A program made the translations under genes and the position numbers. Source: Acidobacteriota bacterium (GTDB taxonomy: Bacteria; Acidobacteriota; UBA6911). From it: DNA of 64,000 nucleotides. Within the stretch, counting starts at the first letter, position 1. Every line of letters starts with the position of its first letter. Location of the stretch: the NCBI GenBank assembly GCA_031271905.1, contig JAISUT010000010.1:1-64000 (forward strand), written 5' to 3'. Below, piece after piece: positions 1 to 64,000 of this stretch. Below the pieces are notes generated by a model that ran no database searches, had not been told where the DNA came from, and saw only the letters and a program-made list of their open reading frames with translations.

Positions 1-139
1 TTTATACGGTGGCGCAGCGGGGCCGACGGCTGACGGACGCCGCGAGCCGACTGTGCAAACCCCGGCGTTTCCGGCAAGCAGGCCGAACCCGCGCAGAGGG
101 GACAAGCTGTCGCCTTGCCCGACCTGTCTGCCGACAGGC
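1..139 (+). repeat. Dispersed repeat R1, copy 1 (may extend off the window)
   Basis: This segment matches 2704-2846 with scattered substitutions. Both begin TTTATACGGT, share GCAAGCAGGCCGAACCCGCG, and end in a CCTGTC...GACAGG hairpin. The two copies are in the same orientation and flank the flavoprotein gene at 309-2564. I see no credible gene in 1-308. A TTGACA at about 222-227 could be a -35 box, but no convincing -10 follows at the right spacing. Confidence 0.75.
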
Positions 140-308
140 GAGGAATGCTTCCGTTTCCCGAAGTCTTAAGATAGAATCGAGGTTCCCGTCGGTGCGGGGG
201 CGTCCCCGCGGCGGGAAAAGTTGACATAATGGCCGTCGTCGTAAGCTAGGACGGGACGGGCCGAACCGGAAAATGCAACTTGCTCTCCCTATCCATCAGA
301 GGATTCCT

Positions 309-2564
309 ATGGAAAAAGGAACGAATGGGCTTTCACGGCGCGGCTTTCTGAAAACCACGGGCATGGCTGCGGGTGTTCTCGGCGTTTGCGCAACCCCGGT
401 CCTTGCGGACGGCGGGGCGGCGGCTGGTGCGACCCCGGCGGCTGCGGCGGGCGACCTGCTCCCCATCGCCTATCTCAACCCCCAAGACTACAACTACCGT
501 TCGGCCGATTCGGAGCTGAAGACCCTCTTTTCGCCTCTGAAACTGGGCTCGATTCAGTTGAGCCACCGCATGGTCAAATCGGCGGCGGGGTCGGCGACCT
601 ATCTCAAGGGCCCCTCTGAGGAACTCCTCCAATACTACGTCAACTTTGCCAAGGGCGGGATCGAATTCATCTGGCTCGAGGACATAGGCTGGCTGTCCGC
701 CCGGGGGCCGTCCCCCTCCCCGTCGGCGACGCAGGTGCCCGTCGAGGAGGCGAAAGCCTTCGGCAAAAAACTGGTGGGCGAGTGCGCCCGCTACGGTTGC
801 TCCCTCGGCATCCAGTGGGGCGCCTTTGCCTTCAAACCCCTCGCCGAAATCACCCGAGAAGAACTCCTCCGTCAGGAGGAGGCGGGGGTCGCCGCCGCCA
901 AATGGTATCAGGACATGGGATTCAAAGCCTTGGAAATCCACATGACCGGCGCGGGGCTCGCCAACTCGCTCCTCTCCCGTTTCACCAACACCCGCAAGGA
1001 CGAGTACGGTGCCGGGAGCTTGGAAAACCGGGCGCGTTTCTGCGTCGAAACCATCCGGAAAATCAAGCAGGCCTGCGGCAAAGGTTTTGTCATCGAGGCG
1101 CTGATGGAGTGCGTCCAGGAAAACGACAACCTCACCAACAACGTCGGCGAGGCGTTCCGGTGGATAGACCGGGACATCACCCTCGCCCACAACAAGGTCA
1201 ATACGGTCGAGGAGGGAATAGCCTTCGCCAAATTGTTCGAAGCGGCGGGCTTGGACGCGGTGCAGTGCCGCCTCGGCATGCCCAGTTACCATCCCGCCCA
1301 GTTCGGCAGCGACCTCTACTTCATCTTGAACGGCCTCGAAGGCGCCAACGCCTACGGCGGCTGGTGGAACTTCAAGCGCCACTTCCAGGGCCAGTTGATC
1401 GGCAACCACAGCGGCGCCGGCATGCTCCTCGATATTTCCAAACGCTACAAAGACGCCCTCGGAATCCCCGTCGGGGCGGTCACCTACATGGATCCCGCCC
1501 ACGCCCCGGACTTCTTCGAGAAGGCGCTCGCCGACGGCAAGGTCGATTACTACCTCATGACCCGCCCCCTCACGGTTGACACCGGGTACGTCAACAAACT
1601 CAAGGCGCGGAAATTCGACGAAATCGCCCCTTGCACCCGCTGCCTCCACTGCCACATCGGGAGCAACGAGGCCAACCGGGAGATGGGCTACTGCCGGGTG
1701 AACGCCCTCACCCAACGGGTGATGAGCGGCGTCCCCGGCACGCCGGACACCTACGAGCTGCCGCCCCTCAAGGGCCGCCCCAAAAAGGTGATGGTGGTAG
1801 GCGGCGGGCCCGGCGGGATGGAGGCGGCCCGGATCGCCGCCGCCAGGGGGCACAGCGTCACCCTCTACGAAAAATCAGCGAGCCTCGGCGGCCGCCTCGA
1901 CTTCGCCGCATTCATCAAAGGCCCGCACCAGAACCTCGCCGACCTCAAGAAGTATCTTGTCCGGCAGTTGGAAATCAACAAGGTGGACGTGGTGCTGGAC
2001 AAAACCGTCGATGCCGCCTTCGTCAACGCGGAAAAACCCGACGTGCTGGTTCTCGCCGTAGGCGGTCGCTACCCTGACGCGCCTGTAGCTGGCAACGCCG
2101 GCGTCAAGGTGATCCCCTACGCCTCCTTTGCCACCGCCAAGATGGGCGAGAACGTGGTCGTCTACGGCGGCAACGCCCAAGCGTGGGACGCCGCCCTCTG
2201 GCTGACGGTCCACAAGAAAAACGTCCAGATCGTCACCGAGACTCCCAACGAGGGCCTTGACATCCAGCAGTCCCAGCACGAGATGCGCATGATGACCACC
2301 GCCCTTTACACCCTTGGCGTCAAGGCTTGGCCCGGTGCCAGGATCAAGTCCCTCGGCACGGGGCGGATCACCATCGCCACCGAGTACGGCACCGAAGTCG
2401 AGATCCCCTGCGACGCCATCGTCAACGCCGGCGACCTCCTCCCGAACCGATCCCTCCTTGAGGGGATTTCGGTGCGCGAGACCTACGCCGTCGGCGACTG
2501 CGCCAAGCCCTACAACATCGCCCTCGCAATCCGCGGCGGCAACGACGCGGGCCGTGCGATCTGA
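309..2564 (+). CDS. Tat-exported Old Yellow Enzyme/2,4-dienoyl-CoA reductase-type flavoprotein
   Basis: 751 residues. The ATG at 309 is chosen over an in-frame upstream start because AGAGGA lies 5 bases before it and the protein then opens with a twin-arginine signal (SRRGFLKTTG) and an alanine-rich export segment. An FMN TIM barrel follows, with a recognisable ENRARF stretch. At about residues 440-460 there is a four-cysteine cluster (CTRC-LHC...C) of the kind that binds 4Fe-4S in dienoyl-CoA/enoate reductases. The C-terminal FAD/NAD domain begins with VVGGGPGGMEAA near residue 495. The family passes electrons from NAD(P)H through FAD, the Fe-S cluster and FMN to an unsaturated substrate. 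Periplasmic location is inferred from the Tat signal. The substrate is unknown, and a cytoplasmic relative lies at 54322. Confidence 0.8.
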   Translation: MEKGTNGLSRRGFLKTTGMAAGVLGVCATPVLADGGAAAGATPAAAAGDLLPIAYLNPQDYNYRSADSELKTLFSPLKLGSIQLSHRMVKSAAGSATYLKGPSEELLQYYVNFAKGGIEFIWLEDIGWLSARGPSPSPSATQVPVEEAKAFGKKLVGECARYGCSLGIQWGAFAFKPLAEITREELLRQEEAGVAAAKWYQDMGFKALEIHMTGAGLANSLLSRFTNTRKDEYGAGSLENRARFCVETIRKIKQACGKGFVIEALMECVQENDNLTNNVGEAFRWIDRDITLAHNKVNTVEEGIAFAKLFEAAGLDAVQCRLGMPSYHPAQFGSDLYFILNGLEGANAYGGWWNFKRHFQGQLIGNHSGAGMLLDISKRYKDALGIPVGAVTYMDPAHAPDFFEKALADGKVDYYLMTRPLTVDTGYVNKLKARKFDEIAPCTRCLHCHIGSNEANREMGYCRVNALTQRVMSGVPGTPDTYELPPLKGRPKKVMVVGGGPGGMEAARIAAARGHSVTLYEKSASLGGRLDFAAFIKGPHQNLADLKKYLVRQLEINKVDVVLDKTVDAAFVNAEKPDVLVLAVGGRYPDAPVAGNAGVKVIPYASFATAKMGENVVVYGGNAQAWDAALWLTVHKKNVQIVTETPNEGLDIQQSQHEMRMMTTALYTLGVKAWPGARIKSLGTGRITIATEYGTEVEIPCDAIVNAGDLLPNRSLLEGISVRETYAVGDCAKPYNIALAIRGGNDAGRAI

Positions 2565-2703
2565 GCCAAGGGAGCAGAAAGAGAAGTGAATGCCAACCGT
2601 ACCGGCAAAATGCACGCGGTGTGGAGCGTCGTTGAAAGTGATAACTCCTTGGAAGCAGCTATCTGCGAGTATTGCAATATGCCTTTTGCGGTGGAGAAGG
2701 CCG

Positions 2704-2846
2704 TTTATACGGTATAGCGGAGCCGACAGCTGACGGACGCCGCAAGCCGACCGTACAAAACCCGACGTTTCCGGCAAGCAGGCCGAACCCGCGCAGAGAG
2801 GTCGGGCTGTTGCCCTGCCTAGCCTGTCTGCCGACAGGCAGACAGG
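2704..2846 (+). repeat. Dispersed repeat R1, copy 2
   Basis: Second copy of the element at 1-139. It ends in a perfect 10-bp stem with a GACA loop (CCTGTCTGCC/GGCAGACAGG at 2823-2832 and 2837-2846), then four bases, then MITE-like element A. The flavoprotein gene is therefore flanked by direct repeats about 2.7 kb apart. The hairpin could terminate transcription from the flavoprotein gene, but no U-run follows. The rest of the gap 2565-3024 holds only this repeat and element A. Confidence 0.75.
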
Positions 2847-2850
2847 TTCT

Positions 2851-2974
2851 GGGAGCCTCTAAAAAGCTCGCAGACAAGGCGTCGCCGCAGGTCGAAAAGC
2901 GGAGTTCGCTGAGGCGAATGAGCATTTTCGACTAAGGCGCTGGCGCTGTTATCCGGGGTTTTTCGCAGGTTCCC
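2851..2974 (+). repeat. MITE-like element family M1, copy A (long form, 124 bp)
   Basis: Terminal inverted repeats are GGGAGCCTCTAAAAA on the left and a diverged ...GCAGGTTCCC on the right. The centre is a nested palindrome: GTCGAAAA...TTTTCGAC outside, TTCGC-TGAG-GCGAA inside. Direct repeats AAGGCG at 2876-2881 and 2934-2939 bracket the palindrome. No flanking target duplication is visible. It lies between the convergent genes ending at 2564 and 3025, where it could also stop transcription. Confidence 0.8.
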
Positions 2975-3024
2975 CTAATCGTTTGGCGGGACGCGACGGC
3001 ACCATCCAATTATCACATCCCCGA

Positions 3025-3336
3025 TTATTCGTCGTCCTCTTCGTCGGGAAATACTTCGTAGAAGATTTCGTTGATTCCGTCATAATATCCCCAGCCGATC
3101 CCATGCGCTTTCTTCACGACGTCCGCCAGCCTGTCGATGAACGGCTCGGCTTGTTCTTTATCCAGCTTTGCGACGGCTTTCGCCGCAGACTCGAACATTT
3201 TCTCCAAAGAATCGTAAAAAGGCTCGTCGATGTCGCCATAGTCGCAGGTGCATTGGTTGCCGCACTCGGCGGCATAGACCAAGAGCTCGAATGGATCGCC
3301 AGAAGTCCGTCCCCCACCTTTTACGGCTGTCAGCAT
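3025..3336 (-). CDS. Small acidic hypothetical protein
   Basis: 103 residues from the ATG at 3336, which has GAGAGGGG just upstream; a longer reading would add an unlikely arginine-rich leader. The middle holds a cysteine group (ECGNQCTC) and the C-terminus is strongly acidic (PDEEDDE). No signal peptide or membrane segment is visible, so it should be cytoplasmic. It lies 45 bases downstream of the secreted-protein gene at 3382 on the same strand and is probably co-transcribed with it. I do not recognise the family. A role as partner or immunity protein for the secreted protein is possible but has no motif support. Confidence 0.55.
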   Translation of the reverse strand: MLTAVKGGGRTSGDPFELLVYAAECGNQCTCDYGDIDEPFYDSLEKMFESAAKAVAKLDKEQAEPFIDRLADVVKKAHGIGWGYYDGINEIFYEVFPDEEDDE

Positions 3337-3381
3337 ACCCCTCTCGGTACGTCTGCGTCTGGTCGGAAGCCGCCTCAACCT

Positions 3382-4314
3382 CTATTTGCCGCCGCACTTG
3401 GCGTTCGGATCCATGTAGGCCGTGACGCCCTTGGCGGGGCAAGGCGTGCTGGCGACCGGGATGGAGAAGGGTTCGCTCTGGATGGCCCATTCCTCCCCGT
3501 CCGTCTTGCCGGAAATCTCGGCCGTCAGCGTCAACACGCCCGCCTTGGTCGGCACGATGTCGTTGATGCTGCTTGCCACCGTGTTGCCGTCGCGGTGGAT
3601 GACGATCCGCCGGTTGTCGATGCCCGGGCCGTTGACGATGACGGTCAGGGTTTTGCCGGATTCCTTCGCCGCAAGGATGTCTGGCGCGATCTGGATGGCC
3701 TTGCCCGCCACGAGGCGGTTCTGCGCGCCCATCGACACGCCCGGCGTGTTCATCGCGAGGAGGCGCACGCCATTGACGGCGGGCGGCACATCGACGTAAC
3801 CCGTGCCCCGCTTGTTGATGGGGTGCGACTGCCAATTGGGGCTGGGGTCGGCCTTGCAGCCGTTGATCGTGGCCCCAGCGTCGTAATAGATGCGGTAGCG
3901 GTTGCCCGGCTTCACCCGCGCGACATGTTCGACGTTCGATTCGGCGGCCGGTTGGCTGCCTTTCGACTTGTGGGCGTCCCAGACGCCGCAGGCGCTTTTG
4001 CTAGGCTCCTTCAGGTCTGAACCGAGAGTCGCGGCATGGGCCGAGCAGGTTCCGCCTATGGCGTGGATGGCCGAGGCCGTCTCGCAGGGCGCTTCGTCTT
4101 CGCAACGGATAGGCGCGTCCAGCTTCAGTCGAATCTCGCCGACGGTCTCCTTATGGTTCACGCCCATCGCCGCCAACTGCGGGTTGGCCTCGGTGACCGT
4201 GCCCAGGTACTGGAACGTCGCGGACGGGATGATCTCGCAAGTGCCGGCCAAGGCGGCCATCGACAGCGGGAACAGCGAAACGGCCACGACCAGCGCTACG
4301 ATATGTCTCTTCAT
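3382..4314 (-). CDS. Secreted protein of unknown function
   Basis: 310 residues. The ATG at 4314 opens a clear Sec signal peptide (basic MKRH, a hydrophobic run, then AALA-G before the mature protein). The mature region has about eight cysteines, several spaced for disulfides, ending with CPAKG and KCGG. The second half is rich in beta-strand-like valine/threonine stretches, suggesting an Ig-like or sandwich fold exposed in the periplasm or outside the cell. I do not recognise a family. It precedes the small acidic gene at 3025-3336 and may form a two-gene unit with it. Confidence 0.6.
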   Translation of the reverse strand: MKRHIVALVVAVSLFPLSMAALAGTCEIIPSATFQYLGTVTEANPQLAAMGVNHKETVGEIRLKLDAPIRCEDEAPCETASAIHAIGGTCSAHAATLGSDLKEPSKSACGVWDAHKSKGSQPAAESNVEHVARVKPGNRYRIYYDAGATINGCKADPSPNWQSHPINKRGTGYVDVPPAVNGVRLLAMNTPGVSMGAQNRLVAGKAIQIAPDILAAKESGKTLTVIVNGPGIDNRRIVIHRDGNTVASSINDIVPTKAGVLTLTAEISGKTDGEEWAIQSEPFSIPVASTPCPAKGVTAYMDPNAKCGGK

Positions 4315-4535
4315 AATCAGGGCATCCTTTCTTGGCGATTATTGTTTCGCCATTTGATTGTTCGGTGCACGACATCAGTGAAAGAAACATAATGCCGATG
4401 ACAATCGCTGATAAAATTTAAGTCTTGGGACATCGCCGCCCATCATGAACACCCCCATAAGGAGTCGCGTCGCATTCAAGCCGGATGGAGCGGATGGCGA
4501 CCAGCCTGCAGCAGGCGGCGCTGGTTCCCGCGCCG

Positions 4536-5681
4536 CTAGTCGAACAGGCGCGGCATGGCGGACATCGCAGCCTTCCGCGACTCGCGGGCGCTCGGCTTTT
4601 TCGGCTTGTCCTTGTACGAAGTGAGGATCCTTTCGAGCTCCGCTTCCATCCACTGCAATTGCAGTCCGACCGCCCGCAGGTCGTTGTCGAACTCGGCGCG
4701 TATGGATATCTCCGCCTGTTCCCGCTTCGCCTCCGTCCATGTGGCGAATCCCCAGAACGGCGTGCGTTTCCGAGCCCGGAGTTCGGCGCGCAGCTCCCTG
4801 ATGGCGCATTCCAGGTCGAAGATGCCGTCGTCGATCTCGGAGCAGCGCAAGTCCGCGCCCCCCGCTTCCAGCTCGCATCCCGCGTAGATGGAACGAAGCC
4901 GTTGCAGGTCGCCGTCCTGATATGCGTCCTGCACGGCGTTCCAGAGCCGCTGCGTCCGCACGTCGTGCGCGCCGATCTTGTCGGGATGGTAGCGCAGGCA
5001 GAGTTCGCGGTAGAGCTTCTTCACTTCCTTCATATAGGGAGAGCCGCCTCGGTTGACGCCCTCCGGGTCTGCGCCGTATTCGCGCCCCTCCCCGTGCAGC
5101 CCGTCGAACCTCCCCCCTCCGGAACCGGCATCGTCGAACTCCGGGTCGCAAAAGTCATCCTCGTCGCCTTCCGCCCCCTCCTCCGCGTCGTTTTCGCCCA
5201 TCGCATCATCGTACATTTGGCGAATCCGGGCGAACGCCGCCTCTTTTTGCTTGCGCCGCTCCTCCATGCACGCTTTCAGTTCCGACTCCAACGTGTCCCA
5301 GACATCCGCCTCCGGCGGCGTCATCGACCGCAGGACGGCTCCATAGCGCTCTTTGGACATGCGGCGGTCGCGGGCGAGCATGTCGATCTTGTCGTAGCGG
5401 CTCTGCGCCAGCAAGAATTTCTCCCTCAGGGTGCGCAACTGCGTCATCTCCGCACCGAAAACCTGGGCGAGGAATTTCCTGTACCCCGTCATGTCGTCGT
5501 CGTAGTTCCGGCACAGCTCCGCATCAAGCTTTTCCAGCGACTTCTTGCGGCGGACGTATGCCTTCATGCGCGCCCGGCGGATTTTCGCGGTGTCTAGCAA
5601 GACCACCGCGCGACACACCGCCTTTGGCGGCCTTCCGCGCTTTTTTGCGGCTTTCTGTGCGGTCTTCCTTCCTCGGGGCAT
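4536..5681 (-). CDS. J-domain (DnaJ-like) coiled-coil protein
   Basis: 381 residues from the ATG at 5681 (MPRGRK); the frame is open further upstream but that part looks non-coding. The N-terminus is very basic (KRGRPPK, AT-hook-like). A charged helical region follows, then an acidic Gly/Asp linker, then a J-domain core in the C-terminal half (KKLYRELCLRYHPDKIG) with the HPD tripeptide that stimulates Hsp70 ATPase. A further charged helical tail follows. The zinc-finger and CTD domains of true DnaJ are missing, so this is a specialised co-chaperone. The basic start suggests nucleic-acid contact, which is inference. Confidence 0.65.
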   Translation of the reverse strand: MPRGRKTAQKAAKKRGRPPKAVCRAVVLLDTAKIRRARMKAYVRRKKSLEKLDAELCRNYDDDMTGYRKFLAQVFGAEMTQLRTLREKFLLAQSRYDKIDMLARDRRMSKERYGAVLRSMTPPEADVWDTLESELKACMEERRKQKEAAFARIRQMYDDAMGENDAEEGAEGDEDDFCDPEFDDAGSGGGRFDGLHGEGREYGADPEGVNRGGSPYMKEVKKLYRELCLRYHPDKIGAHDVRTQRLWNAVQDAYQDGDLQRLRSIYAGCELEAGGADLRCSEIDDGIFDLECAIRELRAELRARKRTPFWGFATWTEAKREQAEISIRAEFDNDLRAVGLQLQWMEAELERILTSYKDKPKKPSARESRKAAMSAMPRLFD

Positions 5682-5941
5682 GGCGGGCTCGCGCAAATAA
5701 CATTTGTCCGCAGGGCGTGGATTGCACCCATCGGCTTGTGCATTCCATTCGATTTCCAGAACCAATACTGTACACCAGCCCGACCCGGCGCGACATGTTT
5801 TTCTGGGCGTCACCCGATACACATCACCCGATACGCCACGCCCCCCTGGCGCTCCTGGACAAAATCCGGTCGCAGGCCGCATTTCCCGGCTGCACACGCG
5901 AGATATTGCCGGGGGCGGCGGCTTCCACTAAAATCCCCGGC

Positions 5942-7312
5942 ATGGGATGCATGGGACGCGGCGTCACGGTGATCGGCGGAGGCTTGGCGGGGGTGGAGGC
6001 GGCATGGCAGGCGGCGCGCCACGGCGTCCCGGTGCGCCTCTACGAGATGCGCCCCGCAGTCATGACCCCGGCGCACTCCACCGACCGCCTCGGCGAGCTG
6101 GTGTGCAGCAACTCGCTCAAGTCCGACCAGCCGGAGACCGCGCCCTGGCTCCTCAAAGAGGAGTTGCGGCGGCTGGGCAGCCTGTCGATGCGCGTCGCGG
6201 ACGAGGCCAGGGTGCCTGCGGGGCACGCGCTGGCGGTGGACCGCGAGGAGTTCAGCCGCCGCCTGACCGCCGCCGTCGAAGCCGAGCCCGGCATCACGGT
6301 CGTGCGCGAGGAGGTGCGGGAACTGCCCCCTCCCCCGGCACAGGCGTCCTCGGCGAACTCCGCGCCGGACGAGGCTGCGGGCGTCACCGTCGTCGCCTCC
6401 GGCCCGCTGACCTCGCCCGCCCTGGCGGCGTCCATCGCGGAGTTCGCCGGAAGCGAGAACCTCTACTTCTACGACGCCATCTCCCCGATCGTCGCCGCAT
6501 CGTCGCTCGACACGGCGAAGCTCTCCGCCGCCTCGCGCTACGGCAAGGGGGGGCGGGACTACCTGAACGCCTTCCTCTCGAAGGAAGAGTATCTAAGTTT
6601 CTATGACGCGCTGATCCGCGCCGAGTCGGCGCCGTTGCGCGACTTCGAGGAGCCCCGGTTCTTTGAAGGCTGCCTGCCGGTGGAGGAGCTGGCACGGCGC
6701 GGGATCGACACGCTCCGCTTCGGCCCCATGAAGCCCGTGGGGCTTGACGACCCACGCACCGGGCGGCGCGCCTACGCCGCCGTGCAACTGCGCCTGGAAA
6801 ACCAGATGGCGGACAGCTACAACCTCGTGGGCTTCCAAAACCATTTGAAGTTCCCGGAGCAGCGGCGCGTCTTCCGCATGATCCCGGGGCTGGAAGGGGC
6901 GGAATTCCTCCGCTTCGGGCAGATCCACCGCAACTCCTACATCCACGCCCCCCGGCTGCTCGGGACGACGCTGCAGGCCAAGGCGCGCCCCGACCTTTTT
7001 TTCGCCGGACAGCTCTGCGGGTGCGAGGGGTATGTCGAGGCGGTCGCGACCGGCCTCTTGGCAGGGGCGAACGCCGCCCGGGTGGCGCGGGGGTTGCAGC
7101 CCGCCACGCCGCCGGAGGCGACCGCGCTCGGCAGCATCGCGCGCTACCTGGCCGCGCCGCAGGGGGATTTCCAGCCCGCGAACATCACCTTCGGGCTGAT
7201 GACCGGCGCCCCGGCGGAGATCCTCGCCATACGCGACAAGAAGGAGCGCCGGCGCGCGCAGACGCGCCACGCGCTCGACACCCTGCGACGATGGATGGAC
7301 GCGCCGCCATGA
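5942..7312 (+). CDS. trmFO: Folate-dependent tRNA (uracil-54) methyltransferase TrmFO
   Basis: 456 residues (start at 5942 or 5951; neither has a strong ribosome site). It forms 5-methyluridine-54 in tRNA using 5,10-methylene-tetrahydrofolate and FAD. The sequence shows the FAD site VIGGGLAGVEAA at the N-terminus, the conserved CSNSLKSD segment, YFYDAISPIV, FEGCLPVEELARRG, LRFGPMKPVGL and a C-terminal GLLAGANAA. Length matches the family. Its stop overlaps the next start as ATGA at 7309-7312, coupling it to xerC, an arrangement seen in many bacteria. It uses the same folate pool as the MetF reductase at 35048. Confidence 0.93.
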   Translation: MGCMGRGVTVIGGGLAGVEAAWQAARHGVPVRLYEMRPAVMTPAHSTDRLGELVCSNSLKSDQPETAPWLLKEELRRLGSLSMRVADEARVPAGHALAVDREEFSRRLTAAVEAEPGITVVREEVRELPPPPAQASSANSAPDEAAGVTVVASGPLTSPALAASIAEFAGSENLYFYDAISPIVAASSLDTAKLSAASRYGKGGRDYLNAFLSKEEYLSFYDALIRAESAPLRDFEEPRFFEGCLPVEELARRGIDTLRFGPMKPVGLDDPRTGRRAYAAVQLRLENQMADSYNLVGFQNHLKFPEQRRVFRMIPGLEGAEFLRFGQIHRNSYIHAPRLLGTTLQAKARPDLFFAGQLCGCEGYVEAVATGLLAGANAARVARGLQPATPPEATALGSIARYLAAPQGDFQPANITFGLMTGAPAEILAIRDKKERRRAQTRHALDTLRRWMDAPP

Positions 7313-8331
7313 ACGAAAACGCCAAGGACGAGGACGCGACCGACGCGCTCGACGGCTGGATCGGCAGGTTCATCGAACACCTGCGGTTGCAGCGGGGCGC
7401 CTCACCCCACACGTTGCGCAACTACGAGTCCGACCTGCGCCAGTTCCACCGCCACCTGACGACCGCGCCGGACGGCGGGAGGCGCCCCGCGCCCAGGCTG
7501 GAGGACATCGACAACCTCACCATACGGGAGTTCCTCGGCGCACTGTACGAGGAGAAGAACAAGAAATCCTCGGCGGCGCGCAAGCTGGCGACGCTCCGCT
7601 CGTTCTTCAAGCACCTGACCGCCCAAGGCGCCATCGCGGCCAACCCCGCCCGCAACGTCGCCTCGCCCAAAAAAGACGTGCGCCTCCCCGACTACATGAC
7701 GCTGGAATCGGTGGCGGCGCTGATGGAGGTGCCGCCGGATGACACGGTCGCCGGGGTGCGCGACCGCGCCATCCTCGAACTCCTCTACGGATCAGGCTTG
7801 CGGGTGAGCGAGCTGGTGGGCATGAACCTGGAGGACGCCAACATGAAGGAGCGGCTGGTGAGGGTGCTGGGCAAGGGGGGGAAGGAGCGCATCGTGCCCT
7901 TCGGGCAGAAGGCGGCGGCGGCGCTGGAAAACTACCTGGACGTGAGGCCCGGACTGTGCGCCTCGCGGCGGCGCTCCCGGCGCAAGGCGCCCGCCAAGGA
8001 CGACGCGGCGACCTTCCTGAACCAGCGCGGCGGCAGGTTGACCGCGCGCAGCGTGGGCAACATCGTAGACCGTTGCGTCACCGAGCTGGCGGAGCGGCTG
8101 AAGGTGCATCCGCACACGCTACGCCACACCTTCGCCACGCACATGCTGAACTCGGGGGCGGACTTGCGCGCAATCCAAGAGCTGCTGGGGCACGAGAGCC
8201 TTTCGACGACGCAACGGTACACGCACGTCTCCATGGAGCAGTTGTTGCGCGTGTACCAGAGCTGCCACCCCCGCGCCGACGCCAGCCCCGGCAAACGCGG
8301 GGACAAGCCCGCCGGACCTGCGTCCACGTGA
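7309..8331 (+). CDS. xerC: Tyrosine recombinase XerC/XerD
   Basis: 340 residues, starting on the ATGA overlap with trmFO. The N-terminal SAM-like core-binding domain (about 20-120) is followed by the catalytic domain. The active-site residues are visible: R in YGSGLRVSEL, H-x-x-R in HTLRHTFATHM, a second H in LGHESLSTTQ, and the nucleophilic Tyr in QRYTHV. Family members resolve chromosome dimers at dif during division. The trmFO linkage favours XerC over XerD or an integrase. An insertion of charged residues (SRRRSRRKAPAKDD) lies between the catalytic boxes. Confidence 0.9.
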   Translation: MNENAKDEDATDALDGWIGRFIEHLRLQRGASPHTLRNYESDLRQFHRHLTTAPDGGRRPAPRLEDIDNLTIREFLGALYEEKNKKSSAARKLATLRSFFKHLTAQGAIAANPARNVASPKKDVRLPDYMTLESVAALMEVPPDDTVAGVRDRAILELLYGSGLRVSELVGMNLEDANMKERLVRVLGKGGKERIVPFGQKAAAALENYLDVRPGLCASRRRSRRKAPAKDDAATFLNQRGGRLTARSVGNIVDRCVTELAERLKVHPHTLRHTFATHMLNSGADLRAIQELLGHESLSTTQRYTHVSMEQLLRVYQSCHPRADASPGKRGDKPAGPAST

Positions 8332-8375
8332 CTCGCGCAACATGGCCCGAGGCGACGCGGGGCGCGACGGGTCCT

Positions 8376-8438
8376 GGGAACCTCTAAAACCCCCGGACGC
8401 TGCGTTGCGCCTTGTCTACGAGCTTTTCAGAGGTTCCC
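8376..8438 (-). repeat. MITE-like element family M1, copy B (short form, 63 bp)
   Basis: Ends are GGGAACCTCTAAAA and TTTTCAGAGGTTCCC. Compared with the long copies the central palindrome is missing; the core reads AGACAAGGCGCAACGCAGCGTCC on the minus strand. It sits between convergent xerC and the lipoprotein gene, whose stop codon begins at the base next to the element. It should fold as a strong hairpin in either transcript and may act as a bidirectional terminator. Confidence 0.8.
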
Positions 8439-9791
8439 TTATTTGGATTCGCAAACCAAGCGGAAGCCGAGGTCGCCCTTGCCTTGGTCGTCGAACGCCC
8501 AGCCCCCGCGGGACGCCACGCGCACATAGTCCACGGCATCCCACGCGCCGCCGCCCTTGACCACATGGGTCTTCCCGTCAGGCGTCGGATGCACCGAATC
8601 CGCATACAGGTCGCTCACCAGCTCATGGACGTTCCCGCTCATGTCGTACACCCCCAACTCGTTGGCTTGCTTCGTCTCCACGGGGTGCGTCGCCAAAGCG
8701 CCCGTGTCGGTCTCGCTGTTCCCCTCGTACCATGCGACGGCATCGACGTCGCCGCTGCCGCTATATGCGTGGCCTGCGCCTCTCGCCCCGCCCCGCGCCG
8801 CATACTCCCACTCCGCCTCCGTCGGCAGGCGGCAGTTCTTCCCCGGCTTCGCGGTGTTCAGCTTGTAGATGAATCCGTTCGCGTGGTAGGTGACGCCGCC
8901 GACCACCATGCTGCCGCCGCTCGTCCCCACGATGTCTTTCCAGCTCACATTCTCCACCGGCAGGTTGTCGCCCGTGTGCATGGACGGGTTGGTGCCCATC
9001 CCCGCCAGCCGCCACAGCAACTGCGTCACCTCGGTCCGCCCGATGTAGAATTTTGCCACCGTCTCAGGGTGGGGCGCCTGATCCGTATAGGAGCACAAGC
9101 CGTCCCGCGAGGGGTCGCATCCCATCGTGAACGACCCGGCAGCCACCTCCACCATCTCCCCGAGGATGTCGCTCAGCGTGGGGTCTTCGACCGTCACATC
9201 CACGGTCTCCTTGATCGTCCTGCCGTCGTAGGTCGTGAGGGACGCGGTGACGGAGCATGTGCCCGACGATTTCTTCGCCGCGCTGAAAAGGCCGTCCTCG
9301 TCTATCACCCCGCAGTCGCCCGTCACCCCCCACACGGGATCCTGTTGCGGCTGCCCCTGGGGGATCGTGACCGTGGCGCTGAACCGGATGGTCTTCGTCG
9401 TCTTGACGGTCGCGCCGTCGGGGGTGATCTCGACGGTCGGGTCGGCGGGGTTCACCGTGAGCGTCACATCCTTGCTCGCCCCGCCGGAGGTCACGGTGAC
9501 GACGTAAGTCCCCGTCAACGTCGGCGTGCAGACGATGGTGCTCCCGCTCTGCACGCATCCGTGCCCGGAGGCGGGGAGGACGGAGAACGAGAAGTCCGCC
9601 GTGCTGACGGTCAAGGTCACGGAATCCGCAGCCTTCACGCTCGGCCGCGCGGGCGAGACGGTGACGCCCCCCCCCCCGCCTGCCCCGCCCCCGCTGGAAG
9701 AGCTGGTGCCGCCGCCGCAAGCGGCCAGCAACAACAAAGACAGCGCAAGCGCCGACGCCCCGACCGACCTCGTTCCATTTAGATGTCGCAC
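8439..9791 (-). CDS. Lipoprotein with Ig-like repeats and a formylglycine-generating-enzyme (SUMF1) domain
   Basis: 450 residues. The signal peptide ends in a lipobox (LLLLAACGGG), followed by a Ser/Gly linker, so it is probably membrane-anchored outside the cytoplasm. Two beta-rich Ig-like segments occupy about 50-225. The SUMF1 fold follows, with FTMGCDPS, a VTQ(L) strand, CRLPTEAEWEYAARGG, a cysteine-poor core and the terminal GFRLVCESK. True formylglycine enzymes need paired active-site cysteines. Here the pattern fits the broader family of surface or regulatory FGE-like proteins better, so sulfatase activation should not be assumed. The stop codon abuts element B. Confidence 0.75.
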   Translation of the reverse strand: MRHLNGTRSVGASALALSLLLLAACGGGTSSSSGGGAGGGGGVTVSPARPSVKAADSVTLTVSTADFSFSVLPASGHGCVQSGSTIVCTPTLTGTYVVTVTSGGASKDVTLTVNPADPTVEITPDGATVKTTKTIRFSATVTIPQGQPQQDPVWGVTGDCGVIDEDGLFSAAKKSSGTCSVTASLTTYDGRTIKETVDVTVEDPTLSDILGEMVEVAAGSFTMGCDPSRDGLCSYTDQAPHPETVAKFYIGRTEVTQLLWRLAGMGTNPSMHTGDNLPVENVSWKDIVGTSGGSMVVGGVTYHANGFIYKLNTAKPGKNCRLPTEAEWEYAARGGARGAGHAYSGSGDVDAVAWYEGNSETDTGALATHPVETKQANELGVYDMSGNVHELVSDLYADSVHPTPDGKTHVVKGGGAWDAVDYVRVASRGGWAFDDQGKGDLGFRLVCESK

Positions 9792-10131
9792 TTCGTCCCC
9801 CCCCCCGTTCAGCCGTCACCCTCCCCGCCGCCCGCGTCCGAAGGCGCTGCGGGGATGCTAGCGTCCATTCGATGTTTCTAATTCGATGCCTCCGCCCCGA
9901 GCCGCCACGCGAACCGGCGACCATCCGACGAACGGACGGTCGCGCGCCACCGGCAAAGGGTTAGACGGTAATTCTACGGCAGAATCGGGAGGATGGTAGC
10001 ATTTTTTAACGGAAACGACCCGGAAACGACCCGATGGAGGCGCCATCGATTGACGAAGCCGCCGATTTTCACTAGTATTTGTAAGTTTTTCACGGGCTTG
10101 GGCATTGGCAACTTCCCAGGAGGGACGGGCG
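9792..10131. other. Intergenic region between the FGE-like lipoprotein and the Gld-type ABC operon
   Basis: Divergent gap of 340 bases. It holds a tandem 11-base duplication (GGAAACGACCC twice, about 10012-10033) and a good promoter for the ABC operon at 10050-10078. I see no gene in it. Confidence 0.6.
10050..10078 (+). promoter_or_regulatory. Sigma-70-type promoter for the ABC operon
   Basis: TTGACG at 10050-10055 and TAGTAT at 10073-10078 are separated by exactly 17 bases. The start codon follows about 54 bases after the -10 box, with AGGAGGG at 10118-10124 as ribosome site. Confidence 0.6.
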
Positions 10132-11160
10132 GTGATTGAAGTCGATCATCTCAGCAAGGTTTACGGCGAACGCAGGGCGGTGGACGACATCTCCTTCACC
10201 GTGGGGAAAGGGGAGGTGCTGGGCTTCCTGGGGCCGAACGGCGCGGGCAAGACCACGACCATGCGGATGCTGACCTGCTACATGCCCGCGACGGAGGGGA
10301 CGGCGCGCATCGCCGGCTACGACATCTTCGAGCAGAGCGTCGAGGTGCGCAAGCGCATCGGCTACCTGCCGGAAAACCCCCCGCTGTACCCCGACATGAC
10401 GGTCGATGGCTATTTGAACTTCGTCGCCCGCATCAAGGGGACGCCCTCGTCCCGGCGCGGCGGCCAGGTCGGCGACGCCATTGAGAAGTGCGACCTGGGC
10501 GAGGTGCGCAACCGCATCATCGGCAGGCTCTCCAAGGGCTACCGTCAGCGGGTGGGCCTGGCGCAGGCGCTCCTGAACAACCCGGAAGTGCTCATCCTGG
10601 ACGAGCCGACCATCGGCCTGGACCCCAAGCAGATCCACGAGGTGCGGACGCTGATCAAGAGCCTGGCCTCGGCGCACACCATCATCCTGTCCACGCATAT
10701 CCTCCCCGAGGTCAGCATGACATGCACCCGCGTGGTCATCATCAAAAAGGGGAAGGTCGTGGCGATGGACACCCCGGAGGGGCTGGCGAGCCAGATGAAG
10801 AGGGCGGAACGGGTCTCGCTGACCGTCGCCGGCCCGGTGGACGCCGTGCGCGCGAAGCTGTCGGGCATCGACGGCGTGCTGGGCGTCCAGGCGGAGGACG
10901 CCGACGTCCCGTACTCGAACTACATCGTGGAATGCAAGCTGGGCACGGATCTGCGGCGCGTCCTGTCGGCCGCAGTCGTCGGCGAGGGATGGGGGCTGCT
11001 CGACATCCGCCTGGTCTCCATGAGCCTCGAGGACGTGTTCATCGACCTCATCACCAATGAGCGCGAGGAAGGCGCCACAGCCCCTGCCGCCGAGGGCGGC
11101 ACCCACGGCGGCGGCGACGCCGGAGACGCCGGCGCAGGCGAGGCGAAGGGCGAGGAATAA
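10132..11160 (+). CDS. Gld-type ABC transporter ATP-binding protein
   Basis: 342 residues from GTG at 10132, chosen because AGGAGGG lies 7 bases upstream; a TTG at 10105 would place that site inside the gene. Walker A is GPNGAGKTTT (about residue 33), the signature is LSKGYRQRV, and Walker B is VLILDEPTIGLDP. A C-terminal regulatory domain follows, with a Gly/Ala-rich tail. It powers the exporter formed with the permease at 11229 and the accessory protein at 12011. Homologous sets (GldA/GldFG) are needed for gliding in Bacteroidetes, but the same operon is widespread in non-gliding bacteria, so the substrate is unknown. Confidence 0.88.
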   Translation: MIEVDHLSKVYGERRAVDDISFTVGKGEVLGFLGPNGAGKTTTMRMLTCYMPATEGTARIAGYDIFEQSVEVRKRIGYLPENPPLYPDMTVDGYLNFVARIKGTPSSRRGGQVGDAIEKCDLGEVRNRIIGRLSKGYRQRVGLAQALLNNPEVLILDEPTIGLDPKQIHEVRTLIKSLASAHTIILSTHILPEVSMTCTRVVIIKKGKVVAMDTPEGLASQMKRAERVSLTVAGPVDAVRAKLSGIDGVLGVQAEDADVPYSNYIVECKLGTDLRRVLSAAVVGEGWGLLDIRLVSMSLEDVFIDLITNEREEGATAPAAEGGTHGGGDAGDAGAGEAKGEE

Positions 11161-11228
11161 CGCGGAATGGGAATGGCGGCGGGATGCCCGCCCCGTCCTT
11201 TTGAGCCTTTTGGGAAGGAGTCCCTGTC

Positions 11229-12011
11229 ATGCAATACGTTCTGGCGATCTGGCAGCGCGAGATAAAAAGCTACTTCGTCTCGCCGATTGCCTATGTCGTG
11301 CTCACCATCTTCCTCGTCCTGGCGGGCTTGTTCTTCTACGGCAACTTGACGGAAGTCGTCCAGTTCACCATGATGCAGGCGCAACTGGGGCAGGGGGGCC
11401 AGCCGATCGACGTCCCCGCCTACGTGGCACAGTCCCTTTTCAAGACGTTCACGGTCATATTGCTCTTTTTGATCCCGATGCTGACCATGGGGCTCTTCGC
11501 CGAGGAGAAGAAGCGGGGGACGATCGAGCTGCTCCTGACCACGCCTGTCGGCACCTCCCAAGCCCTGCTGGGGAAATACCTGGCGAGCCTGACTTTCCTG
11601 CTGATCCTGCTGGTCGCGAGCATGGTCACGGTCTCGCCGCTGTTCGTCTTCGGGCAACCCGACTGGAAGCCGATGCTGGCGGGGTATCTGGGGCTGTTCC
11701 TCTACGGGGCGGCGCTCTTGGCGCTGGGCCTTTTCATCTCCACCCTGACCGAGAACCAGATCGTCGCGGTGATCGTCACCTTCGGCGCGTCCCTCGTCCT
11801 GTGGCTGGTCAACGTGTTCGGCACCGTGTTCGGCGGCTCGTCGTCGGGACCGGCGCGCGAGGTCGTCGACTACCTGTCGGTCATCAACCATCTCGACGAC
11901 TTCCTCAAAGGCGTCATCGACACGTCGCACATCATCTACTACGTGACGTTCTCGTTCGTCGGGCTTTTCCTCGCCTATCGCTCCCTCGAGTCCATGAGGT
12001 GGAAGGGGTAA
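11229..12011 (+). CDS. ABC-2 type permease (GldF-like)
   Basis: 260 residues. The ATG has AAGGAG 8 bases upstream. There are about six hydrophobic segments. The conserved cytoplasmic stretch FAEEKKRGTIELLLTTPV is diagnostic for ABC-2 permeases of the NosY/GldF type. Its last base is the first base of the next ATG (TAATG), so it is coupled to the gene at 12011. It is the membrane channel partner of the ATPase at 10132. Confidence 0.88.
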   Translation: MQYVLAIWQREIKSYFVSPIAYVVLTIFLVLAGLFFYGNLTEVVQFTMMQAQLGQGGQPIDVPAYVAQSLFKTFTVILLFLIPMLTMGLFAEEKKRGTIELLLTTPVGTSQALLGKYLASLTFLLILLVASMVTVSPLFVFGQPDWKPMLAGYLGLFLYGAALLALGLFISTLTENQIVAVIVTFGASLVLWLVNVFGTVFGGSSSGPAREVVDYLSVINHLDDFLKGVIDTSHIIYYVTFSFVGLFLAYRSLESMRWKG

Positions 12012-13606
12012 TGAAAAACATCTTGCAGAAACTGGACATCCTGGGGCTGGTGCTGGCGGTCGCCGCCGTCGTCTGGTACTCCATCACCAACGTCTGGGAC
12101 AAGTGGAACCTGTCGCTCGCCGGCGCCGGCGCCGCCCTCATCGTCATCGGCGTCGCGTCCAACTACAAGCAGGTCATGGCGACGCTGGGGAGGCGGTCGT
12201 CCAAGTACGCCGCCAACTACGCGATCTCCCTCGTCCTCGTCCTCGCCGTGGTCGTGGGGCTCAACTACGTCGGGCGGCGGCATGTGCGGCGCTTCGACGT
12301 GACCGCCAACAGCCGCTTCACCCTGGCGCCGCAGACGCTCAAAGTGGTCGAGAGCCTCGACAAGGCGGGCAAGGACGTCGAGATCAAGGCGTTCTTCCCG
12401 GGGGGCAACCACGAACCGCTCCAGGCGATGCTCACCGAATACGGCGCCCTCTCCCGCCACCTGCGTTACGAATTCATCGACCCGGATCGCCAGAACGACG
12501 TCGCCAACCGCTACGGCGTCACGGTCTACGGCCTGCTCGAGAACCCGATCACCCGCGAGGCGATCAAGTTCGGCACCGTCGTCGTCTCCTACGGCGACCG
12601 GACGGAGCGGATCGAGAAGCGCTCCGAAGAGATCGAGGAGCAGGATATGACCAACGCCCTCGTCAAAGTCAGCCGCACCGGGACGAAGAAGGTCTATTTC
12701 ATCTCGGGTCACGGCGAGAAGGATCCCGACGATTCCGACCGGTTCGGCTACGCCTTGGCGAAGAAGGCGCTGGAGGAGCAGGGGTATGCGGTGGACAAGG
12801 CGAACCTCGTCGCCGAGGGGAAGGTCCCGGAGGACGCCAACGTGCTGGTGGTCGCGGGGCCGCAGAACGAGCCGTTCCCCCAGGAGATGGACTTCATCGC
12901 GGGCTTCCTCGACGCCGGCGGCGCAGCCCTTTTCATGATGGATCCGAAGCCATCCCCCGCCCTGCAGGGGTTCTTCGACGGTTGGGGCGTGCAGATCGAC
13001 GACGACGTCGTGTTGGACGTCAGCGGCGTGGGGCGGCTGATGGGCGCGAGCGAAAGCATGCCGCTGGTGCGCGACCGCGACTATGGCCAGCACCCGATCA
13101 CCGACCGCTTCACAACGATGACCTTCTTCCCGCTGACCCGCTCCATCCGCCCCGTCGACCAGGCGCCGGACGGCGTGACGGTCACGACGCTGTTCAGCAG
13201 CAACGCCAGCAGTTGGGGTGAGACCGACCTGGACAGCAGCAGCGCGGAGTTCAACCCCGACGAGGACTTCCAAGGGCCCGTCCCGATGGCCGTCGCCGCA
13301 TCGAAGGAAACGGCGGCGGACGACGCCTCCGCGCGCACCGCGCGCCTGGTGGTCACGGGAACCGCACGTTTCGCGGACAACGACTACTTCCCCGCGCAGG
13401 GGAACGGCAACCTGTTCCTGAACATGGTCAGTTGGCTGGCCCAGGACGACGACCTGATCTCCATCCGCCCCCGCCCATTGGACGACCGCCGCATCTTGCT
13501 GTCGGAGGCGCAACAGAAAGCCATCTTCTTCGTCGCGGTCATCCTGCTGCCCGGCATCGCCCTGCTCGCCGGACTCGTCGTCGTCGTGCGCCGGCGACGC
13601 ATGTGA
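12011..13606 (+). CDS. GldG-like ABC-associated membrane protein
   Basis: 531 residues. Two N-terminal membrane helices and a third near residue 80 are followed by a large extracytoplasmic domain (about 100-490) and a C-terminal helix ending VVVRRRRM. The FDVTANSRFTLAPQT segment and the VYFISGHGEKD region match the ABC-transporter auxiliary (GldG) family. It starts on the stop codon of the permease gene (TAATG). The soluble domain probably presents or receives the transported substrate at the outer face of the membrane, by analogy with GldG. Confidence 0.82.
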   Translation: MKNILQKLDILGLVLAVAAVVWYSITNVWDKWNLSLAGAGAALIVIGVASNYKQVMATLGRRSSKYAANYAISLVLVLAVVVGLNYVGRRHVRRFDVTANSRFTLAPQTLKVVESLDKAGKDVEIKAFFPGGNHEPLQAMLTEYGALSRHLRYEFIDPDRQNDVANRYGVTVYGLLENPITREAIKFGTVVVSYGDRTERIEKRSEEIEEQDMTNALVKVSRTGTKKVYFISGHGEKDPDDSDRFGYALAKKALEEQGYAVDKANLVAEGKVPEDANVLVVAGPQNEPFPQEMDFIAGFLDAGGAALFMMDPKPSPALQGFFDGWGVQIDDDVVLDVSGVGRLMGASESMPLVRDRDYGQHPITDRFTTMTFFPLTRSIRPVDQAPDGVTVTTLFSSNASSWGETDLDSSSAEFNPDEDFQGPVPMAVAASKETAADDASARTARLVVTGTARFADNDYFPAQGNGNLFLNMVSWLAQDDDLISIRPRPLDDRRILLSEAQQKAIFFVAVILLPGIALLAGLVVVVRRRRM

Positions 13607-13631
13607 TGCGAATGTGATAAGGAGGGGTGGG

Positions 13632-15038
13632 ATGCGCTTCAAGGGAACTTTCACGTTGCTCGCGGTCGCCCTCCTGTTCGGCGGCTACATCTACTTTTAC
13701 GAGTACAAAGGCGGGGCGGAGCGCGAAGCGGCGAAGAAGACCGAGAACCGGGTGTGGAAGTTCGACCCCGGCGACATCGTCCGCGTCGACCTCGCGACGC
13801 AAGACGGCGCCGCGACCGCCGAGCGCGAGGACGGGCGGTGGACGCTCACCGCGCCGCACCGGTGGTGGGCGGAGGCGTCGGAGCTGGAGCGGCTGGTATC
13901 CTCCGCCTCGGCGCTGGACCGCGAAAGCGTCGTCGAGGAGAAAGCCTCCGACCTCGGGCGCTACGGCCTCAACCCCGCCCTTCTCAGCCTGCGGCTGAAG
14001 GCGAAGGACGGGAACGAATACGGCATAGACTTCGGCGCCGACACCCCCTCGGGCAACTCCACCTACGCGACCTTGTCTCCGGGGGACGGCTCGGTGTTCC
14101 TCGTCCAGTCCGGCACCACCGCCTTTTTTGACAAGAAGGTCGCCGCCCTGCGCGACCGCAAGGTGTTCCGGTTCGAGCGCGCGGGGGTGCAGGGGCTCAC
14201 CCTGCGCAACGCCAAAGGCGTCGTCGAGCTGGAGAAGGATCGCGACGACCGCTGGTGGTTCAAAGGGTCGGAGAAGCGCGAGGCGGACGGCCCGGCGATG
14301 CGGGAGCTGCTCAACGCGCTGGACCTCGGCACGGTCGCGGAGTTTTTCGACGACGAGTTCGACATCGGGGACGAAGGGACCGTCAACTACGCCAACACCG
14401 CGCTGGAGACCCCGGCGATAGACGCCGTGCTCACCTTCGGCCCCGGCAAGGCGATCAGGCGCTTCGTCGTCGGCCCGGCCAAGTCCACGCTGGGGGGGCA
14501 GGGCGACGACGGCGCGACGGCGCAGGCCGAGCGGTACCTGGCGCGCGACGACGCGCGCCCCGAGCTGTTCTTCGTCGAGAAGGATCTGGTGGACAAGCTC
14601 TCCAAGTCGGCGGACGACCTCCGCTCCAAGGCGCTAGTCCCGTTCCAGCGCTGGGACGTGGACGGCATCGACCTGGAGAACCCCAAGGGGAAGGTCCGGC
14701 TTGTGAAGGCCGGCGGCGACTGGTTCCTGCAAGGCGGCAAGCGGAAGGCGAAGTGGGACGAGGTCAACGGCATCCTGGACGCCTTGGAGAAACCGGTGCG
14801 GGAATGGATAGACGCCCCCGCCCCCCTGTCCGAATACGGCGTGGAGGCGCCATCCATGCGCGTGACGCTCAAGAAAGGCGAGACCGTCATCGCGCAATGC
14901 GCGTTCGGCGCCGCCGCCGAGGGCGGGGGCGTCTACGCCAAGGTGGGCGGCGACTCCGCGATCAAGGTCGCCGACCCCGAGGGGCTGGAGTTCCTGGGCA
15001 AGGCCGAGCCCGATTATCTCGATCCCGCGAAAAAATAA
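13632..15038 (+). CDS. DUF4340 domain protein of the Gld-type ABC operon
   Basis: 468 residues from the ATG at 13632, with AAGGAGGGG before it. One N-terminal membrane anchor (LLAVALLFGGYIYFYEYKGG) is followed by an extracytoplasmic region with repeated DUF4340-like modules: a WxF/Px-D start, then a DDLRSKALVPFQRW segment around residue 335. DUF4340 proteins are almost always encoded next to GldA/F/G-type exporters, as here. The biochemical role is not known. Confidence 0.8.
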   Translation: MRFKGTFTLLAVALLFGGYIYFYEYKGGAEREAAKKTENRVWKFDPGDIVRVDLATQDGAATAEREDGRWTLTAPHRWWAEASELERLVSSASALDRESVVEEKASDLGRYGLNPALLSLRLKAKDGNEYGIDFGADTPSGNSTYATLSPGDGSVFLVQSGTTAFFDKKVAALRDRKVFRFERAGVQGLTLRNAKGVVELEKDRDDRWWFKGSEKREADGPAMRELLNALDLGTVAEFFDDEFDIGDEGTVNYANTALETPAIDAVLTFGPGKAIRRFVVGPAKSTLGGQGDDGATAQAERYLARDDARPELFFVEKDLVDKLSKSADDLRSKALVPFQRWDVDGIDLENPKGKVRLVKAGGDWFLQGGKRKAKWDEVNGILDALEKPVREWIDAPAPLSEYGVEAPSMRVTLKKGETVIAQCAFGAAAEGGGVYAKVGGDSAIKVADPEGLEFLGKAEPDYLDPAKK

Positions 15039-15068
15039 CGGGCGGCGGCCTGGCGGCCGGGAGACCTT

Positions 15069-16475
15069 ATGATGACGACAGGAGGGCGACAAGATTCCGC
15101 AACGCCGCTCGCCGGCGCCCGTCCGGCGCTGGCGCTCCTGCTTTTCATCAACATCTTCAACTACATCGACCGGCAGGTGCTGTCCGCCGTCGTCGGCCCC
15201 ATCAAGCGCACCTTCTTCGACGCGAACGGGGAACTCGCCGCCGGGGGGGGCGGCGACGCGCTCAACGCGGCGTTGCGCTGGTTCGAGCAGCAGCTCGGTT
15301 TCAAGCCGGAGGACGCCATGCTCGGCCTGCTGGGGACTGCGTTCATGGTGGTCTACATGGTCGGCGCGCCGCTGTTCGCGCGCCTCGCCGAGCGGTGGTC
15401 GCGATGGCGCATCGTGGCGTGGGGCGTCGTCGTCTGGAGCCTGGCGAGCGGCGCGACGGGGTTGGCGGGCGGGTTCCTGCTCCTGCTCCTGACCCGTTGC
15501 TTCGTCGGCGTGGGCGAGGCGGCATACGGTCCGGTGGCGCCCGCCATGATCTCCGACCTATACCCCATCGAGCGGCGCGGACAGATGCTGGCGTGGTTCT
15601 ACGTGGCGACGCCGGTGGGGAGCGCGCTCGGCTACGTGCTCGGCGGCTGGATCGCCGGCTCGGGCATCGGCGCGTGGGGTCACGCCGCGTTGGGCTTCGC
15701 CGCAGAGAGCTGGCGCTGGGTCTTCTTCCTGATCACCGTCCCCGGCATCGTCCTGGGGCTGATTTGCCTTCGCATGAAGGAACCGCCCCGCGAAGGGCGC
15801 GGGGGGCGGGGGATCGACCGGTACGGCGTGAAGGTGAAGTCCATCCCCTGGCGGGAATACTGGGAGCTCGCGCGCACGCCGTCCTACGTCCTCTGCACGT
15901 TCGGCATGGCGGCGATGACCTTCGCCATCCAAGGCATCGCATTCTGGATGCCCTATTACATGGAGGGGTTGCCCGACGCGCCCGAAAACACCACCATCGT
16001 CTTCGGCGGCGTCATCGCCGTGTCGGGGCTCGTCGCCACCTTGCTGGGCGGGGTGGCGGGCGACAGGCTGCGCAAGCGGTTCGCAAGCTCCTACTTCCTG
16101 GTCTCCGGCGTCGCCATGGTCGTCGGCTTCCCGATATTCCTCGCCGCCCTGCGCGCGCCGTTCCCGATGATGTGGGTGCTGATGTTCCTGACCTGCTTCT
16201 GCCTGTTCTTCAACACCGGCCCCACCAACACCATCCTGGCAAACGTCACCCGCTCGCCGCTGCGCACCATCGGCTTCGCGGTCAACATCTTCGTCATCCA
16301 CGCGCTGGGCGACGTCATCTCGCCGGTGGTCGTCGGCCTCTTGAACGACGTGTACGGCGACATGCGCGTCTCCTTCGTCGTGGTCGGCGCGATGTTCCTG
16401 CTGGCGGGGGCGCTCTGGCTCGCTGGCGCGTTCTATCTCGAGCGCGACACCGCGCGCGCCAGCGCCGCATCGTAG
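15069..16475 (+). CDS. Major facilitator superfamily transporter (spinster-like)
   Basis: 468 residues with about twelve hydrophobic segments. The opening LLFINIFNYIDRQVLSAV and the loop RLAERWSRWRIVAWG match the Spinster/hexuronate-type MFS branch. A Gly-rich insertion (ELAAGGGGDALNAALRW) lies between helices 1 and 2, a place where these carriers often vary. It follows the ABC operon by 30 bases and may share its transcript. The substrate cannot be told from sequence; lipids and organic anions are both known in relatives. Confidence 0.82.
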   Translation: MMTTGGRQDSATPLAGARPALALLLFINIFNYIDRQVLSAVVGPIKRTFFDANGELAAGGGGDALNAALRWFEQQLGFKPEDAMLGLLGTAFMVVYMVGAPLFARLAERWSRWRIVAWGVVVWSLASGATGLAGGFLLLLLTRCFVGVGEAAYGPVAPAMISDLYPIERRGQMLAWFYVATPVGSALGYVLGGWIAGSGIGAWGHAALGFAAESWRWVFFLITVPGIVLGLICLRMKEPPREGRGGRGIDRYGVKVKSIPWREYWELARTPSYVLCTFGMAAMTFAIQGIAFWMPYYMEGLPDAPENTTIVFGGVIAVSGLVATLLGGVAGDRLRKRFASSYFLVSGVAMVVGFPIFLAALRAPFPMMWVLMFLTCFCLFFNTGPTNTILANVTRSPLRTIGFAVNIFVIHALGDVISPVVVGLLNDVYGDMRVSFVVVGAMFLLAGALWLAGAFYLERDTARASAAS

Positions 16476-16626
16476 GCGGCTGCGGCGCCGGGGGACGGGA
16501 GGGGGGATGGGGGGAGACGGTGGACATGGCTTGCGGGACAGGGGTGGTTGCCAGGCCGAACAGCCCGACAGACGACTTGATTCGGCGGGACTGGATGCCC
16601 GTCCTTTCTCAAGGGCAGGTGGAACC

Positions 16627-17979
16627 ATGAAACTAGAACTTCTCATAGCCCTCCGCTACCTGCGGGAGAAGCGCAAGCAGGCGATGGTCTCCGCCATCTC
16701 CCTGCTCTCGGTCGCCGGCATCGCCGCTGGCGTCATGGCGTTGGTGATCGCCCTCGCGCTCTCGACCGGATTCAAGGAGGATGTGCAAGGCAAGATATTG
16801 GGGGCGACCCCGGCGGTCAACCTCATGCGCGCCGACGGCGCTCCGATCGACGAGCCGGACGCGCTGCTCGCCCGGCTCGCGGGTGGCGACGCCCGCGTCA
16901 CCGGATCGGCGCCGGCGATCCTCAAGCAGGTGATCCTCTCCAGCGCCCACGCCAACCAAGGGGCGGCGCTCAAGGGCGTCCACCCCGGCAAGGAGGCGGA
17001 GGTCTCCGACTTCTTCTCCCGCGTCACCGCCGGCGACCCGCACGCGCTGGACGCCCCAGCCGCCCGGCGGCGTCCAGCGCACCCATCCGACGCCGCGACC
17101 GGTGCGACCGGCGAGGTCGCGCCCCGCGACACGGCGGCGGAAGGCGTCGGGGGATGGGAGGACGGGGAAGGCGAACCGCCGCCGCCCGACGGCGTCTTGA
17201 TCGGCAAGGAGATGGCGCGCACGCTCGGCGTCGCGGTCGGCGACACCGTCAAGATACTCAACCCGATGGGGCGGTTGACGCCGCTGGGAATGACCATCTC
17301 GGAAAAGACCGTCCGCGTCGCGGGCGTCTTCGAATCGGGGCTGTGGGACATCGACGCCAACTGGGCATACGTCAACATCGAGACCGCGCGCCGGGTGTTC
17401 GCCATCCCCGAAGGCTCCGTGATGCTGTTGCAGTTCGACATCGACGACTTGGACGGCGCCCCGGAAGTCGCCGCCGCCCTGCGCGGGAAGGCGGGGCCGG
17501 ACTATCACACGACCACCTGGATCGAGCTCAACGGGCCGCTCTTCTCCGCGCTCAAGCTGGAGAAGATCGCGCTGTTCATCACCATCGGCCTGATCGTCTT
17601 CGTGGCGTCGCTCAACATCGTGACCACGCTCATCATGATGGTGCTGGAAAAGCAGGGGGACATCGCCATCTTCGCGGCGATGGGGGCGACCGCCAAGACC
17701 ATGCGCCGCGTCTTCATGTGGCAGGGGCTGATCTTGGGCGTCGTCGGCACCGCCGTGGGGGGCGCCTTGGGCGTCGCCGTCAGTTGGGTCTTCGACCATT
17801 ACCGGCTCATCCGGATCGAAGCGGAGATATACAGCATCCCCTACGTCCCGTTCCACGTCCGCGCAGGGGACGTGCTCATGGTCTCGGCGACGGCGATCCT
17901 GATCAGCTACCTCGCCACGCTCTACCCCTCGCGCGGCGCGGCGCGGCTGAACCCTGTCGAGGTGTTGCGCTATGAGTGA
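16627..17979 (+). CDS. Lipoprotein-releasing ABC permease LolC/LolE
   Basis: 450 residues from the ATG at 16627. There is one N-terminal helix, a periplasmic domain (about 45-310) and three C-terminal helices ending in LYPSRGAARLNPVEVLRYE, the standard end of MacB/FtsX-type permeases. The N-terminal ALRYLREKRKQAMVSAIS is typical of LolC/E. With LolD (17972) it extracts outer-membrane lipoproteins from the inner membrane. Only one permease is present, so it is probably the single-subunit (LolF-like) or homodimeric form. A Pro/Ala-rich insertion (about residues 140-185) in the periplasmic domain is unusual. Confidence 0.88.
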   Translation: MKLELLIALRYLREKRKQAMVSAISLLSVAGIAAGVMALVIALALSTGFKEDVQGKILGATPAVNLMRADGAPIDEPDALLARLAGGDARVTGSAPAILKQVILSSAHANQGAALKGVHPGKEAEVSDFFSRVTAGDPHALDAPAARRRPAHPSDAATGATGEVAPRDTAAEGVGGWEDGEGEPPPPDGVLIGKEMARTLGVAVGDTVKILNPMGRLTPLGMTISEKTVRVAGVFESGLWDIDANWAYVNIETARRVFAIPEGSVMLLQFDIDDLDGAPEVAAALRGKAGPDYHTTTWIELNGPLFSALKLEKIALFITIGLIVFVASLNIVTTLIMMVLEKQGDIAIFAAMGATAKTMRRVFMWQGLILGVVGTAVGGALGVAVSWVFDHYRLIRIEAEIYSIPYVPFHVRAGDVLMVSATAILISYLATLYPSRGAARLNPVEVLRYE

Positions 17980-18652
17980 CGACGGCGTCATCGTCGAGGT
18001 GCGCGACCTGCGCAAAGGCTACGCCTCCGGCGGAGGGCGGCTGGAGATCCTGTCCGGCCTGGATCTCGACGTCCGGCGGGGGGAGATGCTGGGCGTCACC
18101 GGCGTCTCCGGCTCGGGCAAAAGCACGTTGCTGCACCTGCTGGGGGGGATGGACAAGCCGGACGGCGGCTCGATCAAGGTCTCGGGGCGGGATGTCGCCG
18201 CCCTCGCGCCAGCCCCCCTCGCCGACTTCCGCAACAAGACCATCGGCTTCCTGTTCCAGTTCCACCACCTGTTGCCGGAGTTCACCGCGCTGGAGAACGT
18301 CATGATGCCGCTGTTGCTGCGGGGGGAGCCGTCGGCGCGGGCGGTCGACGCCGCCCGGGGGCTGCTCGACGAGGTGGGGCTCGCCAGCCGTGCAGGGCAC
18401 CGCCCGGGCGAGCTGTCGGGGGGCGAGCAGCAACGCGCGGCATTGGCGCGGGCGCTGGCGGGGTCGCCGAGCCTCCTGCTCGCCGACGAGCCGACGGGCA
18501 ACCTAGACCCCAAGACCGGCGACGCCGTCGCGGGGCTGTTGCGCCGCCTGCACGCCGAGCGCGGCCTGACCTCGGTCGTCGTCACCCACAACGGAGACCT
18601 CGCCGCGCGCTGCTCGCGCGTCCTGCGCCTGGAGGACGGCAAGCTCGCCTGA
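17972..18652 (+). CDS. lolD: Lipoprotein-releasing ABC ATPase LolD
   Basis: 226 residues; its ATG overlaps the end of the permease gene by 8 bases. Walker A is GVSGSGKSTL, the signature is LSGGEQQRAALARAL and Walker B is LLLADEPTGNLD. The FRNKTIGFLFQFHHLLPEF stretch is characteristic of LolD. It supplies energy to the adjacent permease. The 3' end is overlapped on the other strand by the annotated tail of the NYN gene, an overlap that probably reflects a frameshift in that gene. Confidence 0.92.
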   Translation: MSDDGVIVEVRDLRKGYASGGGRLEILSGLDLDVRRGEMLGVTGVSGSGKSTLLHLLGGMDKPDGGSIKVSGRDVAALAPAPLADFRNKTIGFLFQFHHLLPEFTALENVMMPLLLRGEPSARAVDAARGLLDEVGLASRAGHRPGELSGGEQQRAALARALAGSPSLLLADEPTGNLDPKTGDAVAGLLRRLHAERGLTSVVVTHNGDLAARCSRVLRLEDGKLA

Positions 18653-20341
18653 CCGCGAGGCGCGCCCCCGGCTCGCGCCGGCACCGCCGCTCGCGCGCTT
18701 CGGGGGCTTCGGGCCCGGGCGGGCTACTTCGTGGCCTTCGGCGTCCGCGGCTTGCGCGGCGTCGCCGCGCTGCGCGGGGTCTTCGCCTTCTTTGGATGCC
18801 GTGGCGGACGCGGTGGATTTGCGCCGCGTCGTCCGCGGTTTCGCCTTGGGCTTCGCCCCCCCTCCCTCCGCAGCCGCGTCCGCAGGTTGCGCCTCGTCCG
18901 ATGCGGACGTTGCCTGCGCGGCGTCAATCGGCGCATCGGCAGCCTCGGGCGAACCCTCGCCTGCGGCGAACGGGAGCTCCGGCGCGGGGGCGGAGACGTC
19001 CGACGCTTGGCCGCCTTGGCTCTCCGAGGCGGCATCCCAAGGGGCGGTTTCGCCGGCGGCGGCAGGCGCCGCCCCCGTCACCGGGTCTATGGCGGCGGAG
19101 AACTCGGAAGGCGCCTCGGCAAGGGCGCCGTCGGCGGCTTCTTGCTCGGGTTTGGGGAAGCGATCCCCCGGGAAGATGCGCAAGATGCCCTGTCGGTTGC
19201 GCTCGATGTGGAGCAACCCGTCGCGCTGGGCTTGCCGCGCAAGGTCGTAGGTGCTGGAAAGACCGTATTTCCTCTCGTCGAAAGGCGTCGGCTGCGAACG
19301 CAGCAGTTGTTTGAAGGTGCGCAGGTACAGCGGCCAATGCGGCTTCGTCTCGGAGGCGCGGAAGAGCTCCTCCAGCGCCTTGCTGGCGGAGCTGGCGTCC
19401 AAAGCCTGCGCGGACGCCTCGGGGGGCGCGGCGTCCGCAACCGGCGCGTCGCCATCGCCCGCAGGCGCCGTCGCGGGCGCGTCCTCGGCGGGCGCAGCCG
19501 TCTCTGCGGACGCCGTCGGCGCGGCGTCCGCAACCGGCGCGTCCTCATCCGCCTCCTCCGGCTCCGGCGCGGATTTGAAGCCGTTCTTCAGCTCCACCAG
19601 GAGGCTGCGATCCACCTGCTTCAGGTGGATGTAGCCGGCGTCGGCGAGCTTTTGGATGAAGTCGCGGAAGCTCCCCACGCCGTAGTCGCGCTCCGTGAAC
19701 GTCGAGTCGAGTTGCAGCAACGTGCTCTTCAGCAACCCCAGTTGCGGCGAGACCTCGCGGTCCGAGAGGATCTTCAGCGCACGGCGGATGAGCGGCAGGG
19801 CGTTTTCCAGCGTGGAGTGGCTGGAGAGCTGTATCCGGCTGGTGAGTTTGCGCGACGTGTGTACGCCGATCAGGTTCTCGTAGGCGATGAACTCGTGGCA
19901 GTTCTTTTGCAGGATGACGCTGGTGAACCCGCGCCCCCCGACCACGAACACTGTCTTGTCGTACTGCTTCAGCTTCTCCACCAGCGCGATGAAGTCGCTG
20001 TCGCCGCCGACGATGACGAAGGCGTTGATGTGGGGGCGGGTGAACGCGGTCTCCAAGGCGTCCAGGGCGAGCGCGATATCGGCGCCGTTCTTGTCGCCGC
20101 CCGGCGTCGCGTTGCGTTGCACCATCTGGATGGCGTGCTGCGTCATGGAGCGGCTGAAATCGTCCGCGCGCTTCCAGTCGCCGTATGCGATCTTGGTGAT
20201 GATCTCGCCTTTCTCCTTGAGCGCCTCGAGCACCGTGCCGACGTCGAAATTCCGGTTCATGGACTGCTTGACGCCGATGGAGATGTTATCGACGTCGATG
20301 AACACCGCGATTTTCAACCGTTCTTCATTGGAATTGTTCAT
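18503..20341 (-). CDS. NYN-domain (LabA/MARF1-like) protein with LOTUS domains; C-terminal frameshift suspected
   Basis: 612 residues as read. An N-terminal NYN/PIN-like nuclease domain (about 10-150) shows FIDVDNI, NGADIALALDA and VGGDSDFIALVEKL, the acidic metal-binding positions. Two OST-HTH/LOTUS-like domains follow (about 160-240 and 330-395), separated by an Ala/Pro-rich linker containing a duplicated APVADAAP. The family acts on RNA. Near 18786-18793 (AAAGAAGG on the coding strand) a +1 shift would continue the Lys/Pro-rich tail as KKAKTPRSAATPRKPRTPKATK-like sequence and stop at 18724. Read straight, it loses that composition and runs 150 bases antisense into lolD. Confidence 0.75.
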   Translation of the reverse strand: MNNSNEERLKIAVFIDVDNISIGVKQSMNRNFDVGTVLEALKEKGEIITKIAYGDWKRADDFSRSMTQHAIQMVQRNATPGGDKNGADIALALDALETAFTRPHINAFVIVGGDSDFIALVEKLKQYDKTVFVVGGRGFTSVILQKNCHEFIAYENLIGVHTSRKLTSRIQLSSHSTLENALPLIRRALKILSDREVSPQLGLLKSTLLQLDSTFTERDYGVGSFRDFIQKLADAGYIHLKQVDRSLLVELKNGFKSAPEPEEADEDAPVADAAPTASAETAAPAEDAPATAPAGDGDAPVADAAPPEASAQALDASSASKALEELFRASETKPHWPLYLRTFKQLLRSQPTPFDERKYGLSSTYDLARQAQRDGLLHIERNRQGILRIFPGDRFPKPEQEAADGALAEAPSEFSAAIDPVTGAAPAAAGETAPWDAASESQGGQASDVSAPAPELPFAAGEGSPEAADAPIDAAQATSASDEAQPADAAAEGGGAKPKAKPRTTRRKSTASATASKEGEDPAQRGDAAQAADAEGHEVARPGPKPPKRASGGAGASRGRASRSGELAVLQAQDARAARGEVSVVGDDDRGQAALGVQAAQQPRDGVAGLGV

Positions 20342-20702
20342 ATGCAACATTTATCCGATCCGTTTTCCTTCGCGCCTGTGCCGCAGCGGCACACATGCGT
20401 CACGGCGCGGGTTCCACATATCCTCATTCGCCATGCCGCCTTCGGCACCGGCGCTGGCGGCGGCTTATCGTGCAAACGCACATCTGCGCGCATCCCGCAG
20501 CCATCTTTTCCGGGAGAAAAGGTAGCTGATAGGAGGCATCCATTACAAGAGCGGAGTTCCGACGCCGCCTCCGCCCCTCCAGCGCCGCCAAGCCCCATCC
20601 GGGTGGGACTGTGCGGAAAATTGTGGTAAATAAGAGATCGCATCGGACGCGAATCGAGGCGTCACGGCGGTCTCCGACGGGATGGTCACAGGGGGGAGGG
20701 GC
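20342..20702. other. Intergenic region between the NYN gene and tadA
   Basis: Divergent gap of 361 bases. I find no gene, RNA or repeat that I can support. TAAATA before 20640 is a weak -10 candidate for tadA. An isolated AGGAGG near 20540 has no start codon in a usable position. Confidence 0.4.
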
Positions 20703-21173
20703 ATGGAACTTGCGGCGGCGGAATCTTGGATGCGGGAGGCGATCGAGGAGGCGCGCAAGGCGGGCGGCGAAGGCGAGGTGCCGGTGGGCGCGCTGGTGCT
20801 GCTCAACGGGAAGGTCATCGGACGGGGGCGCAACTGCCCCATCTGCAGCCATGATCCGAGCGCGCACGCGGAGATCGTCGCGTTGCGGCAGGCGGCGCAC
20901 AACGCAGGCAACTACCGGCTGCCGGGGACGGTGCTGGTCGTCACCGTGGAGCCTTGCGTCATGTGCGTGGGGGCGATGGTCCACGCGCGCGTGGAGGAGG
21001 TGGTCTACGGCGCCTGCGACCCGAAGGGGGGCGCGGTCGATTCGCATTTCCACCTCGCCGACGACGGCGCCCTGAACCACAGGATCCGCGTGACGGGCGG
21101 CGTGCTCGCGGAGGAATGCGGCGCATTGATGAAGGAGTTCTTCGCCGCACGCCGCCGGCAGGGCGCGCCTTAG
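20703..21173 (+). CDS. tadA: tRNA-specific adenosine deaminase TadA
   Basis: 156 residues; the ATG at 20703 follows a G-rich ribosome site (GGGGGGAGGGG). It converts adenosine-34 to inosine in tRNA-Arg(ACG). The zinc site is intact: HAE (SAHAEIVALRQA) supplies His and the proton-shuttle Glu, and PCVMC supplies two cysteines. Length is usual for the family. Its TAG stop interlocks with the TAA stop of convergent nadC (TTAG at 21170-21173). Guanine or cytosine deaminases share the motifs, but EPCVMCVGAMVHARVEEVVYG is typical TadA. Confidence 0.92.
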   Translation: MELAAAESWMREAIEEARKAGGEGEVPVGALVLLNGKVIGRGRNCPICSHDPSAHAEIVALRQAAHNAGNYRLPGTVLVVTVEPCVMCVGAMVHARVEEVVYGACDPKGGAVDSHFHLADDGALNHRIRVTGGVLAEECGALMKEFFAARRRQGAP

Positions 21174-22024
21174 ACCTTGAACGAGAAATCGAGCGCGACG
21201 TCCAGAGACGGGGCGCTGTGCGTGAGCCAGCCGATGGACATCAGATCGACGCCGGTCGCAGCGACGGCGGCCGCCGTCTGCGGCGTGATGCCGCCGGACG
21301 CCTCCGTGAGCGCCCTGCCGCCGACCATGCGGACGGCTTCGCGCAAGGTCTCGACGTCCATGTTGTCGAGCAACACCGCGTCCACCGCCTCCCGCAAGGC
21401 GACCTCCAACTGCGCGAGCGTGTCCACCTCGACCTCGACCTTGACCATGTGCCCCACATGGCGGCGCACCCGCCGGATGGCCTCCCCCACGTCGCCCGCC
21501 GCCACCACGTGGTTGTCCTTGACGAGCACCGCGTCGTCCAAGCCGAAGCGGTGGTTGGCGCCGCCCCCCGCGCGCACGGCGTATTTTTCCAAGAGGCGCA
21601 ACCCCGGGGTGGTCTTGCGGGTGCAGACGACGCGCGCCGGGTGCGGCGCGACCAGCGCCACGACGTCGCGCGTGACGGAGGCGATGCCGGAGAGCCTGCC
21701 GAGGAAGTTCAACGCCGTCCGCTCCCCGGTCAGGATGGGGCGCGCCGGGCCTTGGACGACGGCGAGCGTGTCGCCCCGTCCGGCGTCGCAGCCGTCCGCC
21801 GTCACGACGTCGAACCTCACGGCGCCGTCAAGCAGGCGGAACGCCATCCGCGCGACCTCCAACCCCGCGACGCGCCCCGCCCGCCGCGCGACGATGGACG
21901 CCGTAGCCCCATCCCCCGGCGCGACGACGGCGTCGGTGGTCAAGTCGCCGCCGCGCCCGACGTCTTCGAGCAGGGCGCGGCGGACGATGTCTTCGTAAGT
22001 CAAAGGATGCGGCGTTGCGAGCAT
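21170..22024 (-). CDS. nadC: Nicotinate-nucleotide pyrophosphorylase (quinolinate phosphoribosyltransferase)
   Basis: 284 residues. It makes nicotinate mononucleotide from quinolinate and PRPP, the last committed step of de novo NAD synthesis. Visible motifs are EDVGRGGDLTT near the start, GERTALNFLGRLSGIAS, TRKTTPGLRLLEKYAVRAGGGANHR in short pieces, and EASGGI before the C-terminus. No nadA or nadB lies in the window. It is 31 bases downstream of pncB on the same strand, so salvage and de novo NAD routes are co-transcribed here. Confidence 0.93.
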   Translation of the reverse strand: MLATPHPLTYEDIVRRALLEDVGRGGDLTTDAVVAPGDGATASIVARRAGRVAGLEVARMAFRLLDGAVRFDVVTADGCDAGRGDTLAVVQGPARPILTGERTALNFLGRLSGIASVTRDVVALVAPHPARVVCTRKTTPGLRLLEKYAVRAGGGANHRFGLDDAVLVKDNHVVAAGDVGEAIRRVRRHVGHMVKVEVEVDTLAQLEVALREAVDAVLLDNMDVETLREAVRMVGGRALTEASGGITPQTAAAVAATGVDLMSIGWLTHSAPSLDVALDFSFKV

Positions 22025-22055
22025 GGTGCCTCCCTCTTCGCTTTTCGTGGATTCG

Positions 22056-23501
22056 TCATTCCCCGCCGGCGACGGCGGCGATCATCTTCTCCTTCACGTC
22101 CCACAGCCTGTGCGTCAACCCGACCTTGTATTCGTGCGGGTTGGGCAGGCGCTTGTAGCTCTCGTGCAACTCGTCGAGCTGCCGCGTCCGGTGCGCGCGG
22201 ATCTCATCCAGGGGGGGGAACTCGTAGGCGAGCGCACCCCCCCGCACCACGGGGACCAACAGCTCGACGCGCCGCCGCGAATGCAGCGTTGTGCGACGCA
22301 AGGGGTTCGAGGGATCGACGATGGGCACGTCCCCGGCCGACAGGTCTTCGGAGTCCTCCGCCAGCGCGTCCGCCTCCATCAAGCCGTCCTCGCCGTAGAA
22401 GCGGACGATCTTCTTCAGGCCGGGGTTGGTCATCTTCTCGATGTTGGAGCTGATCTTGATCTTGGGCGCGCCGTTGTACTCCGCCATCTTGTAGACGCCG
22501 CCGAGCGCGCCACCCCCTTCGCCCGCTCCGGTCACCAGGCGCGTCCCCACGCCCCAGACGTCGATCCTGCCCCCTTGCGCCAAAAGGTCGGCGACGATGT
22601 ACTCGTCGAGCTCGTTGGAGGCGACGATCTTCACGTAACCCAGCCCCGCCCCGTCAAGCGCCGCGCGCGCCTTCTTGCTGAGGAAGGCGAGGTCGCCGCT
22701 GTCGATGCGGATGCCCGCGAGGCGGTGCCCCGACGCCTCCAGCTCCTTGCCGACCCGGATGGCGTTGGGGACGCCGCTTTTCAACGTGTCGTAGGTGTCC
22801 ACCAGCAAGGTGCATTCGTCGGGGAAGAGCGCGGCGTAGGCGCGGAAGGCGTCAAGCTCCGAGTCGAACGACTGTATCCAACTGTGCGCGTGCGTCCCCC
22901 GCGCGGGCATGGCGAGGCTCGCCGCGCCGAGCACGTTGGACGTGGCGTCCGCGCCGCCGATCATGGCTGCGCGCGTGGCGCCCATGGCGCCGTCCGGCCC
23001 CTGCGCCCGGCGCAGGCCGAACTCCAGCACGGGCGTGCGGCGCGCAGCCTCCCAGATGCGCGCCGCCTTGGTGGCGACCAGCGTCTGGAAGTTGATGTGG
23101 CACAGGAGCACGGCCTCGATGAGCTGGCATTCGATGACGCCGCCGCGCACCTGCACGAGCGGCTCGTTCGGAAAGACCACCGTCCCCTCGGGGACGGCGC
23201 GGATGTCGCCCCGGAAGCGATAGGACGCCAGGTAGTCCAGAAAGGCGTCGGGGAAGGTCTGCCGCCCGCGCGGCGACCGGAGCGAGCGCAGATAGCCGAT
23301 GTCCTCCCCGCTGAAACGCGCATCCAGCACGGCATTGACGGCGCACTCGAGCCCCGCCGCGACGGAGTAGCCGCCGACGTAGGGGTTGCGGCGGAAATAG
23401 AGGTCGAAGGTCGCCACGTCCCCCGCCTTGCCCTGGTCGAGGTAGCCCGCCATCATGGTCAGCTCGTACAGGTCGGTCAACAGCGCGCTTGTGTGTGACA
23501 T
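22056..23501 (-). CDS. pncB: Nicotinate phosphoribosyltransferase
   Basis: 481 residues from the ATG at 23501, preceded by GGGAGGG. The enzyme salvages nicotinic acid to nicotinate mononucleotide with PRPP and ATP. Family marks are the opening [24 protein letters not shown], a central [14 protein letters not shown], the substrate-binding [15 protein letters not shown] and GVGTRLVTG. Length fits the larger bacterial type. It heads a two-gene NAD operon with nadC. Confidence 0.93.
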
Positions 23502-23739
23502 GCCCTCCCCCATGCGAAAATGCGAAAGACGCGACGATGCGAAAAGACGCCGACGAAGCCCAAAGGATGTCACACGCGGGGGGAAATTACCAGAAAGCCG
23601 CGAAATCGCAGGGGCGGAAGCCCCGTTTCTTCAGGACGACTCCACGCCCCCCGTCCGGCGGATCGACCACGGGCGGGGCGTCGCCGACGAAATCGCCGCC
23701 GACCTCCACGGGGGTTTTGTGCTATCTTTAACGTCGCCT

Positions 23740-24315
23740 ATGGACGAACCGAACGAACCGGACGAACCGTCCCCATCCGTTTTGATGAAACACGCGGCGG
23801 CGTTGCTGGCGCGACGGGCGCACTCGCGCGGGGAGCTGCGCCGGAAGCTGGCGGCTGCCGCGCCAGAGGCGTCCGACGGCGAAATCGGGGCCGCGCTCGA
23901 CCGCCTCGAACATCTCGACCTTCTCAACGATGCCGACTATGCGTATAATTTTTCGCTTCGCCGCCTGGATGAATCGGGCTGGGGGCCGGCGAAAATCCGC
24001 GCGGAGCTGCTGCGGCGCGAAGTCGCCGGGCATGACATCGACGCGGCGCTCGACCGCGCCCTCGGTTCGACAGACGCGACGGGCGCGGCAGGCGGCGCGC
24101 GGGACAAAGGCGGCGCCGGGGGCGAGGCGGGCGCGCTCGAGGCGCGCATCGACAGCTACTGCGCCAGAAAAGGGACGCCATCGACCGGCAGGGACGCGCA
24201 ACGGCTGGCCCGGCACCTGCTGGGGCGCGGTTTCGGCCAAGACGCGGTCGCCGAAGCCGTCAGGCGCAGGTTCCCCGCGGCCATCCAATATCCAGAAGGA
24301 CCAGAAGGAGAATGA
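23740..24315 (+). CDS. recX: Recombination regulator RecX
   Basis: 191 residues from the ATG at 23740. Three-helix RecX repeats are visible: ALLARRAHSRGELRRKL, then LDLLNDADYAYNFSLRRL, then LARHLLGRGFGQDAVAEAVRR. RecX binds RecA filaments and limits strand exchange. It sits directly before alaS (one base between the recX stop and the alaS GTG), part of the common recA-recX-alaS order, but recA itself is not upstream here. The long Gly/Ala-rich linker (about residues 105-135) is an expansion relative to the short family core. Confidence 0.82.
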   Translation: MDEPNEPDEPSPSVLMKHAAALLARRAHSRGELRRKLAAAAPEASDGEIGAALDRLEHLDLLNDADYAYNFSLRRLDESGWGPAKIRAELLRREVAGHDIDAALDRALGSTDATGAAGGARDKGGAGGEAGALEARIDSYCARKGTPSTGRDAQRLARHLLGRGFGQDAVAEAVRRRFPAAIQYPEGPEGE

Positions 24316-24316
24316 A

Positions 24317-26953
24317 GTGACGAGCAGCAACCAGATCAGGGAGACCTTCCTCAAGTATTTCGAACGCAACGGCCACAAGATCGTCCCCAGCGCGTCGCTG
24401 ATCCCCTTCGGCGACCCCACGCTGCTTTTCTCCAACGCGGGGATGAACCAGTTCAAGGACATCTTCCTCGGCAACGAGACGCGCCCCTACAAGCGCGCCA
24501 CCACCAGCCAGAAATGCATGCGCGTCAGCGGCAAGCACAACGACTTCAAGGACGTCGGCCACTCGCAGCGCCACCATACGTTCTTCGAGATGCTCGGCAA
24601 CTTCTCCTTCGGCGACTACTTCAAAAAAGACGCCGTCCACTTCGGCTGGGAGCTGCTGACCAAGGAGTTCGGCCTCGACCCGGCGCGGCTCTGGGTCACG
24701 GTGTTCCGCGAGGACGACGAGGCGTGGGACATCTGGCACAAACAAGAAGGCATCCCCGCCGGGAAGATCATGCGCCTGGACGAAGCCGACAACTTCTGGG
24801 CGATGGGGGACACCGGCCCCTGCGGCCCCTGTTCGGAGCTGCACTACGACTTCGGCAAAAGCCCCCTGCCGGATCACGGCGACTGCGACCTGACCTGCTC
24901 CTGCGGCCGCTGGGTCGAGGTCTGGAACCTGGTCTTCATGCAGTACAACCGCGACGCGGAGGGGGCGGCCAAGCCCCTGCCGTCCCCCTCCATCGACACC
25001 GGCATGGGCTTCGAGCGCATCACCACCATCTTGCAGGGGAAGACCTCCAACTACGACACCGACCTGTTCCAGCCGCTGCTGGGGGAGGTCTCCGGGCTGT
25101 GCGGGCGCGCCTACGGCGCCGACGCCGGCGACGACGTCTCGATGCGCGTCATCGCCGACCACACGCGGGCGGCGGCGTTCGTCGTCGGCGACGGGCAGTA
25201 TCCGGGCAACGACAAGCGCGGCTACGTCATCCGCAAGATCCTGCGCCGCGCCATGGTGCACGGCAAGCGCCTGGGCATCGACGAGCCGTTCCTCTGCAAG
25301 CTGGCCGGCACGGTGGTCGAGCAGATGGGCGGCGCCTACCCTGAACTGCGCGAGGGGCGCGAGACCATCGCCCGCGTCATCCGCCAAGAAGAAGAATCGT
25401 TCGCCGGCACGCTCGGCGAGGGGCTGAAGGACTTCAACGACCGCGCCCGCAAGATCAAGGCCGCCGGGGGGCGGACGCTGCCGGGCGAGGACGCCTTCTT
25501 CCTCTACGACACGCGCGGCCTGCCGCTGGAGATCATCGAGGACCTGGCGCGGGAGAACGGGCTCGTCGTCGATGCCGAGGGCTTCAACAAGGCGTTCGAG
25601 ACCCAGCGGGCGCGCTCGCGGCAGGACTACAACTCCGGCAAGGTCCACGAGCTGGCGGCCGAGGCCGTCTTCGAGGGCAAAACGAGGTTCACCGGCTACG
25701 AGACGTCGGGGACGGAGGTCGAGACCGTCCGCGCCCTGCTCCGCGACGGCGCCGCCGTCGAAACGCTCGCGGCCGGTCAGGCGGGCGAGGTCGTGCTCGG
25801 GGAGACGCCGTTTTACGTCGAGTCGGGCGGGCAGGCGGGCGACACCGGCGCCATCGAAAAGGACGGCGCGCGCGCCAAGGTTTTGAACACCGTCTACCGG
25901 GGGACCGTCATCGTCCACGAGGTCGAGGTGGAAAGCGGCGCGTTCGCCGTCGGCGACCAGGTGTCCGCTGCCGTTGACATGGAGCGGCGCGGGCGCACCA
26001 TGAAGAACCACACGGCGACGCACCTCCTGCAGGCGGCGCTGCGCGAGACGCTGGGGCCGCACGTCAAGCAGGCGGGCTCGTCGGTGACCCCCGAACGGCT
26101 CCGGTTCGACTTCACCCACTACGCGCCGCTCGGCCCGGCGGAGCTGCGCCAGGTCGAAGACATCGTCAACGCGCAGATAGCCCTGGACACCAAGGTCGAT
26201 ACCGCCGTCATGGACCTCGACCAGGCGATGCAGTCGGGCGCGACGGCGCTGTTCGGCGAGAAGTACCAGGAGCAGGTGCGCGTCGTCACCATACCCGGCT
26301 TCAGCAAGGAGCTGTGCGGCGGCACGCACGCCCCGGCCACCGGCACGATAGGGCTGTTCAAGATCGTCGCCGAGAGCGGCGTCGCGGCGGGCGTCCGGCG
26401 CATCGAGGCCGTGACGGGCACAGCCTCGCTCGAACGCTTCCGCGCCGACGAGGAGCTCCTGGACGCCATCCAGTCCGAGCACAAGGTCGCGCGGCAGGAG
26501 ATACCGGCTTTGATCGGGAAGCTCCAGCGGCAGGCGCGCGACCTCGAACGGCAGATGCAAGACTTGAAGGCGCAGTCGGCGCGCGCCGGCCTGGGCGACG
26601 TCCTGTCCCGCGTGCGCGAGGTCAAGGGGGTCAAGGTGCTGGCGGCGGCGGTGCCGCCGATGGACCGCTCGGCGCTGCGCAACCTGGCCGACGAGTTCAA
26701 GCAGAAGGTCGGCTCCGGCGTCATCGTCCTCGGCTCGCCGCAGGAGGACGGCAAGGTCGCGCTGGTGGCCATGTCCACGCCCGACGTGGCGAAGAAGGCC
26801 CCGGCGGGGCAGGTCATCAAGCAGATCGCCCCGCTGGTGGGCGGCGGCGGCGGCGGCAAGCCCGAGCTGGCCGAGGCGGGCGGCAAGGACGCCTCGAAGC
26901 TGGGCGAGGCCGTCGAGCGGAGCTACGCCGTCGTGGGGCAACTGCTCGGCTGA
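24317..26953 (+). CDS. alaS: Alanyl-tRNA synthetase
   Basis: 878 residues from the GTG at 24317, with AAGGAG before it. The class II catalytic domain shows FFEMLGNFSFGDYFK and the nearby KCMRVSGKHNDF segment. The editing domain carries HTATHLL and CGGTHAPATG, whose His and Cys bind zinc. The C-terminal coiled coil and DHHA1 domain end in a Gly-rich stretch (VGGGGGGKPELAEAGG). Length and domain order match a full-size, editing-competent enzyme. Co-transcribed with recX. Confidence 0.97.
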   Translation: MTSSNQIRETFLKYFERNGHKIVPSASLIPFGDPTLLFSNAGMNQFKDIFLGNETRPYKRATTSQKCMRVSGKHNDFKDVGHSQRHHTFFEMLGNFSFGDYFKKDAVHFGWELLTKEFGLDPARLWVTVFREDDEAWDIWHKQEGIPAGKIMRLDEADNFWAMGDTGPCGPCSELHYDFGKSPLPDHGDCDLTCSCGRWVEVWNLVFMQYNRDAEGAAKPLPSPSIDTGMGFERITTILQGKTSNYDTDLFQPLLGEVSGLCGRAYGADAGDDVSMRVIADHTRAAAFVVGDGQYPGNDKRGYVIRKILRRAMVHGKRLGIDEPFLCKLAGTVVEQMGGAYPELREGRETIARVIRQEEESFAGTLGEGLKDFNDRARKIKAAGGRTLPGEDAFFLYDTRGLPLEIIEDLARENGLVVDAEGFNKAFETQRARSRQDYNSGKVHELAAEAVFEGKTRFTGYETSGTEVETVRALLRDGAAVETLAAGQAGEVVLGETPFYVESGGQAGDTGAIEKDGARAKVLNTVYRGTVIVHEVEVESGAFAVGDQVSAAVDMERRGRTMKNHTATHLLQAALRETLGPHVKQAGSSVTPERLRFDFTHYAPLGPAELRQVEDIVNAQIALDTKVDTAVMDLDQAMQSGATALFGEKYQEQVRVVTIPGFSKELCGGTHAPATGTIGLFKIVAESGVAAGVRRIEAVTGTASLERFRADEELLDAIQSEHKVARQEIPALIGKLQRQARDLERQMQDLKAQSARAGLGDVLSRVREVKGVKVLAAAVPPMDRSALRNLADEFKQKVGSGVIVLGSPQEDGKVALVAMSTPDVAKKAPAGQVIKQIAPLVGGGGGGKPELAEAGGKDASKLGEAVERSYAVVGQLLG

Positions 26954-26961
26954 CGCCGCCG

Positions 26962-27138
26962 TCAGGACTTGTGTCTGAAGAGGTAGTAGATCACGTACAC
27001 CCAGCCCAGGAAGCCATGGAGCAGCATCCACGGGATGGAGTGCCAGGTGGTGAAGGAGATGATCATCGCCACGACGCTGCCGACGCCGAAGGAGCCGATG
27101 CCGCAACCACAGCCTTTTTTCTTGTCGCCGTCAAACAT
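26962..27138 (-). CDS. Small membrane protein
   Basis: 58 residues from the ATG at 27138, which has GGGAGG upstream; the frame is open further but without coding character. A short charged, Cys-containing start (DKKKGCGCGIG) is followed by two hydrophobic segments (VGSVVAMIISFTTW and WMLLHGFLGWVYVIYYLF) and a basic end (RHKS). This is a two-helix inner-membrane hairpin of unknown function. It is convergent with alaS, and its 5' side faces the hdr operon across a 379-base gap. Confidence 0.7.
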   Translation of the reverse strand: MFDGDKKKGCGCGIGSFGVGSVVAMIISFTTWHSIPWMLLHGFLGWVYVIYYLFRHKS

Positions 27139-27517
27139 CGCCGCCCTCCCCGCGCCGCGGCATGCGTTCACTCGCGCCCGCGCGCCAATGTTGATCTTAC
27201 TGCGGAACCCCGCGCGATGGTATCGGTTTTTGACTGAGGCGTCCGGCGGCGGGACGGGGACGCAGGCGGCGCCCCCGTCCCTTGCAGAGTCTGCGAAGTC
27301 TGCGGAGCCGCACGTCCGGGTCATATGCCCCAAATGCGCGATATGCCCCGCAAGCGCGACTGGAGCAAGGAAATCGCTTGCCACCGGCGGTTCCGGGGAC
27401 TAACTTTACAGTCGTCGTAGACGATAAAAATTTGAAGTGCCGTTGCAAAACCTATCGTGCGACGGGCGTGACAACCGTCCTGCCGAGGTTTTCGCAAGCA
27501 AACATGGAGTATCAGCG
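27139..27517. other. Intergenic region upstream of the hdr operon, with an 18-bp tandem repeat
   Basis: Holds two tandem 18-base units starting ATATGCCCC at 27323-27340 and 27341-27358 (14-15 of 18 identical). A short inverted repeat, TCGTC-GTA-GACGA, lies at 27412-27424 and could be an operator. TTTACA at 27405-27410 is a possible -35 box, but the AT-rich stretch after it gives poor -10 spacing. I see no gene in the gap. Confidence 0.45.
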
Positions 27518-28093
27518 ATGGACGCAAGCGAGCAGGCCACCGGTAAAAACGTTTCCCTGCTGTCACAGGTCTTCCACGACAGCGGCGAGAAAATTCAGAA
27601 CTGCTTCCAGTGCCAGAAATGCGCGGCGGGATGCCCCCTCAACTTCGCCATGGACATCCTCCCCAACCAGGTCTTCCGGCACATCCAGTACGGGCACCGC
27701 GACAAGGTCCTGAACTCGAAGGCCATCTGGCTCTGCGCCTCGTGCCACACCTGCAGCACGCGCTGTCCCAACAGCATCGACATCGCCAAGGTCATGGACA
27801 CCCTGCGCGCCATCGCCCACCGCGAGCACGCCGCGAGCGGCGACAAGAGCATCTCCATGTTCCACAAGTTCTTCCTCGTCCTGACCAAGTACACGGGCCG
27901 GACCTGGGAGCCGGGCTTCGCGCTGTACGAGCTCCAGAGCGGCGGCTTGGGCGGGTTCATGGCCTGGGGCATGAAGGCGTTCCTGAAAGGGCGGCTGGGG
28001 CTTAAATTCGGCCTGATCCCCATGCCCGGCTTCAAGGGCGACAAGAAGTTCCGCGATCTTTTCACCGAGGTTAACAAAGGAGGCGCCCGATGA
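27518..28093 (+). CDS. hdrC: Heterodisulfide reductase subunit C-like Fe-S protein
   Basis: 191 residues. Two 4Fe-4S motifs of the C-x2-C-x2-C-x3-CP type are visible: CFQCQKCAAGCP (about residues 29-40) and CASCHTCSTRCP (about 70-81). The protein is soluble; the C-terminal half is helical, without clear membrane helices. HdrC relays electrons between HdrA and HdrB. Its stop overlaps hdrB as ATGA (28090-28093). It is the first gene of the hdrCBA-mvhD-metVF block, so its electrons probably serve methylene-tetrahydrofolate reduction and not methanogenic heterodisulfide. Confidence 0.9.
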   Translation: MDASEQATGKNVSLLSQVFHDSGEKIQNCFQCQKCAAGCPLNFAMDILPNQVFRHIQYGHRDKVLNSKAIWLCASCHTCSTRCPNSIDIAKVMDTLRAIAHREHAASGDKSISMFHKFFLVLTKYTGRTWEPGFALYELQSGGLGGFMAWGMKAFLKGRLGLKFGLIPMPGFKGDKKFRDLFTEVNKGGAR

Positions 28094-28941
28094 AGGATTT
28101 CTCTTATTTCCCCGGGTGCTCGCTGCACGGCACCTCCAGGGAGTTCGACGAGTCGGTGCGCGGCGTCCTGGGCGCGCTCGGCGTGAACCTGCACGAGCTG
28201 GAGGACTGGACCTGTTGCGGCGCCACCTCGGCCCACGCCCTTGACGAGAAGCTGGCGGTCGAGATGCCGGCGCGCAACCTGGCCATCGCCGAGAAGGCGG
28301 GGCGCGACCTGCTCGTCCCCTGCGCGAGCTGCTACAGCCGCTTCAAGGGGGCGGAATACGCCGTCAAAGAGCACGGCGAGAAGGTCAGCTTCCCCTACAA
28401 GGGCGAGGTCGCCATCAAGTTCGTCACCGACTACCTGTGCGACAAGCCGGTCGTCGCCGAGGTCAAGAAGCAGATAAAGAAAAAGCTCACGGGGCTGAAG
28501 GCGGTCTGCTACTACGGCTGCCTGCCGGTGCGCCCCCCGAAGCTGACCGGCATCAAGGACTACGAAAACCCGATGCACATGGACAACCTCCTGAAGGCGC
28601 TCGGGGCCGAGCCGCTGCAATGGTCGTACAAGACCGACTGTTGCGGCGCGAGCCTGATGTTCACGCGCCTGGACGTGTTCAAGAAGCTGATCGGGAAGAT
28701 ACTCATGAAGGCGAAGGAGACCGGCGCGGACTGCATGGTCGCCTGTTGCTCCATGTGCCAGATGAACATGGACACGCGCCAGCAGGACGCGGAGAAAGAC
28801 CTGGGCAAGGCCATCGGGCTCCCCGTCCTCTATTACACCGAGTTGATGGGCATCGCGATGGGGCATCCCGACGTGGAGACGTGGCTGAAACGGCATTTCG
28901 TCGATCCGCGCCCGATGCTGCGCTCCAAAGGATTGTTGTAA
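28090..28941 (+). CDS. hdrB: Heterodisulfide reductase subunit B-like protein
   Basis: 283 residues. Two CCG domains are seen: CS near the N-terminus, then TCCG...CASC, and CYYGC...DCCGAS...CCSMC. In methanogen HdrB such cysteines hold two noncubane 4Fe-4S clusters that carry out the disulfide chemistry. Translationally coupled to hdrC. In acetogen-type complexes HdrB transfers electrons without a known CoM/CoB disulfide. The physiological thiol, if any, is unknown here. Confidence 0.92.
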   Translation: MKDFSYFPGCSLHGTSREFDESVRGVLGALGVNLHELEDWTCCGATSAHALDEKLAVEMPARNLAIAEKAGRDLLVPCASCYSRFKGAEYAVKEHGEKVSFPYKGEVAIKFVTDYLCDKPVVAEVKKQIKKKLTGLKAVCYYGCLPVRPPKLTGIKDYENPMHMDNLLKALGAEPLQWSYKTDCCGASLMFTRLDVFKKLIGKILMKAKETGADCMVACCSMCQMNMDTRQQDAEKDLGKAIGLPVLYYTELMGIAMGHPDVETWLKRHFVDPRPMLRSKGLL

Positions 28942-29019
28942 GGGCAAACACAAAACCGCAGGCGGCCGCGGGGGACGCGCCCCGCGCGCAAGGCTGAAGG
29001 TTTGATTGAGAGGTACGAG

Positions 29020-32000
29020 ATGGCGGACAAGACGGACAAGGTTGGCTCCGTAATGGTGGTGGGCGGCGGCATCGCCGGCATCCAGGCTTCGCTGGACCTG
29101 GCGGAATCCGGGTACTACGTCCACATGGTCGAATCCTCGCCCGCCATAGGCGGCGTGATGGCGCAGCTCGACAAGACGTTCCCCACGAACGACTGCTCCA
29201 TGTGCGTCATCTCCCCCAAGCTGGTCGAGGCGGGGAGCAACCTCAACATCAACATCATGACGGCGACCGACGTGGAGGGGATCTCGGGCGAGCCGGGCAA
29301 CTTCAAAGTCAAGGTGCGCAAGCGCGCCCGCTTCGTCGACATGGACAAGTGCACCGGCTGCGGCGACTGCGCCACGGTCTGCCCCATCGCGCGCCCGAAC
29401 GAGTTCAACGCCCTGCTCAACGAGCGCAAGGCGATCTACAAGAAATACCCGCAAGCCATCCCGAACGCCTTCGCCATCGAGAAGCGCGGCGAGGCCCCCT
29501 GTCGCAACGCCTGCCCCATCGAGCAGCGCGCCATGGGCTACGTGGCGCTCATCCGCGAAGGGCGGTTCGCCGACGCCTACCGCACCATCAAGGAGGACAA
29601 CCCGTTCCCCTCGGTCTGCGGCCGCGTCTGCAACCACAAGTGCGAAGAGGCGTGTTCGCGCGGCGAGAAGGGGCATGAGGCGGTCAACATCATGCACCTG
29701 AAGCGCTTCGTCACCGACTGGGCGTTCGCCCACCCCGAAGACGTCGAGAAAGCCTATGCGGCGGGGGTGCAGAAGTCGCCCGACCAGAGCGGCCTGGGCA
29801 AGAAGGTCGCCATCGTCGGCGCCGGGCCCGCGGGCTTGACCGCCGCGAGCGACCTCGCCGCCAAGAACTTCGAGGTCACCGTGTTCGAGGCGCTGCCCGT
29901 CGCGGGCGGCATGATGCGCGTCGGCATCCCCGAATACCGCATGCCCTACGACCTGGTGCAGCGCGAAGTGGACGAGGTGGTCAAAAAAGGCGTCCAGCTC
30001 AAGCTCGGCAGCAAAGTGGACGACGCCGCGGCCCTGCTGGGCGAGTACCAGGCGGTCTTCGTCGCCACCGGCGCGCACGCGGGCGTCAAGCTGCCCATCC
30101 CCGGCAACGACCTCAAGAACGTCTACCTCGCCACCGACTTCCTGCGCGAAGTCAGCCTCGCCGAAAACGCCAAGCCCGATTTCATCGGCGGCAAGCGCGT
30201 CTTGGTGCTGGGCGGCGGCAACGTCGCCATCGACGCCGCCATGTCCTCGGTGCGCATGGGCGCGGCGTGGGTCGGCATGTCCTGCCTCGAAAGCGAGGAC
30301 AAGATGCCGGCGCACGACTGGGAGGTCCGCGACGCGCGCGACGAGGGGATCGAAGTGCTGGCGGGGCGCACCTTCAAGGAGATCACCGCCAATGACGGCG
30401 GCGTCGCCGGGGTCAAGACCGTGAACGTCGATTTCCGCGGCTTCAAGGACGGCCGCCCCGACTTCGACGAGATCGCCGGGAGCGAGGCCGAGGTCAAGTG
30501 CGACATCGTGATCTTCGCCGTCGGCCAGAAGCCGGAGCTCGACGCGCTGGCGGGCAAGGTCGAGACCGTGAACAACCGCACCGTCAAGGTGGACGCCGTC
30601 TCGCTGGCGACCAGCGTCCCCGGCGTCTTCTCGGGCGGCGACGCGGTGACCGGCACGACCTTCGTGGTCAACGCCATCGAGGCGGGCCACAAGGCCGCCA
30701 AGGCCATCGTGGAATACTTGAAGGACGGCGGCGACAAGGCTTGGCCCCCCGCGGTCGAGGTCGCGGAGCGCCTGCCCGAGGCCACGCTCGACGCCGCGCA
30801 GAAAGAGCCGATGCTGGAAGAGGGCTTGCCCGCCGCCGCCGAGCGGCCCGAACCCTCGAAGCGCCCCGCCGCCGAGCGCAAGCGCGATTTCGCCGAGGTG
30901 GAGTTCGCGCTGACGGAGGAGCAGGCGGTCGAGGCCGCCAAGCGCTGCCTGGAATGCGGCATCTGCTCCGAGTGCTTGCAGTGCGTCTTCGCCTGCCGCG
31001 CCGGGGCGGTCAAGCACGAAGACCGCGACGAGGTGACGGACCTCGACGTGGGCGCGGTCATCCTCACCCCCGGATTCAAGACGGTGGAGGGGAACGTCAG
31101 GCCGGAGTTCGGCTACGGGCAGTACCCGAACGTCGTCACGAGCTTGGAGTTCGAGCGCATCCTGAGCGCCAGCGGGCCGTTCGCCGGCACGGTGCAGCGC
31201 ATCTCCGACGGGCGGCACCCCCGGAAGATCGCCTTCATCCAGTGCGTCGGCAGCCGCGACATCTCCTGCGGCAACGAATACTGCTCCTCGGTCTGCTGCA
31301 TGTACGCCACCAAGGAGGCGGTCATCGCGCGCGAGCACGACAACAACATCGAGCCGACCATCTTCTACATGGACATCCGCGCCCACGGCAAGACCTTCGA
31401 GACCTACTACGAGCGCGCCAAGAACGTGTCGGGCGTGCGCTACGTCAAGTGCATGGTTTCGCGCGTGCGCGAGGACTTCGCCACCAAGAACCTGCTCATC
31501 ACCTACATCGACGAGACGGGCAAGGTGGTCGAGGAGGAGTTCGACATGGTGGTGCTCTCGGTCGGGCTCAAGCCGGCGGAGAACACCGTGGCGATGGCCA
31601 AGCGCCTGGGCGTGGAGGTCGATAAATACGGCTTCGCCGCGACCGCCTCGTTTACGCCGCACACGACGTCCAAGGACGGCGTCTACGTCTGCGGCGCGTA
31701 CCAGGGGCCGAAGGACATCCCGGAGACCGTGGCGCAGGCCAGCGGCGCGGTCGCCGACGCCATGACGCCGCTGGCGACGGCGCGCGGCACGATGATCCGC
31801 AAGAAGGAGTACCCGCCCGAGATCGACGTGAAGGACCTGGAGACGCGCATCGGCGTCTTCGTCTGCAACTGCGGCATCAACATCGGCGGCATCGTCAACG
31901 TCCCGGCGGTGCGCGACTACGCGCGCCAGTTGCCGAACGTCGTGCATGTCGAGGACAACCTCTTCACCTGCTCGCAGGACACGCAGGCGAAGATCAAGAA

Positions 32001-33537
32001 CGCCATCAAGGAGCACAACCTGAACCGCGTGATCGTGGCGTCCTGCTCGCCGCGCACCCACGAGCCGATGTTCCGCGAGACCATCCGGCAGGCGGGGCTG
32101 AACAAGTACCTGTTCGAGATGGCGAACATCCGCGACCAATGCTCCTGGGTCCACATGAAGCAGAAGGACGACGCGACCGACAAGGCCAAGGACCTGGTGC
32201 GCATGGCGGTCGCCAACGCGCAGCTCATCCGCCCCTTGGACGAGGTCGGGCTGCCGGTCGTGCAGAAGGCGGTCGTGGTGGGCGGCGGCATCGCGGGGAT
32301 GACCTCCGCGTTGAAGATCGCCGACCAAGGCTACGAAGTCTACCTGCTGGAGAAGGCCGACAAGCTGGGCGGCAACCTCTGGAACCTGCATTCCACGCTG
32401 GACGGGCAGGATCCGCGCGCGCTCTTGGAGCAGACCATCGAGCGGGTGAAGAACCACCCGATGATCCACCTGATGATGCAGACCGTCCTGGTCGAGTCGG
32501 GCGGCTCGAAGGGGAACTTCCACACCAAGGTCAAGGGCCCGTCGGGCGAGATCGAGAACATCGACCACGGCGTCGCCGTGATCGCCACCGGCATCCACGA
32601 GTACAAGCCGACCGAGTACCTGTACGGGCAGGACGAGCGCATCCTGACCCAGCTCGACCTGGAGAAGAAGATCGTCCAGGCGCCGGAGGAGGTGGCCAAG
32701 GCCAAGAACGTCGTGATGATCCAGTGCGTCGGCTCCCGCAACGAGGAGCGCCCCAACTGCAGCCGCATCTGCTGCGCGATGGCGGTGAAGAACGCGCTGA
32801 AGATCAAGGCGCTGAACCCCGACGCCAACGTCACGGTGCTGTACCGCGACGTGCGCACCTACGGGCTGATGGAGCCTTATTACGCCAAGGCGCGCGAGCA
32901 GGGGGTGCTGTTCGCCCGCTTCGTGCCGGAAGAAGCGCCGGAGGTCAAGAAAGACGGCTCGTCGCTGGCGGTCACCTACCTCGACCGCACCATCCGCGAG
33001 CAGATGACGGTCAAGCCCGACCTGGTCGTCCTCTCGGCGGCGACCCTGCCGCTCCCCAACGAGGACGTGGCGACGGCGTTGAAGATCCCGCGCATCGCGG
33101 AGTGCTTCTTCTTGGAGGCGCACATGAAGCTGCGCCCGGTCGATTTCGCCTCCGACGGCCTGTACCTGGCCGGCGGCGCGCACGGGCCCAAGCTCATCAC
33201 CGAGTCCATAACCCAGGCCAGCGCGGCGGCGGCGCGCGCCTGCACCATCCTCTCGAAGGAGAAGATGATGGTCGGCGGCGTGGTCGCCGTGGTCGATGGC
33301 GAGCGGTGCGCCGCCTGCCTGACCTGCGTCCGGGTCTGCCCCTACGACGTGCCGGTCATCAACGAGAAGGGGGAGGCGGTCATCGACCCGGCCAAGTGCA
33401 AAGGTTGCGGCAGCTGCTCGGCGGAATGCCCGGCGCGCGCCATCGACCTGATGCACTTCCGCGACACGCAGCTCTGGTCCAAGGCGCGGGCGATGGTGAC
33501 CGAGACTGTGGTCGCGGAGGCTGCGGCCACGGCGTAG
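29020..33537 (+). CDS. hdrA: Giant HdrA-like flavin/Fe-S protein with an internal NAD(P)H-oxidoreductase module
   Basis: 1505 residues from the ATG at 29020 (GAGAGG upstream); an earlier in-frame TTG has no site. Order of parts: HdrA-like FAD fold (GGGIAGIQAS, about 11); 4Fe-4S motif CTGCGDCATVCP (about 110); GltD/NfnB-type module with CRNACPIEQ (about 161), VAIVGAGPAGL (about 263) and VLVLGGGNVAID (about 392); Cys-rich link CLECGICSECLQC (about 642) and a further HdrA half; a second complete HdrA from IGVFVCNCGINIGG (about 943) with FAD site GGGIAGM (about 1086) and two ferredoxin motifs (about 1429 and 1460). HdrA bifurcates electrons through FAD. The inserted module suggests direct NAD(P)H input. 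It is one unbroken frame. Confidence 0.9.
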   Translation: MADKTDKVGSVMVVGGGIAGIQASLDLAESGYYVHMVESSPAIGGVMAQLDKTFPTNDCSMCVISPKLVEAGSNLNINIMTATDVEGISGEPGNFKVKVRKRARFVDMDKCTGCGDCATVCPIARPNEFNALLNERKAIYKKYPQAIPNAFAIEKRGEAPCRNACPIEQRAMGYVALIREGRFADAYRTIKEDNPFPSVCGRVCNHKCEEACSRGEKGHEAVNIMHLKRFVTDWAFAHPEDVEKAYAAGVQKSPDQSGLGKKVAIVGAGPAGLTAASDLAAKNFEVTVFEALPVAGGMMRVGIPEYRMPYDLVQREVDEVVKKGVQLKLGSKVDDAAALLGEYQAVFVATGAHAGVKLPIPGNDLKNVYLATDFLREVSLAENAKPDFIGGKRVLVLGGGNVAIDAAMSSVRMGAAWVGMSCLESEDKMPAHDWEVRDARDEGIEVLAGRTFKEITANDGGVAGVKTVNVDFRGFKDGRPDFDEIAGSEAEVKCDIVIFAVGQKPELDALAGKVETVNNRTVKVDAVSLATSVPGVFSGGDAVTGTTFVVNAIEAGHKAAKAIVEYLKDGGDKAWPPAVEVAERLPEATLDAAQKEPMLEEGLPAAAERPEPSKRPAAERKRDFAEVEFALTEEQAVEAAKRCLECGICSECLQCVFACRAGAVKHEDRDEVTDLDVGAVILTPGFKTVEGNVRPEFGYGQYPNVVTSLEFERILSASGPFAGTVQRISDGRHPRKIAFIQCVGSRDISCGNEYCSSVCCMYATKEAVIAREHDNNIEPTIFYMDIRAHGKTFETYYERAKNVSGVRYVKCMVSRVREDFATKNLLITYIDETGKVVEEEFDMVVLSVGLKPAENTVAMAKRLGVEVDKYGFAATASFTPHTTSKDGVYVCGAYQGPKDIPETVAQASGAVADAMTPLATARGTMIRKKEYPPEIDVKDLETRIGVFVCNCGINIGGIVNVPAVRDYARQLPNVVHVEDNLFTCSQDTQAKIKNAIKEHNLNRVIVASCSPRTHEPMFRETIRQAGLNKYLFEMANIRDQCSWVHMKQKDDATDKAKDLVRMAVANAQLIRPLDEVGLPVVQKAVVVGGGIAGMTSALKIADQGYEVYLLEKADKLGGNLWNLHSTLDGQDPRALLEQTIERVKNHPMIHLMMQTVLVESGGSKGNFHTKVKGPSGEIENIDHGVAVIATGIHEYKPTEYLYGQDERILTQLDLEKKIVQAPEEVAKAKNVVMIQCVGSRNEERPNCSRICCAMAVKNALKIKALNPDANVTVLYRDVRTYGLMEPYYAKAREQGVLFARFVPEEAPEVKKDGSSLAVTYLDRTIREQMTVKPDLVVLSAATLPLPNEDVATALKIPRIAECFFLEAHMKLRPVDFASDGLYLAGGAHGPKLITESITQASAAAARACTILSKEKMMVGGVVAVVDGERCAACLTCVRVCPYDVPVINEKGEAVIDPAKCKGCGSCSAECPARAIDLMHFRDTQLWSKARAMVTETVVAEAAATA

Positions 33538-33593
33538 GGCGGCGGGTTTTTCGCGGGGATCCGCGAAGTTGCAGATTTGCTGTAGATTCAAAG

Positions 33594-33656
33594 GGGCCTC
33601 TAAAAAGCTCGCAGACAAGGCGCTGGCGCCGCTATCCGGGTTTTTTAGAGGTTCCC
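33594..33656 (+). repeat. MITE-like element family M1, copy C (short form, 63 bp)
   Basis: Ends are GGGCCTCTAAAAAGC and TTTTTTAGAGGTTCCC. TCAA occurs on both sides (33588-33591 and 33657-33660; two extra bases on the left), consistent with a 4-bp target duplication. It lies between hdrA and mvhD, and the right-hand TCAA runs straight into the AAGGAGG ribosome site of mvhD. A small separate hairpin (TTCGCGG-GGAT-CCGCGAA) lies just after the hdrA stop. Confidence 0.8.
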
Positions 33657-33670
33657 TCAAGGAGGTTGTG

Positions 33671-34123
33671 ATGGATGCTGGAAGATTCGAGCCGGAAATC
33701 GTGGCGTTCTGCTGCGAGCATTGAGCGTACAGCGCAGCGGACCTGGCAGGTTCGATGAGGCTCAGCTATCCGACGAACATCAAGGTCGTCAAAGTCCCCT
33801 GCACGGGCAGGGTCGATGTGCTCACCATGCTCAAGGCGTTCGAGGCGGGCGCGGACGGCATCTACGTCGCCGGTTGCCTCGAAGGGGAGTGCCACTTCCT
33901 GAAGGGCAACTTGCGCGCCAGGAAACGGGTGAACTACCTCAAGACGCTGCTTGCGGAATTGGGCATCGAGCCCGAGCGCGCGGCGATCTACAATTTGAGT
34001 TCGGCGCAGGGGCAGCGGTTCGCCCAGATCGCCGAGGAGATGACCGGCATCGTGCGCGCCCTCGGCCCCAGCCCGATCCGGAAGCACAATGCGGAGGAAA
34101 CCCCCGCCGGGGCGCAGGCATAG
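33671..34123 (+). CDS. mvhD: MvhD-like electron-transfer subunit, selenoprotein (in-frame UGA = selenocysteine)
   Basis: 150 residues if UGA at 33722-33724 is read through; a conventional start at 33755 would lose the essential N-terminus. The ATG at 33671 has AAGGAGG 5 bases upstream. The reading frame gives EIVAFCCEH-U-AYSAADLAG, where known MvhD proteins have FCCNWCSYGGADLAG, so U replaces a 2Fe-2S ligand cysteine. Later ligands follow (VPCTGRVD, AGCLEGECHF). MvhD links HdrA to its electron partner. Sec-containing homologues (VhuD) are known in methanogens. The SECIS-like fold after the UGA supports decoding. The selA/B/C/D genes are not in the window. Confidence 0.88.
33722..33764 (+). 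promoter_or_regulatory. SECIS-like hairpin for UGA-selenocysteine decoding
   Basis: The UGA is part of a basal stem (UGAGC at 33722-33726 with GCUCA at 33760-33764). An apical stem of seven pairs (CGGACCU/AGGUUCG, 33738-33744 with 33748-33754, one G-U) is capped by a GGC loop about 20 bases after the UGA. Placement and a G-containing small loop fit bacterial SECIS elements. The bulged U of E. coli fdhF is not evident. Confidence 0.65.
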
Positions 34124-34244
34124 CGGACGACCGCAGGGACATGGCGCGCCGCGCCGCTCTCGCGCGAATCAGAATACCCAGCCCCGCAAAAGGGCTGAAT
34201 GTGAACAAGAGCTGGCGCTTTCGCCGCCAGCCGGGAGGTCGGTA

Positions 34245-34919
34245 ATGATAGTGGGGAACAGGAAGTCGCTGGAAGAGATCCTGGAACTGGTCAAGCCCTA
34301 TAAGAAGATTCTGCTTCTGGGCTGCCGGGAGTGCATCACCGTCTGCGCGGCGGGGGGCGAGCGGGAGGTCGGCGTGCTGGCGAGCGAGTTGAAGATCGCC
34401 CGCAAGAAGGACGGCGAAGAGATCGAGATCAAGGAGTTCACGCTCGAACGCCAGTGCGACGTGGAGTACATCGAGCAGATCAAGCCGTTCATCGACGAGT
34501 ACGAGGCTGTGGTTTCGATGGCCTGCGGCGCGGGCATCAACTACACGGCCGACTGCTTCCCCAAGAACATCGTCCTGCCCGCCATCAACACCACCTTCCT
34601 CGGCGTGACGCTGGAGCAGGGGGTGTGGAGCGAGCGGTGCCAAGGGTGCGGCGAGTGCATCCTGCACCTGACCGGCGGCGTCTGTCCCGTGGCGCGTTGC
34701 GCCAAGAGCCTGTTCAACGGCCCGTGCGGCGGCTCCGCCAAAGGCGTCTGCGAGGTTGACAAAGACACCGACTGCGCGTGGCAGTTGATCGTCGATCGCC
34801 TGAAGGCGCAGGGGAAGCTCGAGAACTACGAGAAGATCATCGAGATCAAAGACTGGTCCACGTCCCGCGACGGCGGGCCTCGCCGCCGGATCCGGGAAGA
34901 CCTGAGAATCACGTCGTAG
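34245..34919 (+). CDS. metV: MetV, zinc/Fe-S partner subunit of methylene-tetrahydrofolate reductase
   Basis: 224 residues from the ATG at 34245 with GGGAGG 6 bases upstream. Cysteine-rich: LLGCRECITVCAAGG at the N-terminus, SMACGAG in the middle, then CQGCGECIL, GVCPVARCAK and the end motif GPCGGSAKGVC, the signature of the MTHFR C-terminal (MetV) family. In acetogens MetV bridges MetF to the Hdr-type electron module. Its place between mvhD and metF matches the Moorella-type MetFV-HdrABC-MvhD complex. Confidence 0.88.
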   Translation: MIVGNRKSLEEILELVKPYKKILLLGCRECITVCAAGGEREVGVLASELKIARKKDGEEIEIKEFTLERQCDVEYIEQIKPFIDEYEAVVSMACGAGINYTADCFPKNIVLPAINTTFLGVTLEQGVWSERCQGCGECILHLTGGVCPVARCAKSLFNGPCGGSAKGVCEVDKDTDCAWQLIVDRLKAQGKLENYEKIIEIKDWSTSRDGGPRRRIREDLRITS

Positions 34920-34945
34920 GAGGCGGTGCGCGGAAAGTCTTATAA

Positions 34946-35009
34946 GGGAGCCCCTAAAAACCTCGCAGACAAGGCGCTGGCACCGTTATCCGGGGTTTCC
35001 GAGGTTCCC
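34946..35009 (+). repeat. MITE-like element family M1, copy D (short form, 64 bp)
   Basis: Ends are GGGAGCCCCTAAAAACC and GGTTTCCGAGGTTCCC. It is flanked by a perfect ATAA direct repeat (34942-34945 and 35010-35013). It sits between metV and metF, 38 bases before the metF start codon, so the hairpin would be part of the polycistronic message. Confidence 0.85.
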
Positions 35010-35047
35010 ATAATCGCAATCAAATTGTTTCGGGGAGGAATTGGACG

Positions 35048-35974
35048 GTGAAGACGAAATCGAATATCGAGCGTCTCCTGGAAGCGGGAAACTTTGTAGT
35101 GACGTCGGAATGCGGGCCGCCGCGGGGATCCGACCCGGAGGTCATCCGCAAGAAGGGGGCTTTGCTCAAAGGGGTGGTCGATGCGGTGAACGTCACCGAC
35201 AACCAGACATCCATCGTGCGCATGAGCTCGCTCTCGGCGTGCGTCATCCTGAAAGAGCTGGGCATCGACCCGATCTGGCAGGTGGTGTGCCGCGACCGCA
35301 ACCGCATCGCGATCCAGAGCGACATCTTGGGGGCGGCGGCGCTGGGGATCAACAACATGCTCTGCCTGTCGGGCGACCACCAGAGTTTCGGCGACAACCC
35401 CAAGGCGAAGAACGTGTACGACATCGACTCGACGCAGCTCATCAGCGTGGTCAAGAAGCTGCGCGACGAGGGGAAGTTCCTGGGCGAGAAGGAAGAGGAA
35501 GTCAAGGGGCGTCCGAACCTGTTCATCGGCGCGGCGGAAAACCCGTTCGGCGACCCGTTCGAGATCCGCGCCATGCGGCTCGGCAAGAAGGTCAAGGCCG
35601 GGTGCGAGTTCATCCAGACCCAGGGCATCTACAACGTGGAGAAGTTCGCCCAGTGGATGAAAGAGGTTTGCGACCGGGGCTTGGACAAGCAGTGCGCCAT
35701 CTTGGCGGGGGTGATCCCGCTCAAGTCGGCGGGCATGGCGAGCTACATGAAAAAGTCCGTCCCCGGCATGGATGTCCCTGACGAGCTGATTGCCCGGCTC
35801 AAGGGGGTGCCCAAGGAGCAGCAAGGCGAGGAAGGCATCAAGATCGCGGTGGAGACCATCCAGAAGGTCAAGGAGATCCCCGGCGTGCGCGGGGTGCATG
35901 TCATGGCGATCGAGTGGGAAGAAAAGGTGGCGGAGATCGTGAAAGCCGCCGGCCTCTCCCCCCGCCCGGAGTAA
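35048..35974 (+). CDS. metF: 5,10-methylene-tetrahydrofolate reductase
   Basis: 308 residues from the GTG at 35048 with GGAGGA upstream. TIM-barrel FAD enzyme; the opening FVVTSECGPPRGSD holds the conserved catalytic Glu position, followed by NVTDNQTSIVRMSS, CLSGDHQSFGDNP and FIQTQGIYNVEKF. It reduces methylene- to methyl-tetrahydrofolate for the Wood-Ljungdahl methyl branch or for methionine. The clustered Hdr/MvhD/MetV genes suggest electron delivery from that complex and not simple NADH oxidation. Last gene of the block. Confidence 0.93.
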   Translation: MKTKSNIERLLEAGNFVVTSECGPPRGSDPEVIRKKGALLKGVVDAVNVTDNQTSIVRMSSLSACVILKELGIDPIWQVVCRDRNRIAIQSDILGAAALGINNMLCLSGDHQSFGDNPKAKNVYDIDSTQLISVVKKLRDEGKFLGEKEEEVKGRPNLFIGAAENPFGDPFEIRAMRLGKKVKAGCEFIQTQGIYNVEKFAQWMKEVCDRGLDKQCAILAGVIPLKSAGMASYMKKSVPGMDVPDELIARLKGVPKEQQGEEGIKIAVETIQKVKEIPGVRGVHVMAIEWEEKVAEIVKAAGLSPRPE

Positions 35975-36059
35975 ACGGCTGCCGCATTGAAGCGTCCGTG
36001 GAGCGCGGCGGCTTGCCGCCGCCTTGACGCGACGCCTCGCGGTGCGTGCGCCGCATCGA

Positions 36060-36851
36060 TTACGAAAGGTTGCAACGGACGGGCGCGCCGGCCGTCAGTT
36101 GCAACGCCTCGGCGGCGGAGCCGTCGCGCATGACGATTTCCACATATCCGGCGGAACCCTGCACGGCGAAGACCTCGCCGGGGGCGCCTTCCGCGTAAGT
36201 CTGGCGCAGGGCCCGGATCACCCTCCCCCCCACCTCGATCTCACAAGGCGTCGCCACGTCGGACGGGCGCAGGTTCGTGACCAGGTTGCCGAAACGATCC
36301 ACCGCCAACACCGCGCCCTGGATGAAGGCGCCTCTGCCGTCCCGCGCCGGGAGCGCCTGCGGGGACGGCAACTGCACCGGGTCTCGCAGCGGCGGCCCCA
36401 ACTGCTCCAAAGGGACGCCCCGGCACAGCCACGCCGCGACCGGGGCGAAGACGTCGCGTCCATGGAAGGTCGCCGACACAGGCTGGCGGAAATAGCGCCC
36501 CGCCCGCCCTGGCGCGATCTCGTGCGCCTCGAAGTCCGCGCACGACTCGAACACGGGCGTCAGGATGCCGTTGTCGGGGGCGACGAAACGATGCCCGCCC
36601 GCCGCGACCGCCAGCGCCTTCCGCCCGCCGCCGACCCCGGGATCGACGACCGCCAGATGAACCGTGCCCGGGGGGAAGAGGAAGCAGCACTGCGCCAAGG
36701 TGAACGCCCCGGCGCGGACGTCGCCCCGTGGGATGTCGTGGGTGACATCCACCAGCGTCAATCCCGGGTCGATGCCGAGCATCACCCCTTTCATCGCAGC
36801 CGCGAAATGGTCGCGCGACCCGAAGTCGGTCAAAAGCGTCACAACCGCCAT
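36060..36851 (-). CDS. S-adenosyl-L-methionine hydrolase (SAM hydroxide adenosyltransferase, DUF62)
   Basis: 263 residues from the ATG at 36851 with GGAGGG upstream. The family splits SAM to adenosine and methionine with water; a minority are fluorinases or chlorinases. Visible are TLLTDFGSRDHFAAAMKG, LVDVTHDI, VVDPGVGGGRKALAV, APDNGIL and TFHGRDVFAPVAA, plus the C-terminal VDRFGNLVTNL. No halide-specific residues can be judged by eye. It is convergent with metF and divergent from the cysteine desulfurase gene (43-base gap). Confidence 0.88.
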   Translation of the reverse strand: MAVVTLLTDFGSRDHFAAAMKGVMLGIDPGLTLVDVTHDIPRGDVRAGAFTLAQCCFLFPPGTVHLAVVDPGVGGGRKALAVAAGGHRFVAPDNGILTPVFESCADFEAHEIAPGRAGRYFRQPVSATFHGRDVFAPVAAWLCRGVPLEQLGPPLRDPVQLPSPQALPARDGRGAFIQGAVLAVDRFGNLVTNLRPSDVATPCEIEVGGRVIRALRQTYAEGAPGEVFAVQGSAGYVEIVMRDGSAAEALQLTAGAPVRCNLS

Positions 36852-36894
36852 GCCATCCCTCCACACCGTCTGAATATGCTATGCTAATGCCGCC

Positions 36895-38055
36895 ATGAAC
36901 GAAAGGATTTATCTGGACAACAGCGCGACGACGCAGGTGGACGGGCGCGTGCTCGAAGCGATGCTCCCCTGTTTCCGCGAGTATTACGGCAACGCCAGCT
37001 CCGTGCATCTTTTCGGGCAGGAGGCGCGCGGGCGCATGGAGGAGGCGCGGCGCGAGGTCGCGGCGCTCCTGGGCGCCGACACGCGCGAGGTGGTGTTCAC
37101 CTCCGGCGGCACGGAGTCTGACAACTGGGCGCTCTGGGGCGCGTGGCGCGCCGCCGGAGGCAGGCCCGGCGCCCATCTGGTCACCACACGCATCGAGCAT
37201 CCGGCGATCCTGGCGACCTGCAAGGCGTTGGAGGCGGCGGGCGCCGAGGTCACTTACGTGCCGGTGGACGCCTCCGGGCGGGTGGATCCCGCTGCGGTGC
37301 AAGACGCCCTCCGGGACACGACGCTGCTGGTCTCGGTGATGCACGCCAACAACGAGACCGGCGTCATGCAACCCGTGAAGGAGGTCGCCGCCATCGCGCA
37401 CGGGCGCGGCGTGATGGCGCACACCGACGCGGTGCAGTCGGTAGGGAAGGTTCCCACGCGCGCCGCCGAGTTGGGCGTGGACCTGCTGTCGCTCTCGGGG
37501 CACAAGATACACGGCCCCAAGGGGGTCGGCGTCCTCTACATCCGCAAGGGGGTGAAGATCGCGCCATACATGACCGGCGGTTCGCATGAGCGCAAACGCC
37601 GCGCCGGGACGGAGAACGTCCCGGCTATCGTGGGGCTCGGCGCCGCCGCGCGGCTCGCAGGCGAGCATCTGCCGGAGATGGCGGGGCGCGTCTCCGCCTT
37701 GCGCGACCGCTTCGAACAGGGCGTCCTCGAAAAGATCCCCGGTGCGCACGTCAACGGCGACCGCAGCCGGCGGTTGCCGAACATCTCCAACATCTCCTTC
37801 GACCGGTTGGAGGGGGAGGCGGCGGTGATCGCGCTCGACCTCGAAGGGGTCGCCGCCTCGACCGGCTCGGCATGCGCCTCCGGGGCGCTCGACCCCTCGC
37901 ATGTGCTGACGGCGATGGGGCTGCGGGCGGAGGTGGTGCAGGGATCGTTGCGCTTCAGCCTGAGCCGCCTCACCACCGACGCGGAGATCGACAGGGCGCT
38001 GGAGATCCTGGAAACCGTGGTCTCGCGCCTGCGCCGCCTGCGCAACCGGAGATAG
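36895..38055 (+). CDS. Cysteine desulfurase (NifS/IscS family)
   Basis: 386 residues. Class V PLP enzyme: YLDNSATTQVD at the start, TSGGTESDNWAL, the PLP-lysine region LSLSGHKIHGPKGVG, and the active-site loop TGSACASGALDPSHVL with the catalytic cysteine. It releases sulfur from cysteine for Fe-S clusters and thiolated tRNA, and in some bacteria selenium for selenophosphate. No iscU, iscR or suf genes adjoin it. The nearby Fe-S-rich Hdr block and Sec-containing MvhD would both need its product, but that link is only contextual. Confidence 0.9.
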   Translation: MNERIYLDNSATTQVDGRVLEAMLPCFREYYGNASSVHLFGQEARGRMEEARREVAALLGADTREVVFTSGGTESDNWALWGAWRAAGGRPGAHLVTTRIEHPAILATCKALEAAGAEVTYVPVDASGRVDPAAVQDALRDTTLLVSVMHANNETGVMQPVKEVAAIAHGRGVMAHTDAVQSVGKVPTRAAELGVDLLSLSGHKIHGPKGVGVLYIRKGVKIAPYMTGGSHERKRRAGTENVPAIVGLGAAARLAGEHLPEMAGRVSALRDRFEQGVLEKIPGAHVNGDRSRRLPNISNISFDRLEGEAAVIALDLEGVAASTGSACASGALDPSHVLTAMGLRAEVVQGSLRFSLSRLTTDAEIDRALEILETVVSRLRRLRNRR

Positions 38056-38159
38056 CCGCCCGCCCCTCCCGTGCGCCCGCGTCCCCAAGCGCCGGCGTCC
38101 AAGCATCCGCCTTGGGGCGGCAGGGCGTCGCCGCCACCGCCGCCTTGCCGCCGAGGCGG

Positions 38160-38870
38160 TCAGCGCGCCGGGACGGGGATGAAGCAGTCGGGGAGTTCGA
38201 TGAGGTCGCCGATGACGAAGTCGCTGCCGGCGCCGCGCAACTCCTCGTCCGGCCTGAAACCGCCCAAGAGGGCGCAGGTCATGGCGCCGGCAGCCTTGCC
38301 GGCGTCGATGTCGGTCAGGCTGTCGCCTATCATGGCGGTCTCCGCAGGCGTCGTCCCGCAAAACTCCATCGCCTTGAAAAGCGCCTCCGGCTCAGGCTTG
38401 CGATGCTCGACGCTGTCGCCTCCCAGGACGACGGCGAAACGCCCTCCTATCCCCAAGCCGTCGAGGATGCTCTTCGCGAAACGCTCGGGCTTGTTGGTGA
38501 CGACGGCGCACCATGCCCCCGAGAGCGCGTCCAGCGCTTCTCGCGCGTGGTCGCGCAGGTGCGTCGCCTCCAGCAGGTGATGCGAGTATTCTTCCATGTA
38601 GGCGCGCGTCGCCTCTTGGACGGACTCCTCGCCGGGCTCCCTCCCCGTGACGGCGCGCAACGCCCGCTCGATGAGCTTCTGCACGCCTTCGCCTACGAAG
38701 CCGCCGATCCGCCCCGATGAAAGGGTCTCATGGCCGAGCTTTGCCAAGGCCAGGTTGAGCGAGGTGACCAGGTCGGCTTGCGAGTCGATGAGAGTGCCGT
38801 CCAAGTCGAAGATGAAAAGGCGGCAGGGGCGTTTCGCCCGTCCAGACGGTTCCGTGCCCATTTCGATCAT
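38160..38870 (-). CDS. gph: HAD-family phosphatase, phosphoglycolate phosphatase-like
   Basis: 236 residues; the ATG at 38870 overlaps the stop of the upstream molybdopterin gene as ATGA. HAD motif I is FDLDGTLIDSQ, motif II VVTNKPERF, motif III the Lys in HRKPEPEAL, motif IV GDSLTDIDAG. An alpha-helical cap follows motif I (subclass IA). It most resembles Gph, which removes 2-phosphoglycolate, but substrate choice in this family cannot be read from sequence. Confidence 0.78.
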   Translation of the reverse strand: MIEMGTEPSGRAKRPCRLFIFDLDGTLIDSQADLVTSLNLALAKLGHETLSSGRIGGFVGEGVQKLIERALRAVTGREPGEESVQEATRAYMEEYSHHLLEATHLRDHAREALDALSGAWCAVVTNKPERFAKSILDGLGIGGRFAVVLGGDSVEHRKPEPEALFKAMEFCGTTPAETAMIGDSLTDIDAGKAAGAMTCALLGGFRPDEELRGAGSDFVIGDLIELPDCFIPVPAR

Positions 38871-39433
38871 TTCCCCCAAAGCATGTGGAAGACGTGCCCG
38901 AGCTCCGGCAGGATGATCTCGTCCATCGCCAGTTCGCAGGCGCGGGGACTCCCCGGAAGGCAGAACACCACCTTCCCGCCGATGGAGCCTGCGAGGGCGC
39001 GCGACAGGATGGCGGCGCTTTTGACCTGCGTGTAGCTGAGTTGCGTGAAAAGCGCGTTGAACCCGGGCAGTTCCTTGTCGAGCAGGTCGCGCACCGCCTC
39101 GATGGTCACGTCGGTCGGCGACAAGCCCGTGCCCCCCGTGGTGATGATCGCGTGGACGTCCGGGTCTTGGGACAGCTTGCGCACTGCGGCGCGCAGGCGG
39201 GGCTTGCCGTCCGGCAGCAGTTGGCGCGACACGACCGCGTGCCCCCGCTTCTCCAGCAGGCTTTGGATGACGTCGCCCGACTTGTCCGGCTCCGGGGGGG
39301 GGGCCTGCGCGGACTTGGCGGCCTTCAAGGCGTTCGCGCGCGAAGTCGAAAGCGTGATGACGGCGGCGTTGACGGATGCCACGGCGTGCTTCTTGTGCTC
39401 CACCGTGGGATTGCTGGTTTTCTTTCCTGCCAT
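38867..39433 (-). CDS. Molybdopterin adenylyltransferase/MoaB-like protein
   Basis: 188 residues; AAGGAG lies 5 bases before the ATG at 39433. The MoCF-binding fold shows AAVITLSTSR near residue 25, the GDVIQSLLEKRGH helix, the core ITTGGTGLSPTDVTIEAV and LPGSPRACELAMDEIILPELGHVF. It activates molybdopterin with ATP for metal insertion. A charged N-terminal extension of about 20 residues precedes the fold. Translationally coupled to the downstream phosphatase gene. No molybdoenzyme is encoded in the window. Confidence 0.85.
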   Translation of the reverse strand: MAGKKTSNPTVEHKKHAVASVNAAVITLSTSRANALKAAKSAQAPPPEPDKSGDVIQSLLEKRGHAVVSRQLLPDGKPRLRAAVRKLSQDPDVHAIITTGGTGLSPTDVTIEAVRDLLDKELPGFNALFTQLSYTQVKSAAILSRALAGSIGGKVVFCLPGSPRACELAMDEIILPELGHVFHMLWGK

Positions 39434-39771
39434 GGCGTCTCCTTGTTGGGCTGATGGACCTGCGACAACGGGTTATCGTATCCGAGGGACGCCGCCGCCG
39501 CAACATGGTTGTTGCCATCCCCGGGCCATCCCCGGCCAGCCCCCCCGCACGGCGCGCGTATAGGAAATTTGTTCAAATGCGCCTCGGGTTGAACTCCCGC
39601 GCATCTGGCGTTAAAATTAAACCAACTTACGCGCCGTTTCCTGCGGCGCCGGTCGCGCAACAACCCGTCGAGCGCCAGACGACGTCAACTGAACCTTCGC
39701 CGAACCTGCACAACGTCCCAGCAAGACTCCGGGGGATATTTGACGCGACTCGAAAAAAAGGAGTGTGTCCA
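39434..39771. other. Intergenic region between the MoaB-like gene and the porin
   Basis: Divergent gap of 338 bases. A single TATCGTAT at 39476-39483 resembles the paired sites at 48621-48659. An AT-rich stretch (TTAAAATTAAAC near 39610) is the only promoter-like segment. I see no gene in the gap. Confidence 0.35.
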
Positions 39772-40872
39772 ATGATGAAAAAAATGATTCGATGCGTGTC
39801 GCTTCTGGCGGTCGTCGCAGGCGTGGCGCCGGCGGCGGTCGCACAGGAGTTGCCCGAATGGGTGAGGAAGCTGAATCTATCCGGCGACGTGGGCGTGCGG
39901 ACGGAGTTCGTCCGCGACGAAAAGGCCGCCAACCCCTACGACCGGGTGCGCGAACGGGGCCGGTTCCGCCTGGGGATGGAGACGGCCCCGGTGGACAAGG
40001 TGAAGGTCGCCTTCGGCGTCGAGACCACCGGGGTCAACCCGACCTCGGCATGGGTGGACTTCTCCGAGTTCCAGAACCAGCAGTTGTTCCTGTCGCACGC
40101 CTCCTTGCAGTATGCGCCCACCGGCTACCTGACCGTCTCCGGCGGCAAGCTCAAGAGCAACATCCCCTATTGGAGGCCGACCCAACTGATCTGGAAGAAC
40201 GACGTCAACCCCTACGGCGTGGCGGCGAACTTCAAGGCGAAGCTCCCCGGCGACGCCGCTTTCTTCGCCAACGCGGGACTGTTCGCGCTGAACGAGTACC
40301 GCGACTATGACGACAACGGCACGCAGGCGGATCTGCCGATGAACGCGATCTTCATCGTGCAGCCGGGCGTCGAGGTGAAGCGGGGGCGGTTCAGCCTCAA
40401 GGGCGCCTTCGCCGTCCAGCAGTTCAGCCTGGTGAACCACGACGCCTCGGGTTGGATCAAAGCCGACCGCTCCTACACGCTGCTCAACCCGGACTGGGAC
40501 GTGAGCATCCTGAACGTGGCGGGCCCTTACCGCGTCAACTTCAGCGGGGAGTTCTCCCACAACGTCAACGGCAGCGCCGACGGCGACGCCGGCGCCTACC
40601 TTCTCTCAATGGGTTTCGGCGACGAGAAGATCGACAAATTCAAGGCGTGGCAGGTCGCGGCGGCGTATCGCCGGGTCGAGGAGGACGCCATTCCGGTCGG
40701 CATGGGGCAGACCAGCGCGTACAACGCCGAACCGGGGAAGGGCTGGGAGTATTCCTTCGGCCTGGGGCTGCTCAAGGCGCTGTCGTTCAACGCCACCGTC
40801 TACCACATGACGAACCTCGATGGCGAGCGTCCGCAACTGATCGGGCAGTTTGACTTGGTCTACAAGTTCTAG
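39772..40872 (+). CDS. Outer-membrane beta-barrel porin-like protein
   Basis: 366 residues; AAGGAG lies 8 bases upstream. A signal peptide (MMKKMIRCVSLLAVVAG...AVAQ) precedes a mature protein rich in alternating aromatic and polar residues (LSGDVGVRTEF, RGRFRLGMETA, VKVAFGVETTG). The C-terminus is FDLVYKF, a terminal Phe barrel signature recognised by the Bam machinery. It probably forms a porin in the outer membrane; the solute is unknown. It is followed at once by a hairpin shared with the convergent VWFA gene. Confidence 0.8.
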   Translation: MMKKMIRCVSLLAVVAGVAPAAVAQELPEWVRKLNLSGDVGVRTEFVRDEKAANPYDRVRERGRFRLGMETAPVDKVKVAFGVETTGVNPTSAWVDFSEFQNQQLFLSHASLQYAPTGYLTVSGGKLKSNIPYWRPTQLIWKNDVNPYGVAANFKAKLPGDAAFFANAGLFALNEYRDYDDNGTQADLPMNAIFIVQPGVEVKRGRFSLKGAFAVQQFSLVNHDASGWIKADRSYTLLNPDWDVSILNVAGPYRVNFSGEFSHNVNGSADGDAGAYLLSMGFGDEKIDKFKAWQVAAAYRRVEEDAIPVGMGQTSAYNAEPGKGWEYSFGLGLLKALSFNATVYHMTNLDGERPQLIGQFDLVYKF

Positions 40873-40878
40873 CGGGCG

Positions 40879-40915
40879 CGGAGGCGGTGCGGGCAAGGCG
40901 CCTGCGCCGCCTCCG
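40879..40915. terminator. Hairpin between convergent porin and VWFA genes
   Basis: CGGAGGCGG at 40879-40887 pairs perfectly with CCGCCTCCG at 40907-40915 around a GC-rich loop. It ends at the base before the VWFA stop codon. No U-run follows, so intrinsic termination is uncertain. Confidence 0.4.
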
Positions 40916-41890
40916 TCAGTTGGACGGGGCGTAGTAGCCCTTGCGGTAGTTCAACTCCACCCCCCCCTCGGGCACCTTGATCTCGATCTTGCGGAAGCCG
41001 CCGTCGCGCCGGGGATTGGAGGAGACGTAACCGAGGCTGTACTGGCTGCGGAGCTCCTGGTTGATCTGGCGGAAGGCGTCTTCCAGCTCCTCCACCTTGA
41101 ATGGGAAGAAGACCTTCCCGCCGGTCTCGAGGGCGAGGTTCTTCAACGTCTTGTCCCCTTCTTTCGTGTTGTCGCCGACCCCGAAGAAACCCGCCTTGTT
41201 GATGCTCACCGAGAAGATCGTGCATTCGGCGCGGATGGCCATCTCCACCGCCTGCTTGTAGCTGATGGTGCTCACCGTGTCCTCGCCGTCCGACAAGATG
41301 ACCATGGCCTTGCGCCCGTTCTCGCGGATCATCTTCTGGTCGCAGGTGATGTGGATGGCGTCGTACAGCGCCGTGTCCCCGCCGACGCGCAGCTTGCGGA
41401 GCTGGTTCGCCAGCTTGTTGGCGTCGCTGGTGAAGTCCTGCCGCATCGTGACCGAGGTGTTGAATTCGACCAGCATCGCGCGATCCTTCTCCTTCAGCAG
41501 GTTGGCGAAGAAGCTGGTGGCGGCGTCCTGCTCGAAATCCAGTTTTTGCTTCACCGTGTTGCTGGTGTCCACCAGCATGGCGAGCGTGAGCGGCAGGTCG
41601 GTCTCGCGCGTGAAATTGCGAACTTCCTGCCTCTTGCCGTCCTCGAAGATGCTGAAATCCCCCTGCCCCATCGAGGTGACGAACGTCTTGGTCCGCTTGT
41701 CGAACACCGAGCAGAGGATGTTCACCAGATCGACGCTGACGCGGTAGGTCTGGTCGGAGACCCCCTGCGGGAGTTGCGCGGCGGTGGCGGCGGCGGGGGC
41801 GCTGGACATGGTGAAGACGCCGGTGGCGGCGGCAAGGAGCAACATGCCGGCGAAAATCATGGGCAGGACGCGCGGGAATCGCAAGAACAT
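40916..41890 (-). CDS. Secreted VWFA-domain protein
   Basis: 324 residues from the ATG at 41890 with AGGGAG upstream. Signal peptide (FAGMLLLAAATGVFTMSSAPAAA), a short N-terminal beta domain with FSIFEDGKRQEVRNF, then a von Willebrand A domain (about 105-290). The MIDAS motif reads DTSNT in place of the usual DxSxS, and GGDTALYDA supplies the second metal site. The layout resembles a VWFA-related family well known in Acidobacteriota, usually surface or periplasmic and of unknown role. Convergent with the porin gene. Confidence 0.78.
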   Translation of the reverse strand: MFLRFPRVLPMIFAGMLLLAAATGVFTMSSAPAAATAAQLPQGVSDQTYRVSVDLVNILCSVFDKRTKTFVTSMGQGDFSIFEDGKRQEVRNFTRETDLPLTLAMLVDTSNTVKQKLDFEQDAATSFFANLLKEKDRAMLVEFNTSVTMRQDFTSDANKLANQLRKLRVGGDTALYDAIHITCDQKMIRENGRKAMVILSDGEDTVSTISYKQAVEMAIRAECTIFSVSINKAGFFGVGDNTKEGDKTLKNLALETGGKVFFPFKVEELEDAFRQINQELRSQYSLGYVSSNPRRDGGFRKIEIKVPEGGVELNYRKGYYAPSN

Positions 41891-42067
41891 CGAGGCTCCC
41901 TTTTCTCTTAGTAGAAGCTTCCAAAAAACGGTCATTATATGGAGGCGTGCATTGCGAGTCAAGAATCCCGGCGGCGGCGGGGCGGCGTGTGACCGGGGTG
42001 CCGCCGCGATGGCGCCGCGCGAGAAACGCATCGACCGCCGCATGCCGATGGGGGTAAGATAGCGGGC

Positions 42068-42838
42068 ATGGAACCTATGATCCGGATTCGCAACCTGAAC
42101 AAGTCCTACGGCCGCCACCGCGTACTCAAGGACATCTCCATCGACATCGAGCCGGGCCAGGTCATCGGCTACATCGGCCCCAACGGCGCGGGAAAGAGCA
42201 CGACCGTGAAGATACTCGCGGGAATGCTGGGGGATTTCACGGGGGAGGTCTTTGTCAAGGGGATGGACATCCGCAAGGAGCCGGTCGCGGTGAAGGCGCT
42301 CATCGGCTTCGTCCCCGAGCTGGCGGAGCTGTACGACGTCCTCACGCCCTACGAGTTCCTCATGCTGATGGGGGCGCTCTACAACCTGCCGGAAGACGTG
42401 GCGTCGGAGCGCGCCGTGCGGATGATGGACGCCTTCGGCTTGGGGGGCGACCTGAACCAGCGGATGGACACCTTCTCGAAGGGGATGCGTCAGAAAGTCC
42501 TCATCGCCTCCGGCCTGCTCCACAACCCGGAAGTCCTCATCTTGGACGAACCGCTCAGCGGCCTGGACGCCAACGGCGTCATCCTGGTCAAGGAGCTCAT
42601 CGGCAGGCTGGCGAAGGGTGGGAAGACCATCTTCTATTGCAGCCACATGATGGACGTGGTGGAGAAGGTGAGCGACCGCATCATCCTCATCGACCAGGGG
42701 GAGGTCGTGGCGGACGGACGCCTCGAGGAGTTGCGCCAGATGCAGAACAAAAGCAGCCTGGAGGACATCTTCGCGGGACTGACCGCCACCGACTCGACGC
42801 GCGAGGCATGCCAAAAACTGTTGGGCGTCTTCGATTGA
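42068..42838 (+). CDS. ABC transporter ATP-binding protein
   Basis: 256 residues; starts at 42068 or 42077 (no strong ribosome site for either). Walker A GPNGAGKSTT, signature FSKGMRQKVLIASGL and Walker B VLILDEPLSGLD are intact. The EMLM-like GFVPELAELYDVLTPYEFL Q-loop region is typical of ABC-2 exporters. It forms a pair with the permease at 42857, 18 bases on. The substrate is unknown. Confidence 0.88.
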   Translation: MEPMIRIRNLNKSYGRHRVLKDISIDIEPGQVIGYIGPNGAGKSTTVKILAGMLGDFTGEVFVKGMDIRKEPVAVKALIGFVPELAELYDVLTPYEFLMLMGALYNLPEDVASERAVRMMDAFGLGGDLNQRMDTFSKGMRQKVLIASGLLHNPEVLILDEPLSGLDANGVILVKELIGRLAKGGKTIFYCSHMMDVVEKVSDRIILIDQGEVVADGRLEELRQMQNKSSLEDIFAGLTATDSTREACQKLLGVFD

Positions 42839-42856
42839 CGCCGGGTTGGGGCCTCC

Positions 42857-44554
42857 ATGAACTTCATCGACAGGATTTTGCTCCGCATCGCGTTGCTCCC
42901 GTCGTCCCTGTACGGCGGGTTGGGGGTCGATGTCCGGCAGTTGCGCGCCATCCTCTCCGCCAAGCTGACGATGGACAACCGCCGTCCGGCGTTCGGGGGC
43001 GGCGGCAGGAAGGAGCGGAAGGCGGCGTCGCTGGGCATGATGGCGGGCCAGCTCCTCGCCGGCATATTCCTGCTGTTCTCCTTCGCCATCGGCGAAAGCG
43101 CGCTCACCCGCCTCACGGTCTTCATGTCCATGTTCCTCGTCATGGTCTGCTTCACGCTGATCACCGACTTCACCTCCGTCCTCATCGACGTGCGGGACAA
43201 CTCGGTCATCTTGCCGAAGCCGGTCACGGACGCGACCTTCGCGACGGGGCGGCTGCTGCACATCGCCATCCGCATCGCCATGGTCGTGCTGCCGCTGGCG
43301 TTGCCGGGGTGCGTCGCCTTCGCCGTCATGCAGGGGGTGGCGGGGGTGCCCGCGTATTGGCCGATGGTCGCGCTGGAGACCCTGCTCGGCGTCTTCGTCA
43401 TCAACGCCGCCTACCTGCTGATTTTGCGGGTGACCACGCCTGCGAAGTTCCAGCGCGTCATCGGCGTCTTCCAGATCGCCTTCATGATGCTCGTCGTGGC
43501 GGCGTCCCAAGTCGTGCCGCGCATGGTCGGCGCCGGCGTCGTGCCGGACATCGACGTCGCCGCGACGCCGCTCGTCCGCCTCGTCCCACCGTTCTGGTTC
43601 GCCGACGCCTGCCTGCTCCTGTCCGGCGCGGCGCGCGCACCGGCGTCGTTCCTGAGCCTGGCGCTCTCCGTGGCGGTGCCGCTGCTGTCGGTCGCGCTGG
43701 TCGTGAGGTTCCTCGCTCCGTCATTCAACCGGAAGCTGGGGATGGTCGCCGCCGTGGCGACGGGGCGGGGCGGGGCGGGCAAGGCGGCGCACGGCGCGAC
43801 GGATGCGGCGAAAGGGGCTTTGCTACGGCGAGTCGCCCGTTGGCTGACACGCCCCGGGGTGGAACGCGCCGGGTTCATGTTCGTGGCGCGCATGGCGCTC
43901 CGCAGCCGCGACTTCAAGATGAAGGTCTATCCGCAGTTCGGCAACATGGCCGCCCTGTGGGCGGTGTCCCTGTTCCGAGACCCCGACCGCCTCGTGCAAG
44001 CCTTGCACGACCCCGGGCAGATGCTCCCCTGGCTGTTGCCGATGCTGCTGCTGGTCGTCTACATAGGCGGCATCCCGTTGAGCGTCGCTTTGCAACAGGT
44101 GGCATGCTCTGAAAAGTCCAAGGCGTCATGGATGTTTTCCCTCGCGCCGTTGGAGCGGCCGGGACCCTTCATCGGCGGCGGTGCCAAGTGCCTGCTGGCG
44201 CTCTTCCTCATCCCGGCGGCGCTGCCGCCGATGGCCTTGGGCGTCGCCCTGATGGGATGGGGCGCGTTGCCGAACCTCTTGCTGGGCGGGGCGAACCTCC
44301 TCGCCTTGGGCGCCGTCGGAGCCTGCCGCACTATGCGCAGGTTGCCGTTCACCGTCCCCCAAGACGCCGTCGGCAAGGGGGCGAGCTTCCTGCAAACCAT
44401 CTTGGCGATGGCGGCGTACGGGGCGGTGGGTCTCCTGCATTGGCTGGCGTCCGGCGTCCCTTGGGTCGTATGCCTGTGGCTGGCGTTGTCGGCGACCGTC
44501 GTCTGGCTGGCGTTGCGCAGGATCGGGAGACGGACTTGGGCGAGCATGGGCTAG
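42857..44554 (+). CDS. Large ABC-2-like permease
   Basis: 565 residues with about twelve hydrophobic segments, twice the usual ABC-2 permease size and so perhaps a fused dimer. Notable pieces are LITDFTSVLIDVRDNSVILPKPVTD near residue 105-130, a feature of large bacterial exporters of unknown cargo, and a cytoplasmic loop around 290-335. It pairs with the ATPase at 42068. Its stop codon is one base from the inverted-repeat element at 44556. Confidence 0.78.
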   Translation: MNFIDRILLRIALLPSSLYGGLGVDVRQLRAILSAKLTMDNRRPAFGGGGRKERKAASLGMMAGQLLAGIFLLFSFAIGESALTRLTVFMSMFLVMVCFTLITDFTSVLIDVRDNSVILPKPVTDATFATGRLLHIAIRIAMVVLPLALPGCVAFAVMQGVAGVPAYWPMVALETLLGVFVINAAYLLILRVTTPAKFQRVIGVFQIAFMMLVVAASQVVPRMVGAGVVPDIDVAATPLVRLVPPFWFADACLLLSGAARAPASFLSLALSVAVPLLSVALVVRFLAPSFNRKLGMVAAVATGRGGAGKAAHGATDAAKGALLRRVARWLTRPGVERAGFMFVARMALRSRDFKMKVYPQFGNMAALWAVSLFRDPDRLVQALHDPGQMLPWLLPMLLLVVYIGGIPLSVALQQVACSEKSKASWMFSLAPLERPGPFIGGGAKCLLALFLIPAALPPMALGVALMGWGALPNLLLGGANLLALGAVGACRTMRRLPFTVPQDAVGKGASFLQTILAMAAYGAVGLLHWLASGVPWVVCLWLALSATVVWLALRRIGRRTWASMG

Positions 44555-44555
44555 C

Positions 44556-44710
44556 GCCCTGCAACATCTAAATATCGCCTGACTGGCGAGGATTTTTTTC
44601 GTCAGACAAGGCGGAGGAACGAGGCGGTGGTGGCGCTACGGCGAGTGACGACAACGCAGTATGGCGGAAAAAAGACCGTCAGGGAGGCAAAGTTTTTGAT
44701 GTTGCAGGGC
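44556..44710. repeat. Inverted-repeat element family M2 (155 bp)
   Basis: Perfect 13-bp terminal inverted repeats, GCCCTGCAACATC (44556-44568) and GATGTTGCAGGGC (44698-44710), with pairing that continues imperfectly for about 30 more bases. It exactly fills the space between convergent stop codons at 44554 and 44712. The core CAGACAAGGCG...AACGCAGTATGGCGG is similar to the core of family M1 (CAGACAAGGCG...AACGCAGCGTCC). It could end transcription in both directions. Confidence 0.75.
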
Positions 44711-44711
44711 A

Positions 44712-46324
<1,613 letters not shown>

Positions 46325-46328
<4 letters not shown>

Positions 46329-46750
46329 GGGGCATACTCCCAAGGGTTGACGCACTCGAGTCCTACGCCAGCGAAATCTTTCGTATTGCGCGTCGCGAGA
46401 ATGGCGCCCCGCGCAAGACAGATCGCGGCGATCTGGGCGTCGATCACGCTGATCGGCTTTCCCGATGTGCGCCTAGCCGCGCAAATCCCGGCATACATCT
46501 TCGCGGCTGCGGCATCGAACGGAAACAACCGACCAAATACGTGTTTCGAGAAGAGTTCTTCATACCGTACGGCGAGGTGCTTCTTCCTTTTGCCGTCCGG
46601 CATCAATGCGATGCCGAGAAAGATTTCCGCCTGCGTTATCGTCGTCGTACACAAGGTAGGCACATCCTGTGCGTCAAGCCATGCGATGACCTTCTCTTCC
46701 GGCTCCGATTTAGAGACTTCGGAGAGGACATTCGTATCCAAGACGATCAT
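46325..46750 (-). CDS. PIN-domain toxin (VapC/FitB type)
   Basis: 141 residues. The PIN fold has its acidic metal site: D in [12 protein letters not shown] in TQAEIFLG, D in [11 protein letters not shown] and N/D in TRNTKDF. Family members are Mg-dependent RNases acting on tRNA or rRNA, blocked by the partner antitoxin. ATGA overlap with the antitoxin gene (46747-46750) on one side and GTGA overlap with the NifA-like gene on the other, so all three are translationally coupled. Confidence 0.87.
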
Positions 46751-47016
46751 GCGAAATCCACTTTTTTCAAATGTTCGTCCGGGTATTCGTCACGCGCCGG
46801 AATTTTCAGCCTGTCGCCGTCGCCGTCAAACAAAGCCGCGAGAGACGAGCCGAATCCTTCCGTGGATTTCACGGGTGTCATTTCCCACGGGTGCTCGACC
46901 GCATATGCGATGAGCATTCTGACTTGGGATTCGACTGACCGTCCGCTTGCTTTCGATATAACCTTTAGTTTTTCTTTTGTTTCTTCGTCAATGTTTCTAA
47001 TCGTCAGTGTAGCCAT
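46747..47016 (-). CDS. Ribbon-helix-helix antitoxin (FitA type)
   Basis: 89 residues from the ATG at 47016 (an ATG two codons earlier is too close to the ribosome site GGGAGA). The N-terminal TLTIRNIDEETKEKLKVISKASGRSVESQVRMLI is a FitA-type RHH DNA-binding unit. The acidic C-terminal half should wrap the toxin. The complex normally represses its own promoter, which here would also control the downstream sigma-54 activator. Confidence 0.83.
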   Translation of the reverse strand: MATLTIRNIDEETKEKLKVISKASGRSVESQVRMLIAYAVEHPWEMTPVKSTEGFGSSLAALFDGDGDRLKIPARDEYPDEHLKKVDFA

Positions 47017-47092
47017 CGACATTCTCCCGCCTGCTTAATGATTGCATTACGCTAGCACGACATGGGGTGCCATGCAAGCGGGAAAGCGGAAC

Positions 47093-47151
47093 GCAAAACA
47101 GCTCCAGCGAGGAAGGCCCCTTCCTTCCAAGGCCGTCCACGACTGGAGCTG
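47093..47151 (-). terminator. Terminator-like hairpin after the TorF-type porin gene
   Basis: CAGCTCCAG (47143-47151, minus strand) pairs with CTGGAGCTG (47099-47107), with a secondary GC-rich hairpin inside. On the minus strand the stem is followed by TTTTGC. It lies about 90-150 bases beyond the porin stop and just upstream of the antitoxin gene start, so it would insulate the two units. Confidence 0.45.
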
Positions 47152-47240
47152 CTTTCGCCTGTCAGGGGTACCGCAGGCTTAACCCGCGCCTCACCCGGGA
47201 GAGCGCCCCCCAAAGCGGAACGCCCTCGCAAAAAGCCTCC

Positions 47241-48059
47241 TTAGAAGCTCTTGGTGAAGTTGATGCCGAACCAGTAGTTGGCGGAGTCGCCCTCGCCATA
47301 GCTATACGTGTCGCGGATGGCGCCGGACAGTATGGTCGAAAGGTGGAAGCTGGGCGTGATGGAGACGCCGTGCTTCAAGGTGATCGGCAGGCCGACGTTC
47401 AGGGTGAAGTCGTTGAACTTCGTCTTTTCTTCCACACCCCAGTAGCCGACGTTGTACGCCGGGCCGCCGACGCCGAAGTTGGCGCTCAGGTCGAGGCTGA
47501 TGTACTCGTCGTCGCTCCACGCGCCGATCTTCTCGAACGTGTGGCCGACGCCGAGCGCGAGGTAGCTGCCGTCGATGGTGTCGATGTCGCGGTACCAGGT
47601 GACCGACGGGTTCAGCGGCACGTTGAAGCTCAGGCCGCCGTAGATTTCGGTGGTCGCACTCACACCGACGGTTCCCGCCGTCAGATCGACATCAACTGTT
47701 CCGGGGAACGTGTAGTGGATGATCCCCAGCGAGAAGCTGACCTTGTCGGTGTTCGGGATCGCCTTGGAATAGTCGAGCGAATAGTCGATCTCGTTGAATT
47801 CCCCTGCCTTGTAGCCCGTATAATCCGTCAGGGGCATGTTGGCCCACACGGCGCCCGTGAAGCCCCAGGCGCTGCCGGACATGTTGTACTGCAACACGCT
47901 CTTGTTGTCCAGGTTCATGCCGCGCCAGACGTACTTGTTGAAATAGTCCACGGAAGCCGACGCGCTGAACGTAGGCTCGTCCTGAGCCATCAGCGTTCCC
48001 GTACACGCCATCAACAGAACGCCCAGCAAACAGCAGCTTTTGATCATTCTTGACTTCAT
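47241..48059 (-). CDS. TorF-family putative outer-membrane porin
   Basis: 272 residues; AAGGAGGA lies 8 bases before the ATG at 48059. Signal peptide (SCCLLGVLLMACTGTLMAQ), then a beta barrel: SASVDYFNKYVWRGM at the start and YWFGINFTKSF with terminal Phe. TorF proteins are small outer-membrane barrels of unknown solute. A consensus sigma-54 promoter on this strand at 48339-48354 gives a long leader of about 265 bases that includes element E. The divergent sigma-54 activator at 48809 is the obvious candidate regulator. Confidence 0.82.
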   Translation of the reverse strand: MKSRMIKSCCLLGVLLMACTGTLMAQDEPTFSASASVDYFNKYVWRGMNLDNKSVLQYNMSGSAWGFTGAVWANMPLTDYTGYKAGEFNEIDYSLDYSKAIPNTDKVSFSLGIIHYTFPGTVDVDLTAGTVGVSATTEIYGGLSFNVPLNPSVTWYRDIDTIDGSYLALGVGHTFEKIGAWSDDEYISLDLSANFGVGGPAYNVGYWGVEEKTKFNDFTLNVGLPITLKHGVSITPSFHLSTILSGAIRDTYSYGEGDSANYWFGINFTKSF

Positions 48060-48092
48060 TTAACACATCCTCCTTGGTTGTTTACACCTACA

Positions 48093-48215
48093 GGGAACCT
48101 CTAAAAACCCCGGACGCTGCGTTGCGCCTTGGTCGAAAATGCCCATTCGCCCTCGGCAAACTCCGCTTTTCGACCTGCGGCAGACGCCTTGTCTGCGAGG
48201 CTTTTAGAGGCCCCC
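48093..48215 (-). repeat. MITE-like element family M1, copy E (long form, 123 bp)
   Basis: Ends are GGGAACCTCTAAAAACC and CTTTTAGAGGCCCCC, with perfect flanking TACA repeats (48089-48092 and 48216-48219). The central palindrome (TCGAAAA...TTTTCGA) is intact. It is inserted 33 bases upstream of the porin start codon, within the predicted leader, so the porin message would begin with a large hairpin. Confidence 0.85.
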
Positions 48216-48338
48216 TACATTCACAACAAACTCAAAACCCTCTCCAGCACTCGCCGGGATTTGACGCCCGGGCCAGCGGAAAAGTTCAAAACGACCAATA
48301 AACTCGCGGCCCTTCAACAACCGTCCCGCGTTCTTTAT

Positions 48339-48354
48339 TGCAAGATGCGTGCCA
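48339..48354 (-). promoter_or_regulatory. Sigma-54 promoter for the TorF-type porin
   Basis: On the minus strand the sequence is TGGCACG-CATC-TTGCA, a full match to TGGCACG-N4-TTGCW. The start of transcription would be near 48326, leaving a leader of about 265 bases to the porin ATG at 48059. Confidence 0.8.
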
Positions 48355-48770
48355 CAGAAAACTATATAATAAGCATCTTTTTTATTTTCAATTGATTAAC
48401 CGATTCGCGACTACTGGGGATTGCTGCGTTTTCCCTACATTTTCGTTCCTTCACCATCGGCGTCTTTCATTTTTGCATTCACCCCATTCCCCCCGCAGAG
48501 GCGCGGGGCGCATCCTCGTCGTTTGTCGCAGGGGCGTCGTCCGGCTTTGGGGTTCGGCGACGCGAAACGACGCTGCGCGCGCCCGCGTCCCGTCCCTTGG
48601 CGGCTTGCCGACGGAAACAATATCGTATGATATTTGCGCTCCTATTACCATATCGTATGTGGAGAAATTTCATCCCGGCGCCGCCGCCACGAGCCGCAGC
48701 CCTTCCCGAACCCTTGTTTGAAGCGGGTCGCGCATGCGTCCGGGCGTTTGCCGCCCTCCCCGGGCGGAAC
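48355..48770. promoter_or_regulatory. Shared upstream region of two divergent sigma-54 promoters, with paired TATCGTATG sites
   Basis: The region holds no gene. TATCGTATG occurs at 48621-48629 and 48651-48659, spaced exactly 30 bp (about three helical turns). Each sits in a small palindrome (AATATC-GTAT-GATATT and CATA-TCG-TATG). They lie 112-150 bp upstream of the plus-strand sigma-54 promoter, the usual distance for enhancer sites of NtrC-type activators. The segment 48355-48480 is AT-rich. Confidence 0.6.
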
Positions 48771-48786
48771 TGGCACGACCTTTGCT
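48771..48786 (+). promoter_or_regulatory. Sigma-54 promoter for the activator gene at 48809
   Basis: TGGCACG-ACCT-TTGCT is a full match to TGGCACG-N4-TTGCW. Transcription would start near 48797, giving a very short leader to the ATG at 48809 (or 48818). Self-activation by the encoded protein is the simple reading. Confidence 0.78.
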
Positions 48787-48808
48787 TCCATGGAAGCAGG
48801 GGAACAGG

Positions 48809-50476
48809 ATGTGTCGCATGGCTGATCTGGTTGATCTCAAGACTGACGTGACTCCGGGGGTGGGCGAAGGGGGACGCCTCGTCCAGTTGTTGTTCGATCT
48901 CTCGCACGCGGTGGGCGCGCACTTGGACGTCGAACCGTTGCTGCGCTCCTTCATCGAGACGCTCCGCAGGCGGACGGAGGCGGGCCGTGGGGTCGTGACG
49001 CTGGTCAACCTGCAAAACGGCATGATCGAGACCGAGTTGACGGTCGGCGTCCCGCTTGCGGAGAAGTCGGGGGGGCGCTGCCGGCTGGGCGCGGAGATCA
49101 TCGACAAGGTGATCGAGCACGGCCGCCCCGCCGTGTTGACGGCGGCGTCCCGCAAGGTGGTGTTCTTCGACGACGGCGAACCCCCGTCGGGCGAGGGGGC
49201 GAAGGGGCTCGTCGAGGAGCTTGCGCGGTGGAACAAGCCGCCCGCCTTCATCTGCATGCCGTTGCGCAACGCCGCAGGCGAAGTCCTCGGCGCCTTGGGC
49301 GTAGACCGCCTCTTCATGGAAAGCCAGCGCGGCGCCGGCGGACTCGACTTCGCCGGGCTCGTGGGCGAAGTGACGCTCTTGGGGCGGTTGGCGCGGCTCT
49401 TGGCGCAGGCGGTGGAGAGCCGCAGGCGGATGCGCGAGCGCGAGCGCCGCCTTGAGCGCGAGAAGGATCTGCTGCAGAACGAGATCAAGGATCATTTCCG
49501 GCAATCGAACATCGTCGGCAGCTCCCACGCCTTCCGGCACATCTACAAATCGATCAAGCAGGTCTCCTCGAGCAAGGTGCATGTGTTGATCACGGGCGAG
49601 CCGGGCGTGGGCAAGGAGCTTATCGCCGAGGCGATACACAAGGGCAGCCCGCGCGCGGAGCAGCCGTTCATACGGATAAACCTCGCCTCGCTGCCGGAGG
49701 ACATGATCGAGGGGGAGCTTTTCGGCACGGTCCGCAACACCTTGACGGGGGCGTTCACGCAGGGGCAGAGCCTTTTCGACGCGGCGCGCGGCGGGACGCT
49801 CTTCCTGGACGAGATCGGCAACCTCCCCATGGCGATGCAGGCGCGCCTCTTGCAGGCGTTGCAGGAGAAGGAGTCCCCCTTCCCCGCGAAGGGCGGGGAG
49901 GATGGCGCGGGCGCCCCTGCCGACGTGCGCATCATCTCCGCCACCAGCCGCAACTTGGAGGAGCTGGTGCAGCAGTTCCAATTCCGCATGGACCTCTACT
50001 ACCGCCTGAACCTGTTCCCGATCTACGTCCCGCCGCTGCGCGAGCGCAAGTCGGACATCCCCATACTGGCGAACCACTTCGTCGCGCGCTACGTCCGCAA
50101 GCACGGCAAGCGCATCCAAGGCATCTCCGCGACCGCGATGGACATGATGCTCCGCTACCACTGGCCGGGGAACATCCGCGAGATGGAGAGTTACATCGAG
50201 CAGGCGGTGCTGCTGTCGGTGGACGGCATCATCTACGGCTACCACCTCCCGCCGGCCCTGCGCACCCCGCAACAAGAGGGGGGCGCGCCGCAGGGGAGCC
50301 TGAAGGACTCGCTGTCGGCGTTGGAGCGCAAGATCATCACGGACGTCCTGAACTCGGTGCAGGGGAACGCGGTGCGCGCGGCGCAGACGCTGGGCATCAG
50401 CGAACGGCGCATACGCCAGAAGATGGCGCGCTACCAGATCGACCCCAAGCCGTTCCGGGCCGCCGCCGGGAGGTAG
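48809..50476 (+). CDS. Sigma-54-dependent activator with a divergent GAFTGA loop
   Basis: 555 residues from the ATG at 48809 (GGGGA upstream; 48818 is possible). An N-terminal GAF-like sensor (about 20-205), a basic coiled linker (RRRMRERERRLERE), then an AAA+ domain with Walker A GEPGVGKE and Walker [12 protein letters not shown]. The sigma-54 contact loop reads NTLTGA (in ELFGTVRNTLTGAFTQG) in place of GAFTGA. The C-terminal Fis-type helix-turn-helix is VRAAQTLGISERRIRQKM. It is preceded by its own sigma-54 promoter and shares its upstream region with the TorF-type porin gene, its probable target. Confidence 0.85.
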   Translation: MCRMADLVDLKTDVTPGVGEGGRLVQLLFDLSHAVGAHLDVEPLLRSFIETLRRRTEAGRGVVTLVNLQNGMIETELTVGVPLAEKSGGRCRLGAEIIDKVIEHGRPAVLTAASRKVVFFDDGEPPSGEGAKGLVEELARWNKPPAFICMPLRNAAGEVLGALGVDRLFMESQRGAGGLDFAGLVGEVTLLGRLARLLAQAVESRRRMRERERRLEREKDLLQNEIKDHFRQSNIVGSSHAFRHIYKSIKQVSSSKVHVLITGEPGVGKELIAEAIHKGSPRAEQPFIRINLASLPEDMIEGELFGTVRNTLTGAFTQGQSLFDAARGGTLFLDEIGNLPMAMQARLLQALQEKESPFPAKGGEDGAGAPADVRIISATSRNLEELVQQFQFRMDLYYRLNLFPIYVPPLRERKSDIPILANHFVARYVRKHGKRIQGISATAMDMMLRYHWPGNIREMESYIEQAVLLSVDGIIYGYHLPPALRTPQQEGGAPQGSLKDSLSALERKIITDVLNSVQGNAVRAAQTLGISERRIRQKMARYQIDPKPFRAAAGR

Positions 50477-50577
50477 CCGGACGCGCGACGGTTGCACGAC
50501 GGCGCTTGCCGCCTGCGCATGGCGCGTCCCGCGGCGGCGAAAGGTTTCGGCGGTGGCGACAGGTTTCCAGCGGGGGG

Positions 50578-51576
50578 TCAGTGGAGCCAGCGCCCCAGTT
50601 TGAAGAGGATGTTCGACAGGCCGTTTTCCACGCGCAGGCGACGCGCGCTCTTGTTCGCGGTCACAAGCCCCAACAGTATCTCGGACATCTCGCGGCAGCG
50701 GAGGTAGCCGTACGCCTTGTGCGGGTTGACGCGCTCGCCGACGCGGTAGTCGTTGACGATTTCGATGTCCGACGGGGCGACCCCCGCGCCGTTGAAGGTG
50801 AACACGTCGCCCAGCTTGTGTTGCGACGCCAGCTCGTCCCGCTGGTCGTAGAGGTTCACCCACGCGCCGGCGACGGACTCGGGGGCTTTGAGCTTCTTGC
50901 CGTCCCCGTCCGGCGCGACGGCGGCGTCCCCCTGCTCGTCGCGGATCTTCTCCACGATGAGGGGGATGCCGAGCGGCGAGCCGATGGTGACGAGGGTGTC
51001 GATCTCGAAGCCGAGTCCGTACAGCACGTCGCAGGCGATCAGCGAACCCATCGAGTGGGCGATGAGCACGATGCGCCGTCGTCGGTATTTCGTCAGCGCC
51101 TCGGCGAGGATGGAGCGCAGATCCTCCTGCGCGGTGGCCTTCGCCTTGCCGACGGCGTCCGAGGAGTAGTAAAGATCGATCTCCTTGAAGCGCTTCTTCA
51201 TGACCGACTCGGTCACGGCGGGGAAGGCGAGCATGAAAGGGTCGCTCAAGAGCACCCGGGCGATCTGGTCCTTAACCTTCTTCTTGAGCGTCTGCGGCTC
51301 GTCGCGCCGCTCCCCCTCCCCGTCCGCGCCTGCCGCCATGCGGTACGGCTCTGCGAGGTGCAGCGGATGTTTCGGGTCTTTCTCGCCCGGATCGTATGGC
51401 TGGGGGTTGAGGTAGTCCGCCCAGTAGACGAGCCGGAAGTCGAAGAAGGGGCGTTGCCCGGTGTGGCGGCGCAACCCCTCGGACAGGGACATGCGCCACC
51501 ACCGCTCCAGCACCCGGCGCGGCGGCTTGTTGCCGAGCCCGTGAATCCCGATGATGAACGTCTTGTCTGTCTTCAT
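50578..51576 (-). CDS. Alpha/beta-hydrolase (lipase/esterase-like) protein
   Basis: 332 residues; GGGGAA lies just before the ATG at 51576. An oxyanion-type opening FIIGIHGLGNKPP, and a nucleophile elbow AHSMGSL (Ser in the G/A-H-S-M-G pattern) at about residue 170. Candidate later acidic and His residues lie in the last third. There is no signal peptide, so it is cytoplasmic. Relatives include predicted lipases and PGAP1-like hydrolases of unknown substrate. It is convergent with the activator gene and downstream of leuD with a 108-base gap. Confidence 0.68.
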   Translation of the reverse strand: MKTDKTFIIGIHGLGNKPPRRVLERWWRMSLSEGLRRHTGQRPFFDFRLVYWADYLNPQPYDPGEKDPKHPLHLAEPYRMAAGADGEGERRDEPQTLKKKVKDQIARVLLSDPFMLAFPAVTESVMKKRFKEIDLYYSSDAVGKAKATAQEDLRSILAEALTKYRRRRIVLIAHSMGSLIACDVLYGLGFEIDTLVTIGSPLGIPLIVEKIRDEQGDAAVAPDGDGKKLKAPESVAGAWVNLYDQRDELASQHKLGDVFTFNGAGVAPSDIEIVNDYRVGERVNPHKAYGYLRCREMSEILLGLVTANKSARRLRVENGLSNILFKLGRWLH

Positions 51577-51684
51577 TTCCCCAGATGACCTGCGGTTTGT
51601 CGCAGGGGTGGACGGAACACCCCCGCCGTAAAACGCGAAGCCGCGCTTGTCGCAAGGGCGCAGGCGGCGTCAGGCGGCCTGCGG

Positions 51685-52173
51685 CTAGAAGCCGCCCTTG
51701 CGGACGTACTCCATCAGGCCGCCGGCGGCGATCAGCTCCTGCATGAACGGCGGGATGGGCTTGGAGGCGTATTCCTTCCCGAGCGTGACGTTGACGATCT
51801 TCCCGGTCGCCGCGTCCACCTCCAGCACATGCCCCGTCGCGGCGTCGGCCGCCACCGCCGACTCCATGATCGTCAGCCCGATGTTGAAGGCGTTGCGGTA
51901 GAAGATGCGCGCGTAGCTCTCGGCCACGACGCACGCCACCCCCGCCGCCTTTATCGCCAGGGGCGCGTGCTCGCGCGAGGAGCCGCAGCCGAAGTTCTTC
52001 CCCGCCACGATGATGTCGCCCGGCTTCACCAGGCTGGGGAACTTCGCGTCGGCGTCCTCCATCACGTGCGCCGCCAGCTCCTTCGGGTCGCTGGTGTTCA
52101 GGTAGCGGGCGGGGATGATCTCGTCGGTGTTCACATCGTCGCCGAATTTGTAGAGTTTGCCCGTGATGATCAT
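51685..52173 (-). CDS. leuD: 3-isopropylmalate dehydratase small subunit
   Basis: 162 residues; its ATG overlaps the leuC stop as ATGA (52170-52173). The swivel domain shows FGDDVNTDEIIPARYL, VAGKNFGCGSSREHAP and ARIFYRNAFNIGL, all diagnostic. With LeuC it isomerises 2-isopropylmalate to 3-isopropylmalate in leucine synthesis. Its short length is the archaeal/clostridial type of small subunit; related enzymes act on homocitrate or citramalate products, so substrate range could be wider. Confidence 0.93.
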   Translation of the reverse strand: MIITGKLYKFGDDVNTDEIIPARYLNTSDPKELAAHVMEDADAKFPSLVKPGDIIVAGKNFGCGSSREHAPLAIKAAGVACVVAESYARIFYRNAFNIGLTIMESAVAADAATGHVLEVDAATGKIVNVTLGKEYASKPIPPFMQELIAAGGLMEYVRKGGF

Positions 52174-53468
52174 CTCCTCACCCCTTTCGCCCAGTCCGCG
52201 CCGCGCACCTCGGCAGGCAGCGCCAGCCTTCCCTTGATGGCCGAGGCCGCCGCCACGCCCGCCGAGGCGAGGTAGACCTCGCTTTCGACATGCCCCATGC
52301 GCCCCGTGAAATTGCGGTTGGTGGTCGCCACCGCCCGCTCCCCCTTCGCCAGGATCCCCATGTGCCCGCCCAGGCACGGCCCGCATGTGGGGGGCGAGAC
52401 GATGCAGCCGGCGTCGATGAAGATGTCGAACAGCCCCTCTTTCATCGCCTGCTTCCAGACGAGCGGCGTCGCGGGGATGACGATGGTGCGGCAGCGCGGG
52501 CTGACCTTCCTCCCCTTGAGCAGCTTCGCGGCCTCGCGCAGATCCTCGATGCGGCCGTTGGTGCAGGAGCCGATGATCGCCTGGTCGAGCGCGACGTTGC
52601 GCGCCTTGGAGACCGGGACGACGTTCGAGGGGAGGTTGGGCTTGGCCACCACCGGTTCCATGCCGGTCACGTCGAACGTCTCGACCCGCTCGTACTCCGC
52701 CTCCGGGTCGGACTCGTAGTAGCGCGGCGGGCGCTGGGCGCGCCCCTCCTCGAAGGCGCGGGTCACCGCGTCCGGCGGCACGATGCCGGTCTTGGCACCC
52801 GCCTCGATGGCCATGTTCGCCATCGTGAGGCGGCCCTCCATCGAGAGCTTGCCGATGACCGGGCCCGTGATCTCCAGGGCGCGGTAGTTCGCCCCCTCCA
52901 CGCCGAGCCGCCCGATGGCGAGCAGGATCAGGTCCTTGCCGGTGACATCCTTGGGCAGGCGGCCCTTGAACACCAGCTTGATGGTCGGGGGCACCTTGAA
53001 CCACGCCTTGCCGGTCAGCATCGCCGCGCCGAGGTCGGTGGAGCCGACGCCGGTCGAGAACGCCCCCAGCGCGCCGTAGGTGCAGGTGTGCGAGTCCGCG
53101 CCGATGACCAGGTCCCCCGGCACGACGACCCCCTGCTCCGGCAGGAGCGCGTGCTCCACGCCGCACTCCCCCTGGTCCCAGTAGTAGAGCAGCTTCTGTT
53201 CGCGGGCGAAGTCGCGCAGGATCTTCGCCTGCTCCGCCGACTTGATGTCCTTGTTGGGGGTGAAGTGGTCTGGGACCAGCGCCACGCGCTTGCGGTCGAA
53301 GACCTTCTTGCCGCCGTTGTCGCGGAATGCCTGGATGGCCAAGGGCGCGGTGATGTCGTTGCCGAGGCACAGGTCGAGCTTCGCCAGGACGATGTCGCCC
53401 GGGCTGACCGACTTCGTGCCCGAGGCGCGGGCCAGTATCTTCTCCCCGATGGTCATGGGTCTGGGCAT
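52170..53468 (-). CDS. leuC: 3-isopropylmalate dehydratase large subunit
   Basis: 432 residues with AAGGAGG 8 bases before the ATG at 53468. Aconitase fold; the 4Fe-4S ligands are in IIGSCTNGR and PTCGPCLGGHMG. Also visible are DSHTCTYGALGAFSTGVGSTD and TNRNFTGRMG. The size matches the short LeuC/homoaconitase type that pairs with a short LeuD. No leuA or leuB lies in the window. It is followed immediately by leuD and preceded by the phosphodiesterase gene 34 bases upstream. Confidence 0.94.
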   Translation of the reverse strand: MPRPMTIGEKILARASGTKSVSPGDIVLAKLDLCLGNDITAPLAIQAFRDNGGKKVFDRKRVALVPDHFTPNKDIKSAEQAKILRDFAREQKLLYYWDQGECGVEHALLPEQGVVVPGDLVIGADSHTCTYGALGAFSTGVGSTDLGAAMLTGKAWFKVPPTIKLVFKGRLPKDVTGKDLILLAIGRLGVEGANYRALEITGPVIGKLSMEGRLTMANMAIEAGAKTGIVPPDAVTRAFEEGRAQRPPRYYESDPEAEYERVETFDVTGMEPVVAKPNLPSNVVPVSKARNVALDQAIIGSCTNGRIEDLREAAKLLKGRKVSPRCRTIVIPATPLVWKQAMKEGLFDIFIDAGCIVSPPTCGPCLGGHMGILAKGERAVATTNRNFTGRMGHVESEVYLASAGVAAASAIKGRLALPAEVRGADWAKGVRR

Positions 53469-53502
53469 ACGGAATCCCTCCTTGAACTATGAAAACGAAA
53501 CG

Positions 53503-53973
53503 CTAAGAACCGCCTTCTTCCAAAATGACGACCTCCCCCCGGATCTTCGCGTCCTGGACGGTGAGGCGCCCCACGCTCGCCGGCAGGTCGAACCGGCGCG
53601 CCCCCGCGCCGCCCGGGTTGAAATAGAGCACCCCCGCGCGCGACTCCTGCGCCGGACGGTGCGAGTGGCCGTAGACCACCGCCGCGAAACCGCCCGCCGC
53701 CGGGTCGATGTCCAGCTCCGCGAGGTTGTGCAGCACGTAAAGGATCACGCCGCCGACCTCCACCGTCTCGAACGGAGGCAACGCCGCCGTCCACGCGCCG
53801 GTGTCGGTGTTGCCGCGCACCGCCACGACCGGCGCGACCTTCCCCAGCTCCTCCAGCACCCGCGCGGAGCCGACGTCCCCGGCGTGGACGATCAGCTCCG
53901 AGCCCTCCAGCGCCCGCAACGCCTCCGGCCGCAACATCCCGTGGGTGTCTGAAATGACTCCTATCGTGTGCAT
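53503..53973 (-). CDS. YfcE/MJ0936-family metallophosphoesterase
   Basis: 156 residues from the ATG at 53973 (GGAGG upstream). The calcineurin-like metal motifs are in order: GVISDTHG, HAGDVGS, VRGNTD, the His in YVLHN and YGHSHRP. The family hydrolyses phosphodiesters, with weak specificity in vitro and unknown cellular substrate. First gene of a unit with leuC and leuD; the pairing with leucine synthesis seems positional only. Confidence 0.87.
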   Translation of the reverse strand: MHTIGVISDTHGMLRPEALRALEGSELIVHAGDVGSARVLEELGKVAPVVAVRGNTDTGAWTAALPPFETVEVGGVILYVLHNLAELDIDPAAGGFAAVVYGHSHRPAQESRAGVLYFNPGGAGARRFDLPASVGRLTVQDAKIRGEVVILEEGGS

Positions 53974-54321
53974 CGCCTCCACCTGCCCCGCGACTCCAAA
54001 AATCCCCGGCTGCCGCCGGGCGCCCTTGGGCGTGGATGGTTGCGGGGAACCGACATCCCCTTCGGCGTCTTCCGAGTCCATCGGCGGTTTTCGCCCTGGA
54101 AGCCGCCGCCCGCCCCCTCCGCGACCTTGCAGACGCGGCGCAAACAACGAGACATGATACTTCCCGACGCGCCGGGAAACAAAAAATTCGATGCGCCTCG
54201 CGTTGTTTTCATAGTAATATCTGGCGCGATGCCCGGGGATCGAGGAACAGTCCCCGATGGTTTGCGGTTTTGCGGCGCACGCGCCGCAGGACGCTGGGCG
54301 AGGGGATCGCGGGGGGCGAGC
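53974..54321. other. Intergenic region between the phosphodiesterase and the dienoyl-CoA reductase-like gene
   Basis: Divergent gap of 348 bases. TAATAT near 54213 is a possible -10 box without a good -35. The small palindrome GCGGCGCACGCGCCGC lies at about 54272-54287. I see no gene, repeat family member or sigma-54 site. Confidence 0.35.
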
Positions 54322-56418
54322 ATGAGTGACGCTGCGAAGTATGAGAGGTTGATGGCGCCGGGTCGCATCGGGTCGGTGCAAACCCGGAACCGCATCATCA
54401 AGTCGGGGGCGGGGATGCTCATGTGGCATGAGGACGACCTGCACATGCGCCCGGACGTGCTGGCGTTTTACGAAGGGATCGCGCGCGGCGGCGTGGGCCT
54501 GCTGGTGGTCGAGTCGCCCACCATCGACTATCCCAAGGGGGCGCGCTGGAAGGAGCGCTACCGCATCGACGACGACAAATACATCGAGGGCTTGGGCGAG
54601 CTGGTGTCGGTCATCCACAAGCACGGCTGCCCGACTTTCATGCAGATGAACCACGACGGCCCGTGGCAGGTGAAGCTCCCTATCGCCCCCGCCCCCTTTT
54701 ACGACGGCGAGCCCATCGGCGCGTCCGACACCAGCCTCCGGTGCGAGAGCGACTTCCACAACCAGCCGCCCCACGCCCTGACCGTCGGGGAGATCGAGGA
54801 GCTGGTGGACAAGTTCGCCGCCTGCGCCGTGCGGGCGCAAAAGGCGGGCTTCGACGGCGTGGACATCAACGCCGCCAGCAGCCACCTGCTGCACAACTTT
54901 ATCTCCCCCTTCTGGAACCGGCGCACCGACGCCTACGGCGGGAGCGCGGAAAACCGCGCGCGCTTCGCGGCGGAGGTCGTCCGCGAGATCAAGAAGCGGC
55001 TGGGGGGCGACTTCCCGGTCTCGATCATCCTGAACGGGATGGAGATCGGGCAGGTGGTGAACGTCGATAACGGCAAGTGCCTGACCCCCGCCGACAGCAT
55101 CGAGATCGCCAAGCACCTGGAGGCTGCGGGCGCGGACGCCATCCAGGTGCGCAGCCACTGGCTCGGCTACCATGTCGGCTCCTACCTGACCGACGCGCTC
55201 TTCTACCCCGAGCCGCCCGTGCCGGTGGACGCCATCCCCAAGGAGTATTACGCCGAGCGCAAGGGGGCGGGCGCCAACCTCACGCTGGCGGCGGGCGTCA
55301 AGAAGGCGGTCAAGATCCCCGTCACCGTCGTAGGCAGGATGGACGCCGACTTGGGCGAGCAGGCGATCGCGGAGGGCAAGGTCGATTTCATCGCCATGAC
55401 CCGACGACTGATCGCCGACCCGGAATACCCCAACAAGGTCAAGGCGGGGAAGATGGAGGACATCGCCCCCTGCACGGGTTGCGACAACTGCCTCGGCAGC
55501 CGCCGCTGCCGCATCAACGGCCTGGTGGGGACGCCTTACAACACCATCGAGAGGGCCGAGAAGAAAAAGAAGGTGCTGGTCATCGGCGGCGGCCCGTCGG
55601 GCATGTCGGCGGCGCGGGTCGCGGCGTTGCGCGGCCACGACGTCTCGCTCTACGAGAAGTCCGGCGCGCTGGGCGGGCTCCTGCCGCTCGCCTACATGGT
55701 CAAGGGGCCCCATCCCGAAGACCTGTCGCTGCTGGTCAAATACTTCACGCGGCAACTGCACACCCTCGGGGTCAAGGTCGTGCTCGGCCACGCAGCCGAC
55801 CTGGACACGGTCGAGGCGATCAAGCCCGACGTGGTGTTCCTGGCGACCGGCGGCGCATCCACCGTGCCGAAGATACGCGGCATCGACAAGCCCATCGTGG
55901 TCAGCGGCGTCAAGTTGCACAAGCTGCTGAAATTCGCCCTCAAGTTCTTCGCCCCGCAGACGCTGCGGAAGCTCTCGGCGATGTACATGCCGATCAAGAA
56001 GCGCGTCGTCGTCATCGGCGGCGCGATCCAAGGGTGCGAGCTGGCGGAGTTCCTGACGCACCGGGGCCGCGAGGTCACCGTCGTGGAGCAGGGCGAGATG
56101 ATCGGCGAAGGGATGGTGGACGCGCTCCTGGCGCACCTGATGATCTGGTTCCAGAAGAAGGGCGTGAAGCTGGTGAGCGGCGTCAAGGAGTACGTGGAGA
56201 TCACCGACCGGGGCCTGGTCATCATCGACCGCGACGGGCAGGAGCGGACGCTGGAGGCGGACACCATCGTCTCGGCGCTGCCGCTCGAGCCGGTGGACGA
56301 CCTTCTCGCAGGCATCCGGGAGAAGGTCGCCGAGACCTACGCCATCGGCGACTGCGCCAACCCGGCGCTGATCGCCGACGCCGTGGGCACGGGGCTGCGC
56401 ACCGCGCGCGAAGTGTAG
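54322..56418 (+). CDS. Cytoplasmic 2,4-dienoyl-CoA reductase/OYE-family flavoprotein
   Basis: 698 residues from the ATG at 54322; an open frame upstream lacks coding character. The FMN barrel (about 1-345) has the typical barrel end FISPFWNRRTDAYGGSAENRARF. A compact Cys cluster (CTGCDNCLGSRRC) follows at about 380. The FAD/NAD domain starts VLVIGGGPSGMSAARVA and ends TYAIGDCANPALIADAVGTG. There is no signal peptide. Family enzymes reduce enoyl or dienoyl thioesters or aromatic acids with NAD(P)H. It is the cytoplasmic counterpart of the Tat-exported gene at 309. Confidence 0.86.
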   Translation: MSDAAKYERLMAPGRIGSVQTRNRIIKSGAGMLMWHEDDLHMRPDVLAFYEGIARGGVGLLVVESPTIDYPKGARWKERYRIDDDKYIEGLGELVSVIHKHGCPTFMQMNHDGPWQVKLPIAPAPFYDGEPIGASDTSLRCESDFHNQPPHALTVGEIEELVDKFAACAVRAQKAGFDGVDINAASSHLLHNFISPFWNRRTDAYGGSAENRARFAAEVVREIKKRLGGDFPVSIILNGMEIGQVVNVDNGKCLTPADSIEIAKHLEAAGADAIQVRSHWLGYHVGSYLTDALFYPEPPVPVDAIPKEYYAERKGAGANLTLAAGVKKAVKIPVTVVGRMDADLGEQAIAEGKVDFIAMTRRLIADPEYPNKVKAGKMEDIAPCTGCDNCLGSRRCRINGLVGTPYNTIERAEKKKKVLVIGGGPSGMSAARVAALRGHDVSLYEKSGALGGLLPLAYMVKGPHPEDLSLLVKYFTRQLHTLGVKVVLGHAADLDTVEAIKPDVVFLATGGASTVPKIRGIDKPIVVSGVKLHKLLKFALKFFAPQTLRKLSAMYMPIKKRVVVIGGAIQGCELAEFLTHRGREVTVVEQGEMIGEGMVDALLAHLMIWFQKKGVKLVSGVKEYVEITDRGLVIIDRDGQERTLEADTIVSALPLEPVDDLLAGIREKVAETYAIGDCANPALIADAVGTGLRTAREV

Positions 56419-56648
56419 CGCCGGCGGGCGGCTGGCCCGGCCGGTTCGCCTGGACGGCGGACGCCGCCGCGTGTAAAGAAGGCGGCGCGTCCCGCCTTCG
56501 CGCCTTTACCGCCGCACCGAAAAACCGCTTTGGCGGGGCCGGCGGAACCACGCCTTCAAGGCATGGCGGGTCATCCTTCCGGATCGCCCCGCCCGGCCTT
56601 CGACCGGGAGGCCTCCCGGCACGCCTGCTTCGGCTTGTCAGCCTGCGG

Positions 56649-58784
56649 CTATTTCAACCGTTGCCATAGGAACTCGTATGCCAAGGCGTTGCGGTGCGCG
56701 AGCTGCGCGTTGTCGGCCGCCGCGCCGTGCCCCCCTTCGATGTTCTCGTAATAGCGGACGTCCGCGCCGAGGGCCGCCATCTTCGCCATCATCTTGCGCG
56801 CGTGGCCGGGGTGGACGCGGTCGTCGCGCGTGGAGGTCATGAAGAGCACCGGCGGGTAGGCGACCCCTTTGCGCACGTTCTGGTACGCCGAGAACTCCTT
56901 GATGAACCCCCACTCCTCGGGATTGTCGGGGTCGCCGTACTCGGCCATCCACGAAGCGCCCGCCAAGAGGTGCGAGTAGCGCTTCATGTCAAGCAGCGGC
57001 ACCTGGCAGACCACCGCGCCGAAAAGCTGCGGGTACCGCGTGATCATGTTGCCCATCAACAGGCCGCCGTTGCTCCCCCCCTGCGCTCCGAGGTGCTTGG
57101 GCGAGGTGACGTTGCGCGCGATCAGATCCTGGGCGACCGCCGCGAAGTCCTCGTAGGCGCGGAGGCGGTTCGCCTTCAGCGCGGCCTGGTGCCAGCGCGG
57201 CCCGTACTCGCCGCCGCCCCGGATGTTGGCGACGACATAGACGCCCCCCTGCGAGAGCCAGCCGCGTCCGACCTGGGCGCTGTAGGACGGCGTCATCGAC
57301 ACCTCGAAGCCGCCGTAGCCGTAGAGCAGGGTCGGGTTCCCGCCGTCAAGCTTCAAGTCCTTGGGCGCGACCTGGAAGTAGGGGACGGACGTGCCGTCCT
57401 TGCTGACGGCGAAATGCTGGCTGACTTGCAGGTTCGAGGCGTCGAAGAACGGCGGCAGCCCCTTCAGCCGCTCCGGAGGCTTGCCCGCCGCGCCCGCCGT
57501 GGCGAGCCGCCCATGCAGCAGCGTGGTCGGCGTCAGGTAGCCGCTCACCGTCATGAAATACTCGTCGCTCTCGTCGGCGTCCACGCCGCCGATGGAGGCC
57601 TCCGTGAAATCGGGCGCGCCGGAGAACGGCTCGCGCTTCCAATCCCCTCGCAAATCCCCTGCGGGCGGCGTCAGGATGACGATTTTGTTTTTCACGTCTT
57701 CGAGGATGTTCAATATCAAATGGTGCCGCGTCCAGCTCCGTCCCGCGAGGGAGGAGTTCGGCGTCGGCTCGAACAACGTCGTCAGCTCGCGCTTGCCCGC
57801 CATGAAGCCGTCGAAGCCCGTCGCCAGGAGCGTCCCCGCGGGGTAGTCCCTGCCCGCGACGGACCAGGGGCTGCGCAGTTCCACCAACAGCCATTCGCGG
57901 AATGCCGAGGCGTCGGCGTCCAAGGGGACGTCGACCTTTTGCGGCTCGCCGTCCTTGCCGAGCAGGTAGAGCTCCGTGTCGTAAAAGCCGGGGGAGCGGT
58001 AGGCGAAGTCCCGCTCGAAGCCCTCGGTGTCGTCGTGGTACGCGCCGGCGGACACGTCCCCGGCATTACCCTCGAAGACGGTGACGGCCTCGCCCAGCGG
58101 CGTCCCGCGCGTCCACCGCTTGATGACGCGCGGATAGCCGGAGGTCGTCAGGGAGCCCGCGCCGAAGTCGGTCCCCACGTAGATGTGGTCGCGGTCTATC
58201 CAAGACACGTCGGTCTTGGCCTCGGGGAGTTCGAACCCCCCTTTCACAAAAGACTTCGCCTCCAGGTCGAACTCGCGCACCGTCACCGCGTCCGCGCCTC
58301 CGCGCGAGAGGTGCAGCAGCGCATGGCGGTGCCCGCCCTCTTTCAGGATCGCCGCCCCCTTCCAGACCCAGCTCTCGCCTTCCGCCTTGCCCAGGGCGTC
58401 CAAGTCCAAGACCGTCTCCCACTGCGGCGCGGCGGCGCGGTATTGCTCCGGCGTCGTGCGCCGCCAGACGCCTTTGGGGTTCCGCGCGTCCTGCCAGAAG
58501 TTGTAATACCACTTGCCGACCTTGCCGACCGAGGGGATGCGGGCGTCGGAGTCCAATATCTTCAGGAGGTCCGCCTCCAGCGCGGCGAAGCCGGGGGCCT
58601 CGGCCAGCTCCTTCGAGCTTTCGGCGTTGCGCGCCTTCACCCATTCGAGCGCCTTTTCGCCCTCGACCTCCTCCAACCAGAGGTAAGGGTCCTCGTCGGA
58701 AGACGCCTGTTTGTCCGCGCGGCCCGCGCACCCCCACACCAACGCCGCGACCAAGACCAGTGAAAGAACGGCGATCATCTTCAT
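56649..58784 (-). CDS. Prolyl oligopeptidase family (S9A) lipoprotein
   Basis: 711 residues from the ATG at 58784 (GGGGGG upstream). The signal peptide ends in a lipobox (LVWGC), so it is probably anchored in the outer or inner membrane facing the periplasm. A beta-propeller (about 40-420) is followed by the hydrolase domain. The catalytic triad is in GGSNGGLLMG (Ser), TRDDRVHPGHA (Asp region) and EGGHG (His). WYYNFWQDARNPKGVWRRTT is a family mark. It should cut short proline-containing peptides. Convergent with the flavoprotein at 54322. Confidence 0.88.
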   Translation of the reverse strand: MKMIAVLSLVLVAALVWGCAGRADKQASSDEDPYLWLEEVEGEKALEWVKARNAESSKELAEAPGFAALEADLLKILDSDARIPSVGKVGKWYYNFWQDARNPKGVWRRTTPEQYRAAAPQWETVLDLDALGKAEGESWVWKGAAILKEGGHRHALLHLSRGGADAVTVREFDLEAKSFVKGGFELPEAKTDVSWIDRDHIYVGTDFGAGSLTTSGYPRVIKRWTRGTPLGEAVTVFEGNAGDVSAGAYHDDTEGFERDFAYRSPGFYDTELYLLGKDGEPQKVDVPLDADASAFREWLLVELRSPWSVAGRDYPAGTLLATGFDGFMAGKRELTTLFEPTPNSSLAGRSWTRHHLILNILEDVKNKIVILTPPAGDLRGDWKREPFSGAPDFTEASIGGVDADESDEYFMTVSGYLTPTTLLHGRLATAGAAGKPPERLKGLPPFFDASNLQVSQHFAVSKDGTSVPYFQVAPKDLKLDGGNPTLLYGYGGFEVSMTPSYSAQVGRGWLSQGGVYVVANIRGGGEYGPRWHQAALKANRLRAYEDFAAVAQDLIARNVTSPKHLGAQGGSNGGLLMGNMITRYPQLFGAVVCQVPLLDMKRYSHLLAGASWMAEYGDPDNPEEWGFIKEFSAYQNVRKGVAYPPVLFMTSTRDDRVHPGHARKMMAKMAALGADVRYYENIEGGHGAAADNAQLAHRNALAYEFLWQRLK

Positions 58785-58869
58785 AAGCCCCCCATGCGCC
58801 TTTCGCCCCATCATCGCCCCGCGCCCCCCCCGCAGCGAGCCGGCCGGCGTCCGGCGGCGCGAAGCGCGT

Positions 58870-59874
58870 CTAGGATTCCGTCGGTTTGAACGCCTCGACC
58901 ACGGCGTCCATGTGCTCGCCCTCGCGCAACAGCCGGATGCCTCCGAACCCCGCCTCGCCCAGGGACGAGGCGATCTCCTCGTATGTGTAAGTGCTGCCGC
59001 CGAGCGTCCCCACCAGCATGTTGATGGCGAATATGGCGCCATCGCGCGGCTTGATGCGGTCCGGCTCCATCACATGGTCGCGGATGAGCAGCCGCCCGCC
59101 CGGCACGAGGGCGTGGAATATCTTCCGGTAGAGTTCGAGGTTCTGCGCCGGGCTGTTGGAGTGGATGATCGCCGACAGCAGCACCAGGTCGTGACCGACG
59201 GGGAGCTCGTCGCGGTGGAAGTTGCCGGGGACGAGCGTGGCGCGCCCCATGAGCCCCTCGCCTTCGAGGCGCGCCCGCGCCATCTCTATCACGGCGGGCA
59301 TGTCGAAGATGGTCGCCCTCATCTCCGGCGCCTCGCGCAAGAAGGCGATGGCGTAGGTGCCGGAGCCGCCGCCGATGTCGAGCAGCGACTTCGCCGCGCC
59401 CGGCTGGACGTCGGCGGCGATCTGCCGCGCCAGCGGCGCGCCTATCGAGTGCATCGCGCCGATGAACGACTTGAGCTCGTCGCCGGTGCGCGCCAAGTTC
59501 AGGCGCTTGGTCGGGGCGGGCGCCCCTTGGGCGATGTCGGTGAGCCGCGCCCAACGGTTCCAGAGCGATGCCGCGTGCAACACCATCGGCAGCACCGTCT
59601 CCGGGGAGTCCTCCGCGAGGTAGCGGGCGACGGCGGGCTCGCAGAAATAGGCGCCGTCCTTCTTTTGCAGCAGGCCCAGCGCCGCCACCGCGTCCAGCAA
59701 CGCCGCGAGGGCGGACGGGTCGCCCTTGACGCGGGAGGCGATCTCCATCACCGGGAGCGGCGCCTTCTGCAAGACGGTGAACAGGTCGAGTTCCGCCGCA
59801 GACAGCAGGATGCGGCTCTCCATGAACCCCTGCGCCAGTTTCAGGATCTTCCCCGGTCCGTCTGCATTCGTCAT
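58870..59874 (-). CDS. SAM-dependent O-methyltransferase with N-terminal dimerisation/HTH domain
   Basis: 334 residues from the ATG at 59874; the frame is open further upstream but without a ribosome site. An N-terminal winged-helix dimerisation domain (about 10-100) is followed by a Rossmann fold with motif I LLDIGGGSGTYA and VLLSAIIHS, and the late segment FHALVPGGRLLIRDHVM. This is the plant/streptomycete-type O-methyltransferase family, which acts on small aromatic or polyketide hydroxyls. The catalytic His position appears as SAIIH; the substrate cannot be named. Confidence 0.83.
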   Translation of the reverse strand: MTNADGPGKILKLAQGFMESRILLSAAELDLFTVLQKAPLPVMEIASRVKGDPSALAALLDAVAALGLLQKKDGAYFCEPAVARYLAEDSPETVLPMVLHAASLWNRWARLTDIAQGAPAPTKRLNLARTGDELKSFIGAMHSIGAPLARQIAADVQPGAAKSLLDIGGGSGTYAIAFLREAPEMRATIFDMPAVIEMARARLEGEGLMGRATLVPGNFHRDELPVGHDLVLLSAIIHSNSPAQNLELYRKIFHALVPGGRLLIRDHVMEPDRIKPRDGAIFAINMLVGTLGGSTYTYEEIASSLGEAGFGGIRLLREGEHMDAVVEAFKPTES

Positions 59875-60140
59875 AAACGCCTCGCGTCGTGTGGACGGTT
59901 TCAATTTAAAAAGCCCATGGCCGTGCGGTCGGCATATCGTCCGATGATTCCGTAGCACGGTCAAGCGTTTTTTTTGAGCCCCCGCCCCCGCCCCGCAAGC
60001 CTCTGGCGCGCCGACGACGGTCTGCCGACGCCCCCCGGCGGCAGGGGGGGGCGCCCTTCCGGTTATAATGGCGGTCGCTTTCGCGGCGGGGCGCCCGGGG
60101 TTTGCGCGGGCTTTGTTTTAAATTGCGGACGGGAGGCGTC

Positions 60141-60914
60141 ATGGAACCGGAAAACGGCGGTGGGGTTGTCACAACGGAAGTCCCGCAGGCGAAGAATTTC
60201 TTCGCGCGGCTGGGGGGCGTCTTCTTTTCGCCGCGCGAGGCGTTTGAAGAGATCGGGCGTGCGCCGAGGCTGTTGCTCCCGATCGTCGTGACGGTCATTC
60301 TCACCGTCGCGGGCACTTGGTGCGTGATGACCAAGGTGGACACGACGGCGATGACGGCCGCGGCGTTGGAGCAGGCGGTGGCGCGGGGGCAGATAACCGA
60401 GGAGCAGATGGAGCAGCAGTTGGCGCTGATGTCTACGGCGGCCCCGGTGGCGGCGGGCGTCGCCGGCGGTGTGATGGCGTTGGTGCTCGCCTTGGCGATT
60501 GCGGGCTACGGGAAGCTGTTCAGCATGTTCGCCGCCGCGGAGAACAAGTACAAAAGCCTGCTGGAAGTCTCGCTGTACGCGACGATCGCGGTGGGCGTCG
60601 TGCAGACGCTCGTCATGGCCGTGATCCTGTTGTCCAAGGGGGCGGGCAAGATCCAAGCGACCGACGCGGCTTCCGTGGTCGCGTCAAGCCTGGGGGCGAT
60701 CATCGCGGTCGTCGCCGGGGACGACGCCCTGCCGGAATTCCCCATGTTGCTCGCCAAGGCCATCGACATCTTCACCATCTGGAATGTCGCGCTTCTCGCC
60801 ATCGGCTTCGCCGCCGTCTCGAAGCGGCTGACCACGGCGACGGCGGCGGCGTGGCTCGGCGGCGCCTACGCCGTCTACGCCGTCGGCAACGCCGCCATCC
60901 GCGCCATGCTCTGA
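60141..60914 (+). CDS. Yip1-domain membrane protein
   Basis: 257 residues, with GGGAGG before the ATG at 60141. After a short soluble start (NFFARLGGVFFSPREAFEEI, the Yip1 opening) there are about five membrane helices. Bacterial Yip1 proteins are inner-membrane proteins of unknown function, often near lipid or envelope genes. It is followed directly by element F. Confidence 0.75.
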   Translation: MEPENGGGVVTTEVPQAKNFFARLGGVFFSPREAFEEIGRAPRLLLPIVVTVILTVAGTWCVMTKVDTTAMTAAALEQAVARGQITEEQMEQQLALMSTAAPVAAGVAGGVMALVLALAIAGYGKLFSMFAAAENKYKSLLEVSLYATIAVGVVQTLVMAVILLSKGAGKIQATDAASVVASSLGAIIAVVAGDDALPEFPMLLAKAIDIFTIWNVALLAIGFAAVSKRLTTATAAAWLGGAYAVYAVGNAAIRAML

Positions 60915-60928
60915 GCGGATGTTTTGCA

Positions 60929-61050
60929 GGGAGCCTCTAACAACCTCGCAGACAAGGCCGTCGCCGCAAGTCGAAAAGCGGGGTTCGCTGAGGCGAATGA
61001 GCGTTTTCGACCAAGGCGCGACGCAGCGTCCGGGTTTTCCAGAGGTTCCC
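60929..61050 (+). repeat. MITE-like element family M1, copy F (long form, 122 bp)
   Basis: Ends are GGGAGCCTCTAACAACC and TTTTCCAGAGGTTCCC. The nested palindrome (GTCGAAAA...TTTTCGAC with inner TTCGC/GCGAA) is intact. No target duplication can be seen. It lies between the Yip1 gene and tyrS. Confidence 0.8.
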
Positions 61051-61208
61051 TCAGCCGTCACCGGCGCGACGGGCCAGGCCCCCTCGCGCCGCCTGCCGGA
61101 CGCTGCGGGGCGTGGGATATTTCTGTCACACATCCCCGCGACACAGTGTAAAATTCCCCTTCTCTCGCACCATGGCGGCCATGGGGGGGAGGGGAGGGGG
61201 TATGGAAG

Positions 61209-62486
61209 ATGGCAAGCGCGTTTGACGAACTGAAATGGCGCGGACTGGTCTACGGCGGCACGGAGGGCGCGTCGGAGTTGCTCGCCGCCGGGCCGCTGAA
61301 ACTCTACAACGGCTTCGACGCCACCGCCGACAGCCTGCACGTGGGGCACATGGTGCCCCTGCTCGCCTTGGCGCGCCTGCAACGGTTCGGGCACGTCCCC
61401 ATCGCCCTCGCCGGCGGCGGCACCAGCATGATCGGCGACCCGAGCGGGCGCACATCCGAACGGCTCCTGCTCTCGCGCGAGGAGATCGAGTCCAACATCG
61501 CCGCCATCAAGGGGCAGCTCGCGCACTTCCTCGACTTCGACGTGAAGGCGAACCCCGCCCTCCTGCTGAACAACGCCGACTGGCTGCTCGGGCTGAACCT
61601 GATCGACTTCCTGCGCGACATCGGCAAGCACTTCACGGTCAACTACATGATCGCCAAGGACTCGGTCAAGATGCGCTTGGAGCGCGAGGACGGCCTGTCG
61701 TTCACCGAGTTCAGCTACATGCTCCTACAGTCGTACGACTTCCTCCACCTGTACGACCATTTCGGGTGCACCATGCAGACCGGCGGGAGCGACCAGTGGG
61801 GGAACATCACCGCCGGCGCGGAGCTGGTGCGGCGCGTGCGCGGCAAGTCGGTCGGCGCGCTGGTCTACCCGCTCATAACCAAGTCCGACGGGACGAAGTT
61901 CGGCAAGACCGCCTCGGGCGCCGTCTGGCTCTCGGCGAAGCGCACCTCGCCCTACCGCTTCTACCAGTTCTGGTACAACACCGACGACCGCGACGTCGCC
62001 AACTACCTGCGGTTCTTCACCTGGCTCGACGCCGCGACGGTCGCGGAGCTGGAAGACGCCGTGAAGTCCAGGCCCGAGCAACGGGAGGCGCAGAGGCGCC
62101 TCGCCCGGGAGATGACGCGCATCGTGCATGACGAGACGGCGCTCGGGAAGGCGGAGCAGGCTTCGCAGGTGTTGTTCGGCGGCGAGGTGGCGGGGCTCTC
62201 CGGCGCGGAGGTCGCCGACATCTTCGCCGACGTGCCTTCGGGCGAGGTCGCCGGCGGGAGGCTGCAAGGGGGGGGGATGCCTTTGGTGGAGCTGTTGGTG
62301 TCGAGCGGGACGCTGGGATCCAAGGGGGAGGCGCGGCGCGCCATCGAGGGGGGCGGCATCTACCTGAACAACCGCCGGGTCGCCGACCTGGCGTCCAAGG
62401 TGGCGGCCGCCGACGTCATCGACGGGCAATTCTTGGTGTTGCGCCACGGCAGGAAGAACTACCGCCTAGTCCGCGTCCTCGCGTGA
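61209..62486 (+). CDS. tyrS: Tyrosyl-tRNA synthetase
   Basis: 425 residues. Class I motifs are HVGHM (HIGH) at about residue 38, and KFGKT in the position of KMSKS at about 237. The tyrosine pocket [13 protein letters not shown] and YMLLQSYDF are intact. A C-terminal S4-like RNA-binding domain runs from about 350 ([19 protein letters not shown]). Length is standard for the bacterial TyrS of the KFGKT type. The start follows a GGAGGGG site 11 bases upstream. Confidence 0.96.
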
Positions 62487-62575
62487 CCTGCGACGCATGG
62501 GGCGCAGCCTCATGCGGTGACGGCCCGGCGCCCCGCCGCGAAGCGCCCTTGCGACGGACGATGGCGGACGGCGGT

Positions 62576-63262
62576 TCAGGGCGCGGCTTGGAAGAGGCTG
62601 ATGCCGGCGAATCCGTCGGCGCCGGCGTCCAGCACGGCGGGGACGCGCTCCGATGTGACGCCGCCCAGCGCCAGCACTTGCACGGCGGGCGCGGACGACT
62701 TCGGTGACGCCGCACAGGCGACCGCGCGCCGCAGGAACCCGAGCCCCAACGCCGGCCCCATGCCTTCCTTGGACGCCGTGGGGAACACATGGCCCACCAG
62801 GACGTAGTCGGCGCCCCCTTCGCGGGCGGCGCGGACTTCACGCAGGGAATGCACCGAGGCCCCGACCAGGAAATCTTTCGGAACCCAGGCTCGGACTTCG
62901 CGCACGCCCAACCCCGACGAAGGCAGATGCACCCCGTCCGCGCCCGCCGCCAGCGCGATGTCCGCCCTGCCGTTGACCAGGACTTTGCAACGCGGCCCGC
63001 CCCCCCGCCTTCGCGCCGCCTCCCGGGCCAGCTCCGCGACGCGGCGGGCGAGTTCGAACAGCCTGCGGTCGGACAGGTCTTTTTCGCGAACCTGGATGAA
63101 ATCCACCCCTCGCGCGAGCGTCCGGCGCACGATGGCGAGGAGCGACGCCTCGTCGGGCGACGGCAATGCGCGACGGTCGGTTATGTAATAGGAAAGCGGG
63201 CGGCGCTCAGAAGAAATTGCCTGCGGCTCTGCGCCGGGCGCCGAACTTGGCTTGTATGACAT
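62576..63262 (-). CDS. thiE: Thiamine-phosphate synthase (ThiE/TenI family)
   Basis: 228 residues. TIM barrel with YYITDRR at about residue 25, FIQVREKDL, VLVNGRADIALAAGADGVHLP, VGHVFPTASKEG and LALGGV. ThiE joins the thiazole and pyrimidine phosphates of thiamine. A lone copy away from other thi genes could instead be the TenI-like paralogue, but the binding motifs are all kept. The start at 63262 overlaps the upstream gene by 56 bases and has no clear ribosome site, so a slightly later non-ATG start is possible. Confidence 0.85.
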   Translation of the reverse strand: MSYKPSSAPGAEPQAISSERRPLSYYITDRRALPSPDEASLLAIVRRTLARGVDFIQVREKDLSDRRLFELARRVAELAREAARRRGGGPRCKVLVNGRADIALAAGADGVHLPSSGLGVREVRAWVPKDFLVGASVHSLREVRAAREGGADYVLVGHVFPTASKEGMGPALGLGFLRRAVACAASPKSSAPAVQVLALGGVTSERVPAVLDAGADGFAGISLFQAAP

Positions 63263-63515
63263 CGTGAATGCCTACGAGGACGTTGTCGATCCCGAGTCCT
63301 ATCACGGCGCCTTTGAAAAAGGCGCTGAGCATGACGGGCTCGATCTGGGGATAGAAGGAAAGGATCAGGTTGTTCTCCCACGCCCTCGTCCACGGGAGGC
63401 ATATGAGGACGACGCCGACGAGGACGTGGGCGGTGCGCCAGAAGACGCATGGACGTGGTTCGGACGCCCCTGCCGGGGACACGGCATCATCTCGATAGGC
63501 TTCCTTAGACCGCAT
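63207..63515 (-). CDS. Small membrane protein of unknown function
   Basis: 102 residues. Two hydrophobic segments (TAHVLVGVVLICLPW and VMLSAFFKGAVIGLGIDNVLVGI), with a basic end (KFGARRRAAGNFF). Its start overlaps the end of the TPR gene by 11 bases, and its end overlaps thiE by 56 bases, so it appears translationally coupled to both. I do not recognise the family. Confidence 0.55.
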   Translation of the reverse strand: MRSKEAYRDDAVSPAGASEPRPCVFWRTAHVLVGVVLICLPWTRAWENNLILSFYPQIEPVMLSAFFKGAVIGLGIDNVLVGIHDVIQAKFGARRRAAGNFF

Positions 63516-64000
63516 GCTTCTGTAAACCGCCCTTCAACTCGTCGATTCTCTGCGCCACGTCCCGATAGCCGGGATCCCTACGAAACACCTGGTCGAAACA
63601 GACCAACGCCTGGTCGGCGTCGCCCGCCAACGCATGCGCGACCCCCATATCATAGCGGAACGCCATGTCTTCGTGCGAAGACTTTTCCGTCAGATTCAAT
63701 CCCGTCTGGCACCAGCGCAGCGCCGATGTCGGCATGTTCTTGCGCAGGTAGCAATGGCTCAACCGCTCGCAGCATTGGAGCACCCGCAGGTCGCCCCGGC
63801 GCAACTCCAAGTGCCTGACGGCGGCTTCGAACTCCTTGACCGCCTCGTCATACAGCTCCATTTCGCTGAAGGCGATGCCCATGTTGAAGTGATCCTCGAA
63901 AGAAGCCTTCTCGACGGCGGGATCGGCAGGCGCGCTCACTTCGTCGAACAGATCCGCGAACATGCCGTTCACCTTCGAGGGCGGCTCCCCTGGGATTGCA
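63505..64000 (-). CDS. TPR-repeat protein, partial (5' end beyond the window)
   Basis: At least 160 residues; the frame stays open to the window edge, with no stop above the GTG at 63972, so the N-terminus is probably missing. FADLFDEV is followed by four to five TPR-like helical pairs (HFNMGIAFSEMELYDEAVKEFEAA, then CERLSHCYLRK, then YDMGVAHALAGDADQALVCF). The block resembles the C-terminal part of larger tetratricopeptide proteins that scaffold complexes. First gene of a three-gene unit with the small membrane protein and thiE. Confidence 0.72.
   Translation of the reverse strand, partial: AIPGEPPSKVNGMFADLFDEVSAPADPAVEKASFEDHFNMGIAFSEMELYDEAVKEFEAAVRHLELRRGDLRVLQCCERLSHCYLRKNMPTSALRWCQTGLNLTEKSSHEDMAFRYDMGVAHALAGDADQALVCFDQVFRRDPGYRDVAQRIDELKGGLQKHAV

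Follow-up and report, generated by a model that had tools for sequence, protein, structure and literature searches.

Two sigma-54 promoters that face away from each other, one towards a porin gene and the other towards a gene for a regulator of the sigma-54 activator (bEBP) type, raise the question of which protein switches them on and under what conditions. The initial annotation of the window (the whole 64,000-nucleotide stretch analyzed here) proposed that the adjacent activator drives both itself and the outer-membrane barrel as a self-contained unit. The promoters, the enhancer-like sites and the co-control of a barrel with a sigma-54-type regulator were all supported by our analysis (Table 1). 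Self-containment was not, as the operator is common to a genome-wide nitrogen regulon, and self-activation fared no better, the adjacent regulator having NTLTGA in its sigma-54 loop while two GAFTGA-intact paralogs exist. We think it quite probable that the divergent promoters belong to a nitrogen-limitation regulon in which a paralog would be the activator and the divergent regulator would temper the response.

Table 1. Features of the divergent promoter region and its surroundings; positions are those of the 64,000-nucleotide window.
Feature	Position	Strand	Basis or remark
Second NifA-like GAF-AAA+-Fis regulator, GAFTGA intact	44712..46355	-	Translation (GHEKGAFTGA), Pfam
VapBC-type toxin-antitoxin pair	46325..47022	-	Between porin and second regulator, same strand
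Outer-membrane beta-barrel (porin), predicted; distant TorF/Gcw_chp relative	47241..48059	-	Model matches of relatives, AlphaFold model
125-bp interspersed hairpin repeat	48092..48216		Within predicted porin mRNA leader
Porin sigma-54 -24/-12 promoter, TGGCACGCATCTTGCA	48339..48354	-	Exact pattern match; estimated +1 ~48328
Paired operator P, minus strand TGCAAAAATGAA-N18-AACGAAAATGTA	48436..48477		30-bp spacing; 27.5 bits
Paired operator R, AACAATATCGTA-N18-TACCATATCGTA	48616..48657		30-bp spacing; 23.6 bits
Regulator sigma-54 -24/-12 promoter, TGGCACGACCTTTGCT	48771..48786	+	Exact pattern match; estimated +1 ~48797
Divergent GAF-AAA+-Fis regulator, NifA-like architecture	48818..50476	+	Start 48818 or 48809; listed ORF from 48734
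Codons for NTLTGA, replacing the sigma-54-contacting GAFTGA loop	49736..49753	+	Structure alignment

Both promoters match TGGCACG-N4-TTGCW exactly and in full, as annotated, with GG and GC 10 bp apart. They are the only exact matches in the 64-kb window, lie 416 bp apart and fall together within 448 bp. Across the 3.40-Mb genome, a pattern search returned 11 exact matches in total, against ~0.8 expected by arithmetic on base composition (66% GC, that of the window). The genome encodes RpoN (PF04552, 189 bits), and its amtB promoter, TGGCACGCATTTTGCA, is identical to the porin promoter except for 1 base in 16. Further exact sites lie upstream of amtB, lipoprotein genes, a flagellar gene and genes for an NtrC-type response regulator and a TRAP-type binding protein, all identified from the translated sequence. 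With the standard offset to the transcription start, the predicted leader is 269 nt for the porin and 12-21 nt for the regulator. The listed frame of the regulator opens upstream of its own -24 box, so that the usable starts are the two given in Table 1.

Upstream of each promoter lies an operator element, found by comparing the upstream regions of porin homologs within the genus, that consists of a TACA-N4-TGTA dyad occurring twice, with starts exactly 30 bp apart. Both pairs in the window have two dyads at this spacing, 100-160 bp upstream of the -24 box. Operator R, whose first base is 155 bp upstream of the -24 box of the regulator promoter, reads AACA-ATAT-CGTA / TACC-ATAT-CGTA and holds most of both copies of TATCGTATG, a sequence with two occurrences in the window, at positions 48621 and 48651, against 0.04 expected. 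This repeat had been described as two copies 30 bp apart, each in a palindrome, 112-150 bp from the plus promoter. Spacing and distance were correct and palindromes do exist, but the true palindrome is TACA-N4-TGTA and begins 5 bases before TATCGTATG, which is thus the right-hand part of each dyad. Palindromes centered on TATCGTATG were dropped because the promoters of amtB, P-II and the porin can be aligned in the TACA-N4-TGTA register alone. Operator P, on the porin side, has the same 30-bp spacing and had been overlooked; it starts 123 bp upstream of the -24 box of the porin promoter. Both offsets depart from the norm of 131-135 bp in other genomes, and the window dyads are weak matches, with 12/16 consensus bases per pair.

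The operator was also assessed outside the genus. When GTDB contigs were scanned with an alignment of the porin, 80 loci emerged, many of them in Planctomycetota (Phycisphaerae, Sedimentisphaerales), where most have the order porin-amt-glnK and a sigma-54 site ~110 bp before the porin. Two-thirds of the held-out promoters outside the genus (22/33) carry a pair at spacing 30 that scores at least 13/16, compared with a mean of 1.6 promoters at other spacings, and in 19 of these 22 the pair starts 131-135 bp upstream of the -24 box. A weight matrix trained solely on those 22 promoters ranks operators P and R first and second in the 64 kb; the third site scores 3.4 bits, a gap of 20 bits between the window pairs and the next-best site. 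In a pattern search of 199 Acidobacteriota genomes, ~23 pairs were found, versus 1 for a reversed control. The argument relies on the held-out promoter and matrix tests; an earlier training set had been picked by eye, and its p-values are therefore circular. The second amt promoters of G004 and G008 (loci L134 and L132) have single good dyads only, so the paired-operator rule is not universal.

The genes that share this operator point to its physiological role. In this genome, the pair stands upstream of amtB (twice) and P-II, and a genome search for the paired pattern returned exact matches at the present locus, amtB and P-II only. The glutamine synthetase III gene (glnN) has a pair with one mismatch upstream, and the second amt gene is preceded by a copy with two mismatches; P-II and glutamine synthetase III were identified from the translated sequence and not by a model search. 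Beyond this genome, the pair precedes porin-amtB-glnK operons, both among Acidobacteriota and among Planctomycetota. Perfect pairs adjoin NifA-like genes in six other Acidobacteriota genomes, directly in front of the gene in five and at its other end in the sixth (G097). On this distribution, the operator is part of a genome-wide nitrogen regulon that includes amtB, P-II and glutamine synthetase III, and since it is common to ammonium-uptake genes here and in distant bacteria, both divergent promoters most likely respond to nitrogen shortage. The genome also has nifH (449 bits; locus L264, ~6400-6700, contig C53 of G000), with a sigma-54-like TGGCACACCGCGTGCA and a GACA-ATTC-TGTC dyad upstream. 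We rejected the idea that this operator also controls nifH, as no 30-bp TACA pair at the nif promoter reaches 12/16; its dyad is possibly a sister operator for regulators of the 44712-46355 type. Two further sites were seen in other genomes. At L267 (G116), a pair lies beside a NifA-like gene and before a transporter, judged MFS-like from its sequence, that has its own sigma-54 site, and at L276 (G027) an exact pair, TACAGAAGTGTA..TACACTTCTGTA, forms one long palindrome before an ATPase-like gene and may be unrelated to nitrogen.

The porin fits this regulon by virtue of its relatives. In these, it is the first gene of porin-amtB-glnK (AmtB 423 bits, P-II 84 bits, Pfam), and the presence of the pair together with these operons means that the porin is best read as a nitrogen-assimilation gene, separated here from amtB, which lies on another contig. 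The minus-strand promoter had been described as facing a TorF porin. A beta barrel of the outer membrane is supported by the AlphaFold model (pLDDT 86; OmpG, FapF and Tsx are among the best PDB matches), but the family name is not borne out directly, as searches of Pfam and NCBIfam return no model for the window protein even at E<=10, TIGR02001 and PF09694 included. The TorF/Gcw_chp label reaches it only through 50%-identical relatives, one of which reaches 28 bits with PF09694, above the cutoff of 24, and 39 bits with TIGR02001, below the cutoff of 47. The protein thus resembles Gcw_chp/TorF porins as a distant relative, as a predicted barrel and in the amtB-glnK link of its relatives, and differs from them in falling below every model and in being unlinked from amtB in this genome.

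Three NifA-like GAF-AAA+-Fis proteins, 39-50% identical to one another, are encoded in the genome: the divergent regulator, its neighbor at 44712-46355 and a third on contig C30. Both regulators of the window have TIGR01817 as their best NCBIfam model and stay below its NifA cutoff of 528.85, at 320.3 and 496.4 bits. The divergent regulator has an intact frame of 552 codons, a Sigma54_activat AAA+ domain (PF00158, 183 bits) with Walker A/B present (GEPGVGKE), and a C-terminal Fis HTH (PF02954, 34.5 bits, cutoff 22). The GAFTGA of a sigma-54 bEBP activator is missing from it; NTLTGA, which retains the critical Thr, takes its place in an alignment to the NtrC-family structure 4l4u and the Nif-specific regulatory protein 9qq6. 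An ortholog search across the class found only one copy, in G001, which is the closest relative (48-50% identical), adjoins a P-II gene, has the loop DPFAGA, and is shorter, with no C-terminal HTH in its reading frame. The divergent regulator stands on a long branch of 1.4 changes per column.

The paralogs present a different picture. The 44712-46355 protein has GAFTGA, AAA+ and Fis HTH, and is 58% identical to regulators divergent to porin-amt-glnK at L191, L199 and L200. The C30 protein is conserved across the class with GAFTGA intact, and its type adjoins gltB/gltD, recognized from sequence, in G003, G004 and G005; related genomes with the operator have the C30 type in place of the divergent-regulator gene, which is absent. 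The porin operon of Planctomycetota has a C30-type gene upstream of it and, in three loci, a 44712-type gene divergent to it. Among the 18 loci in which a NifA-like gene adjoins the porin operon, GAFTGA is exact in 17 and reads GAFTDA in one (L186). Because NifA-like genes lie beside both perfect pairs and porin operons, this family is the likely cognate regulator, and within it C30 or the 44712-46355 neighbor appears to be a better candidate activator than the divergent regulator. The recognition helix starts with T-E-R in the C30 type, S-E-R in the divergent regulator and T-P/A-R or S-T-A-R in the 44712 type. TGTC-type half-sites, read by eye, occur ~29 bp apart near the porin promoter at L191, L199 and L200, and the nif promoter here also has a GACA-N4-TGTC dyad. 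The correlation, drawn from few cases, suggests C30-type specificity for the divergent regulator. The TGTC type of the dyads and the spacing of ~29 in place of 30 also hint that the operator and the 44712-type regulator change together.

Could the divergent regulator nonetheless be functional as a sigma-54 activator, binding the pair and driving itself and the porin in a self-contained manner? Its gene is adjacent and has an operator in front, like the bEBP genes with perfect pairs in other Acidobacteriota, and AAA+, Walker A/B, Fis HTH and the loop Thr are all present. A possible exception is Desulfovibrio DVUA0100, whose loop is altered at three positions (GVATGV) and which is predicted still to activate sigma-54 promoters (PMC4641369), and NTLTGA may therefore not be dead. 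Loop changes in bEBPs mostly abolish activation, however (PMC3162934), and the PspF loop tolerates only Phe-to-Tyr (PMC2941729); the replacement of GAFTGA by NTLTGA thus makes activation unlikely. The closest relative, too, is loop-defective and on a long branch, amtB, P-II and glnN use the same operators, and operator-bearing relatives without this gene have the C30 type. We conclude that the divergent regulator is probably not the activator of these promoters, and regard self-activation as improbable. A coincidence of -24/-12 and repeat matches is scarcely credible: each element is short, yet exact promoter sites exceed expectation genome-wide, with two of them within 448 bp, an independently trained matrix places the operators at the top of the window, and both the held-out spacing test and the phylum-wide count against the reversed control contradict it.

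Two other readings leave both sigma-54 promoters, or at least that of the porin, to the paralogs. The divergent regulator may act as a GAFTGA-less bEBP at sigma-70 promoters of other genes, in the manner of Caulobacter or Rhodobacter NtrC. The Caulobacter protein has no GAFTGA, functions at sigma-70 promoters and is a repressor of its own operon (PMC10274813); TyrR, DhaR and HupR are further precedents (PMC3162934). We hold this to be conceivable but doubtful, the single sigma-70-like site in 44.4-50.7 kb being what chance would give. The regulator may instead be decaying, its loop having degenerated as its function is lost, so that only porin control by paralogs matters. The long branch, the loss of the loop and the shortened sole close relative, with no C-terminal HTH in frame, would agree with decay; against it stand an intact frame of 552 codons, a Fis HTH and AAA+ motifs that are likewise intact, and a well-formed promoter and operator of its own, and we consider it fairly unlikely.

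In the reading that we prefer, a nitrogen-limitation regulon activated by a paralog, each promoter would have its own enhancer, in which two TACA-N4-TGTA dyads, set 30 bp or about three helical turns apart and ~120-155 bp upstream of the -24 box, would load a bEBP oligomer that contacts the sigma-54 polymerase through a DNA loop. The cognate activator would most likely be a GAF-AAA+-Fis NifA-like bEBP with GAFTGA, either C30 or the 44712-46355 protein. During nitrogen shortage, this activator would switch on the porin, as a putative outer-membrane partner of AmtB, along with amtB, P-II, glutamine synthetase III and the divergent regulator. The loop-defective regulator, in turn, would most plausibly temper the response at the same operators, through competition or mixed oligomers. 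A brake on the shared operator is a tentative proposal, which combines the self-repression of a GAFTGA-less bEBP with the hetero-oligomers of paralogs. It is perhaps tempting to speculate, with considerable reserve, that Acidobacteriota and Planctomycetota share a nitrogen regulon run by a NifA-like GAF bEBP through the 30-bp-spaced TACA-N4-TGTA operator, to which, in the present lineage, an operator-driven, loop-disabled duplicate adds a brake that acts on the ammonium, porin and glutamine synthetase genes.

In kind, such an arrangement of sigma-54, bEBP and nitrogen control is ordinary. In enterobacteria, the activator dyads of NtrC are paired at a distance of about three helical turns and lie upstream of -100, and the NifA UAS is TGT-N10-ACA. 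As candidate operators, neither the NtrC box (TGCACCA-N3-TGGTGCA) nor this classical UAS has a match near the promoters, in 48.3-48.8 kb. The locus resembles NifA systems in the GAF-AAA+-Fis layout, in the TGT/ACA letters of the half-sites and in the presence of nifH in the genome, whereas its half-sites are inverted with N4 spacing and the targets are amt, P-II and glutamine synthetase. It shares with the enterobacterial NtrC/sigma-54 systems of glnA and glnK-amtB the -24/-12 promoters of nitrogen-assimilation genes and the paired upstream dyads, but the operator is TACA-N4-TGTA in place of the NtrC box TGCACCAnnnTGGTGCA (PMC8743547), and the regulator has no receiver domain. GAFTGA-less bEBPs (Caulobacter and R. 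capsulatus NtrC, TyrR, DhaR, HupR) have the same fold with a lost or altered sigma-54 loop, and the two NtrC proteins are also linked to nitrogen control; in those two, however, the loop is deleted, while here it is substituted, and the gene here lies behind a sigma-54 promoter with an operator common to nitrogen genes and loop-intact paralogs. Azotobacter VnfA1, VnfA3 and AnfA are likewise paralogous bEBPs with common targets, which probably form hetero-oligomers; they co-activate, and the part of that account available to us describes no loop-defective member (PMC9542535).

As far as the searched literature goes, the paired TACA operator, its conservation in two phyla and the loop-defective paralog are undescribed. 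For nitrogen control in two large phyla, most of whose members are uncultured, they offer a specific operator, a promoter geometry and a candidate regulator, at promoters that lack the textbook NtrC and NifA sites, and they link an otherwise unannotated outer-membrane barrel with ammonium uptake. The divergent regulator, moreover, provides a natural case for the role of a bEBP that has lost its sigma-54 loop and kept its DNA-binding domain.

Rfam gave no match in 44-51 kb, and the hairpin repeat in the porin leader (-74 kcal/mol, z -6.6), of which the genome has at least 40 copies that are ~90% identical, could attenuate the porin mRNA. Downstream, vapBC encodes a PIN toxin and a FitA-like antitoxin, and the ORF of the second regulator overlaps the end of vapC. 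Between the porin and vapB, a scan for terminators gave no terminator-like site on the minus strand; with porin, vapBC and second regulator following one another on the minus strand, read-through is possible. A second porin-like gene (Porin_5, PF16930) lies ~7 kb away at 39376-40872 on the plus strand.
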